Shown in pieces: positions 1-64,000 of a stretch of 64,000 nucleotides of DNA (positions within the stretch are counted from its first letter, which is position 1; every line of letters begins with the position of its first letter). This stretch comes from Ptychodera flava (lineage: Eukaryota; Hemichordata; Enteropneusta; Ptychoderidae). A program made the translations under genes and the position numbers. Location of the stretch: the NCBI RefSeq assembly GCF_041260155.1, contig NC_091934.1, positions 46,036,842 through 46,100,841 on the forward strand, given 5' to 3'. The notes beneath the pieces were generated by a model that ran no database searches, was not told the origin of the DNA, and worked only from the letters and a program-made list of their open reading frames with translations.

Positions 1-400
1 CCCTCCTGACCTCCCCCGGCAAATACTCCCCAAGTGCCACCAAATAACACCATTTTAATCTCTATTTTTCAAAAGCTCCAACGGCAGGAGGGGGACACCC
101 CCTCCTGACCACCCCACGCAAAAATACTCCCCAAGTGCCACCAAATAACACCATTTTAATCTCTATTTTTCAAAAGCTCCAACAGCAAGAGGGGGGACAC
201 CCCCCTCCTGACCTCCCCCAGCAAATACTCCCCAAGTGCCACCAAATAACACCATTTTAATCTCTATTTTTCAAAAGCTTCAACGGCAGGAGGGGGACAC
301 CCCCTCCTGACCACCCCCCACAAAAATACTCCCCAAGTGCCACCAAATAACACCATTTTAATCTCTATTTTTCAAGAGCTCCAACAGCAGGAGGGGGACA
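1..400. repeat. 101-bp tandem array, about four copies, open to the left
   Basis: A unit containing AAATACTCCCCAAGTGCC recurs at 21, 122, 223 and 324, giving an exact 101-bp period. The array probably continues beyond the left edge. Units differ by a few bases. About 56 bp of the unit reappears at 63715-63771 inside the transposon at 63031-63840, so the array looks like an amplified internal piece of that family. No coding frame is supported. Confidence 0.9.
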
Positions 401-925
401 AAAAAATTATAAATCTGAAAATTTACTCTGAAAAAAACAATTTGCACAGCTAATCTCAATTGGAAAAAAAAATTTCAGAAATTTACAATAGTAAAAAAAA
501 AATTTTCACAATTTCATTGTGACCACCCCCCCCTCCCAAGGTCTAATGGTCCATCCCTAACAAGTTGCAACAAGCTACGACTACGGGGAAAAGCGGTCTG
601 TCCCCTAGGGTGGGGAGGTTGGGGTTCTTTGTGCAACGATTTATTTTATTTTATTAATTTTATTTTATTAATTTTGACTGTGATATTTCAAATAAAGATA
701 TCAAATTCCAAACTGTCTCACTACTTTCTTTATTACTACAAGTAATTTTATTAATTTTGAACTGTGATATTTCAAATAAAGATTTCGACTCCAAACCGTC
801 TGACCGCTATATATTACTATGCAAGTCCATCTCTCCTCTCCAACCAGTATACACACCACTGCAATTGCTGAGCAAAAATTGCAGAGATTGTTAATCGGCT
901 ATCCGTATCAGCGGATTAAATTAAG
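401..925. other. AT-rich flank with a short diverged duplication
   Basis: This stretch holds A- and T-homopolymers and a C-rich patch near 525. A roughly 40-bp segment ending in GATATTTCAAATAAAGAT occurs at about 661-701 and again at 745-786. No gene is visible. Confidence 0.6.
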
Positions 926-964
926 TCATGGAGGTAGAATGAAACTTTCTTTCTACCTCCATGA
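926..964. repeat. Perfect 14-bp inverted repeat (hairpin)
   Basis: TCATGGAGGTAGAA at 926-939 is exactly reverse-complemented at 951-964, with an 11-base loop. It has no attached gene and could be a small transposon relic or a cruciform. Confidence 0.75.
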
Positions 965-2283
965 TTGAGTCAACAAATATAACGGCCATACAACGCGTAG
1001 TAAAATAAGACAAGGGGTGAAGATTACATAATGGAGAACATGAGTATGGCAATTAATCCCCCCCCCATCCCGCCACTGTGGCTGCAATCTTTTTATTTTC
1101 TGTCCTACATCATTTTTTTCCACGCGTGGAACGGACATCAAATCAGGTCCAGTAATACAGATATTTTATGTGATTACCAGTTTTTTCAAATGTGCTTCTT
1201 GAGTTAACTACATGTCACTGGCATCTAAATATAAGCTTAGTGAGTAGAAACGAACACTTCCACTCAGTACTATACATATGAACATTGTCTTGCTTGTTTT
1301 ACTGTATTTTCGTTGTCAGGAAAACATTTATTTCTTTGTTTACTGAATAATATGTCCTGTTTAAAAGAGTAAATATCCTGAAAGTATGACATTTGTTTTG
1401 TTTTTTGTTACTTATTTTCATTCTAAGTAGCGACTTGATTACGAATCTTGTCATGTGTTCTAAATTTTCAATATGCTGAGTAAGTCCATCAAAAACATCT
1501 CTATTAAAGTTTTGATCACTGCATGGCAATATTTATTGAAACATAAACCATGAAATGTGTTTCCCAATATCATACAGCAAAAGCCTGTCTTGGAACGAGT
1601 TTTGACCTAACATCTGTTGTGTGTTTATATCATCAATACTGGCAAAAAATGACAATGGACTTCCTCTGAGTATTTTGAAAATGTTAGTGTTGCTAAAGGC
1701 GGCACACCTCCAGAGAATGAGAAAGTTGGATTTCCTTAATTTTGTGACAATTTTTTTCCTTTTGTCTGTTATGATCAATTTTTTTTGCAAGACATTATTG
1801 GATCTATTTTTTTTCCTTCTGCACCTGCCAACAATTTTTTTCCCTAAAATCCTCCAGTCCCCTCCTGAAATCAAATGGTTCTCTCCTAATAGCTAAACTT
1901 TATGATTTTGATCTAGAATATCCAATTCTAATGATTCCAAACTTAAAGCTAAACTTTCTAAATTTAGATTCAGAAAATTCTTGTTTAGCAACTACCTACA
2001 TTTCTAGTTAAACTTTTAAAACACGATAAGAAATGCAAATCTGCACTTTAATGCAATCTGATACCTCAATTGTACATCAGAGAGCAAGCAGTAGGACAAC
2101 TTAGCTCAAGTATAATGTGTCTGGCCCCAAGTTTCATATTTTATATTCGATGTTTCAATCTTTCTCTTTATAAATAGACAGCAATTTATAATGACCGCTT
2201 TTCAAACAGGTAAAGGATTTAGAGCAAGGTAAGTTTGAGTCATTTATTTGCCTAACATTGGGGCGAATATGGACTTATGAACA
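965..2283. other. Intergenic DNA, nothing recognised
   Basis: AT-rich sequence with short spurious frames on both strands. None has codon character, flanking splice sites or recognisable protein similarity. Confidence 0.5.
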
Positions 2284-2505
2284 GGACTCAAAATATTGTA
2301 ACTCGCCTTACAGTGGGCTGAATAAGGACTCAAAATATTGTAACTCGCCCTACAGTGGGCTGAATAAGGACTCAAAATATTGTAACTCACCCTACAGTGG
2401 GCTGAATAAGGACTCAAAATATTGTAACTTGCCCTACAGTGGGCTGAATAAGGACTCAAAATATTGTAACTTGCCCTACAGTGGGCTGAATAAGGACTCA
2501 AAATA
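2284..2505. repeat. 42-bp minisatellite, five to six copies
   Basis: GGACTCAAAATATTG recurs at 2284, 2326, 2368, 2410, 2452 and 2494. The 42-bp period is a multiple of three, so both strands stay open through it; that explains the 14-residue repeating frames, which I do not call a gene. Confidence 0.9.
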
Positions 2506-3947
2506 GGTAAAACATGTTTGTGATGATGCTAATCACAAATTTAAATGCTGCAGCTGTGTTTACATGATGCATCCATACATCTCTTTTTGTCCACAAAATT
2601 GCACCCTGGAATTCGAATTCTGCTGTTGGAAAAATGTTGACAGGTATCGCCAGTTTATTGCCATGATGGTATGTTAGGATTGATTTAATCCTTGTCTCAA
2701 GCAGAATTTACTGTGTGAGGCATAGTTATTCATGTGGCTGTTTTAACAAAGTGTAGAAACATTAGAATGGACAATATATGGATATACATGTTCCAAAAGT
2801 ACGATTTCAAGGAATAAGTTTCAGTTTATCCTTGCCATTCAATATCTTATCACTGTCAATGATTATTGGTCAAGTAAAAAGATCATTGACATGTTGCTGT
2901 AACTAATCTCAGCAATCTTTTGACTTCATCAAAGTACATGTATTAATTGTATAATTTCTAAGACATGAAATGCTTGTACAAAATGTGATTTTTATTTTAC
3001 AAATAAAAACAACATAAATACAATGAATATGTAAATAGGGTGCTCTTGATATATGTCTGTTGTACTCCTTCATGTAAAAATCAATGAAAATTGGGGCCAC
3101 CCATTGAGACTCCATTTGCTGTGAAAGCCTTATGAATCAGTGTGTTCACAATTTGCAAGCATTTGGTCACCTTTAATTTCTTACATGTAAATACTATATT
3201 TATCTGAGAATACCTTTGTTACTTGTTGATGTCTTCAGACATAAAATGTTGTACTTTGTAAATATCATGAAGAGTGGATGCCAACAGCCTTAAGTTAATG
3301 ACATTACCAAGATATACAATATTTCTAGTCATGGTAAAGTTCATCAAAAATTGATGCACTTAAATACAGTTGTGATTTTTATCAATGAACAACTAACCAA
3401 AAAGGGAGGCATGATAAAAATTATTCCTAAACTACTCACAAGGTAATTAATTGTGTAACCTGTTCTCCCCTGATGTTTTCTTTACAATTTTACTTATAAA
3501 AGTTGTATTCATCTTGGGCACATTTTGTCAGACTCAAAATCTCAATTCTTTTCTGTTCTGCTGCTTGTTTCAACTCACTTTAAACCCAGCTGAATATTAA
3601 AATGAGGCTTCTCCTGTATTTTTAAATGACCATCAAAAATTAAGCTTATTCACAGAGTTCATACTAGAAGTAATGACAAAGCTCAATTTCAGGTACCGTT
3701 ATTTGTTTCCGAATCCAGAGCAAACTTTGTCCAGTGACCACCTGATTTCATCCCCTTCAAGAAAGGGATTGATTCACAAATGTTTGACTTAGAATTTCCA
3801 ACTATCAGACGGCCTGTTCCACATTTCTATGTACATCATTTCTGAATGAAATCAGACGCAGTAGCTGCCTGGTATGTTCAACGAAATGAACCAAAAGTTG
3901 GTAGTAGCTGATGACAATTGGGCTACTCATAGTTGATATACAGTAGT
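2506..3947. other. Intergenic or 3' flank of the ARF gene
   Basis: AT-rich DNA downstream of the ARF stop codon. It probably includes the ARF 3' UTR. I could not place the poly(A) site and see no repeat or other gene. Confidence 0.5.
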
Positions 3948-6933
3948 CTAGGCACCAAATACTTTGGTCTTCACAACTACATAAAATCTCAATAATATTC
4001 CATAACCACTTCGAATTTCTTTCTTGCTTTCTGTGAGAGTTTTGTCTACAGACGCTTGTAATGTCTGTTTGGCTTTCTTGCCACCAAGCTGAGTTGCTAG
4101 CCAGTCTAATCCTTCATACAAACCACTACCATCAGTACAAGCAGAGCCTTGAATATCTGTGTGGTCAATTCATAATGAAGAAAGAAAATTACAAACAGTA
4201 TATGCCATGACACATAACAACTGAATAATCTTAATGTATTCTTACTATGGCAAATGCAGTCAATATGAAGCAAATTACATACTGCTATTTTATTGCGATA
4301 ATTCAAGCAGAAATCTGTCTCCACTGGTAATACCAATATAATGCACACAATAATTGCATAGCAGTGAGTAATTTGTTTCCTTTGCAAATGTTTCCATGGA
4401 ATATTTAAAGCTCTGATGCACTTAACTTTTGATGCATATTCCGGTATTTTTGTTATGTCTGTCACACAGAGAGAATATAGTCTCTTGTTATACTGCCCAA
4501 ATCATGTTAAGATATCTGATGTTCAATTTATCAATATAGCTTGTACACATATTATAACCGGTGTTGATGTAGACATCCAAATTTTCCTTCAGACCACAAT
4601 TTACTCATCAACAATAAAAGAGTACGCTGCACACAAGTCATCGTACTGCTACTTTGGATTTGAACATACTTTAGGGTTAAGGTTCAGAAAATTTAATTAT
4701 TTTATGAAACAAAAATATTATGAAAATCTATCACAATTCAAAGGTACATGTATTGTCCCTGTACCATGGTAGTGAAAGGTTAAACCTGTTCATCAAAATT
4801 CTCTGTAAGTAGGTCCACACTCCGCATTGATAACAGTTTCAGACAAAACTATAAGGTGAATGGGCAAAGAAAGATATCCATCTACTCACACCACTGTCTT
4901 TCTCTTATACTGTGCAAGTCCAACTTCTCTGTGATTTCCTGAACACTCATTGCATTGGGCAGATCCTGTTTATTTGCAAAGACAAGCAAGACTGTCTCTC
5001 TATACCCATCTTCTTTGAGAAAGCTATAAAGCTCATCCTTGGCTTCCTGTAATCTTTCTTTGTCATTGCTATCAACAACAAAGACCAGAGCATCAGTTTT
5101 AGGGTGGTAGTGCGTGTACATTGGTCTCTGTGACAAAGAAATTCAAGACAATAGGTTAAACCCAGAATTTGAATGGATGAATGGACCAAGGTACAAACAA
5201 ACCAACGTGAGCAAATATATAGAAAAATGTATATTTCCATAACGCTTGTACACAAGGGTTTGTTTGTACTGCCATCATGTGATCTTTGAGTGTACTGAGT
5301 TGGTAGGACACATTGCATCCTTTTTATTCAGGAGTAGAATCTTTCAATTTGATTCAATAAGCTGACTGTAAATTTCATCTGCTTTCTCCCAGTAAGTTGG
5401 AAGTACACTCAACATCATATGAACTTGCAGATAAAAATATCTTTTAAAATTTATTAATTTGATATACGACAGCTGTTTAGAACTGAAGTTTCTCACATTT
5501 TTGGATGTCAAGAGCTCAAGTGGAACTTTGCGAAAATTCAACTTGGTTGAAAAAAGATAAATAAGTCCACACTCTCTACTGAGTTTCAAACAGCTGTCAT
5601 ATATCAAAACAATATAATGTTGTTTCCTTGTAAGAAAAAAAGGACAAACAATATCAGAACTCACAATTTTGCATCTTCCTCCACTATCCCATGTTACAAA
5701 GTTGACACCTTTGTGTTCTACAGTTTCAACATTAAATCCTGAAAGAAAAAACATGCATTCAAACATCAGAACTTGAACCAGAGGATCTACAACACAATTG
5801 ATGCACATTTGTTGATCTTTGAAAATTGTACAAATACCTTATTTCAATTTTTTTCTAAAGTGACTCTTGGAAGTTGCAAATCATTCTATTTTTGTGGAAA
5901 AAACCCAGATCAAATCTGTACTGGTTATGTTATTTTAGGGGTCATCAAATAACCTAAATATGTATATCTTATGGCATAGAAGGTCCAAAAAGTGTATTAA
6001 AACAAGAGAACACAGAAACATTTATTCTGTCTGGGAAACAACAAACTTTTATGACTTACCCATGGATGGTAATGTTCTGACCATTTCACCAAGACGCAAT
6101 CTGTACAAAATGGTTGTTTTGCCAGCAGCATGCAAACCTATCAGATGTAATACAAAGGAAAGGTTGTAAAATACAAAGTATATCTTCAACTTGCATTGTA
6201 AGATGTTATTAATGCAGAGTCGTATCTACCTAACAAAACCCTTGGCATAAAACAGTGCCTTTAATCATGTCTGACGAATTGTAATATTTTCATATTTTCA
6301 TAATTCGGATGTGCACTAATTTTTTTTCCTTTTATGAACTTTGATGACTATATACTAGTACTACTACTATCAACATCCATTTCCCATACATTTCACATGG
6401 GTCCAGAAGCTGTAATTTATTTTACTACTGATTGGCTAATCAACGGTCAAAACAAAGGTCATGGCAAGACGTCACTGGTGAAGTACAGTTGAACCAATCA
6501 GCAGTGTCAAAAATGACGTCATATGGTAGAATTGTTCTGCAGGCCGCATTTCACAGCGCTTGGTCTCAAAACACGGCCGATTTCTTCAAGATTCATCGGC
6601 GTGATTTTTGAGGAGATGGTTAAATTTGTGATCCAACTAGGTATATGGGAGTGTAGTTTTGAATGTTTTGTGTGAGCGCACGGCCAGTTGACAAATCGGG
6701 TGGTGTGTTTTTTGAGTGATTGTGTTGCACACCTTGTGAGTATTTAGGTTGCAGTGGCGGGCATATCGACTACGGGATCAATTGATCGATCCGAAAATCG
6801 ATCTACTTAGCAGACGACCCAGCTAAGGAGCGCCTGTGGGTAGACCGTAGAGACTAGTTGCTCTACGCAACTTACCCAACATCAGGATTCGCACCTCCTT
6901 CTCTCCGAAAAGCCGTCTGATCGCGTTGCCCAT
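3948..6933 (-). CDS. Divergent ARF-family small GTPase, five exons, 218 aa
   Basis: ARF GTPases recruit coats and effectors to membranes in a GTP-dependent way. Coding exons on the minus strand are 6876-6933, 6060-6137, 5665-5738, 4890-5127 and 3948-4156; all phases agree. The start is MGN (Gly2 available for myristoylation), followed by a short amphipathic helix. The P-loop is GLHAAGKTT (residues 20-28; usual GLDAAGKTT). Switch 1 has IPSMG, with Ser44 where ARF1 has Thr48. Switch 2 reads WDSGGRCKI (62-70) instead of WDVGGQDKI, so the catalytic Gln is Arg67. ANKQD is at 121-125, and GLYEGLDWL lies near the C terminus. The protein runs about 38 residues past the usual 180, with a lysine-rich tail. 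It could be a lineage-specific ARF/ARL paralogue; I cannot assign a named subfamily. An in-frame upstream ATG exists at 7029-7027. Intron 1 carries a perfect CRE palindrome. Confidence 0.88.
6513..6522. promoter_or_regulatory. Perfect CRE-like palindrome ATGACGTCAT in ARF intron 1
   Basis: The 10-base palindrome contains the CREB/ATF core TGACGTCA. A CCAAT motif lies about 20 bp upstream and another ACGTCA core near 6470. It could mark an intronic or alternative promoter; function is inferred from the motif only. Confidence 0.35.
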
Positions 6934-7029
6934 GTTGCTCTGAATCACAGGCTCTAGAGTCAATGCAGGCGAACCGCTAGCCGCCACTGATACAATAAAA
7001 ATCAAAAGGTGTGTAACAGCGGCAGCCAT
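6934..7029 (-). other. In-frame upstream ATG adding a signal-peptide-like leader to ARF
   Basis: On the minus strand an ATG at 7029-7027 opens 32 codons that run without a stop into the ARF start codon. They begin MAAAVTHLLIFIVSVAASG, a hydrophobic stretch ending in small residues, as in a signal peptide. Most of this leader lies in the left 295-bp arm. Using it would block N-myristoylation at the MGN start. It may instead be 5' UTR or an upstream start that is skipped; the context around this ATG is weak (T at -3, G at +4). Confidence 0.45.
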
Positions 7030-7240
7030 GCACGGAGCCCGAGTAAATTTCAACAGACGGTTTCGCCCTCTTTTATCTCAAATACAACTTGCTTATTGGG
7101 GTCGATCGATGCTCCAGTTCATCAACTTCATGAAAAATCACACCAATATCCAAAATCTCTCTGTTAAGTCCATGAAAAAGCTGTGTTTTCGGAGCAGTGT
7201 CAGCTAGGAAACGCTGTTATCATACATGACCCACATTGAC
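6946..7240 (-). repeat. Left arm of a perfect 295-bp inverted repeat
   Basis: Every base of 6946-7240 equals the reverse complement of 10288-10582 (295 of 295, compared row by row, no indels). The match stops sharply at both ends. The arm lies directly upstream of the ARF start (13 bp from its ATG) and probably holds its 5' UTR or promoter. Confidence 0.97.
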
Positions 7241-10200
7241 CTATCACGAAATGTTCTGATTGGTTTTACTTTTAAGGGATACGTCATCCGTTTCAGGGGG
7301 TGCTACACTCGAGAGATTAGTTACACGTAATTACGTTCGATCAGTATCCGTAACGTCTTTGTCATGCAGTGTGCGAAACTCATGCAAAATCTCTACTGGC
7401 CCAGCGGGCCAGTAACTTTAAAAAATCACTGGCCCTGAAGGAAATCAACTGGTCCGATCATCAGGTCAAATCCAAATATAGTGGAGATATATACCTGCGC
7501 TCAGTCTAGGGGCAAGAATATGATGGGATTGAAAAATAAATAAAGACACCACTTCAAAATCCTAACATCAAACTGTTTTTTTATGCCTTTTAATTCTTTT
7601 ATTCTTTTTTAATTCTTCAAATGAAGATGACTATCAAAACCGAAAGTTGGGGCAACTGATCTCAGTGTTGAAAAACATGAAATCAGTAAAAGGTTAAGCA
7701 CTACACATAAACGTTTTCATTTCCTAAAATAGCCTTTCACAACAAATATTTCTAACATTGAGAAAAAGAGCACAAGCGTGGGCTTGAAACACGTCCCAAC
7801 ACAGAAATGCTAAGCATCCAGAACTCCGATCAGGGATGGGTAAGTTTTGGCAGCACAAACGCCGGATCACACACAAATGGAGTCAATACAACACTTGACT
7901 CATGATTCTGACTTCTCCCTTTTGAGGGACTCGTCATTAAAGTCAATGAAGGGAATACAAAAAATTAGGTCAACTGATAAAGAGAAATACTACTGAAATG
8001 TCCAAACCCACGTTAAAAGACAAATCACAAATTTAAAATGTAAGCGTAATCTTTACAGTGACCAACTTGAGGCAAATGGCCATCAAGGTCAATGAAGACG
8101 GTACCATGCACAATGTTTAAATATCGGACATTTACTTTTTACTATCGACGTTTGACGTCCGACATGTATCCGTCATCGTAACGATCTATATATCTGGTCT
8201 AAAATCGATACTAGACAATACAAGAATGACTTGCCTCTTGTCGCTGCACGACGGGTTTGCCTATATTTTACCCCAGGCTGATACATATCGGCGATTTTAG
8301 GACTCTTTATAGCTAGGCAATTCTGGAATGACTGTGAAATCAAAGATGTTTACTCGATATTTATCGGCGATTGGGACCCCAATATCGTCACCAGAATGAC
8401 TCATCTCGTGTCTCGGGCACGTGTGGTCTATTTAAAATCACCGATGTTTATCGGCGATTTCGGGACAAACGTCCGATATATATGTTGGAGATTTGCATTG
8501 CCACCTCACAGATCTTGCCAAGCCCGACTTCATCATTGCGGCATCAACTTCGATACTATACTTGTCAAATCGGGGTAAATAATCGATGTATATCTGGGAG
8601 ATCAAAACCTTACAGATTTGGCCAGCGGTCTAGCCAGGCCCGACTTCGATAGTCCTACTTTAATTATACGATACTAGACTTGTCTAAAAGATGGGTAAAT
8701 ATCCAATATATATGGAGGTTTCACCATCTTATAAATCTGACCTTAGTTTTAGTCAAGGGTCTATGATCTGACCAAACAATTCTAATTTCGATATTGTGTT
8801 GCCCAGTAGCTGCAAATATCCGATATCATATAATGTTGAAGTGTCATCGAAATCCAGTTTACCTCGACACATGCAACTCGATCGATACGCTAATTATTCT
8901 TTATGATCACGACGAGATCTCCACCCTAACACATGTAACGTCTTTCGCTTCGATGCAGTACCGTATCTTTGAATAATTTTGTCAGGTATTTAGCTTAGCA
9001 AAACATTCTGGTAAACTTCTGTACAATAGGAAAAGCTACTGGCCCGTCTTTAGGAACAGCAGGACATATTTCAAGAGTTACTGGTACGTCCGGCATGGAA
9101 ACTGCTGGTCTCCGACCATCGGGTTAGCGTGAATTCCGCACGCTGTTGTCATGTGATAACCAGACGTTGCGTGCGTGTGGAGCAGTAGTTTGTAACGTCG
9201 AATGACACTTTTACACGTGGTCATAATTACTAATTATTATGAAATAGTATTTTTTTATAGATTTTCTAATGATTTCCGCGAATTTTGACAAGCAACCTCG
9301 TAGAGTATCACTGTAAATTGGCAATTATCTTTGAGGCCAAAAAAAAGAAAATAAATTGTGCTGTTCTGTTCAGATAACATGGTTTTCAAAAATAAGGTAG
9401 GTACGTCGGCAGGATTTTTTTTTCTTTTTACAAAATATTTTTATTTTTAAATATGCATTGTTCAGGGGTTCAGGGCGCTCAAACACTGGCCATAACATTT
9501 CCAGATCACAATGTACCATATAGGTATATAAAGGAAAAACATAAGACACCCTCTTTCAAGCAAAAATCAAATGCCAAGTATCGAACGTGTGATTTTACGG
9601 ATTTTTCTTTGTTTTCTTTTTAGTTCCTTGTTTACGTAGCTCCAAAAAAAATTAGGGTCGGCAGATAAATAAATAGAGTAGGTCGGGTTATCGGAACAGC
9701 ACAATATTTTTTGTTTGACCTAAGAAAACTTCGTATTTGCAACAGTACAAGAAGTTCTTGCTATGAGTTCCTGATACGAACGAAATGTAGTATTCCACAT
9801 TATATCTGACGCCGTCACAAAGATTTCTGTAAACCATGTAAATAATTTTATCTAATAAGAGAATCGGCAAGTTTAATTCGAGGGTACGACGAACTAAAGT
9901 AGTCCTCGCGTAGAGAAAATAATGTTTCTTAGAGCTTGCACGAATTTCGCTTGTTTCACATTGTACTACACATGATCAAAACGAAAACAAAATACTATAG
10001 CAGTAGCCTGTACAATATATGCTTCCACTCCCACTTGCACTAGGTGCAAACCCCCTGTTAGGTATGGCAACAAGTCAGGAATGTTAAAGAAAATTTCATT
10101 CAAAGTAAGATAAGAAGTGAAAACATTAATGAGGAAAACTGTAAATCTTACTTACCAGTATGAATACGCTGCCATAGCGAAGCTTGTGGGGCGGACAAGT

Positions 10201-10287
10201 GAAAGTTAACCGATATTTTGAAATTACGTTCGTAAAACCGTCATCCAATCACAAGCTTCCCCTTGTGGGTCATGACCATTGACCCCA
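7241..10287. other. 3.05-kb spacer between the inverted arms
   Basis: No convincing coding frame is present. The left edge has CCAAT and ACGTCA motifs. ACTGGCCC-type sequences at about 7396-7450 and about 9035-9110 may be the ends of an old insertion. The centre (8100-9000) has repeated short ATCGATA and ATCGGCG motifs. Near 10190-10260 there is an imperfect inverted pair built on CAAGCTT. The spacer could be a shared intergenic promoter region enlarged by a transposon, but I recognise no element family. Confidence 0.5.
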
Positions 10288-10582
10288 GTCAATGTGGGTC
10301 ATGTATGATAACAGCGTTTCCTAGCTGACACTGCTCCGAAAACACAGCTTTTTCATGGACTTAACAGAGAGATTTTGGATATTGGTGTGATTTTTCATGA
10401 AGTTGATGAACTGGAGCATCGATCGACCCCAATAAGCAAGTTGTATTTGAGATAAAAGAGGGCGAAACCGTCTGTTGAAATTTACTCGGGCTCCGTGCAT
10501 GGCTGCCGCTGTTACACACCTTTTGATTTTTATTGTATCAGTGGCGGCTAGCGGTTCGCCTGCATTGACTCTAGAGCCTGTG
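10288..10582 (+). repeat. Right arm of the perfect 295-bp inverted repeat
   Basis: Exact reverse complement of 6946-7240. It sits 254 bp upstream of the ZMYND12 start and reads outward toward that gene, as the left arm reads outward toward ARF. Both genes therefore carry the same 5' flanking sequence. Confidence 0.97.
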
Positions 10583-10588
10583 CCTTGA
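10499..10588 (+). other. 29-codon frame in the right arm, signal-peptide-like
   Basis: The same ATG and hydrophobic leader (MAAAVTHLLIFIVSVAASG) as in the left arm opens here but stops at TGA 10586-10588, just outside the arm. It could act as an upstream ORF in a ZMYND12 transcript, or be chance. I have no evidence that it is translated. Confidence 0.3.
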
Positions 10589-10709
10589 ACCATTAACCAC
10601 GGACCGTGCTTGAACCCAAGGCAAAGTGCAGAGCTCTTTATCTCGCGAGAGTAAAGAGAGTCTCGGAAATCCCGTGGTTGACTTGTGTCGCGGTACGCCT
10701 GCGCAAAGC

Positions 10710-10721
10710 GTTGATAGCAAC
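10710..10721. promoter_or_regulatory. Candidate RFX X-box upstream of ZMYND12
   Basis: GTTGATAGCAAC is an imperfect inverted repeat with GTTG and CAAC half sites, similar to the RFX X-box found in ciliary gene promoters. It lies about 115 bp upstream of the ATG of a gene whose human orthologue is flagellar. The match is partial, so this is suggestive only. Confidence 0.35.
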
Positions 10722-10835
10722 AAGCTACAACACAGAGACGGCTGCTCCGGCAAAAGTTGCCGACGGAGTTTTTCCATTTTCACGATCTCGAAATTTCCAC
10801 CATATCCCGTTCAGCCTGATAGCAGCGGCACAAAT

Positions 10836-13800
10836 ATGACTTTGAACCCTCTTGCGAACCCTAAAGGAGTCAAGCTCCTTTGTGAGCTCTGCCAAAAACC
10901 TGCATTTATCCAATGTACGCAGTGTAGAGTGACATATTACTGGTGAGTATGTACATCTGTACCACCGTTCTTGATTTGTACAGTACCGATCAGTATGCTA
11001 ACTCCGTGGTATATTTCATGAGTGCAAAAGATATAACGACTTAGCAATAGTGTAACGGTTATCGCTTGTGGTTCATAAGGTTTTAGTTTCCATGTTCCGA
11101 ATCTTATCTTTTATTAACAGTTACTGCAATATATCCGGGGAATATACCCGGGAATATATCAGACCCTCTAATTATAAACGCGAGACATATGTAATTCTTC
11201 TGGATTCTTGTCGCTGGATCCTTCAAGCCCTACCACGTAGTACCATAGACATGCGACAGTATACTTACTGTCTTCCCCCCCTCTAATTGTCTATGGTGCA
11301 ATGTATGAATTCATTGCGCAAATCACTAGGTCAGCAAACAGTATTGAAAGAAGGTATGACAACATAATATTCAAAACTATTCGTTGATGTAAATGAAAAA
11401 AATAAGTGTTATTCATACACAAACCATTTTATCAACAAAATTAAACTCCCAATGGAAACGTATCAAAATCAGCGCATATTTCTACCATTAAAACAAGTTG
11501 TTATATAATGAAAACATACAGAATACACTAAGAAATACATAGATATTTTTTATATAATTATTATATTTATCTTGTTATGTCAGAAAAAGATTGAACTTAT
11601 TTCATATAATTTTTATTTCTACGAAATGTTATGCAAATCCTGTATTTACAAGCAATAAATTATTATTACGATTATTATTATTACATAAATGAATGTCAGG
11701 CCACGAAGAATTCTGCTCTATTTCAGGTAGTAAGAATTAGAGGGGCAGGTTTTTTATCAACTTTATTTCTGAGCAAATTGACTGGCTGTGCACAACTTTC
11801 AAAAGTGATCAAATAATTGAAATCACATAAACAGTAAATATAAATAACCAATAATGTTAGAACCATGAGTTGAGTACTCCTGCTTCAAAGGCCTGTGTCA
11901 GGTGTTATATTATTTTGTCTGGAAATTTACAAACTAGATTACCCTTTTGATGGAAAACAAAAGGCTATAACACCTCCATAATCCTTGTGCAGACTAGGAC
12001 AAACTTGAACAAACTTTGTGAAAGCTGTATCTGGAACCTGCAAATTTAGTAATTGATACAATGGTACTACTATTTCTCTATCACATGCTATGGCATTTGG
12101 ACCATTGTGTAATTATTTTAAGGTTGGAACTTGTTTCTTTCTTCAGTGGCAAAGAACACCAGAGAGCTGACTGGGAAGGTATACATGAGAAAATATGTCA
12201 ACTTTTAATACCATTGAGAACAATGTCACTGCCATTCTTACCATCAGAAGAAGAAAGAAAGAAGAGAGAGGATGAGAAATTACGCAGACAGGTAATATAT
12301 GCAAGTTGCTATGTGATAATATGACTTATTACACAGACAGGTAAATATGCAAGCTTCAGTTTGAAAGTATGACTTACATTAAACAGACAGGTAATATATG
12401 CAAGCTGTAGTTTGAAAGTATGACTACATTTAATAGCGCTGATCGCAAATGACGTCACTGTTCTCTCTCATTAATATGCATAAATAAACATTTGTCCGCA
12501 TTTTCTGCATAAACGACGAAAATAAAACCTGCTAGTGTTAGAAAGGCTATTTAGCGTCACACTTATTCGTATGAATTGATAACTGAGACTACAAGCTGCA
12601 ACAACAGCCGCGCATACAACGACAAAATTTGTCCGAATTTCAGCATATTTGTCAGAAAGTCGCGCACGTGCAGCTATATTTAGTAACAAACCCGAAATCG
12701 CGATCAACGCTATTACAAAGACAGCTGTTATTTCTAAGTAAAAGCGCTACAATACAATGTAGTGAGTTAGTTTAGTTTTGGCACACAGTCAGCAATCTCT
12801 AAAAGCTCTAAACCTGCTTTCTTTCAGCTCCACATGATAGAATTGACAAGGACAACTGGACAAAAACTTCTCTTTGAAGGCAAACATGCCCAGGCTGTAC
12901 CAGCTGCTATGCAGTCACTGAGATTTAGTATAGATGTCCATGGTTTAAATAGCATTGAATTAGTTCCTTCCTATCTCATACTAGGAGAAGCAAGCATTGG
13001 TAAGATAATCTGCATATTAAGAGAGTTTTCATGATGGAAGTACCTCCAACCATACTTGAAAGAAGAAATCATATTGCAAAACCGTCAATCTATATTGTCG
13101 ATCTATACCATAAAATGATGGAAAAATATTAATTTTTTAATGACATTTATTGTATTTGTTTATTATGATATGATATTTTATGATTTATGCTTTGTATGAA
13201 ATGTTGATGCTTCACATCATAATAGTGATAATGACAGCACACTGGACAAGTAGTTGGATGACAAGGAAATTAACAACGAAATTCTCAAAATTTTGTAACA
13301 GTTTTTTGGCCACAAATTAATCGCTTGCATTTTTATTTCAAAATACTGATTAATAAAATTGTTGCCTGAACAAGTAGATATTTCACAATTAAAGCTAGAA
13401 TGTGCCTTGGGGACAGATACATATATTCAGACTCGTAAATATTGACAATTCTTCTCTGTTGTATGACTTGTTTGGGCTCATTTTAAAGCTGTCTGAGGAA
13501 AGAAAATTTCCCTTACTGTTTTGAAAACAGAAAATTTCATTTTTCTCCATTTTGAATTTTTGATATATCAGTAAATCTTGGGTAATTTAGTTTCCTTATT
13601 CCAAACTTTTCATGCTGATGAGATTGATTGCTGATTGAAAATTTTATGGAAATAATTAAAAAAAATTTAAAGACTTTCACTTTCAAGGCCTGTACTACTT
13701 TAAACCAGCTCCAGTTTCATAGGGAAAAGATAGTTACATGGCAACTCTATGTAATATCTACCTGCTACATTTGTACTCTAGGTCTTGGTAAACTGTCACA

Positions 13801-15827
13801 GGCTGAGGAGTATTTGGCACAGGCACAGTGGACAGTGCTGAAGACACCAGACTGTGGTAATGCTATCAAGTCCAGACTCTACAGAAATCTTGGATTGCTG
13901 TATGCAGCACAGGGGAATTTTGAAGAGTCGTTACGACAACTTGCAGATGATGTAAGAATTGACAATTATTACTGATATTAAATTTTGTCAAAATGATCAT
14001 GATGTAGATAGAATACAACATCAAAAAGATGTTCATATCTATCAGAGCTCTGGACTTAACAAGACTTAATATAGCTTGAAACATCTACTGCAGTTACCTG
14101 TTGTGGTTTAGAAGCAGTGGTCTGAAAACTGAAGGTTTTCATCTGGGATACCTGTTAACAGGTGAACAGTATAGTAATATGCAAATTACATAGCACTCAT
14201 GCTACTGGAAAGGCATATCCTGAAAGCAGAGAAATAGACACAATGAACATAGAAATAGAGTGAAACTCATTTATTTATCAGATGTCACATATACTGAAAC
14301 CTAACAGAAATGTGTACAGAAAGAACTTGAATACTATTTTATCGTCTGAATATGCAGATTCAATGAGGAATTTGATTGTAATAACTTTAACTGTATGTTT
14401 GTTTAGATATACCATGCATCAGAGGAGTTTGGTACTGATGACATCCACACATCAGGGGGATACTTCCACATGGCAAATGTATTCTTCAGACAAAACAGAA
14501 TGGATATTGCAGACTCTCTCTACACAAGGGTTACTGATATCTGGCATACACACTTGTTAAAGATTGTCAAGATTCGTACACGCACTCCGAGTACGCCCTC
14601 TGGTGTTGGACCAGCAGCAACACAACCAAGGGATGAAGAAGAAGCTTTAGGTAAGATGAACTCTGTTGTGTAAGATGAACTCTGTTGTGTAACCTGTGTA
14701 GCATTTCATTGTTGATTCATACTTCAGGTTACATTTCTATAGACATTTTTGTCACATTAATATATTGGATACTATCTTTCCAGTGATTATCACATCAGCT
14801 AATGGTGCGACAATTTGTGCGACAATTTATCATAAATCTCAGCTAATGATGCGACAATCTAAATCTCGTTGATTAATTTGTCTGTATACTAAAGATAAAG
14901 AAATTAGTGAAGTGTTTTGAAAGCTTTAAACAAAATGAAAATGATGCTTGGTTGGCATCAGAGATAAACCCACCTGTTTGTGGCTTCATCAATTGTATGA
15001 CAAGTCGAGCTAAAAACATTTCTCAATGTAAGACAACTTCTCCTTGTGTTGTTATAGATGAAGCCCAGGAAGCTGAAGCTAAACAAGTATTGAATTCAAT
15101 CCATGATATCCGTGAGCAGACACCAGATGAAACAGCCACTGTCATGGCTAAAATCAGCCATGCACTGGCAATGCTATACTATGTGCTCACTGACACTGAA
15201 AGAGTAAGTAATGCTATCCAAACATACAGAAATATATCACCTAACCCTAGACAGTCCCTTGTCAGCCTCTACTATTACACATAAGAGCCAAAGGCAAGCT
15301 CAATATTGAAAAGGTGTGATTACAATTGACAGTTGCAATTATGAGTCTAGCCATGCCAAGAAATACATTACGTTCAATACAGTGTTTATTAGAGTTATTT
15401 GGGAATTCAAAGTTTTCAAAGTGCATTTGATTTTGCAAAATCAAGTGTCAGCTATGTGAAATATTCAAAGCTAAAACCTGTACAGGAAATGAAGAGATAG
15501 TGTAAATTGGAAAATTTATTTTACAATAGACATACACCAGTGCATTCCACATTAAGTTCTTTATTGGGCTAATTTTTCCATGTATTCTTCTGACAGCAAA
15601 GAAAGTTCGCTCTGCAATAATAGCATTATAAATGCAGTGAAATTGTGATTAATTGTCTTCATTTTGCTACATTTTAGGCGAAGGAATACGCCAAGAAAGC
15701 AATGAATGCTGTGGAAGCGTCCAATGAAATGGAGAGTACAATGTCTTTGGATATCATAGAATTTGTGAGGATAGCCAACCAACCACCAATCTCCAAAGAA
15801 AGTACATTCTTACAAGCTTCAATGTAG
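10836..15827 (+). CDS. ZMYND12: MYND zinc-finger and TPR protein, ZMYND12 orthologue, seven exons, 377 aa
   Basis: ZMYND12 is a ciliary/flagellar protein linked to sperm axoneme assembly in mammals. Coding exons are 10836-10942, 12147-12291, 12828-12999, 13782-13951, 14407-14650, 15058-15203 and 15678-15827; phases are consistent and the stop is TAG. Residues 1-53 form the MYND finger with ligands C16, C19, C27, C30, C36, H40, H49 and C53. The histidine in the third pair is also in the human protein as I recall it. Strong matches follow: HEKICQLLIPLRT, FEGKHAQAVPAAMQSLRF, AEEYLAQAQWTVLKTPDC, YRNLGLLYAAQGN, TSGGYFHMANVF and DEAQEAEAKQVL. The middle and C-terminal parts are helical TPR-like repeats. 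Length is close to human (365 aa). Exon 5 carries an extra Arg/Thr/Pro-rich stretch (after WHTHLLKIVK) not in the human protein. The exon 2 and exon 5 donors are tandemly duplicated. Confidence 0.95.
12282..12431 (+). repeat. Threefold tandem repeat carrying the ZMYND12 exon 2 donor
   Basis: CAGACAG followed by a GT donor occurs at the true junction (donor 12292) and again with donors at 12341 and 12391, about 50 bp apart. The intronic flanks (GTAATATATGCAAG and GTAAATATGCAAG) are repeated too. Reading past the first donor meets a stop after ten codons, so only the first gives the full protein. Confidence 0.85.
12432..12714. mobile_element. MITE of 283 bp in ZMYND12 intron 2
   Basis: The ends are inverted repeats: AATAGCGCTGATCGC at the left and its near complement GCGATCAACGCTATT at the right. 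TA flanks both ends, which would fit a TA target duplication of the Tc1/mariner type. No coding frame. Confidence 0.65.
14651..14688 (+). repeat. 19-bp tandem duplication of the ZMYND12 exon 5 donor
   Basis: GTAAGATGAACTCTGTTGT occurs twice without a gap, at 14651-14669 and 14670-14688. Each copy begins with a consensus donor (GTAAG), but only the first is preceded by the exon end TTTAG. Confidence 0.9.
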
Positions 15828-15929
15828 CTAATTATACTTGAATTAGAGGATGTGTGTTCTTTTACTTGGAAGATTTTGCATCAGTGACACAACCTACAGA
15901 TAGTTTTTTAGAACTTTGATATTTGGCAA

Positions 15930-15935
15930 AATAAA
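15930..15935 (+). terminator. Candidate poly(A) signal of ZMYND12 (proximal)
   Basis: AATAAA lies 103 bp after the stop codon. A second AATAAA at 16433-16438 is an alternative distal signal. Neither is backed by transcript data. Confidence 0.45.
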
Positions 15936-16432
15936 ACCATACACTGATATTTTAATTTAGTGTCAGTATTTCAATTGACATACAAATATGATGAACTTTG
16001 AAATAGCAGTCCAGCTAACATCTGCATCATTATACAGACATTTTATATGTCATGTCCAATACATTTGACCACAAATACTGATTTATATATATATCAGCAA
16101 AAGCACACAACTTTCCAGGTTAATGGTTACCATGACTTCCAACTATCCATCCTGTATTGCATTTTGACTCACTGAGATCAGTTTGACTTTTATGTACGGT
16201 AAATGGCATATTCACCATTCTGCAGCTTTTACACAAATCTTCCTATTCATTATAGTAACATATGCAATGTTATAAAACATTTCAACCTTTTCTATGCCTT
16301 CCAAGTTTGTATTTAAGAAATGAAAATTATAGCTTTCTATTAGTCTTCTTCTAGTTTTCAATTTGTACATAATCTTCGCATGTATACTATTCTTTTTGTG
16401 TACATAATGAGAACTTACCCATGATATTATGC

Positions 16433-16438
16433 AATAAA
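16433..16438 (+). terminator. Candidate distal poly(A) signal of ZMYND12
   Basis: AATAAA about 600 bp downstream of the stop codon. It would give a longer 3' UTR if used. Confidence 0.3.
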
Positions 16439-17429
16439 TGATGAATTTTCTGTGCTGTTTTTAACATGCATAGGAATACAGTATATTTGGTTCCAAAGTG
16501 CAGAGTTTATGGAATGGGTTGGAATGGGGAATGTATGCTTTGACAGTGTCAAATAGAAATATTGAGTGAAGAGATTGATCAGGTGTCAGGCCAAAGCAAA
16601 CAATACATGTATTCAACATTGTCAGCCAAAGGTGTTTATTTGGGCAGGCAATGTTCCCTCAAAACAACCCTTGGTAGAACAGGCCTAGAATGCATGCGAA
16701 GCCATTTCATTGATAATGCTATCACCCAGTTAGAAATGGCCTGTGAGAAGCCAATCACATATCATTTCACAATAAGCAGCCAATCCGGTACTCCAATATC
16801 ACTGCATATACATCATCAACCCCAAGGGCATGACTTAAACAGAGGGACATATCCTAGTGGTTTTTTTTTGCTGTTGAGACTTTGACTGAACATGATAAAA
16901 AGCAGTAAACAGCAACAATGCAAAGACTGGCAGTGTCAAGTTCTTGTACTGATAATCCCTTCATGTTGCTGCATATCGGATGTACAAGCAGAAGGTGAAC
17001 ATTATGAATTTTTTCTCAATCTAACACATTTGACAGTCTCTAGAGTGGATGAATGTTTGAAATCTTCCTGATTGCTTTTTTGCAGGCATCACAATTGGTT
17101 GTCCTTCCATAAAATGTGCCATAAACTGTGACAGCATGCTGTCAGTACCTTTGCTCAGTCTTCCATCTTCCACTGTTTGTTGAGCTTTGTAAAGTATAGT
17201 CTGCAGAGATACTGGGAGCCATCATATTCTTTTGGCACTTACCAAAAATAACTTTCAATATGACCAGCGGGTGTTCTAGGTTTGCTGTGTGTGTGTTACT
17301 TCCATGATTTGGGGAATTGTATCCATGCGCTGGCACATTTCCGATGTTCCACCCTTCCTCTTGAAATACAGGAACAATGATATCTGGGTGTAGCTTTGAA
17401 TCTAAGATTATGCAAATTGTATTACAGTG
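16439..17429. other. Intergenic DNA, nothing recognised
   Basis: A 107-codon frame at 16562-16885 has no family motif, no splice context and ends in a run of T; I treat it as chance. The rest is AT-rich. Confidence 0.4.
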
Positions 17430-17590
17430 GAGACGTGGAAGATGAATACCATTTCCTATTGATCTGTACAATTTATAACTATCTCAGAGCTGAATATTTA
17501 CCACGTGATACATACATTGGACCAAATTATGATAAATTTCAAAGATTAATGATAACATCAGATTGAGATGTAGTAGACCTCTGTTTATTC
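17430..17590 (+). mobile_element. Decayed LINE 3' scrap
   Basis: The plus-strand translation reads DVEDEYHFLLIC, then NYLRAEYLP and KFQRLM. This resembles the C-terminal tail of many invertebrate non-LTR reverse transcriptases (E-D-E-Y-H-F-L-L-x-C, then LR.KY). Only about 50 residues remain and no reverse transcriptase core is near, so it is a short 5'-truncated remnant. The clade is not determinable here. Confidence 0.5.
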
Positions 17591-18193
17591 ATAAAACCAA
17601 TTAAATTAAGAAATTCCAGAATCAATCCATAATGTTCCCTTTTCTTCCTTACAATTTAGCTCGCTATGTGCATTTCACATGTATAGTTATACTTTTAATG
17701 AAATGTAGTTTTCTGCAAGCAGTTTATCTATCTATGGAATGTGCAACCTCAGCGCTCTATCACAAGATCCCGATTGCCATTGTGTAGACTTTGACACCAC
17801 ATACAATTTCTGTTTACTTTTTACTTGTAAAGTTTGGGACAGTGGACTTGCATGATTTGAACCTTTTGCCAAAAAGCTTGACACAGAACTATAGAGTGTT
17901 CATGCACAGGTTGGTTGGAGAGACTCTACTGTGCATGTGCTGTGCATTCCGCACAGTGGCATTCATTCAAAAATAGCGTCAATGACACTGTAGCTCCCAT
18001 CCTGGACTATTTAGTGTTTGTTCTCTGGTCAGATATTTGAACATGTGTGAAAGGGATAAAGTGCATGAAGTGAAAATACTTAAATGTAATGTACTGGAGA
18101 CAGTGAAATATGTTTAATGTATTTATTCAGAATATAAATGGAAAAAATACAGAATTAGAAATATCGAATACTGTGATACAACCATTAACTAAA
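17591..18193. other. Intergenic DNA, nothing recognised
   Basis: AT-rich sequence with no supported gene, repeat or motif. Confidence 0.4.
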
Positions 18194-19290
18194 CAAGTCA
18201 TTGACAATGACAGTCCCTACTTGTAATAGGAGTATTAGTCTTGATGGGGCAGGAAAATGTGGTCATTAAGAAGTATCACTGGAGTGTATATGTTGAGATC
18301 TATGGGCAAATAGGTCTATGTCGTTGTTCCCAATTTGAAACACATGAGGCATGTCTTAAGTTATGGTTCTAAATCGGGAAAAAAGATCAGACCTCTAGCA
18401 GTATTGGCCAGCCAAGAAATACATATGCGCATAATAAATGAGGTACAAGATGTGACATCTTACGGTCTAATATCCTATCAAAATTGGAGGGTATAGAACT
18501 TGTGGTTACTGAGATATGCATATATATGTATAATCAAGGTCAAAGGTCATTGAGGTTACATGACATTTTGAAAAAAAAATTATATTGCTAATTAATCCCT
18601 ATATGCCAAAAAATCAGACCTCTAGCTCTATTTGCTTGCCCAGAATTAGATGTGTGCAAAATTAATGAGGTAAAGCATGTGTTGTCATAAGGTCTCCCAT
18701 CCTACTAAATACAAAGGACATAGCACTTGTAGTTACTTATTTATTGACATAAACATATATTTTACGTAAAAGGTCATCAAGGTCACATGACATTTGGTCA
18801 AAAAATTTCTCTCCTATAGTTATCCCTGTATACCAAAAATCAGACATCCAGCTCTATTGGCTTGCTCAGAATGAGATATGTGCATAATTAATGAGCTACA
18901 ATATGTGGCATCATAAGGTATCCAATCATACCAGATATGAAGGGTGTAGCACTTGTGGTTACTGAGTTATGGACAAATGTGTATATTTGAGGTCAAAGGT
19001 CACCGAGGTCACATTACATTTTGTCAAAAATATTTTCTCCTATAGTTATCCCTATATATCAAAAATCAGACCTCTGGCTCTATTGGCTTGCTCAAAATTA
19101 GATATGCACATAATTAATGAGGTACAATATGTGGCATCATAAGGTGTCCCATCATACTATACATGAAGGGTGTAGCACTTGTGGTTACTGAGTTATGGAC
19201 AAATATGTATATTTGAGGTCAAAGGTCACCGAAGTCATGTCACATTTGTCAAAAAATTGTAGTGCTAGGTTATCCCTATATACCAAATAT
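18194..19290 (-). mobile_element. Helentron-like non-autonomous element, copy C
   Basis: It starts with CAA, then a perfect hairpin GTCATTGACAATGAC (18197-18211) and CAGTCCCTAC. The interior has about four copies of a roughly 225-bp unit with GTGGTTACTGAGTTATGG and AGGTCAAAGGTCA. It matches the element at 61570-62947 but lacks its far end (GTGGGGACTAA), so the right boundary is approximate. No coding capacity. Confidence 0.7.
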
Positions 19291-20506
19291 AGTTATCAAA
19301 ACAAACCACCAATTGTATGAAACATGGGCCTAAATACAGACAGACTGACATTCACAGACTGGCACAGAGTGATGACATTGACCCCAAGTGTGCCTTGGCC
19401 CATGGAGAGTGATAAAGATATAACAAAAAGCTGAATGTAATGATAAAATAGTTAAGTATAGGCCTACAGACACTGAGGGTGAATATGTTACAGCAATTTG
19501 ATTAGTTTCTTTTCGTTTTCTACTTCTGTGATAATTTTTAAGACAATCAAACTGCAAGGCAGTTTTAATATTTAATTGACATAATTTAATTTAATATTTA
19601 ATATTTATTATTTTATATAATTTAATTGACATACATGTTATCTTTTACAAGCACACAGCAAACTGTTCTTGATTTTTCATTTACAATATTTGACATAGAC
19701 TGAAATACATAACATGCAACCAATATTTACATTTTGCCCATGCACCAGATACTTGGAGAGATTTCAACATGCAATCATTAACTCAGAAACCCTATAGGGA
19801 AAAGTAAACATTGTTTTCTTCCAGAACAGCTGGTATATCCACATCTGGAGCAACTTACAAACTTAACCAATTACACAAGGATGATGACACAAGAGATAAA
19901 GTTAAACTGTGGTGAACTTGACTATTCCTTTCAAATCCTTACCTAACTTGATTGACATCTTAAACTAAAATACACTGCATGTTTAATGGCACACAAAAAT
20001 ACATCAGGGGTGTACCATTTGATAAAAGAGGGTTGCCTGGAAGATTGATGAGGAACATCTTTTTTATCCGATACACTGTACATTCTTTTTTTCCCACTAT
20101 CCCACCTTTTCTTTTTGACAAACCTTCTGTGGCTGATTTTTTTATTGACATTTGTTTGGATTTTTTTCAAATCTGCCAGGACCTCAGGACCCCCCCCCCC
20201 CCCCTCCATCACTCTTTAACATTGAAAAAACTTTGAATATATTTGTTGGAAACCAAACCTGCTGAAATCACCTCAGCTATGTTTTCTCATTATTTTTTAC
20301 CGCATTTCAACACCAAATACAGTTTACCATTTCAAATGCTTACTGAATCACAACATTATCTTAAACATAGGGCCAATGTCCCTGAAGCTACTATAGACAT
20401 GGATACAAAATTAAGTATTTCCTGACTGTATGAAATCATCTCACTAAGGTCATCCTAGGGACCTGTTAACCAAATATTAAAGCTGTCTGACCAGCGGTTT
20501 TGAAAA
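19291..20506. other. Intergenic DNA with a scrap of repeat at its right end
   Basis: AT-rich DNA with a C-homopolymer near 20190. The last 80 bp (about 20428-20506) matches the internal repeat of the adjacent element, so a truncated copy probably abuts it. Overlapping frames at 19943-20236 occur on both strands and are not supported as genes. Confidence 0.5.
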
Positions 20507-21716
20507 AACAAGCGACCCAATAGTCGACAGAGCTCTGCTGTGTTATGTAGAGAGCAACTTTTTGTGACATATGTATTGATAAAGATGGTTGAGATCTTTG
20601 ATAGCTCATTTCAGGATGGCCTGACCTAAAATGGCAACATTAGCTGCAAAAATACAAAATTGATGATTTCATCATAATTATGTATAAAAACGTATACCAA
20701 ATATCAAAGCTATCACATGAGTAACTTTTGAGAAACAAATATTTTGACCAAAAATGGCAAAAATTGACCCAAAATACAAAATTGAAGATTTCATCAAATT
20801 TCACTATATCACACTAGGAGAACCCCCAGGAACCTGTATACCAAATATCAAAGGCATCAGACAAGTAGTTTTTGAGAAACACTTTTGACCAAAAATGTCA
20901 AAAATTGCACCAAAAATACAAAATTGCAGATTTCATCATATATTCTACGTATCATATTTAGTTTATCTGTAGGAACCTGTATACCAAATATCAAAGCTGT
21001 CAGACGAGCGGTTTTGATGAAATAAATTTTTGACCAAAATGACAAAAAAATTCCTTAAAATACAGATTTGCATATTTCATCACAATTTGAACAAATCCAA
21101 ATTGGGTTATCCCTAGGGACCTGTATACCAAATATCAAAGCTGTCAGACGAGTGGTTTTGATGAAATAAATTTTTGACCAAAAATGACAAAAAAATTCCT
21201 TAAAAATACAGATTTGCATATTTCATCACAATTTGAACAAATCCATTTGGGTTATCCCTAGGGACCTGTATACCAAATATCAAAGCTGTCTGACCAGCGG
21301 TTCATGAAGAAGAAGATTTTTTACCAAAACGCCTTTTTTGGCACTAATTTGTATATTTTCAACAATATCAAAAAATCAAAAAAGCACAATTATTTCAGGT
21401 CAGCCCAAAGTACTTACATGCTAATTTTCATGTAATCTGCTCAGTGGTTATTGAGATTTTCAATTTTGACTGTTTTTACATTTTTTCACTTAATTTGCAT
21501 ATTTTTGGCAATGACAACTTCATTTGAACAAAATCTCATCTACAGCCCATCATCCATGTACACACCAAATATCAAGATGAAATGTGCAGCGGTTTTGGAG
21601 TTTTTGATGTTGACGGACAGACATACAGACATACAGACATACATACATACAGACATTTCCCTAGCCTATAAGAATAGCTTCCATTGCCATATATACATAT
21701 GGCTATGGGAGCTAAA
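20507..21716 (-). mobile_element. Helentron-like non-autonomous element, second family, copy E
   Basis: It starts AACAAG, then the hairpin CGAC-CCAATA-GTCG (20513-20526) and AGAGCTCTGCTGTG. The interior has repeated blocks of about 130-150 bp with ACCAAATATCAAAGCTGTC. It ends with ACAGACAT microsatellite units and GGGAGCTAAAAA. It shares its design with 30012-31833. No coding capacity. Confidence 0.7.
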
Positions 21717-21887
21717 AATAGGAAAGAGGAGGTTTGACCCCTTTGCCATCCTGGGCATGGCAATGAACACAAACAGAAACATGGTATATAGAAGTAGACT
21801 AGATTAACAAAGGTAAGGCTGGAAGGGTTTATTACAACAATACAGCAGTATATTTCCCTGTGAAATCCAATACAAACATTCTCGCAG

Positions 21888-22093
21888 GCCAGAGCAATAA
21901 TTTCCGCTCCGCTGACCTACGCAATAATCAGCGTTGGGTGATGAGACTCGCCGAAGAGGGCGTGGTGTACGACGATGAATACAAAGAGAACAGTCCATAC
22001 TCATTGGCTGATGAAACTCAACACCTGGTTCAAGAGCAAATCAGAGCTTCCCATTGTGTGAGATATGAAAAAACTCAGAAAGCAACCATTTAG
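21888..22093 (+). other. Unexplained coding-like stretch, possible terminal exon
   Basis: After a plausible acceptor (TTCTCGCAG) a frame of about 68 codons runs to TAG 22091-22093. It is richer in G+C than its surroundings and has coding-like composition, with segments such as NNQRWVMRLAEEGVVYDDEY and LADETQHLVQEQ. I do not recognise the family and found no partner exon. It might be the last exon of an unplaced gene or a processed fragment. Confidence 0.3.
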
Positions 22094-22801
22094 ATTCATC
22101 AATGAGGACAGCTTTCTTCACATAAATGCAAAGTATTAATTTTGAAGAGTTTTGAAAGTGAAATGCTTGGATGTCAATGATGTTACTGTACGCATTTTGG
22201 TGAGTCATTACTTTATTTCAGATAAAAGTTCCAGTTACCAGGACATGAAATTTACAACTACATAATGACAATCATGACTAGAAAGGTGAAATTTATCAAT
22301 CTAAACTTTAGTTAATTTTTTTAATTTATTCAGTATGAAATAATCCACTTTTCAAAATAAGTTGCACACTTAACAGATACATGACTGACCAATTATGCAA
22401 AGATGATGTGTTCATCTTCAGGGAGACGTTTTGTGTTTGTACACGTATTGCACTGACGATGAGCTAACAAGGGAACTGATTTGAAATATTCTTTCACGAC
22501 ATTACAAACTTCGATATCCTTGGCACGTTTACCATTGACTTGACAGAACATTAAAACTACTTGCTATTTCAGTAAAGTACAATTCATTGTAGAAGTTAAA
22601 ATTTATGAGTCCCACTTTCGGCAAAAGATGGGATTCCTCTCCATTCATCATGGTATCATTGCTCACTTTGAGTGATGATAGATTTCCAGATTTTCACAAC
22701 CTGATATTTTCACAACGTGACATTTCTCTAAAACTTGTACAAAACTGGAAAATAATAACACAAACTATTACAAGAAAGAAACTGACAGAGAAACATATAT
22801 T

Positions 22802-23140
22802 TTAAGGTAGTATGCACCTTGAAACTGAAAGACTTAAACTTTTGCTCAAACTTTCCAAAAGGGAATTATTCCCTTTCAAAGTCAAGAATCAACATCTGTG
22901 GTCACTCAGGAAAATCTGGAAAAGAGAAACACATTACCCAATATTTCAGGAACATTTGAAATTCAAAATGACTGTCATCCCTCTATTTATTCCTTTGAGA
23001 AAAAGTATCTTTTAGATTTCGCAAAAATACTTTATTTAATATGTGAGTATTAAAATGAGCCATAACAAGTACTTGACCAGAAAAGCATTGGAGAATTATG
23101 AGTGTCCGAATATCTATCCTTAATGCACTTTATACCTTAA
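22802..23140. mobile_element. TTAA-flanked MITE of about 340 bp
   Basis: It begins TTAAGGTAGTATGCAC and ends ATGCACTTTATACCTTAA, an imperfect terminal inverted repeat. Related copies are at 43535-43857, 39175-39529 and, diverged, 53741-54095. TTAA at both ends suggests a piggyBac-type target. Non-coding. Confidence 0.6.
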
Positions 23141-23328
23141 AGGTATACAGTCACCTGTAATCTAAATATGCCCATATATGGTCAAAGGGGCTTTCCTTGG
23201 TATTCAAAATGCCCATGTGAGGGCGCTATTTTTAAAAGCGGCCACCCGCTTAAAATCTGTGATTGGTTAGATTTTCTCTTTCCATGGTAACTGTGGCAAA
23301 ATTGGAACAGGTGACCGTATACCTTTAA
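23137..23328. mobile_element. Second TTAA-flanked MITE, 192 bp, abutting the first
   Basis: The ends are TTAAAGGTATACAGTCACCTG and its near complement CAGGTGACCGTATACCTTTAA. It shares the TTAA at 23137-23140 with the preceding MITE. It ends 45 bp from the SLC33A1 stop codon and so may lie in that gene's 3' UTR. Confidence 0.65.
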
Positions 23329-23372
23329 TTTGTCTTGGAATTTTTTCCACTAAAATCACTGTACTGTCATTT

Positions 23373-26300
23373 TCAAGTACATTTCCATGCCGACTCATCT
23401 AATTCTTGAAGTCTCAGCACAGTTTTCCGTTTCCATAGAAGCCAGAGAAAACCAATGAAGAAGCAGATGATGACTTCAATATAATAGCCATCAAAATCAG
23501 TAACACAGTGTCCACCAGCCTTTGTACATTCCTGTAAACAAAGAAAATATAAACGTTATAAACAGTTTTGAAAAGATACAACAGGCAGACTGCAAGATGT
23601 ACATACATATATTCATGTATACAGACAGATGGATAGACAGACAGACACAAAAACACAAACACTTGGTTTTCAACTCATCAGATACATGTAAGCTTTCATT
23701 TTGTCATATATATCCCTTTCCCTGCCAGACAGTATCACTTCCCTATCAGCCAACTCAGTGAAAAGCAATATTGAGCCAAAACAATACATATTTCCACCAT
23801 TTGGCTTGGTCTGTTCCAACAGCTTTAGTCCTGGAAATCATCTTTGCAGTATCTGTAATTTCAGGGGCCTTGAAATGTTCAATTTTTTTGTTAAAACACA
23901 CCAAACGGGACATATTGTACTTCACTAGTTTTAACGAACTTGACTTGATGGTGAAATATTAACTTGGCAGGAAAAGGGTTAAATCACAAAATGGAAGCTA
24001 AAATCTTATTATCAAAATCGATTGTCTCTGATTGAGTATTGTGGTACAAATTTGACATTTTATCGTAGCTTAGATTTTAACACAAAACAAACTGTACTGC
24101 ACTTCTTCTATAATTACTTCTCATTCTTTGTGAGATTTTTTCACTTTTGCTTGCTTATCATCCTGATCTCAAAAACTTTTCACATCCAACATTATTGTCA
24201 CAGTGGTTTTACTGGTAGAAAAACTTTCGAATATCGATATTACCTTATCTTGATGTTATAGAAACCCTACATTGAGTATCTTGTGTATCTTGATTGTAAA
24301 GGAGTAGAATATTACAAAATTGTCACATATTTTTGTGTGCTGAGAGAGGCTATTGTTATCAAAGCAAGATGACACAGTTTATGAAATTTTACATGAAATG
24401 ACCATAATTTACCAATTCCTTCTCAACAGCCTCTGATTGGCTATGCAGTGGCTCCCTCATACCCCTGATTTTGAACTCATGTAATCCAGCTTAGCAAACT
24501 GGTGTAGCCAGTCTAGTCTGGTTTCGTTACACATTTGGCTTGCGACTGACCTAGCCAGACCATTGAGGGCACATCAGTGTAGGTAAGACATTATAAAACC
24601 TGTAGTGAACCAGGGGCTGGGAGAGAGTGTATTAAGTTTACATGAGAATCCACCAAATGAAGCTGGCACATCATGAGGGTGCTATTTGTCATCCACACAG
24701 GATGGCCAATGACAGAGAAAGGGTTTGGAATTCTACCGACCTCAACATTCATCTTGCTGTCACAGTCCAATCCCTGGATCTGACCATCAATGCAAGACTT
24801 CCAAGTCAGATTATCAACAAACCATAGAGCCATTGTACTTGGCCAATTGCCACCAAGGTTAGACAGCGTGTTCAACAATGTCATGTATGTACCACCAATG
24901 GCTGGATCACTGATTTTAGCATGGAATGCCATTCCACCAACAAACATACAATACAAGGTTATCTGAAATTTGAGTAAAAAAAATTCAAGTTTAGACCAAA
25001 TAGCTAAAAAAGGCATCCTACGTACAAATAAACTTGAATCTCACTTATCTATAAATTATAAATACTTATGTCCAATATACTTCTAATTATTTGAGCCTTG
25101 TTATTTGCTTAAAATTTTAAAAAATCTTCTACATGTGATACTAAACCCCTGCATCACAACAAAGAGATTGTACTCATCTTTCATAAAAAATGTTATTATA
25201 TAAATTTTAGGAAAGTATAATATTTGTAGATTCCTAAAGATTCAAATATTCAAAATTCAAAATAGTTTGTGGTAATCCTTTAGGAAGAAATAAATATTTA
25301 CAAAAGACAAGTCATCGTTGATGACACAGTCCCCACTTGTTAATGGGTACTTTGATTACAGGTCCTCAGAGAGGATAAAGTCCTCTTCATTACATCTGTG
25401 ATAAAAATACTTTTGAATAAATTCGCTTGATACATGTCTGAGTTGTAGTTCAGGACATGAAAAAAATCGTAATAAAATGGCCACACGGTGGCCGTATTGG
25501 ATCGTATCAAAAAACAAATAAATGTGCATATGTATGACATAGGTCAATGTCCTTGTAGCAAATTTGATTAAAATTGGTTGAGATATGCCTGAGTTATGGC
25601 TTGTACATGAAAAAATCATAACTAAATGGCCGCACAGCAGCCATATTGGATCGTATCACAAAACAAATTAATGTACATATGTATGACATTGGTCAATCTC
25701 CTTGTACCAACTTTGAATAAATTCGCTTGATACATGTCTGAGTTATGGTTCTGGACATGAAAAAATGTAATAAAATGGCCACACGGCGGCCATATTGGAT
25801 TGTATCACAAAACAAATCAATGTGCATGTGCATGACACAGGTCAATGTCCTTTTACCAAGTTTGAATAAAATCAGTTGAGTTATGCCTGAGTTATGGCTC
25901 TGTACATGAAAAAATCGTAACAAAATGGCCGCACGGCGGCAGTTGAAACATGCCTGAGTTATGGCTCTGTACATGAAAAAATCGTAATAAAATGGCCGCC
26001 TGGCAGCCATATTGGATCGTATCACAAAACCAATCGACGTGCATCTGTATGACATATGAAGTAATCCTTGTACCAAGTTTGAATGAAATCGCTCCAGGCA
26101 TCTCTGAGATATCTGCGTGAACGGACGGACGCACGGACGGACGCACGCACACACGGACGGACGCACACACGCACGGACATGACCAAACCTATAAGTCCCC
26201 CCGGACGGTGTCCGTTGGGACTAATAAAACATCCAAAAGCTTTTGTTTTTTTCATAAGTTCAAAGATGAGGCTACAGAAATTGGGTCTCATAGAAAATTA

Positions 26301-29300
26301 TAAAAGTTTTAGAGTTCAAAAATTTGTTCAAAATTTGAAGCTGGCTGTCAGTAGAAGTTGGCTTCCATGAGAATATTACAAGTCAAAAAATGGCAAATTT
26401 TGCTGTATATATGTTTCCAAACTGTGAAATCATGACTTGTGCACTGGAAACTTCTCACATATGACCATGTGACTTCAGAGTGGGCTACTGAATGTGGTGA
26501 TGGTAGCCTACGTTCTGTAGGAATTTCCCACAGCCACACTCTGAATTTTGGTTACTATTGACAACAGTATTTGGCCAATGAGTTGACAGATACAGGAATT
26601 TTACCAAGTGATAAAACTTCATAAACTCTGCCCACGATCAGAGTGACCATACTCAAACATTGAGGTTTTGCTATGCATACAGACCATAGTGCCATTCCTT
26701 CAATAAATTGTCACAACTTACCTGGTGTAGACCATAGCATACCATCACCAGACCATAATAGTACCATGGAAACTCATCATTGCCGGATTTAAAAGATGGC
26801 GTCCACCAAACTATCAGCATCAGCACTATTCCCATAAATAACCTGTCAAATATCAGAAAGTTAAACAGTATTGTAATGTACATAATATTTATTACTGTCT
26901 GTCTCTAATTTCACCAAAGTTAATCCTTTACATGTTTAAATACACACCTGCCCTCTTGAATATTTTGAAAGTTGGTGCAATGCTCAATGAACTTGATGTT
27001 CATATTATCTCCTGCAAGTTCAATGTGATTTGATAACTCATTAATACCATGCCCAGTAGTATACTAAACATTAATTTTTCTTTTTAAAATACCAAAATTT
27101 TATGATTGAAAGTTGTTTTATGATTTGTTTACAATATTTTGTGTTGTGTTGAACAATATTCATCTATCATCTGCCTGTTGACTAAGCTAAGTTGTTCCAA
27201 GGAGAAATTCTGTATTGATGAAAAAACAATATCAACAGTGTTGAAAGTGAGTAAACAGCCATTAAACCTGTCTCCAACCCCCAACCATCATAAACAGGTC
27301 CACTCTAACTATTGATACCAATGAATTTGGGTCAAACCATTGTGGTGAAAGGGTTAAATCAGCATCTTTGGTAATACATTGATCCTCTACAAGAAACATC
27401 CCAGCATTGGGTTTGAATGTGGTTTGTACAACCTAAATCCTAAAATAAGTGGGATACCAATTGTAAAGTGTCTTATATACAAAGTAACAGATACAACAGA
27501 TACAAGATACAACATTCTTGCAAACAAAATGTGCGCCACACTGACTGATTGAGACCTAAGTGTACACTATATTAATATTAATCATGGGGTGCTGATTGTA
27601 AACGGTCATATATTCATCACAGGCATTATTTTATTCAATACAGAATTTCTGCTTACAGCAACTTGCCTTATCAACAATTTCAATTACAGGGGTTTACAGT
27701 CATTAAATTTGTGAGAAATGCAAAATCATTTGTAATGCATTAATGGTACTGACCTGTAAGGGATAGCTTTCACAAATACATCCATTGGTCTTGGACCAGC
27801 TGTGTATTTACTGATTATCCATGGCAACACAATTTGTAACGGAATCAACGGTATCGCTAATAATGCAAGACGTTCCTTTGGAACTCCATGTTCAATCAGT
27901 TTGAGGCCTGTTGCTGCATCTGTTGCACTAAAACCAATCTGAAAATGAAAAAAAACACAAATGTTGCTTAAGATGATAAGAAATCAGCTTAACAATAAAT
28001 TTATCCTTTGACTCAAAAACTCTTATACAAAGATTTACTGTTGGACAAATCATGTATGACATCCTATTTTTACTGAGTGTGACAATTTAAGAGACTCAGT
28101 CACTGGTATACAATGTACAAGCATATGTTAGCCATATGAACTCATCTTCTAAGACAAAATATGTTTGTGATTAACTTAAATTGGTGACTGCTATGGAATC
28201 ATCAATGCCACACTACAGATGGATACACCTATGTTCTATGCACTGAGATATTACAACAGGCAAGACTGAATGCCATACTACAGATGGATACACCTATGTT
28301 CTATGCACTGAGATATTACAACAGGCAAGACTGAATGCCATACTACAGATGGATACACCTATGTTCTATGCACTGAGATATTACAACAGGCAAGACTGAA
28401 TGCCATACTACAGATGGATACACCTATGTTCTATGCACTGAGATATTACAACAGGCAAGACTGAATGCCATACTACAGATGGATACACCTATGTTCTATG
28501 CACTGAGTATTACAACAGGCAAGACTGAATGCCATACTACAGATGGATACACCTATGTTCTATGCACTGAGATATTACAACAGGCAAGACTGAATGCCAT
28601 ACTACAGATGGATACAACTATGTTCTATGCACTGAGATATTACAACAGGCAAGACTGAATGCCATACTACAGATGGATACACCTATGTTCTATGCACTGA
28701 GATATTACAACAGGCAAGACTGAAGATAAATGGATACAAAGAAATTTCAATTGAATTGTTAGTAATCTAAGGGTTGGTTTTGGGGTTATTTAGAGTCCCT
28801 AAGAAAATCCCTTTTAGATTGCAACCCAAAGGTGTGTCCACTATCTCCATTTGTCCCTCACAATTCCCTACAACACATGTACATAGTACACAGTAAGGAT
28901 CTTGGAGAACCTGATGCAGCATGGTAAATCCTATATTATATCAAGAAAATTTCTCCCATATGAAAGATGAAAATATTGTGTCCTCTACATCTTGAACTCA
29001 TTTCATACACTGCCAAATCATGATTCCACTCTTTTGGTAAAAGTTTGAACAATTTAGGAATGACAAAAAGAAATTTCCTTAAACTGCCGCTTGGACTTCC
29101 AGAGTTCTGAAGTGTCATGAGTTAGAAGGTGTAATGCTTGCAACCACTATGAAAAACAGATTCCTGTTGTTGTGTGTGGATCCTAAATGTCACCAGGGCC
29201 ATGGTTGATAGCATTGCAGCTATATCCTAGTTGAAGTAGTGTACAAAGTCTTTACAACTCACCTTACAAGTCATCAAAATGACTATATATGCCTTGACAC

Positions 29301-32300
29301 TTGGTAGTTGCACTATTGAAATCAATAATTTGTAAGTTCCAATGATTCCTGGTTCTGTATCATCAGACGGCTCTGCTTTTTCTCTTTTAAACCACCATAC
29401 CAACGATGTAGTGATTAGAAAAACAAAACCCCAGAAATATAGAAAACCTGGGAAAAAATAGGAATGCAAGAATGACGACATGTAAAATACGTCTTTCATA
29501 CATTAAAACAATTATTGAAACTATTGATTTATGAATGTTGAAAGAAAGGAAACTGGATTTTTACAATCTCTCTTCTTGACATTTTAATTAAATGAACTCA
29601 GTAATCAGATCAATGCAAATTGAAATCGATCTAAATGTAGAAAAAATTTCAAATGAGCACACAATATGGTAAGGATGTTAAATGCAATGCATAATTCCAG
29701 GCTGTTTGCACACAAGACTACTATAACTTCATATACATTTTTGTCTGGTATGGCAATTTTCATCATAATTGTCTCAAAATAGAGAATATTTTCCTATTTT
29801 TTATGAAACTTCATTAAATATTAGCAAAGACTGGTTTGCAACAATAACAGTTACTGTAAATTGACTTGAACCTATTTTTTCCGCTACTTATGGATCTTGT
29901 AGAAACTGCAGAAAGGTGACTTGTATCTTTTGTGGTATTGAGCTTTTTAAAAACATGGCCAAATGACATTGAAAGTTTTTCTTAACTATAAAATAAGATA
30001 ATAATAAATTAAACAAGCGACCTAGCGGCCGATATAGCTCCGCTGTGTTTATGTAGAGAATAACTAGTTTTGACACATGTTGATGAAGAAGGTGGAAATC
30101 TTTGATAGCTCAATGCAGTGGCCAGAAAAAAGTGGCTAAAATAGCTGCAAAAATACACAATTGAAGATTTCATCATACTTTGAATATATCACATCGGATC
30201 ATCCCTAAGAACATGTCAACCAAAGCTATCTGATGAGTAGTTTTTTGAAAATAAAATTTTCTGACCAAAAATAGCAACAATTGCCCCCAAAAATAAAAAT
30301 TGCAGATTTCATCATAATTTCAAAAGATCAAATTTAGTTCATCTGTAGGAACCTGCATATCGAATTTCAAAGTTATCAGACCAGTACTTTTCTAGAAACA
30401 CATTTTTTGACCAAAAATAGAAAAATTGCCCCAATTGCAAAAAATACGAAATTGCAGATTTCCTCATTGTTTCAATAAATATCATTAAGATCATCTATTG
30501 GAACCTGTATACCAAATTTCAAAGCTATCAGATCAGTAGTTTTGGAAAATACACATTTTTTGACCAAAAATGGCAAAAATTGCCCCCAAAATACAAAATT
30601 ACATATTTCATCAGAAATTAAATATATTTTACTTAGTTTATCAATTGAAATCTGTATACCAAATTTCAAAGCTGTTAGACCATTACTTTTTGAGAAACAA
30701 TTTTTTTGAGCAAAAATGGAAAAAATTGCTCAAAAAATTCAAAATTGCAGATTTCATCATAATTTCAATAAATATCATTAAGTTCATCTACAAAAACCTG
30801 TATACCAAATTTCAAAGCTATCAGATGAGCAGTTTTGGAAATACACAGTTTTTGACCAAAAATGGCAGAAATTGCCCCAAAAGTACAAAATTACAGATTT
30901 CATCAGAAATTCAATATATATTACTAAAGTTCATCTGTAGAAACCTGAATACCAAATTTCAAAGCTATCAGATGAGTAGTTTTGGAAATACACATTTTTT
31001 TACCAAATATGGCAAAAATTGCCCCAAAAATACAAAATTGCAGATTTCATCATAATTTCATAAATATCATTTAGTTTATCTGTAGGAACCTGTATGCTGA
31101 ATTTCAAAGCTACCAGATGAGTAGTTTTGGAAATACACATTTTTTGACCAAAAATGGCAAAAATTGCCCAAAAATTACAAAATTGCAGATTTCATCAGAA
31201 ATTAAATATATATTACTTAGTTCATCTATAGCAACCTGTATACCAAATTTCAAAACTATCAGACCAGTACTTTTTGAGAAATACATTTTTTGACCAAAAA
31301 TGGCAAAAATTGCCTAAAAATGTAAATTTGCATATTTCCGCACAATTTGAACAAATCTGAAATAGATCATCCCTAGGGACATACGTACCAAATACCAAAG
31401 CTATCTGACTGGTAGTTTTGAAGAAGATTTTTAAAGATTTTTTTACCAAAAATGACAAAAATTGCCTTAAAAATACAAATATGCAAATTTCACCACGATT
31501 TGAACAAATCTGACTGAAGTCACCCTAAGTAAACTGCATATCAAATTTCAAAGCAATCGGACAATCACTTTAAGAGAAGAAGATTTTTTTACCAAAAACA
31601 CCAAAAAATGCCCCAAAAATACAAATATGCAAATTTCACCACGATTTGAACAAACTTAAGTGATGTCACCAAAAGTGAACTGCATATAAAATTTCAAAGT
31701 AATTGGACTTGTGGTTTCAGAGGAGAAGGCAATTGTTGACGGACGACGGACGACGACGGACGACTGGACGACAGATGACGACAGAAAATCAACCTATTTG
31801 ATAAGCTCTGCGTCGCTGACAGCGGAGCTAAAAAATTGATGGCATGTTTTGGAAATGTTGGGTAATGAGAGTAGTAATTTTTTGTTTTGTTTATTGTACC
31901 AAATAAACCAAGACAACAAGATATCCACTATCAATGGTTTAACATAAAGATCATTTTAAATATCCTACTTTCCTGAAAAATATCAATGAACAAACAAACA
32001 TATCATTACATTTTCGGTTGCTGCCAATAATAATTGCCAGCAGCATACAAAGCTTGAATTCAATGACAAGGATATCAAAATTATACTGAAAAATAAAGGG
32101 AAAATCTCTTACCAGATAATGTAACAATTCCATAGGGCAAAGGTTCTGACCGTAGGTATTTGTTACAAAAATCGGATGATTCCAGAGCCAAGAATAAAAC
32201 GTTTCCTAGAAAGTACCCTGCTGTCTGTCCGACTGTGTTACAGGTAGACGCATAGCCAACATTGCGTCGCGACAACATGGTCAATGCCCAGCCATCAACT

Positions 32301-32878
32301 GCAATGTCCTGAGTAGCAGCCAAGAAATTTAACATGAAAAATGTAACGGTCAAGGTGAACACATCTGGAATAAAATCTTCCTCTCCGTTTCCGAGTAAGT
32401 CTGTGACATGTTGAGATAGCACAATCATAAATATACCAATGAGATACTGTGTTGGGACAAGCCATGATTTTCTCCTTCCAAAACTTGTGGAGTAAAGGGC
32501 ATCAACAATTGGTGCCCACATAAGTTTGACGCTAAATGGCCAATACACAAAACTAAACATTGCCTGCTGTTTATATCCTATATGGCGACTTTGTAATACC
32601 ATCGGAATACTCCCTGCCAATCCCAAAGGAATTCCTTGAAGGACATACAAGAACAACAGTACAGCTATATTAATTTTGTCCCCATTTAATCCTCTTCCCC
32701 CATCCATTGAATCAGATTCAGATTCAGATTCTGTTTCAGCGTCTCCCGTTTCTTCTGAATCCAACCGATCTTTCCTTCTTTCAGGGAGAGATGCTAGGGG
32801 TGCATGCGGGAAAAGCAACTCTGAATCCAAAGTAGTTTGGTCCACTGGTGAGCTTGGTATTTTCCTTTTTCTTGGCAT
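23373..32878 (-). CDS. SLC33A1: Acetyl-CoA transporter SLC33A1, six exons, 545 aa
   Basis: SLC33A1 (AT-1) moves acetyl-CoA from cytosol into the ER lumen for protein and ganglioside acetylation. Coding exons on the minus strand are 32113-32878, 29263-29447, 27754-27938, 26722-26842, 24741-24962 and 23373-23531; phases agree and total 545 codons, against 549 in human. The N-terminal ~65 residues are polar with an acidic Ser/Glu run. Then come many membrane helices. Diagnostic blocks: LFLYVLQGIPLGLAGSIP, FGRRKSWLVPTQY, ATQDIAVDGWALTMLSR, NVGYASTCNTVGQTAGYF, ISKYTAGPRP, LIVWWTP, GGTYMTLLNTLSNLGGNWPS and DGYYIEVIICFFIGF. Exon 5 ends at an unusual donor, GTCGGT. Introns carry a Helentron-like element (25307-26223), a TTAA MITE, a 65-bp minisatellite and another Helentron-like element (30012-31833). 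PPP1R7 starts 2.3 kb away in the opposite direction. Confidence 0.96.
25307..26223 (-). mobile_element. Helentron-like non-autonomous element, copy A (SLC33A1 intron 5 to 4 side)
   Basis: The left end is ACAA, then the perfect hairpin GTCATCGTTGATGAC (25311-25325) and ACAGTCCCCAC. The interior has about four units of roughly 150 bp containing ATGGCCGCACGGCGGCCAT-like palindromes and GTATGACATAGGTCAA. The right end has ACGGACGC microsatellite units and GGTGTCCGTTGGGACTAA. It is the same family as 57417-59000, in the opposite orientation. Confidence 0.75.
27262..27357. mobile_element. TTAA-ended palindromic MITE, about 95 bp (SLC33A1 intron)
   Basis: TTAAACCTGTCTCC at the left and GGTGAAAGGGTTAA at the right form an imperfect palindrome ending in TTAA. 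Similar copies are at 42623, 45919, 54197 and 60914, with a partial one at 49021. Confidence 0.6.
28205..28725. repeat. 65-bp minisatellite, eight copies (SLC33A1 intron 2)
   Basis: ATGCCATACTACAGATGGA recurs every 65 bp from 28205; one copy is one base shorter. Copies are nearly identical, so the array is recent or homogenised. Confidence 0.92.
30012..31833 (-). mobile_element. Helentron-like non-autonomous element, second family, copy F
   Basis: It begins AACAAG, then the hairpin CGACC-TAGC-GGCCG (30018-30031, one G-T pair) and ATAGCTCCGCTGT, and ends ACAGCGGAGCTAAAAA. These are clear subterminal inverted repeats. Between them are about ten units of roughly 147 bp with AATTTCAAAGCTATCAG. 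A GACGACGGACGACG microsatellite lies near the right end. No coding capacity; it is in SLC33A1 intron 1. Confidence 0.8.
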
Positions 32879-35143
32879 CTTTTCTTCTATCTCTATTTAA
32901 AACGTGACTTTTTTACAGATGTACCTATTCAAAAACAAACAAAAAAATTCATTCAGAATACACCTATGATAACTGATAAAGGGGCATGGTTTTTGAAGAG
33001 CCTGATGCACACATTACACATTCTTATTACTTGTAAAAAGGAGTTGTGTATAGCATTCGTGCGACACTCTATGTGTTCAGACGTTTTCCCCTTGTCCTAC
33101 ATTATGTACAGCTCTTCCATTGATCAGTTTATAGGATTTTTACAAAGGTTTGCTGCAAGAAGTAGAACGGTTTTCCAATGAAAGTGACAGCCCCCTGTAC
33201 TAATTTGACCGATACTGCACAAACATGTCGAATAATGGTTTACCATATGGTGGTTTCCGTACCGGCATGTTTAAATGGTTGCGACTCTCGGGTTAAACTG
33301 CACACACCACATGGTGGGTGTTTTGCAATTGGGTCTAATTTTAAACCGACCCTTGGCATAGCAAAGACCATTAATTAACCTACCCGTGAATTCAAAATGT
33401 GAAAGTTTTAAATGTACCTGTTAAAATAAGTGACACGATTGGTTGATTTTTGACACGGCACTTCACAGAAGCCAATATCTCATATAGACTATGATACAAA
33501 TAATTACATTTCCTACTAGTAATTCATCTTTTTAAGGCACGGGGTTTGTGAGTCTTGTTCCGTACGGTACTTTGTTCGACTTATCAGCAGTTCTCCAATA
33601 AAAGGTTTCCTAAGATGACAGAGCTGATCGTATCGAGGTATTGTGCGAAAACTTCATACGTGGCATTACCTGATTGTTCGATGCGTCGGCATTTATCACA
33701 GCAAATACCTGTGTCTTCATACAGTATGCTTCAGCACATAGCTTGTGTTTGTCGACGTACATCGGTTTGCTATTCGTTTACGTGTACCATGACTGGCAAC
33801 TTCCGGAAATTCCGGGGAGTGGCTTGAGCTACTGAGGGCGCTGTGAATAATATGTATCCACCGTATGCATTGTCGTATGCATGGTATGTATACACGCGTG
33901 TATGAGAAACATGAATATACTATCGTATACATCGTAATATCGTAATATACTATGGTATACGTCCATGGATGGGCAGACTAAACTTCATGAAATTTAAATA
34001 GCATGCTACACAATTTTTACATACATTTATTGCAAAGGTTTTTTTTTAAGCAGGTGAGAAGAAGTCACCTTATTTCTAATTTTACCTTGTGATCATGAAA
34101 AAATCAAAACACAAATAATGAACACAAATATTTAGTTGTGTCCCAAAATATGAAACATGTTGTTCCCCCTCTCTGAACAGTGGAAGATAGGCGAGGGAAC
34201 TTCAAAATTATGAGTCAGAAAAGGGTTACTTGAAATATTTTTGTTGTTTAGGCATCTTTAAAAAGCAGGAAAAAAATTATGTTTTCATGCCCCCTCTCCA
34301 AATATAGTTCTTATGAACAGATCCTAAGATTACTACAGGTAAAAGGGATATTTTCAACAAGTTACATAACCTCCATATTAATTAATTAATTAATTAAACA
34401 TTCTTATATAATATCTTTAATCATTTTCAGATCATTTACAGCTTTAAAAAGCTGAAATTTTCATGTTTTCAGAATATCTTCACCAAAATATATATTTATA
34501 TTTATAAGCTATTGCTACTCTGTAACATTAGGCCTAAGAGAGAACTAGTTTGTTCAAAATAAATAACTCAATTGAAGTCGAAAGGCGAAAATGCAGCTAA
34601 TGCTTTATCGCAAGCATCACGCTTAAGTTATTTCAAATTATTTATCGCTTTGCCATTAGTTCAATGAAATACAAATGTACACATTAGGAATGATAATAAT
34701 AATATTTTATTGCTTGCTTGTAAATATTGGATTTACATCACAGTTGTGGCAATAAAAGTGTGATATAAAAATAAGTTCAAATTTTCTCCAATAGAGATAA
34801 AGTAATACAGTATAATAATAGTAGCTAAAAATAAATAAAACTAGGTATTTCTTTGTTTATATAAAGTAAAAATATAATCTGCAAGGTGTAAAAGATAACT
34901 CTTGGTTTGTTACTAGAGAAATAAGCTGATTTTCAGTTGTATCGTTTGGGAAATTGATTTTACTAAAAAAGTTATTTCTTTGGACTTTGTATTTCTGACA
35001 GACTTATAAAAAGTGTTTCATCTTCAATACTGTTGGTGTTAGGAATATGAGAGCAGTATACGCGGTACTCAAACATATGTGCCGAGGTCAGATTGACCTG
35101 GTATGACCTTTCCCAGCATGCCTTTCTCCGTAACAAGTTCAAA
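32879..35143. promoter_or_regulatory. Shared 2.3-kb intergenic region of SLC33A1 and PPP1R7
   Basis: The two start codons face away from each other across this stretch, so both promoters must lie here. A patch at 33860-33960 is rich in GTATAC and TATACACGCGTGTATA palindromes. ATTAATTAATTAATTAA lies near 34378. Only short, motif-free frames are present. Confidence 0.55.
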
Positions 35144-38100
35144 ATGGCGGCGGACGATTCCAACCAAGTTGCGATCAGCGACGAAGAAACAGAGGAACAA
35201 CCGAAAATCCTTGAAGGTATTGTACACCAATAAATCTCTGTGGCAACTTTAAATAGATGTAGTAAAATAATTTGCGAAATTATTGACGTTGTGCCATTCA
35301 ATTTTTGTCGTTGAAAAATATTTGAAATCATAAACATAATGCCAATCTAATGATCCGAACATCGAGCACGAACGCACGCACGCATCTATTGATAATAAAA
35401 ATTTTAAATTTTCGACTCTGGTCTGCCGAGTCTCACATAGATAGCCAAGATTTCCTACAGTAACACCGTCAACATATTCAAGCAACTAACATAGTGATTT
35501 TTTTCCTTTTCGTTAAATGCGATATTCACTGCAATGTAAACTTGATCAGATTATAATGATAATAATAATGTTGTTGCTGTTGTTATTGTTGTTGTTTTTG
35601 CTGCTGCTGCTGTTCTTGTTGTTGAAAATGAAAGACTGTAATCGACATTTGTGTTCATACCATTACTTGTGCTGAAAGCGGGCTCTTGCAATATGCGTGC
35701 CTTCATCAGCAACTGTGATAAGTGTGAAACAATGCCGGTGTTTGGGACTGTAGATTAATAAAACATGGAAACCGAGACTCATATATGTGTGCATCACAAA
35801 ATTATAATAAAATCGTCTTCAAAACAGCTGACAAACGTTAGTGCACTGATGAACATTTCATGGATGTTTTATAAAACGGCATTAAACTTGTTGAAGATTG
35901 TTGAGTGTGTGCAACTTCATCCAATGATAAGGCACCACGCCTTCAGTAGATTTGAGCTGCAGTTGTAAACATAAATTTTCGGTGAAAAAAGGTTAAACCT
36001 AAAGTTTTAAAGTGGTGGAAATCAGCGTTTGAAATGCCAAGTCAAGCCATTAACATTTCTTTGTAGATGATAAAGATACCTTTTATTGCAGACAGACAGG
36101 TTTTCTGATACCAGTTTGATCAATGATGTGATTTCACCTGTTACTCACATTTGCATCACTATTCCATGTTTGAACACAGGTAGGGAGTTAGATGTCATCA
36201 GATTGGATCCAGAAGCAACTGTAAGTACACTAATATTCCTGAAGAATGAAAATTTTTCCAAAGTCACATACATATTGAAAACATGAATCATAAATTGTGT
36301 GGATTATTGTGCCTATGTAGAGTTTACAGCAATACAAGGATTGGTCAGAACTTTTAACCAATACAAATGATTCCAAGATTGTCCAAGCCATCTTGAGTTT
36401 TTTCAAAGAATTGATCTTTGGCAAAAGGTCAAGCAACTCATGTAGCATGGTCAGATAATCCACACAACCATGTTGTAATCTTTTTAACCTTTTGAGCACC
36501 AAAGTCAATTTTTGTCACCTTTATAAATTATACCCCAATCAATTTTTTTCAGAATTTTGCCAAAGTTTTGATAAAAAGCTGTAGCTAATGAAATTTTATA
36601 TCAATTTGGTCCAAAATTATTGAAAGATTACAGAAAAATTCATAACAATTGATAAAATGTTGCACTCAAATTTTGGTGGGAAAAAATTATAGTCTGGAAG
36701 GGTTAATGCATGTCTTGGCTGGGTCTTTCAAACTGAACATTTGTTTGATATTGGAATACTGGTATTTTAAAACATTTTGAAATGGCACAACCTGTCAAGT
36801 CCACTGTGAAATTACTGTAGCAATATCATGCTTTCAAAGGAAGGAAGGAAGTATGATTTCTTTAAGTTCTACCTTTCAGTGTCAATTGAGTACTGACCTT
36901 GCTGACTGTTCTAATGCTATACATCATATCATAGACAGGAAAAGTTGCCAGATGTTCTCATTCCATCATGTCAAATGTGTAGAATAATGAGTAATCACAT
37001 GTCAACATTCATTTTCTCAATGTCTGCCATGGTTCATTTTATCCCCAGGATGTGGATCTGAACCACCTTCGTATCATATGTCAACATTCATTTTCTCAAT
37101 GTCTGTCATGGTTCATTTTATCCCCAGGATGTGGATCTGAACCACCTTCGTATCGGCAAAATAGAACATCTAGATGTCCTGGCAAGAGTAGAGGTAATAC
37201 TGTATTTCAACTTTTTCTGCAGTTCCTTTCAAGATAATTAACTTCTTGTGGATGAAGTATTTTGAAGGATTGTAGAGTGTGTTGATTATCAGTTGGAATG
37301 TAAAGTGTCTTTACACAGATGATTTTGACATATTTGTGAAGGATTGTAGAGTGTGTTGATTATCAGTTGGAATGTAAAGTGTCTTTACACAGATGATTTT
37401 GACATATTTGTGCAGACTGATTTATGTGTCATTAAATGTAATAATTATGAAGTGTAAACTATTGAAGATATCGGTACATCAGAACAACTGTCAGTCTATG
37501 CCAATCATATCTTTTGAGTTGATAGACTTATAAACCAATCTGCAAACTTTGAAGCAAGATACTACATTATAAATTTTACAACATCAGTAAACTACTTTGT
37601 GTTCTGTTTCAATGCTAGCATCTGTATGATCTGACAATGCAGTGTATTGTAGACTGAGACAAATTTATCTGTTGGTACCTTTTGCTTTAGACTCTCTGTT
37701 TCAGACAAAATTTGATCAAGAAGATTGAAAACCTTGACTGTGTCAAAGATACTCTTCATGAATTGGATCTGTACGATAACCAGCTGACTAAGATTGAAAA
37801 CTTAGAGGCGTTGATAAACTTGGAGTAAGTATTTGCTGCCACCATGTTAACCAAGCTGTTTTCAAATTCAAAAATAATGTACAGGTATTCAAATTCAACA
37901 TCTCTATGAAACACCTACATGTACTCAAAATCAATAATATACAATAATGATAATGAATGATATTATATTATCAAAGACATTTTTGTCGAACAATGTCTCT
38001 ACACCTTACAAAAGTTAAGTGGGATATATTTCTTTAACATGAATAGGATAACTAACTTCTCAAGTTGTTAAGTTTTTATTTCTTACTCATTGCATTTTAA

Positions 38101-40699
38101 AAATTTCACAGTCAAGGCTATATTTTTCTATATTTTGTGAAAATATCAGATGAAAAAATGAAGCCACATATACCAATTTACTTTATGTCTTTGCAAATGA
38201 TCTAGAAGAATTCTGTACAAATATATTTAGAAATTCAATCTATGATTTCTCTTTTGAACAGGCAATTGGATCTGTCTTTCAATTTTATCAAAGCCATAGA
38301 GAACCTGGACACATTAGTTGAAGTATCAAAATTATACCTGATTCAGAACAGAATCAAGAAAATTGAAAATATCGGACATATGATAAATTTAACAATGTTA
38401 GAGCTGGGATCTAATCAAATAAGGGTGAGTAAGCAAAGAATCAACTCTTCTCTGTGACATCTTTAAAGGTTAATGATTTTAGACCTCTGAATATTGCAGT
38501 CCATTTATATCTTTTTCACATGATTTGTATACTCAAATCATACAATGCTCATTAAGAATTTATTTTACATAAATGAATAAAATATTATGCTTATTTAGGA
38601 AGTATGAAGGTCAATTGAATTGCATTTGCCTGACTTTTTTTGATCTTTTGTAATCCTTTTACCGTGATCATTTCTTGTTAGTTGTTACAGTTACAAAAAT
38701 GTATTTTGTTGTCAAAGTGTCTAATTTTTGAAGAACGTGTAAATCAGACAATCATGCAGTTGTTTCCTTTGATTTGACAAGTCATCTCTTCAACACCCAT
38801 CGGCAGTTTGAATTTGGTATAATTGTAGAAATGAAATGGGCACAAAAGAGATATTACAAAATGCATCTTTGTCAAAAAAGTGATAATTTTGTATGATACC
38901 TTACTCTGAGTCATTAAAATAGAATTTAAATTACAATGTTGCATGATAGAATTCTCAACAAGTTATGTTCCTGGCACGGCCATTTTTAGTCAGAAAAGAA
39001 TAGTAGTATAGAGTGCTTCACCATTAAAAGTGGCTGCAGATAAATGTTCATGAATGTATGGTATTATATCAACGTTCCGTACCATATCGAGTAGTCTGGT
39101 ATGTTATGTTTTGATTCAAAGTCAAAAATATTTCTCAACCTAATTTCCCTAAAAATCAAACACCAGTATCTGTTTTAAGGTGGAATGCAGAGGGACAAGA
39201 AATTTGAACTCCAAAACTTTTACAATATTTTCTTTGCCCTCCACCTGTAAGGAGCTTATTTTGACGCATATGGAGTAAATAAAGTTTTCACTCGGTTAGT
39301 TTTGTGAACATTAGGAATATTATTTTCCCAAGAGAGATAATACAAGGATGATGGCCATTTTGAATTTCAAATTTTAGTAAATATTGATTAATTTGTTTCT
39401 CTAGTACCAAATTTGATGCTGACCCCCAGTTTTTATTCTTGATTTTAAAAGAGAATGGTTGAAAGTTTGTTCAAGGAAAATTTGAGCACAAGTTCAGGTC
39501 TTTCATTGTCGAGGCATGAATTACCTTAAGATGTACAAGATATATATATACATACTCTTGTTACCACATTGATATCCATTATAAATATTATATTGATATT
39601 GTTCGGGATGGTCAAGATCATATTTTTACATCTTTCCATATTGTACTTATTAACTGCAGTTTGTAGGAGAAACATTCAAAATGTATCCTCATTTCAATAT
39701 CTTTTTACAGAAAATAGAAAATCTTGATAGTCTAGTGAATCTCGAAAGTTTGTACCTTGGTCGTAACAAGATAACCAAGTTAGATAACTTAGGCTCCTTG
39801 AAGAAATTAAAGATTCTTAGTATACAGGTGAGGGTAACCAATTTTTATTTTTCAAGATTTTACTGTTACTTGTTGCCAGTGCTTGGTTATTATCAGTGCT
39901 CCCTCTAGGGTTTCAAGTGGGTGAGCATTGTGGACTTTGGTGCCTGCAGGGCATAGTGGCTGCAGGGGCAGCCATGTTGAGTCTTCTCTATACAATGTGC
40001 TAACTTAGTGAGTTTCATAATTCTGGTCACATAGTCACAACGTACCCTGAATGTGTACATTTTCTGTGTGTTGGTAGGAACTGTGCCGCCAACAAGCTCT
40101 AAAACTCAAAACACTGAAGCAAAATGGACACACTGAAATGACTGAAACGAAAGTTACACAAACATGACATTCTACTGCGAGAGCAGTCGGAGATGCTGTG
40201 CAACTAGTGTGCAAATAAGCCTATTATCATATTATCATTGCCTGGTTATCATATTTGAAAAGTGACTGTGGACCAACCTAACAAAAAGCCTATTATCATA
40301 TTATCATTGCCTGGTTATCATATTTGAAAAGTGACTGTGGACCAACCTAACAAAAAGCCTATTATCATATTATCATTGCCTGGTTATCATATTTGAAAAG
40401 TGACTGTGGACCAACCTAACAAAAAGCCTATTATCATATTATCATTGCCTGGTTATCATATTTGAAAAGTGACTGTGGACCAACCTAACAAAAAGCCTAT
40501 TATCATATTATCATTGCCTGGTTATCATATTTGAAAAGTGACTGTGGACCAACCTAACAAAAAGCCTATTATCATATTATCATTGCCTGGTTATCATATT
40601 TGAACAGTGACTGTGGACCAACATAACAATTTACCATGACATAATCACACTAAAAAACTATGACAATTGTGTAAACAGACATTGGAATGTACCTTTATC

Positions 40700-40730
<31 letters not shown>

Positions 40731-42356
40731 ATATATATCTTGTGCTCTCGCTGTCGCTCGTAACTTTCGTAAATTACGAACAAAAATGAAAATTTACGAA
40801 AAAAAATGAATGCCCGATCGGCCATTTACGAACGATTTTGTTATTTTTGAAGCCTAATTTTCGGTCAAGATTGTGAATTCCGGGGAATACCGTCATATCT
40901 CGTCTTTCAAAAGCAACACTGCCCCTATCATCGGCGCATCGACACATGGTGATAGCTGGCTTTGGACTTTGACCTGTGATAACATGAGCATGCGCGAAAA
41001 GGTTTCAAGATCCCCGGGTCTTGTAATCTCATAGTGGTGTGTCATGCACCCCATTACGGTAGTTTCGAGACACCCAAAAACCCACATGTTGTCAACTTTC
41101 CGAATGGACTGTTGACGCGGATCGAGGGAAGCGGGCAGTTACAAATACTTTGGATTGATAGTATCAGTTGGAAAGATAGTTGGGTATACAAACGGCAACT
41201 GATATGAAAAAAATACGAAACAAAGAAACCGCCGAGAAAGAAGAGATCAAGAACAGTCAGCCTGAAAGATAGTCGAACTACAGCAGAACTGCAGTCCGGA
41301 CCGCGCATGGTTGAACATGTACTGCAAAGTGTTTTTATGGAGGTGGAAGCGAGCCGGAAATCTTAGATGTCATAGATTTGTCATTTGACGATCTGCAAAT
41401 TGAATTTTTCAGTCAGCTTGCCAATTTAATAGGTTTCCTTCAAAATATTTTACAAGAAACTGTCTCAGCAAATGTAATGATACTGATAGTTTCTATGATC
41501 CAGAGAAAATGCTGTGCACAGTCCCATGACCAAAAAGTTTAAAAAATAAATGACGATCATCTGCGGCGTTTTAAAAGTATAACTGTCTCTAAGAAAACAT
41601 CAGCAGGATCACCAGTCTCAGTTTGCGTACTTAAATTTGATTGAGATGAGACAAAATTTGTGCGAAACTACAGACTGCCAAATGTTCTGATCAGTGGTTG
41701 TTTAAAAAGAATTTTAGAGATGAACATGGTATAATGACTGCAGCTATAGAGGCACCACCTAGTACCTGTGGATGACATGCATACTTTCAAATTAACAGAG
41801 CTTTCCAAATATGAAAAACAGGGGACAGATTTTCTAGCATCTAAAACTTGTGCAAACACTGATAATATTTGATAATATTAATGACCGCTTCATAAATTAA
41901 TATATATAATCATCAACCACTGACTACACACACAAAGGGAGTTATGATTTGTGTCACAATATACTTGAACATGTTATGTTGTGTAATAAAGATAGAGTAA
42001 TTGAATAACATTCATTGGCCGTTGACCAAAATTACACACTTTATTGAAACAAGGAAGAAATTTCAATGTTACAAGCATTCATGACCCATGATGTACTGTG
42101 TTATTCAATAAATCTTTTGAAAATGCGTATCAAAATATGAGTGTTCATTGTCAAAAAAACTAAAAAGGGATTTTCATTTCTCTTTGTCTATAATGAAATC
42201 ATTCATCATTTCTATCCCCTTAAAATCATCTATTGAGTACCAGAAGTGCTTGTTGAAAGTTGGTGGGTTCAGAATAACATAATTTGTGCTTACTAATATT
42301 TTTTGAACCCAATTCGTAAATTTACTAACGATTTCGAAAGGCCAGGGAGAGCACAG

Positions 42357-42387
<31 letters not shown>

Positions 42388-42398
42388 ATATATATATA

Positions 42399-42482
<84 letters not shown>

Positions 42483-45400
42483 TCATCATTTTGTTTGTAC
42501 TACTTGCTGTTTGAATTTCAGGATGCACGTATTATCAGATTATTTTGTTGAAAGTGTTATTGTATGTAAATTATATCCAACATCTATCATCAATAAAAAA
42601 CACAAATTTAATTTTCTCCACTTTAACCTGTTCACCCCATTCCTGTAAACAGGTCCACAATTATCATTGTTGCAGAGGGCTTTTGCCATACTTTAGTGGT
42701 TAAAGAGTTAACAATTGGAGGGACCATAGCTATTGTAAACATTATTTCTTGATAGATACTATCAATGTTTCTTTAGATTCAATAAAATACACAATTGGTC
42801 TGGCTTTGCATGTCACTGCATTTTTACCAGGTGCTGCTTAGTGCCACAATGCAAATTATTACCACCAGTATGTGATGTCATCATACCTACAAGTCAGCTC
42901 ACTGGCAGAGAACCAAACGTATTCAATAATAACAGTAGCTCTATGCAACTTGTTTAAATAGCATTTTGGAAGGTGTGATACATGATTAAAAGAAATCATA
43001 TAAATGCACAATTATTCCATGCCTTGATGTGAGCGCAAATCAGTGCATTGATTTGAATAGGAACATACGGGGAGTTATCGGGCTATTTGAACAATGTACT
43101 GACCGGTTTCCATAGTTACTTGTCCAGTGAAGCCCTTTGATGTTTTGGGCATCATTTTACACTTTTTTAAAAATATTCATACGCTCATTGCGATTTTGAG
43201 TTTCATTAAAATCGGTTTGATGCTGGTTGATAATGGTAAAATTGTTTGAAAATGCCCTGCATGTAACTAAATGTCATATAGCATTAACTGTGAAGAGGCA
43301 TGTAATAAAAAAATTGTCTGAATACACAGGTGTATGTGCCCTTGCAGCAGGAGACATTTGCCCTCCTAGTGTTGGGCAAATTGTCACGTGCTCTCGGGCA
43401 CATAAACCTATGTATTCAGGCAATAATATGCAATATCGCTCAACATATCTGCCTTGTATCTTTAACATTGCAGATGGCAGCACATTTTTGAATTGATGAA
43501 ATCAAAGCATGCAATACCATTACTAGTAGTCAGATTAAGGAAGTGTTGTCTAGCCTCGGAAATGATGTACTTACACTTTTGCTCAACTTTCCTCAATGAA
43601 ACTTTTAACTATTTTCTTACCAAATCAAGAATAGAAATTAGGCCCCTTGCAAAGTTTGGTGCTAGAGAAACAAATTACCCAGAATATTTGGAATTCAAAA
43701 TGGCCTCCATCTCTGTGTTAAAATAGGGATAGTGGCCATTTTTCCCCCTTTATGGAAAAAAATAAAATTTTTATTTTTTCAAAAAACTAATACAAGAGCA
43801 AGAAAAGTAAATATTTGAAAGTATGAATATTTGCCTCTGATGTGCATTATACCTTAACACATGTCTACTGCCTGACTAACTTCACACTGTAGATTCTAAA
43901 TAATCCTTTTATATTTCCATTTAAAGAGCAATCGCATTGTTAAACTGGAAGGCTTGGAAGAGCTGGAGTCCTTAGAACATCTCTACCTGAGTGATAATGG
44001 AATTGAGAAAATAGAAAGCCTAGATAAAAATGTGAGTTATCAACTTTGTTCTCTGCAAGCCAATCTGTGCGTCACTCTTGAAAAAAGACTGTCTGCCAGA
44101 AATATTGTCATATTACGCAACCAGTATACACTAGTCTAGGTGAAGTCTATATTGAAGAACTATGGTACATACCAAATGCACAAAAATTTCACAAATTCTG
44201 ACATTCAAATGTTCATTTTTCAAGTTTTCTTACTATTTAGCTAAAAGAGTCTTTCAGCTTACCCATTCTTATTCTGTTGGAACATCAGGAAACAGCAGAA
44301 CACTGTTTATGTATTGTGAAGTCCATGATTTTAAACAGACATGAAGAACGTGAACTATTCATATTATTTACATATTATCAGTGACATTGTACATTTGAGT
44401 GCAAGCTGTTGCAAGGATCTCATTCTCACTAAAAAGCAAACTTTTAAGGGTGGAGATTTTGCCAAGCAGTTTTAAGCACAAGATCTGTGCTAGGTGCAGT
44501 ATATTGGTAGTTTGAATCTAATTGAGAAATTGCTCAATTTTATGAAAGAGTAAACATATGAACTATGAAGACCTACTGATTTCAGAAACAGTTATTTAGC
44601 CAACTATGCAGTGACTAAATGTTAGTTGATTGACATGTTTGTTGTTCATTTGCTTGTTTACTTATACATGTACATGTGCATATTTATTTTTACAGTTGAA
44701 ATTGGAGACGCTAGATCTTGCATCAAATAGGATAAAACGTATTGAAAATGTCTCTCATCTTGTAAACCTAGAAGAATTCTGGGTAAGTACAAAACAAATT
44801 CATCCACAAGAACCAAAGGATATAAATTTATCCATGTTTTTCTCTACATCCAAGAACACTTTTACTTGTAGTAATTTGTGCTAGAAATGTTTAACATAGG
44901 CAACGATAAAACGATGCTGGCTTTTTATGTAAGAAGTACAGTAGTGCTTGTTACTACGTGATTCATATGTGGATGAAACTGATAATAAGCGTTGCTCTGA
45001 CGCTGTACTTAGGTAACACTGACATCATGTTCACATGTAAAAAACCCTACATATGGTGAGACTTGTGATATTGAAATTCTTATCCAGACTGCCACACCAA
45101 AGCTGTAGCTGACAGCCATGTAATCTGTCACATCACCAAATAAGGCTTAAATTTGCATATGATTTGCATATGATTTGCCACACCAAAGCTGTAGATGACA
45201 GCCATGTAATTTTCACATTTGCAGTTGGTAAGTTGGTCACATCACCAAATAAGGTTTAAATTTGCATATGATTTGCATATGATTTACATGCTCTGTAAAC
45301 CTGAATGCATTTATTATAAAATTGTATCAGATGTTCTCATTAAGTTCCTTGAAATTGCCTTGACTGCATCAGTATAATGAACTTACTTTTCTTCCACAGT

Positions 45401-45627
45401 GTGATAACAATTCAATCAAGCAGTTACAATGTAACTTTGACATTTAATTTCAGTTCAATGACAATCAGGTTGAAAACTGGTCTGACATAGATCAGCTGAA
45501 GAATGCAACACAGTTGGAAACAGTGTATCTAGAAAGAAATCCCATCCACAAGGACCCGGCATATCGACGGAAGATAAAACTAACATTGCCATGGATAAAG
45601 CAAATTGATGCAACACTATGCGGGTAA
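35144..45627 (+). CDS. PPP1R7: PP1 regulatory subunit SDS22 (PPP1R7), nine exons, 319 aa
   Basis: SDS22 is a leucine-rich-repeat subunit that binds protein phosphatase 1 catalytic subunit and acts in its biogenesis and mitotic function. Coding exons are 35144-35216, 36180-36220, 37128-37193, 37691-37824, 38262-38424, 39711-39827, 43927-44031, 44696-44782 and 45454-45627; phases agree. The ~40-residue N terminus is acidic and shorter than in human (360 aa). Then come about eleven SDS22-type LRRs of 22 residues (LxxLxLxxNxIxxIEN), for example LHELDLYDNQLTKIENL and NLESLYLGRNKITKLDNL. The C-terminal LRR cap reads LETVYLERNPIHKDPAYRRK and ends IDATLCG, where human ends IDATFVRF. The exon 3 acceptor lies in a 79-bp tandem duplication. 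Intron 6 (4.1 kb) holds a MITE, a 69-bp array and a DNA transposon. Confidence 0.96.
35557..35624. repeat. GTT/GCT trinucleotide microsatellite (PPP1R7 intron 1)
   Basis: ATAATAATAATG is followed by interrupted GTT and GCT units over about 65 bp. Non-coding. Confidence 0.8.
36999..37156 (+). repeat. 79-bp tandem duplication spanning the PPP1R7 exon 3 acceptor
   Basis: The block from ATGTCAACATTC to CCACCTTCGTATC occurs at 36999-37077 and 37078-37156, almost identical. Each copy has TATCCCCAG as acceptor and the first ten codons of exon 3 (DVDLNHLRI). The acceptors are at 37048 and 37127. Since 79 is not a multiple of three, using the first would shift the frame; the second gives the conserved protein. 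Confidence 0.93.
37264..37411. repeat. 74-bp direct duplication (PPP1R7 intron 3)
   Basis: GAAGGATTGTAGAGTGTG starts both copies (37264 and 37338), which appear identical. It is purely intronic. Confidence 0.9.
39175..39529. mobile_element. TTAA-flanked MITE of about 355 bp (PPP1R7 intron 5)
   Basis: It starts TTAAGGTGGAATGCAG and ends CATGAATTACCTTAA. This is the same kind of element as 22802-23140. Confidence 0.5.
40219..40632. repeat. 69-bp minisatellite, six copies (PPP1R7 intron 6)
   Basis: GCCTATTATCATATTATC starts copies at 40219, 40288, 40357, 40426, 40495 and 40564. The first five look identical. Confidence 0.93.
40701..40738. repeat. (TA)n tract left of a transposon
   Basis: Nearly pure TA repeat directly outside the left end of the element at 40741. 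Confidence 0.9.
40741..42355. mobile_element. Non-autonomous DNA transposon of about 1.6 kb inside a (TA)n tract
   Basis: The left end is TGTGCTCTCGCTG and the right end, read inward, is TGTGCTCTCCCTGG; both continue to a TTACGAA motif 30-40 bp in. (TA)n lies on both sides, as if the element inserted into a TA microsatellite. One plus-strand stretch (about 41345-41540) is open for some 60 codons but resembles nothing I know, and no transposase is recognisable. A similar end (CAGTGCTCCCTCTAGG) at about 39892 may be a related fragment. Confidence 0.55.
42357..42478. repeat. (TA)n tract right of the transposon
   Basis: About 120 bp of TA repeats with occasional TT or AA interruptions. Long frames through it on both strands are artefacts. 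Confidence 0.92.
42623..42711. mobile_element. TTAA-ended palindromic MITE, 89 bp (PPP1R7 intron 6)
   Basis: It runs from TTAACCTGTTCACCCC to GTGGTTAAAGAGTTAA, as in the related copies at 45919 and 60914. Confidence 0.6.
43535..43857. mobile_element. TTAA-flanked MITE of about 320 bp (PPP1R7 intron 6)
   Basis: It starts TTAAGGAAGTG and ends GTGCATTATACCTTAA. The interior shares ACTTTTGCTCAA and GAAATTCAAAATGGC-type blocks with 22802-23140 and 53741-54095. It ends about 70 bp before exon 7. Confidence 0.6.
45091..45285. repeat. Two-copy direct repeat (PPP1R7 intron 8)
   Basis: GCCACACCAAAGCTGTAG starts copies at 45091 and 45177, and each ends in repeated TTTGCATATGA motifs. The second copy has an extra insertion. 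Confidence 0.85.
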
Positions 45628-45918
45628 CCATGGTAACAGGGCAGAAGTGTACAGAGGCAGCATAATTGCATTCAGTGTGTTTCTATGACAACTGAATCCT
45701 ACACACCGTAGTCAACTTGTCATGCACTCAGTTTCTCTTCACAATGTAAGATTTGTAAATTTCTGTCGCTATCTCCCCAAACAACACTTCAGAATCCTAA
45801 CTCCACTACTTTCACAATACATACCGTACATAGGTCCATTCTTATTGTGTGAAACAAATAGAGTTGGATCAATGACTTTCAAGGGCACCAAGTTGTTTTG
45901 AACTCATTTTACAGATTC

Positions 45919-46011
45919 TTAACCCTTTCACCCCCAGTTCCCTGTATACAGGTCCAACTTTACCATAGAAAACAATGGATTTGGGACAAACCATGGTGGT
46001 GAAAGGGTTAA
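45919..46011. mobile_element. TTAA-ended palindromic MITE, 93 bp
   Basis: The best-preserved copy: TTAACCCTTTCACCCCC at the left and GGTGGTGAAAGGGTTAA at the right. It lies about 290 bp after the PPP1R7 stop and may be in the 3' UTR. Confidence 0.7.
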
Positions 46012-46529
46012 AAATGGGATAATGCAGCCTAATAATTGTAAAATAGCAAATCAATGAAATGTTGCCAGGCCAGTGCAGTTGTTTAAGACTGTACATCTCA
46101 AAATTGGTTTGTGGTTTACATAGCATATATGTCATTTACTGGCAGTCAAATTGAAAATAGATGCTAAAGTTTAGTAAGGTTAAAGGTCGTCGGTTTTGCA
46201 TGCTCAACATTTGTGTTGACAGACATGATGTTCCTTCCCACCATCAATTTCATCTACTTAGAGTTGGCGAGATTGTAAGTTGGCCAAATCAAATTTGCCC
46301 CACTTACTGGTGATAAAAATGTCTTGATAATCCAGGTCATGTGACTGTAAGGGAATTTGTTGTGTGAAAACAGAAACAAGAGGCTTATTTATGTATGCTG
46401 TTTTATCACTTTGATTCTGTCAATCATTCTCACCAAAGTAAAGCTATTTGTAGAAGTTTGCTGGATCAAACTATGAAATAAGTTGTTTTCATCTTGAACA
46501 TATAACAAAACATCTTTTGATACATTGTA

Positions 46530-46858
46530 TTATATCATACCAGTATATTGATCACACAAATGATGCAGCAATCTGATTGGTTGAGATATGAAAAGTACTG
46601 TGGTATATTTGCGATATATCTCGGTTGGCACACGTTTGAACTCTCAGCAAGTGCAAAAATCAATATTTTTGACGTTTCATCCCAGAATTTCAATATACTG
46701 TTATGATATAATAAGCAATAAAGCACACCAAGAGACGGTATACCACTCAATTTTGACCAGTCCACTCTACATACACACCTGCTATCACTCGTGCATATAA
46801 GTTGTAAACTGGTCAAAATCTTGAGATATACCATCGCTGGGGGTGCTTTATTGCTGAA
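46530..46858. mobile_element. Dispersed repeat with a long terminal hairpin, copy 1
   Basis: TATATCATACCAGTATATTGAT starts a roughly 330-bp unit that is also at 59789-60110. Its right half is an inverted repeat: AGCAATAAAGC, then GACGGTATACCACTC, against GGTGCTTTATTGCT. It looks like a MITE. Confidence 0.6.
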
Positions 46859-49020
46859 TTGAATATCAACTTTCACAGAATAAAATCATTGCCTTGGATT
46901 GATATCTTACACTTGCTCAACTGATAACCCACATCCTTTAGCCTTTGACCCCTGACCCCTTGTTAACCTATGACATCATGTGGTGAATAAAATCTGATAA
47001 CCTACGCCCTTTAACCTTCGAACCGTGACCCTTTGTTAACTGATAACATCACAAGAGAGTAAAATCTGAGTAGGATACAAATTTTCAAAGCATAGATCCT
47101 GAAGTGATAGATTCCCCATGGTCTATGGTCAGTGTGAGAAAATAATGCATTGAATCTTACCGATAATATCCCTGTTTCATTTTAAATAATTCAAGCATTA
47201 TAGAGTTGTACACAAGCTGTAACTTGCCATGTAACATAGATTCTTCAAAAAACACATCATCCATGCAATTGTGTATTCTTAAAGTCTGCGTTCCTTGAAC
47301 TTGCCTTAAGCTGTATTGATATGTAAATTAGATATGCAAATAGTGGTACAATAGATTTATTCATTGTTAGTAGTCTCAGATCATTTGCAGATCAAGGCTG
47401 TCCAACCATGCAACTTTCCAAACCACTTTTCAATTGTTCACTTTAAAGTATTACATGTATTGCTGTAAATTTATCACTTTTCATTATTTTTATGTAATAT
47501 GATGTGCATATTATCATGTTGAATCTCACTTTGAAAATCAAGAAAATTGTGAAAATAATATTTCGTAATTCTTTCATAAGATTTTGTAAAGATGATGAGT
47601 GATTCTGAATTGACAAAATTAATCCAAATGTAAGGCAAAGAATTGATCAATCTTATATTGTATCCTAAAACTAGAAGTTGCAAAAATGCTGAAATTTATT
47701 GAAACAATAGTACTAGAAGAATGCCTCAATTGCTTTAACTTTTCCATGACAGTGTCAATAACTTAGGATTAAGACTATATCAACTCTCTACAAACAAGTT
47801 CAATAATTTTGTGTTGTTTTTCTGAGTTAGTTCCATGAACTACTTCAGTTGAATTAATGTCTTATAGAATTCACACTCTGCAGGTTGTACGTTTCCTTGT
47901 TGAGTTTTTTACTTTAATAGCCAGTTGGGATAATATTCCCAGTTGTATTCCACTTTACAATTCTTCTAAAGAGCCCTATAAGAGTAGAGAAATAATTTGT
48001 CTATGTAAATATTCATACTTTCCTTTGAGAACTCATCTTATCACACCTCCCCCACCCAACCCCACTTCTCTGAATCTTCTTTACCCCTCCTAATAGGTTA
48101 ATATTTCAAACCAGTTTTCCTGTCACTTCCAATTTATTAGCAGTTTTCTCAATAATCTCTCCTCAATCTCCAACATTTTAGTGGTCTTAATCCATCCCAA
48201 CAGCATTGATTCAAAACCCTCCTTTGTTCACACCACTCTTCAACAAACAGAAATACATAAAAATAAATCTAGCCAGACCAGTAAAAGAAAGAACTGAATG
48301 AAAAATTCACTATGTCCTTTAGACTGGAAGTTCTGTAATAGGAGGGCATCTTCTGCCATTCACACCCCCCCCCCCTCTTCTGTGTCAAGTTTGGAGGGGG
48401 CCTCATATGATTGATCATCAAGACTACCATACTCTCAAATAATCAAGATTTCAAGTTTTTTAATTTCTTCAAATTTCCTCAGCAAACAGCAAAGGCGTAT
48501 ACATTTTTTTTTAATGAAACAACAAGAATGCTCCTTCTTACTAGTGATGCATTATGGTATAGACTTAGACTTCTCCCCAAAAATATTGCATTAACATGAC
48601 ATTATCATTTTGTAACTGTGTTAGAATTCCTGCTGTCAATATTTGACCCCCAAATTATGCATAGAAACAGCAAAATTAAGAATGATGGTTTATCAATTCA
48701 AGACGATCTATGCATTATTGCCATGTCAAATAATGTCTGCTGGTGTTGAAATAAAATGTTTAAATGTTGCAAAAAAGTAGTTAAACTGGTTCACTACCAA
48801 GGAAAATAGAATTATCAAGATTTTTCCAAGTCTTATGGTACAATTTTACACATTTGCTGTTAGTCTGTACCATACTGAAGATATTTGTAATGTATCGGAA
48901 TGTTAATAGGCGTAAAATGTATTTTCTAAAAGTGTGAATAGCTTTAAAAATTAAAGATTCATATCTTTCAAATGTTAAGAATTGTATGTTGTCATTACTC
49001 TTCATATTTTGTTTTGTGTG
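46859..49020. other. Intergenic DNA, nothing recognised
   Basis: A paired motif (CCTTTGACC or CCTTCGAACC, then CCTTTGTTAAC) occurs twice at 46930-47050. Otherwise the stretch is AT-rich with only short frames lacking coding signals. Confidence 0.4.
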
Positions 49021-49105
49021 TTAAACCTGTTCACCCCCAAATCCCCATGAACTTGGTCTACAGTTGCCATTGATAACAAAGGGTTTGGATGGAAAGGCTT
49101 AGTTT
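49021..49105. mobile_element. Partial copy of the TTAA-ended MITE
   Basis: It begins TTAAACCTGTTCACCCCC and continues with GTCTACAGTTGCCATTGATAAC. The right end has diverged. Confidence 0.45.
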
Positions 49106-51530
49106 GTCACGTGGACATGTGCCAATACCCCCTCCCCCCGAAACACATACAGGCCATCTCAGACTCTTTTAGCTCCACAAGTTACAATTCACCAAGTGAA
49201 ACTTCTAATGCAATATCTCAATGTGTCTTTGTGGTACTTATGTCTACCATGTGCTTTAATATAACCCTAATCCTGACAGTATCACTTCCCAATGTCCGGG
49301 TCAGTAAAAAGCCGTATTGAGCAAAATGTACACATATTTCCACGTACTTTGCTTGGGTCACCAAGCTAATCTGGGGTCGCCATGTTAATTTTTAAGCATA
49401 GCTCTTCTTGAGGGTTTGTGGTTCAAAGATTAGGAATATACTTTTATTTGAAGTGTTAAATGATTTGAAATTTAAAATGTCTACTTGCACGGTGTATATA
49501 TCAGAAAAAACTGAAATTTTCAGTTTTCAAAAAAAGGTGTTCAAAAATTTCATTTGCTTCAGAAGCTTGAAAATTAGTCCTTTCAAGCAGAAGACTCATA
49601 AATTATTGTCAAATTTTGAAATTTTCAACTGAACCCCTCCATGTGTATTCTAGCTATGTGAACAGTAGAATGAACACTCCAACACACAAGAAAAATCACA
49701 AGAAAAATATACAGACTTGGTCCTGTGGGATTTTGCCTTTGGTCTCCCATGTGTCTTAACATGGTAGAGTGCTGTGGTGGTATAATGCCGTGTTCATTTG
49801 TATGTATGGAGTCCACATAAAAATTTCATCACAGCGATTAGCCACTTGCCATATTCATCTTCTAAAGCATGGTAGACACTATCCATTTTACCTATGATGT
49901 GAATTCCCCAGAGTGAAAATGTTTTGGAGTCACAACATACGGAACTAAATTGGGGATATGTGTGTAAACTTGCAGAAACAGGTGACCTGATGTTATTCAT
50001 GTTGCCGAATTTGACAGCAATTTAGTCTGCACAAGAGATAAAGTAGGCAAAATCTACCAGAATAAAATATACACGTCGTATGCTTTGAACAAATACATAG
50101 AAGGCAAAGTGTATTTTTGATATTATAAAATCACACTGATTTTTTTAAAAAGTTTATTCAGACAAAAATTATGTAAGGCACAATTAAAATAAAATGACAT
50201 TTCAGAGGTCAACAACTCTTTTGAAAGGCTGTTTTTGATTGGACGATGCATCAGCCAATCAGCTGCAGATGTTCATATAAGTCTGTTGATTGGGCCATTG
50301 ACCTGGTCATTAGAAGGTGAATACATCTATAATATGCAAATTGCCGAGGTTGACCAGATCACATGGCATGTGTTCAAAATATCCAAATTAACAAATGAGA
50401 ATAGAATCACACAACACTTGACAATGTCAGAGTGACAAAAACCAGTAAACCATTAACATATCAATCATTATATGGCATTGGATAAATTTCATTTGATCAA
50501 AACATGCTAAATAGAGTGATATTTACATATTAATTGACAGGTACACATTTACATCAAAGCATTTTATTGGTTGCTGGCAACTCATTTGTAACTAAATCAC
50601 TTATAACAGCCAATATAAAGTGTCCTTTAATATGAATTAGGAAAGCTTATACACCACATTGTCATGACTCCTGTTATTTCAATTCAAAAATCACTGGTCA
50701 AATAAAAGAATTTACATAGTAAGATTATCCCACATGTGAAATGTAAGGAATGGGCAGTTAAAGTTTAGCCTAAAATTAGACCTGAAAGTTGGAGTTAAAA
50801 AGAATACAAGGCTGTGACAAATAATGTCTTTCTTGTGCTTTTGTACATTGCCTTGAAGTAAGTCCATCAGAGCTTTAAAGCCAAATGTTTTATCTTCACC
50901 TGGTTCCATTTCTTACAATGCCAAATTTTGAGGAAAATGAAAAATACAATAAGGAATGCCACGTCACCTTTTTATTTCAAAATCATACAACAAAAAGAAA
51001 AAAACTTCTATGTTCAGCCTGATAGGGATAAATGTTCATAAAAATGAACAGCTGACTATTGCAAAGTTGTGTAATTTCAGTGATTTAAAAATTCAAATTG
51101 TACGGCAGAGGTTCATGAACTGTCAAATTCTGTGTTTCTTGGACATACAGCCAGTAAGTCTTCACATCTATAGTAAAAAGTTAATATTTTTTCTGATCAT
51201 AGATCCTAAATATATGGTACCCGCCATCTTGTTGTTGTTTGTTTGCTGTCACTTAGCTCCAACTTGAAAATTATGGCACCTTAATAAATATTGCATGTGA
51301 TCTCACAGTCTAATGAGTGTCAAATGCCCATCAGATGTGCCTCATATGAAATGCAATGATACATTGAAAACTATACAGAATGTGAAGACATGCCCTGTGC
51401 TGATGTACATACGAATTTTAAAATGCAGTCACTTCTAAAGACTATGCAGATCCTTACCAACCCACAACATAAAACACCGTAAACGGGGCATTTTATGTAA
51501 GCTTCCTAATGAATTATGCATTGAGCATGT
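49106..51530. other. Intergenic DNA, nothing recognised
   Basis: Frames of 60-100 codons occur on both strands but none shows splice context or known motifs. Confidence 0.4.
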
Positions 51531-51842
51531 ACTTGCATGTACACTGTGACATCAAATCATGTGATATGCATGTATGCTGTGAGATCACATCATGTGATAT
51601 GCATGTATGCTGTGAGATCACATCATGTGATTTGCAAGTACACTGTGACATCACATGTGATTTGCATGTACGCTGTGACATCACATCATGTGATTTGCAT
51701 GTACACTGTGACATCACATGTGATTTGCATGTACACTGTGACATCACATGTGATTTGCATGTACACTGTGACATCACATCATGTGATTTGCAAGTACGCT
51801 GTGACATCACATCATGTGATTTGCATGTACAGTGTGACATGA
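51531..51842. repeat. Minisatellite of 33-bp and 30-bp units, about ten copies
   Basis: GTGACATCACATCATGTGATT alternates with a form lacking ATC, each followed by TGCATGTACACT. Units are 33 or 30 bp, both multiples of three, so frames stay open on both strands. Each unit contains the near-palindrome CACATCATGTG. Not a gene. Confidence 0.9.
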
Positions 51843-53355
51843 TTTCAGCAAAACTTTAAAAAGGTGTAAAACTAATACTTTTGTGTGACGGAAGTGAAAT
51901 ATCTCTACATTCACTTTGTGTGTAATTCATACATCTGTTGCATAATTAGATTGGAAGAAAACAGGCTACACCAAATGATCTCAAACTTTGGTACTAGGGG
52001 TTCTGCAAAGACACTTTAAATGACTATTTTTGCATTTAAAGCGATGTTTAGGAAGGTACATTATCTCCTTAACTAATTAGTGAGTACTGTGAAAGCAAAG
52101 AATTGACAAGACATTGGATAGGTGCATATGGCTATCAGTTTTCAATTCAATCAAATACTATCATCCAAAACTTAAAGAAGGTTTAATTGACTGAAATACC
52201 TGCAACAAAGTGTCAGATATTCACAAAATTGCTGGCTTTGTAAATAAGTCTTATGTCTTTTATTTCTAACGGTCAAAAAATATTTCCTTAAATGTATCTT
52301 AACCCTGGACTGTATTTAAAACTACGGTGGTTTTGTAAAAATATCGTAAAGGCAGTAAATTTAAACATTAAACCACATCTAGAATTAAAACTTTCTTATA
52401 AATCAGCAAACACTGAAAACAGAGTTCGAGTTGACTATCAGTCTCACTGTAGGTCAGTGTATAATCATTATGACAAAGATAAATGCCGGTGAGATACTTC
52501 AAAATGTTAACATTTCAAACCAAAGATCCTAAATATACCCTCTGTAGTTTCTTTGTTTTTTGTTGTCACTTGACTCCAACTTGAAAATACAATTCATGGG
52601 ATACTGTACATAGATGGGAGTGTCTTGGTGTCAATGCCCGGAACAATTGATCAAGAAGTGAAATTTCATTGCTGTACGTAATTATGGAAGAGTCTAACTG
52701 AAGGGAGTTTATTTCTTTTGATAATATTGTGAGTTCTATGAGCATATTTTGGACAGGAAATATTGCTAAATCAATATGTAATATCTGAAAAAAGGTGTTT
52801 ATGGACATAACATGGATGTACCCTTCTGCAAAAAACATTTGTTTAAAAAGTGCCTGTATGAAATAAATAGTCTAGTTGAATTGACACATTAATGCAGTCT
52901 ATTAAAATCCAATTTTATCGAACAGAATTCAAAAATGATATTGTGAGTTATATTGCTGTAACGTTTTACTGCTTCAAATAATGCCGTCTGTCAGAATAGG
53001 GGTTGACTGAGAGCAAGTCTAACAATTCTTACAGATTTTTGAAACAGACATCTTACTTCCTTGAAATATAGACAATGAACGGAACTCTATTTCATTTATT
53101 GACCAAAAATTTCAGAAAACGGTACTGACAATATCTATCACCTACCGACAATTCATCTCACAGGTATACATCAAATAAATGCCCTACAAGAATAGTTCCG
53201 CTGTCGTAAAAAACATCCCAGAGATATTTCTAAGAAAAAAATACGACTCAATTTCAGAAACAGGGGCGTGAATCTTTGGAAAAAATTAAATGTAAATAAA
53301 AACATGCATTTCATTCCTTAGAGCAAAGGAAGATTTTGAGATCATTTCATCAATA
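51843..53355. other. Intergenic DNA, nothing recognised
   Basis: AT-rich flank downstream of GMPS, with no supported gene or repeat. Confidence 0.4.
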
Positions 53356-53361
53356 TTTATT
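53356..53361 (-). terminator. Candidate poly(A) signal of GMPS
   Basis: AATAAA on the minus strand, about 36 bp after the stop codon. Plausible but unverified; the 3' UTR would be very short. Confidence 0.35.
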
Positions 53362-53396
53362 TGTGGACTTATCCTTGTCAAAAACAGACGATTTCT

Positions 53397-56300
53397 TTAT
53401 TCCCATTCAGTAGTCCCTGGTGGCTTTGATGTCAAATCATACATAACTCGAGAAATTCCTGGAACTTTCTTAACCTCCGACACCATCTTCTCGACGACTT
53501 CTTCCGGGAGATGTTTGCCGGGTTCTGCTGGAACTCCAGTCATAAAGTCTGCTGTGATGAAAGTACGTATGACCACAGATCTTTGACAAGATGGCTGACG
53601 CGGTGACAAATCACGATCAAAGTGAAGGGGTACAAGAATTACGGGCATCTGGCTGATTCTCTTGTTATATCCTAAAATCAAATGAGAGGTGACAAAAATT
53701 AGAAAATGGAAGCATTACAAGATTTTTTTACTTGGATTGAGGTAGTATATGCCTTGAAAGTGAAAGACAAACTTTTGCTCAATCTTTTCTGAATGAAACT
53801 TTCAACCATTTTCTTACCAAATCAACAATAAAAATCAGGGGTCACCGCGCAATATTTGGAACCAGCAAATCAAATTACCCAACATTTTGTGATATTTGAA
53901 ATTCAAAATGGCAAGCATCCCGGTGTTAACTCTATGGGGTAAAAATAAAATTTTAGCTTTTCAAAAAACTAAGCCGGTCAAAGTTTTTCTTTCTTGAGTG
54001 TTAAAATGAGCCCCAACAAGTGGTAGATCACAAAAGAATTGTAGAAATTTGAGAGTCTGAATATCTGTCCCCGAGGCTCATTCTACCCCAAGTTGATAGC
54101 CAACTCATCTCTTCAGATATCACAGTTATGATTTTATTTTGAATACATTCTTTCCTGATACTGCAAACATATTGTTACAAAGAATCTCTGATTCAAACCT
54201 GTCACTTCCATGGTTTGGTCTATACTCACTATTAACAACGGTGAATGTGGACCTCTGCACAGGGAATTAGGGGTGAACAGGTTACAGAAATTACATAAGC
54301 CTCCCTAGCTCATCAAAAGTTAACAATAATCTATACAGTGAGGAAATCTCCTAAACTTACCACTTTCACGGAGTTCTTTATGAGCAACATAATCAGCTTG
54401 TCTTAATGTACTCAGAACACCAGATGTCAGGAAAGTTGGAGTGACGTCAGTGATATTTTCCTTAATAGCACCACCAAAAATGTAAGCCACTCTGGAGACA
54501 AGAACACGACAAACAATCGTTTATGACAGCATAAAGTTAACAAGCAACCCAGTAGCCAATATAGCTTTCTGTTAGTTTTTGCTTTAAAAAAAAACGATGA
54601 ACAGAACATCTTGATAGCAACCGGAAAACAATAAACAGAATTCCCATATAGCACCTGGAAAAAGGCAAAATGGCTATTCTGTTATTATAAAGATTTAGAG
54701 GTGCAAAGTGAATCTAAACATAACTCAATAATAGTGGGTGCGTTTATGCAAAAGGTGTGTGTATTTGTCAAACAAATAAAATTAAATTAACACCTCTCTT
54801 AGTTGACTTTGGAATGGAATAAGAAGTCTCTAAAGTTGTGATTTTCAGAGACATGACTAAGATTGTTCATGTGTGACATGAATGTCATCACAAACCGATG
54901 CCTGGGGAAATATATGCAAATGTGTTGAACACATTGGTGGTATGACTGAGGTTACGGCGTCCATCGGCGTCATCTCCATGATCCGTATCAAGTAATTTGA
55001 ATAGTGTGCCACAGGAAGCAAAGGTCAACAAATGAATTTCAGCAGTACAAATATCATAAAACACCATCATGACTGTGTTTTTCAAGGCCTTATCATGACA
55101 TCATCAAATTATATGAATATTTAATATCAATGGCATTAATGTTCATAAATCAAGTCAGTGATATTTTGTGCAAATACCACAGCTGGGTCTGTCTATGGAG
55201 GAAGATAAATAAAATAATGAATTACCTGTTTACATTGTGGCATATTCTGGGAATGAGCTTTGCAAGCTCCATTAGATTATTCCAGTTTGGTGGATTGTCA
55301 CTCGACAGACCGACAACGTAACTGTAGGTCCGACAATCACCCTATTGAAGTGAAGAAACAAGATAATCTTACAGAATTGTACAATGTAAATGCATGAAGA
55401 ACTGCCTGCAATACAGCCACTTGACTAAATTAAAATTTTGTTTCTGCATTCCAAATTTTATATCGTATTTTCATTCTTGACTAAGAACAGGAACAGTTTA
55501 AAATCTCCTGGTACAAATTATAAGCGGTTATCTAACATTATATCAGTGTTGAGCTTTGTCTAAAAGGGACAAAGTCACCATCTTTTCAAATTATTTCAAT
55601 TATTTTTGTTGCATGTAAGCAACTGTTCATGGTGTTCTATTAACTGAAACATTTTACATTTGCAAACATTACATCTATACACCCTCTTGCTTGTAGATAT
55701 AATGAGAATTGCATGGGAAAACTTAATTCCTTGTACAAACTAGTAATTATGTCATCACAATATTTACCTGTTGTGTTTATACTCAAGATGTGAGTAGAGC
55801 TCTAATGATTGACAATGTAACATCTTAACATTTGAAAAAGATAGTGACTTTCCCCCTTGATCCTGTGAACCCTAGATAAACAATGAATCTCCAGCAAAGA
55901 GAGTTAGGGTGATGTTCTATCTCAGGAAACTAAACATTGCTTGTAGTTTATTGCAAGTACACTAGATATGTTACTACCTAACTAACTGTACGCCAAATTC
56001 AACATAATCTCAAAAATAGCATGATAAGGTATATAGAATGTATCAAATAACACCGTTTGCAATTAAAAATTCTGGTCTAAAGTGACCATTAACAGATCTC
56101 GTAAGATCATAGCTGATCCAGTAAGTTTTCATTTGTATAACAAATATCCAAAAACAGCTTGATTTAAGCTTCTTTCCTTTCACTATTCAAAAAGGTATTT
56201 CCCATTTTTGTGCAAAAATCTATCTCCACGTTCAATAAAATAATCCTGTATCACATTGATTGGTTACAACAAGATGTTGGAGAGTGAGAAAAATTTGGCT

Positions 56301-59300
56301 GTTACCTCTTGCCTACCATCCCACTTTTCAATGCGGGCAAGTTAAAGGGACATAAGCTGTAATTGTGGCAAGTTTTTCAGCATTCTGCTTATGTATATCA
56401 ACTACTATGTCTGACCCTAATCCGTTTGTCATGCTGAAATTTTGAGTGTTATTTTCATCAACACAGCTTGTATGTGTGTAGTGATCATTGTTTATTGTTT
56501 ACAAATGAATTCTAGTCCGGACTTGAATACAATTTTCAACAATAACAATGTAGATTATACTCATATAGGTTGTGTTGATATGCTAAATAGTTGGCATTAA
56601 ATTACAGTTTAGGGATTCAATGCAGACAGTGAAGGGAAACCACAAAATTAAAGTTCTGAAAAAATAGCCAAAAGATACAGCTTATGGAACCTTAATCCCG
56701 GGCCTGCTGTAACACCTACCTGTACACCCACTGTTTTGATTGGTAGAAGTGTGGCTGTTAAAACATTTGCCACCACCCAACTATTGACTGTGAGAGAACT
56801 TTATGGAGGCTGTTACAACACCTACCTGTACACCCACTGTTTTGATTGGTAGAAGTGTGGCTGTTATTGCATCTGTATGACTAATCTTCCGAAGCAATTC
56901 TCTTTCTTGGCTTGTTGTGCTACTTTTCAAATGACTCATCTGGGTTTGGGGCTGAAAATATCAAGACAAAATAATATATCAGTTTGGAGCTGAAAACATC
57001 CAGACAAAATAATGCATTAGCTTTGAAAATATGTCACATGCTCCGATGACAAAATAAAAGTATTTTGTGGCGTAAACATACCTTACTGAATTTTTTGAAA
57101 TTGTTTTAAATGGAAAGTAGATCATCTAAAGCAGGGAGGAGGAGAGGGGGCAGAATTATTGCTACGGTTTAAGGAGATTGTGTGGGGACCTAAGTATCAT
57201 TTCTGTTGTCCTCTTCTTTTAATGATATTCTGAGGGGAACCACTATAGCATGACTGGGCAATGCCAGTAAAATTTATCCCGATTTAGGCCTTAACAAAAC
57301 GCTGTAACAGAAATGTTGAAAAAGCAAGTACTATTTGGAATAAAACAATTTTTGATGTGAGAATTGTAGGGAAATTAAATAAACTGTTAGTAAATTTGTA
57401 CGATGTCCACAGTGTTTAGTCCCCACGGACACCGTCCAGGGGGACTTATAGGTTTGGTCATGTCGCGTGTGTGTGTGCGTCATGGCGTCCGTGTGTCGTG
57501 CGTCCGTCCGTTCACGCAGATATCTCAGAGATGCCTGAAGCGATTTCATTCAAACTTGGTACAAGGATTACTTCATATGTCATACAGATGCACGTCGATT
57601 TGTTTGTGATACGATCCAATATGGCTGCCAGGCGCCATTTTATTACGATTTTTCATGTACAGAGCCATAATTCAGGCATGTTTCAACTGATTTTATTCAA
57701 AGTTGGTACAAGGACATTGACCAATGTCATAGATATGCACGTCAATTCTTTTTGTGATACGATCCAATATGGCCGCCGTGCGGCCATTTTGTTACGATTT
57801 TTTCATGTACAGAGCCATAACTCAGGCATATCTCAACCGATTTTATTCAAACTTGGTACAAGGACATTGACCTATGTCATACATATGCACATCAATTTGT
57901 TTTGTGATATGATCCAATATGGCCGCCAGGCGGCCATTTTATTACAATTTTTCATGTACAGAGCCATAACTCAGGCATGTTTCAACAGATTTTATTCAAA
58001 GTTGGTACAAGGACATTGACCAATGTCATAGGTATGCACATCAATTTGTTTTGTGATACGATCCAATATGGCCGCCGTGCGGCCATTTTGTTACGATTTT
58101 TTCATGTACAGAGCCATAACTCAGGCATATCTCAACCAATTTTATTCAAACTTGGTACAAGGACATCGACCTATGTCATACACATGCACATTGACTTGTT
58201 TTGTGATACGATCCAATATGGCCGCCGTGTGGCCATTTTATTACGTTTTTTCATGTCCAGAACCATAACTCAGACATGTATCAGCAAATTTATTCAAAGT
58301 TGGTACAAGGAGATTGACCAATGTCATAGCTATGCACATCATTTTTTTTGTGATACGATCCAATATGGCCGCCATGCGGCCATTTTGTTACGATTTTTTC
58401 ATGTACAGAGCCATAACTCAGGCATATCTCAACCAATTTTATTCAAACTTGGTACAAGGACATCAACCTATGTCATACACATGCACATTGACTTGTTTTG
58501 TGATACGATCCAATATGGCCGCCGTGTGGCCATTTTATTACGTTTTTTCATGTCCAGAACCATAACTCAGACATGTATCAAGCAAATTTATTCAAAGTTG
58601 GTACAAGGAGATTGACCAATGTCATACATATGCATGTTAATTGTTTTGTGATACGATCCAATATGGCTGCTGTGCGGCCATTTTGTTATGATTTTTTCAT
58701 GTACAAAGCCATAATCAGGCACATATTTCAACCAATTTTAATCAAAGTTGGTACAAGGACATTGACCTATGTCATACATATGCACATTGATTTGTTTTGT
58801 GATTCGATCCAATATGGCCACCATGTGGCCATTTTATTACGATTTTTTCATGTCCTGAACTACAACTCAGACATGTATAAGCGAATTTATTCAAAAGTAT
58901 TTTTATCACAGACCTAATGAAGAGGACTCTATCCTCTCTGAGGACCTGTAATCAAGCACCCATTAACAAGTGGGGACTGTGTCATCAACGATGACTTGTT
59001 TTGCTAAGATTTGGGAAGATCGGTGAATGATATTGGAACACAAGTAATATTTTTGCTGTCCTCAGATGGGATTGCCTCAATAGGATTGCAGCTGTAAAAA
59101 TAAATCACAGAAAAGACAGAATTACATAACATTGGGAATATTTCTTGACTTCTAAATATGAATGCATATGAATGCATGCCTTTAGTCAGACACTGTTCAT
59201 TCATTATGAATTTTTTTGCATCATGAACAGTAATGACATCTGCCAAATTCTTGTTTACTTACTTTATTTTCAGCATTGTAGAAGTCTACGATGAGTTTGA

Positions 59301-61402
59301 TCAAGTGACAAGTTTCATTAAAATCACTATTCAAATAAGGTTCTTCAGCACAAATCACACGAATTGCAAGACCAGGACCTGATTAGCAATAAAAAAATAC
59401 ATGAAAGAACAGATTCTATACATAAAATGTTACAGTATTATTATTATCTTGTGAAGGTCAAAGGTCTGTCTCATATCACCTGTAACTCAGGTCAAAGGTC
59501 AGTCTTATGTCACATGTAACTCAGGCTGAAATTACATATTCACTTCTGTATCCTTCTCTAAAACCATGTATCCTACCCTTTATGCATGGCTTTATCCTTG
59601 GCTATCTATGAATTGTCTGTTTATGCTGTATCAAAGAACATTGCTTTTTATTGTGTAATAATTTAATTAACTTGTTTTTCTGAATCACCATAGCACGTTT
59701 CCCTTGTCCTTGATTACAGCAGACAATTACAACATTTCTGGAGGAGTGTTGTGAGGCTGTATGGTGTAATCATTGCATGACAACATATTATATCATACCA
59801 GTATATTGATGGCGCAAATGCAGCAATCTGATTGGTTGAGACGTGAAATGATCCGTGGCATATTCTCGAAATATAATGGAGTGGCACACGTGCAAACTCT
59901 TGGCAAGTGCAAAAATCCTTTTTAGACATTCCATGCCAGAATTTAAATATACTATTATGATATAAAAGCAATAAAGCGCCTTCAGTGACGGTATACCACT
60001 CGATTTTGACCAGTTCACGACATATAGGCACTCGCTATTGCTCGTGCATATATATCATGAACTCGTCAAAATTTTGTGTTATACCATCACTGAGGGCACT
60101 TTATTGCTTAATTAAATTCATGCTGCTGCTTGCAATGTTCAATATCAGCAATACATTATTGATAATACTTACCAGGAAATGGATGTCTGTGTATTATATC
60201 AGCAATACATTATTGATAACACTTACCAGGAAATGGATGTCTGTGTATTATATCAGCAATACATTATTGATAATACTTACCAGGAAATGGATGTCTGTGT
60301 ATTATATCAGCAATACATTATTGATAACACTTACCAGGAAATGGATGTCTGTGTATTATATCAGCAATACATTATTGATAACACTTACCAGGAAATGGAT
60401 GTCTGTGTATTATATCAGCAATACATTATTGATAATACTTACCAGGAAATGGATGTCTGTGTATTATATCAGCAATACATTATTGATAATACTTACCAGG
60501 AAATGGATGTCTGTGTATTATATCAGCAATACATTATTGATAATACTTACCAGGAAATGGATGTCTGTATACAATATCAGAAGGAAGACCCAGATCTTCT
60601 CCAAGGACTCTCACTTCATCTTTATGAAAGTCTTTCAGTGGTTCAACAACTCTACCTTGCCGACGTAACTGTCTAACCAACTCAGTATCATTGTGGTGTG
60701 TCTTGATGGCGTCTGCTTTACCGCTGGCTAACTCAGAGGCACTTTCAATCAGATCTGGTCTAAGAGTACCTAAAACACAAACAAACAAAATGTTTAACCT
60801 TTGACCTAAAAGTTGATTGCATACAAAGACCAGAGCTACAGGTGTCCTACACATAAACAGAAATGTTTTTTTTTTCTGTCAGTGAAGAAGGTATAATATC
60901 AATAGAAATCATACACCCTTTCACTACCATGGTTTGGTCTGAACTCATTGTTTTCAGTGGTGATTGTGGACCTGTTTACAGGGACGTAGGGGTGAACAGG
61001 TTAAACCGACTCAAAATGTATTAATTGTATCCAAAGTCAATATTTGGTGTACATGTATGGACGAACATGTGCACTGTAAATTTTGATATTCAGATCATGC
61101 AATACACAAACATGGCTGGAAGATGGTTGTAACTATACTGTAATCTTTTAGACAGGAAACACTGAAATTATATGTGAATGCGACCTTCACCTTGGGCAAG
61201 AATGACATCATCTGGTTTCAAGTTCAGTTCAGAGCAAACATCATCAGCAATTTTCATAAAAGTATCTCCAATGATTTTTCTTTTATCTTCGGGGTATGCA
61301 GTGGCATTCAGCGTCTTGGTGACTCGTTTCCGTGCCGATGGATTATTTTTATCACTGGTATCGTTGTCGTTGCATTGTAAAATGTATGCCCTCCATATAC
61401 AA
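53397..61402 (-). CDS. GMPS: GMP synthase (glutamine-hydrolysing), 3' part, seven exons seen
   Basis: GMPS converts XMP to GMP with ATP and glutamine in the cytosol. Visible exons, in gene order, are 61191-61402, 60551-60769, 59263-59378, 56826-56951, 55226-55341, 54361-54491 and 53397-53671, giving about the C-terminal 395 of 693 residues. The glutaminase domain and the SGGVDS P-loop lie beyond the right edge. Blocks seen: KRKIIGDTFMKIADD, TLRPDLIESASELASGK, THHNDTELVRQLR, EPLKDFHKDEVRVLG, RHPFPGPGLAIRVICAEEP, LLPIKTVGVQGDCRTYSY, LIPRICHNVNRV, DVTPTFLTSGVLSTLRQAD, QPSCQRSVVIRTFIT and the terminal SKPPGTTEWE. The dimerisation domain is complete. Exon 61191-61402 has VYGGHTFYNATTTIP and, one frame over, NNPSARKRVTKTL: it is one base short for its phases. 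Three junctions carry tandem duplications. Intron 3 holds a Helentron-like element. Confidence 0.95.
53741..54095. mobile_element. Diverged copy of the ~340-bp MITE (GMPS intron)
   Basis: The interior shares CTTTTGCTCAAT, ACCATTTTCTTACCAAATCA and TTTGAAATTCAAAATGGC with 43535-43857. The TTAA ends are lost. Confidence 0.5.
54197..54285. mobile_element. Palindromic MITE related to the TTAA family (GMPS intron)
   Basis: It runs from ACCTGTCACTTCCATGGTTT to GGGGTGAACAGGTTA. The left TTAA is changed. Confidence 0.5.
54537..54575 (-). mobile_element. Terminal fragment of the second Helentron-like family
   Basis: AACAAGCAACCCAGTAGCC, then AATATAGCTTTCTG, matches the hairpin end of the elements at 20507 and 30012. 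Only about 40 bp remain. Confidence 0.5.
55342..56710. other. GMPS intron, nothing recognised
   Basis: AT-rich intron with no repeat or gene that I can name. Confidence 0.4.
56711..56866 (-). repeat. Duplicated 3' end of a GMPS exon with its donor
   Basis: The last ~41 nt of exon 56826-56951 (coding ITATLLPIKTVGVQ) plus the donor GTAGGTGTT recur at 56711-56758, about 105 bp further into the intron. The copies are nearly identical. Reading through from the first donor meets a stop before the second, so the copy is probably a silent pseudo-exon end. Confidence 0.9.
57417..59000 (+). mobile_element. Helentron-like non-autonomous element, copy B (GMPS intron 3)
   Basis: It starts TTAGTCCCCACGGACACC and ends AAGTGGGGACTGTGTC, then the hairpin GTCATCAACGATGAC (58981-58995) and TTGTTTT. 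The interior has about nine units of roughly 150 bp with CATTGACCTATGTCATAC and the palindrome ATGGCCGCCGTGCGGCCAT. Long open frames through the units follow from the repeat and carry no protein signature. It is the longest copy of the family. Confidence 0.8.
59789..60110. mobile_element. Dispersed repeat with a long terminal hairpin, copy 2 (GMPS intron 2)
   Basis: Counterpart of 46530-46858. Arms of about 50 bp, from AGCAATAAAGCGCC (59967) and GGGCACTTTATTGCTT (to 60109), enclose ACCAGTTCACGACATATAGG-type sequence. Confidence 0.65.
60145..60576 (-). repeat. 54-bp array, eight copies, each with the GMPS exon end and donor
   Basis: The unit recurs at 60145, 60199, 60253, 60307, 60361, 60415, 60469 and 60523, with single-base differences. 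Read on the minus strand each unit has ACAGACATCCATTTCCTG (the end of exon 60551-60769, coding RHPFPG) followed by GTAAGTATTA or GTAAGTGTTA. The rightmost copy is the real junction; seven more lie in the intron. Extension into the intron stops after a few codons. Confidence 0.95.
60914..61004. mobile_element. Palindromic MITE of the TTAA family (GMPS intron 1)
   Basis: ACCCTTTCACTACCATGG at the left and GGGGTGAACAGGTTAA at the right. The left TTAA is not preserved. Confidence 0.6.
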
Positions 61403-61530
61403 CTGTAATAGGTACATATAATGTATGGTATCAGAATCGATATGCATAAATAACATTGTTGTTGCATTGTAAAATGCATAACTGCCATACACAATTGTAA
61501 ATACATATATTACAATATACAGAATCAGAA
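61357..61530 (-). repeat. Old tandem duplication spanning a GMPS acceptor
   Basis: The start of exon 61191-61402 (GTTGTATATGG, then CATTTTACAATGCAACGAC) and its upstream intron recur, diverged, at about 61441-61530. That copy would encode VYGSYAFYNATTM. In the outer copy the acceptor reads TTTACAATTG, so its AG is lost; the inner copy has TATTACAG. Confidence 0.75.
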
Positions 61531-61569
61531 CCAACCTTCATAAACAACATTCTTGATGGCAATCATACA

Positions 61570-62947
61570 AACAAGTCATTGACAATGACATAGTCCCCAC
61601 TTGTAATAGGAGTATTAGTCTTGAGGGGGCAGGGAAATGAGGTCATTAAGAAGTATCACTAAAGTGTATATGTTCAGATCTATGGACACATAGGTCTATG
61701 TCATTGTTCCCAATTTGAAAGAAGAGGCATGTCTAAGTTATGGTTCTAAATCGGGAAAAAAGATCAAAGCTCTAGCTGTATTGGCCTGCCAAGAAATACA
61801 TATGTGCATAATAAATGAGGTACAAGATGTGACATCTTAAGGTCTATTATCCTATCAAAATTGAAGCGTAAGAACTTGTGGTTACTGAGTTATGCATATA
61901 TATGCATATTAAAGGTCAAAGGTCATCAAGGTCACGTGACATTTTTGAAAAAAAAACATTGTATTGCTAATTAATCCATATATGCCAAAATTCAGACCTC
62001 TAGCTCTATTGGCTTGCCCACAATTATATATGGGCATAATTAACGAGGTAAAGCATGTGTTGTCATAAGGTCTCCCATCCTACTAATATAAAGGACATAG
62101 CACTTGTGGTTACTTATTTATTGACATAATCGTGTATTTTAGGTAAAAGGCTATCGAGGTCACATGACATTTTGTCAAAAAATTTCTATCCTATAGTCTA
62201 TCCCTATATACTAAAAATCATACATTTACCTCTATTGGCTTGCTCAAAATTAGATATGCACATAATTAATGAGGTACAATATGTGGCGTCATAAGGTGTC
62301 CCATCATACCAAATATGAAGGGTGTAGCACTTGTGGTTCCTGAGTTATGGACAAATATGTATATTTGGGGTCAAAGGTCACCGAGGTCACGTGACATTTT
62401 GTCAAAAAAATTGTATTGCTAAGTTATCCCTACATACCAAAAATCAGACCTCTAGCTCTATTGGCTCGCTCAAAATTAGATATGCCCATAATTAATGGGT
62501 AAATATGTGGTGTCATAAGGTGTCCCATCATACCAAATATGAAGGGTGTAGCATTAGTGATTACTGAGTTATGGACAAATATGTATATTTGAGGTTAAAG
62601 GTCACCAAGGTCACGTGACATTTTGTCAAAAAAATTGTATTGCTAAGTTATCCATATATACCAAAAATCAGACCTCTAGATCTATTGGCTCGCTCAAAAT
62701 TAGATATGCACATAATTAATGAGGTATAATATGTGGCGTCATAGGGTGTCCCATCATACCATATATGAAAGGTTTACCACTTGTGGTTACTGAGTTATGG
62801 ACAAATATGTATGTTCGAGGTCAAAGGTCATGACATTTTGTCAAAGTGTCTGAGATATCTGCGTGAACAGATGGACTCACGTGGATGGACTCATGGACTT
62901 ACATGACCCAATCTCTGAGCCCCCTGGACTTTATCTGTGGGGACTAA
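61570..62947 (-). mobile_element. Helentron-like non-autonomous element, copy D
   Basis: It starts ACAA, then the hairpin GTCATTGACAATGAC (61575-61589) and ATAGTCCCCAC, and ends with GGACTCACGTGGATGG-type units and GTGGGGACTAA. About five units of roughly 225 bp contain GAGGTCAAAGGTCACC and ACATTTTGTCAAAAAA. It is a full-length version of copy C at 18194. Confidence 0.78.
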
Positions 62948-63030
62948 AAACTGTGTCAGTGCATCCTTTTTGCAATATGAATACGATGAGAAACTAAATT
63001 TTTATTTTCTTGGCCTTATACATGGGAGTC

Positions 63031-63840
63031 CAGTGTTCTCCCTGAACAAGGTAACAGGGGCGTGGCGCCCTCTTGTAAATTCCGAGCGCCCCCTAGCCAG
63101 AATGAAAAGATTTATTTTTTTTGAAAAATAAAACAATAAAATGTACGGGAAAAAAAAGTTGACAGTGATTTACAAGCAAAATGCAAGTGTGATCGTCGAT
63201 CCTGCAGGCTGCAAACGTAATTCTCATCGATCTTGCAAATCTCGCGAGTTTGTGATGTCATCCGAGATCATAAGCCCATGTGCAACTCATATCGATGGCA
63301 GCCATGTTTGCATGGCTCAGGCCGTAACGTATCGTTAGCCACGGTCCCTCCATAGGGACTGTGCATTAGGTAACCGACTTTATAGCTGAGTAAACATGCC
63401 AAGGAGCTTGAGCCGAACCAAGGACAGCAGAGTACACTGAAGATTTTATAGGAGGTTAGAATTTCGCTTGTGTATTCCTTCCCAAAGCAAAACGACCTTT
63501 TTTAGGCTCCGCCGGAGGATGAGAACACGTGAGTGCTATGGTGCACGGTGATAATTTTGACATCGATGAATAAATGTATGTCTGTCGCTAAGCTTATGTT
63601 TTCGTTTTCAAAAAATGTAATCTTCATTGAAATCACTGAACTGGAATAAAAGTTGTGGAACACCGTCTCAGATTTCTTTTCCTTTGAGTTTTTTATACGA
63701 AAAAAATCTGAAAAAAATACTCCCCAAGTGCCACCAAATAACACCATTTTAATCTCTGTTTTTCAAAAGCTACGCGGTCGCTTGTGGTGCTTTGCACCAC
63801 GTCTTCGCCCTCTTGTAAAAAAATCCTGGGGAGAACACTG
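63031..63840. mobile_element. CAGTG-ended non-autonomous DNA transposon, 810 bp
   Basis: Left end CAGTGTTCTCCCTGAAC; right end, read inward, CAGTGTTCTCCCCAGG; both continue to CAAGAGGGCG or CCTCTTGTAAA motifs. It split a 26-bp tandem array: one unit end lies just left (63013-63030) and the array resumes at 63841. AGTC may be a short target duplication, though the periodic flank makes that uncertain. The superfamily is unresolved. Position 63715-63771 matches the 101-bp array at the window start. Confidence 0.65.
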
Positions 63841-64000
63841 AGTCTATGTACTGCCTTATACATGGGAGTCTATGGACTGCCTTATACATGGGAGTCTATG
63901 GACTTCCTTAAACATGGGAGTCTATGGACTGCCTTATACATGGGAGTCTATGGACTGCCTTATACATGGGAGTCTATGGTCTGCCTTATACATGGGAGTC
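63841..64000. repeat. 26-bp tandem array running off the right edge
   Basis: TATGGACTGCCTTATACATG, then GGAGTC, repeats about six times to the end of the window with few changes. Confidence 0.92.

Follow-up and report, generated by a model that had tools for sequence, protein, structure and literature searches.

A perfect 295-bp inverted repeat between an ARF-family gene and a MYND-finger gene of Ptychodera flava: a possible recent inverted copy of ARF 5' DNA

Introduction

Template switching and microhomology-mediated break-induced replication are both described as sources of precisely copied inverted segments, and for the very short inverted segments treated in PMC8755829 the second of these is favored. 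The human-chimpanzee microinversions reported there measure 17-33 nt and are all flanked by inverted repeats. At a much larger scale, single-copy DNA touching gene ends has been duplicated in inverted orientation around chromosomal segments at Drosophila inversion breakpoints, with inverted duplications described for inversions 2h and 2q of D. mojavensis; in that account the duplications run from ~1 to 7.1 kb and accompany large chromosomal inversions (PMC3355041). A third kind of arrangement is described in Caenorhabditis, where near-perfect inverted repeats are maintained between divergent genes; in that case the genes on either side are paralogues, and the arms in the example given are 2,207 bp long with a spacer of 126 bp (PMC1803023).

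The locus described here, found in a 64-kb window (the whole stretch of DNA that was analyzed), resembles each of these in part. Like the products attributed to template switching or break-induced replication, it holds an exact reverse-complement copy of nearby sequence, but one that is 295 bp long, lies 3 kb from its match, and has no provable junction microhomology. As at the Drosophila breakpoints, inverted duplications that touch gene ends surround a segment, although on the scale of 295-bp arms and a 3-kb segment. As in Caenorhabditis, the repeat lies between two divergent genes, yet it separates unrelated genes and has 295-bp arms around a 3,047-bp spacer. However striking as sequence, an event of this ordinary kind belongs to a known class of structural change. 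We tentatively propose, at something short of an even chance, that a 295-bp stretch from the 5' end of the ARF gene was recently copied in inverted orientation about 3 kb away by template switching or microhomology-mediated break-induced replication.

Results

The two arms are identical and end abruptly. Positions 6946-7240 and 10288-10582 are reverse complements at every one of their 295 positions, and no further base matches on either the outward or the inward side, just as an earlier note on this DNA had described when it called the arms perfect and sharp-edged. A repeat search of the window recovered the same arms, and a chance origin of 295 exact matching bases is excluded. The pair thus has the opposite orientation, the shared neighborhood, and the match beyond chance (295/295, 3,047 nt apart) of a local inverted duplication. 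The parts of the repeat are as follows.

Left arm: 6946..7240, minus strand (outward orientation, toward ARF exon 1); 295/295 match; proposed native copy, with ARF leader or promoter-proximal DNA.
Spacer: 7241..10287, no strand; 3047 nt between the arms.
Right arm: 10288..10582, plus strand (toward the MYND-finger gene); 295/295 match; proposed derived copy.

When the whole window was scanned for inverted pairs of at least 50 nt (n = 37) and the longest 25 were considered, the arm pair was the sole one among those 25 with 100% identity. The other 24 of the longest 25 all link tandem-repeat blocks near 25.5-26.1 kb and 57.5-58.9 kb. These large dispersed blocks (25461-26135 and 57497-58895) lie in opposite orientation ~32 kb apart and are built of tandem units of ~150 bp, with the 24 pairs showing 81-98% identity. 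No other full copy of the arm was found within the 64-kb window, and matches to viral contigs (exact 37-mer) and phage records were absent, as expected for animal DNA. The arm has a G+C content of 44.7%, compared with 35.4% for the window. Because no difference was found in 295 positions, for which the 95% upper bound on divergence is ~1% (3/295), the arms should be young, recently converted, or an artifact; these are the options that had been listed before, and all of them are kept as candidate explanations below.

The spacer contains a single stop-to-stop run of at least 100 codons, 104 codons in length, and this frame has no Pfam match. No Rfam family reached the gathering score in the spacer, and the whole window yielded neither an RNA family at the gathering score nor a tRNA gene. 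The stretch 8220-8713 contains degenerate direct repeats, spaced by 170 and 120 nt, and TATCGGCGATT occurs there three times in exact form, at 8286, 8362, and 8449, and nowhere else in the window.

The arms read outward into two unrelated genes, as had been claimed, and Pfam identifies both an ARF protein and a MYND finger. The left gene, on the minus strand, encodes an ARF-family GTPase whose 200-residue spliced protein (junctions partly placed by eye, sequence cut at residue 200) matches Pfam Arf at E 1.6e-64; its closest solved chain is an ARF1 (E 1.6e-74). The right gene, on the plus strand, matches zf-MYND at E 1.4e-10 in its first two exons joined, and an open reading frame downstream in the gene gives TPR matches that fall below the Pfam cut-offs. 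This combination of MYND plus TPR is consistent with a putative ZMYND12 orthologue. The start codons lie 12 nt outside the left arm (ARF, 6933-6931) and 253 nt outside the right arm (MYND-finger gene, 10836).

ARF exon 1, coding part: 6876..6933, minus strand; 19 residues plus the first base of the next codon; donor located, and the spliced protein matches ARF1.
MYND-finger gene exon 1, coding part: 10836..10942, plus strand; ATG at 10836; donor GTGAGT at 10943 placed by eye; zf-MYND once joined to exon 2.

The ARF protein differs from ARF1 at nucleotide-site positions encoded on the minus strand at 6060-6137 and in the exon starting at 5738, reading GLHAAGKTT for GLDAAGKTT, PSMGFN for PTIGFN, and GGRCKIRP for GGQDKIRP. 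With the last of these changes, Arg replaces the catalytic Gln, which we take to be Q71 in ARF1 numbering, and the gene may possibly be a GTPase-impaired paralogue. Elsewhere in the window, minus-strand exons at 32081-32896 and 24594-25040 match the acetyl-CoA transporter family (Pfam Acatn, E 4.7e-66 and 3.2e-20) and are presumably SLC33A1-like.

A new observation, absent from the earlier note, is that the first intron of the ARF gene contains a third copy of the arm, in diverged form.

Third arm copy, diverged: 6544..6792, plus strand (the right arm's orientation); corresponds to arm positions 25-291; within ARF intron 1.

Aligned to the arm, this copy shows 156 identities, 79 mismatches, and 46 gap letters, for a score of 222 against a maximum of 188 in 500 dinucleotide shuffles. 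Its best blocks, 6723-6760 (38 nt, 76%) and 6595-6614 (20 nt, 80%), are collinear with the arm to 1 nt. The controls were 786 mutually overlapping pieces of 471 bp from both strands, all of them clear of the left arm and of 10188-10700; in this set the two pieces containing the intron copy reach 222 and 184, and the best of the rest reaches 167. Compared with the whole left context, the intron sequence scores 298, which none of 1000 shuffles equaled; compared with the right context it scores 265 (0/300 shuffles as good). The intron copy suggests a trace of an earlier inverted duplication of the ARF 5' region.

The DNA around the intron copy bears on which of the two perfect arms is native. Extending the intron-copy alignment into the left inner flank gained 58, a gain reached by 43/1000 shuffles, and extending it into the right inner flank gained 33 (263/1000). 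Extensions into the outer flanks were not significant (left, gain 18, 201/1000; right, gain 5, 639/1000). Simple local alignment of the intron flank was equaled by 44/500 shuffles for the left inner, 207/500 for the right inner, and 75/500 for the right outer flank. A seeming homology of the intron flank to the left outer flank (0/500) was discarded: it arose from overlapping pieces, and 1212/2000 shuffles did as well once the pieces were non-overlapping. The intron copy compared with part of the right outer flank alone likewise gave nothing significant (1885/2000 shuffles as good).

CCAAT-type motifs add a second comparison.

CCAAT-type motif AACCAATCAG: 7256..7265, minus strand (outward); just inside the left arm, with CCAATCA at 7257.
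CCAATCA: 10245..10251, plus strand (outward); close to the right arm's inner edge.

A second occurrence of the 10-mer AACCAATCAG, at 6492, lies upstream of the intron copy. Measured from CCAAT, arm position 25 is 50 nt away for the intron copy and 47 nt for the left arm, compared with 67 nt for the right arm. CCAAT boxes are common in promoters and can converge; CCAATCA has 18 occurrences in the window, counting both strands, of which 4 fall within 6000-11500, and 37/2540 control pieces also have some 10-mer in common with the intron flank. Because the flank of the intron copy fits the left inner context better, and because of the spacing of AACCAATCAG, we weakly favor a native left arm, with the right arm being a recent inverted copy.

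Comparing the flanks of the two arms with each other gave different results inside and outside. The inner flanks are unlike (at 80, 120, 200, and 400 bp, the observed score was equaled by 161, 474, 548, and 979 of 1000 shuffles), so that the tract alone seems to have been copied. The outer flanks are marginally alike (47, 13, 13, and 14 of 1000 at the same lengths), which would point, marginally, to an older and longer repeat. No junction microhomology is provable at the arm edges: one 11-mer, TGTGGGTCATG, is common to the right inner flank and the arm start (4/2000 shuffles as good) and is weak after window control, its score being matched by 132/6316 window pieces in either orientation and being the best of eight comparisons.

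The sequence between each arm and its gene indicates how far the two genes may share a 5' region. Unless an upstream exon is spliced on, the left arm must contain ARF leader or promoter-proximal sequence. On the other side, a palindromic CGCG element lies outside the right arm.

Palindromic CGCG element TCTCGCGAGA: 10641..10650, no strand; between the right arm and the ATG of the MYND-finger gene; the sole exact one in the window.

Elements of this kind are found in TATA-less CpG-island promoters and are conserved in vertebrates (PMC6192621), and TCTCGCGAGA may be used as a promoter element in this organism as well. Because it sits between the arm and the ATG, the right arm is probably upstream of the gene's own core promoter. 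The earlier note held that the same 5' flank serves both genes; this was overstated, since a shared leader is plausible for ARF, with 12 nt to its ATG, and doubtful for the MYND-finger gene, with 253 nt and a CGCG element of its own.

An ATG within the arm opens a reading frame (MAAAVTHLLIFIVSVAASGSPALTLEPV) that resembles a signal peptide by eye, at 7029-6876 on the minus strand and 10499-10588 on the plus strand. From the left arm it continues in frame into ARF, where it would bury the N-terminal Met-Gly, and from the right arm it reaches a stop 6 nt past the arm. The idea that this frame is a conserved exon was rejected, as the intron copy has a stop in the same frame and Pfam returned nothing at E <= 1.

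Discussion

Our leading proposal, tentative as it is, can be stated as a short series of steps. The left arm, with the leader and promoter-proximal DNA of ARF, would be the source; a template switch during repair or replication, or microhomology-mediated break-induced replication, would make the inverted copy; and the copy would have landed, recently, upstream of the divergent MYND-finger gene. After such an event ARF would retain its own leader, and the MYND-finger gene would gain 295 bp above its own core promoter, with little or no transcript in common. A clean 295-bp copy does not predict the marginal likeness of the outer flanks, which counts marginally against it.

We rank the template-switch copy first, followed by a staggered-break inversion, misassembly, gene conversion, and, last, a transposon. 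In a small staggered-break inversion, the 3,047-bp spacer would have been flipped and the staggered ends filled in, so that the 295 bp of overhang ended up on either side as an inverted pair. Such breaks are expected to leave DNA that was once single-copy duplicated in opposite orientations around the inverted segment (PMC3355041); inverted duplications do flank the spacer, and sharp edges and perfect identity fit. An inversion that kept the ancestral left outer junction predicts that the arm's ancestral inner neighbor now lies beside the right arm, however, and the flank of the intron copy fits the present left inner flank slightly better, which is a weak argument. We regard inversion as unlikely. 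An assembly artifact, whether a chimeric join or a haplotype error that created the second arm or gave the spacer its orientation, is also an improbable source, if one to be taken seriously. An exact repeat of 295 bp exceeds common short-read length, and a short-read assembly could therefore misjoin there. The usual palindromic-read artifact has little or no spacer, unlike the unique 3 kb that separates these arms. The diverged third copy records an earlier local duplication of the arm sequence, yet does not vouch for the right arm.

Conversion and homogenization of inverted repeats are known (PMC1803023; PMC8604942), and an older inverted repeat homogenized by arm-to-arm gene conversion or template-switch correction would accommodate the third, diverged copy, the outward-strand CCAATCA that each arm has close to its inner edge, and the marginally alike outer flanks (13/1000 at 120 bp). 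A converted tract would usually sit in a longer, partly diverged repeat, though, and here the inner flanks lack significant homology and both edges are abrupt, so we give this history a small probability. The locus, with its long identical inverted ends and an interior free of long open reading frames, could also be read as a 3.6-kb non-autonomous DNA transposon whose terminal inverted repeats are the arms, a reading we consider very improbable: no target-site duplication of 2 to 10 bases lies outside the arms, where the adjoining 8 bases are CTCTGAAT and CCTTGAAC (5/8 alike); no further full arm is present in the 64-kb window; the single spacer frame scanned has no Pfam match; and the left end of such an element, if mobile, would be 12 nt from the ARF ATG.

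A hairpin with a 3-kb loop, raised in the earlier note, is formally possible and unlikely to matter, because inverted-repeat instability drops as spacer size grows (PMC1803023) and the spacer here is 3,047 nt. Pairing between the transcripts of the two genes, as a hairpin or double-stranded RNA, was discarded by argument, as divergent genes would carry the arm in the same sense. More speculatively, the 5' end of ARF could be a recurrent site of inverted duplication, with an old product in intron 1 and a new one 3 kb upstream, perfect arms kept identical by arm-to-arm conversion, two unrelated divergent genes wired to the same promoter-proximal sequence, and a spacer that flips in populations; we regard this as a long shot.

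The diverged copy in the ARF intron suggests more than one duplication of the arm sequence. If the perfect repeat is real, it would be a clean and young case of 5' regulatory DNA copied in inverted orientation beside an unrelated gene, and it would offer a natural test of whether such a copy alters expression.
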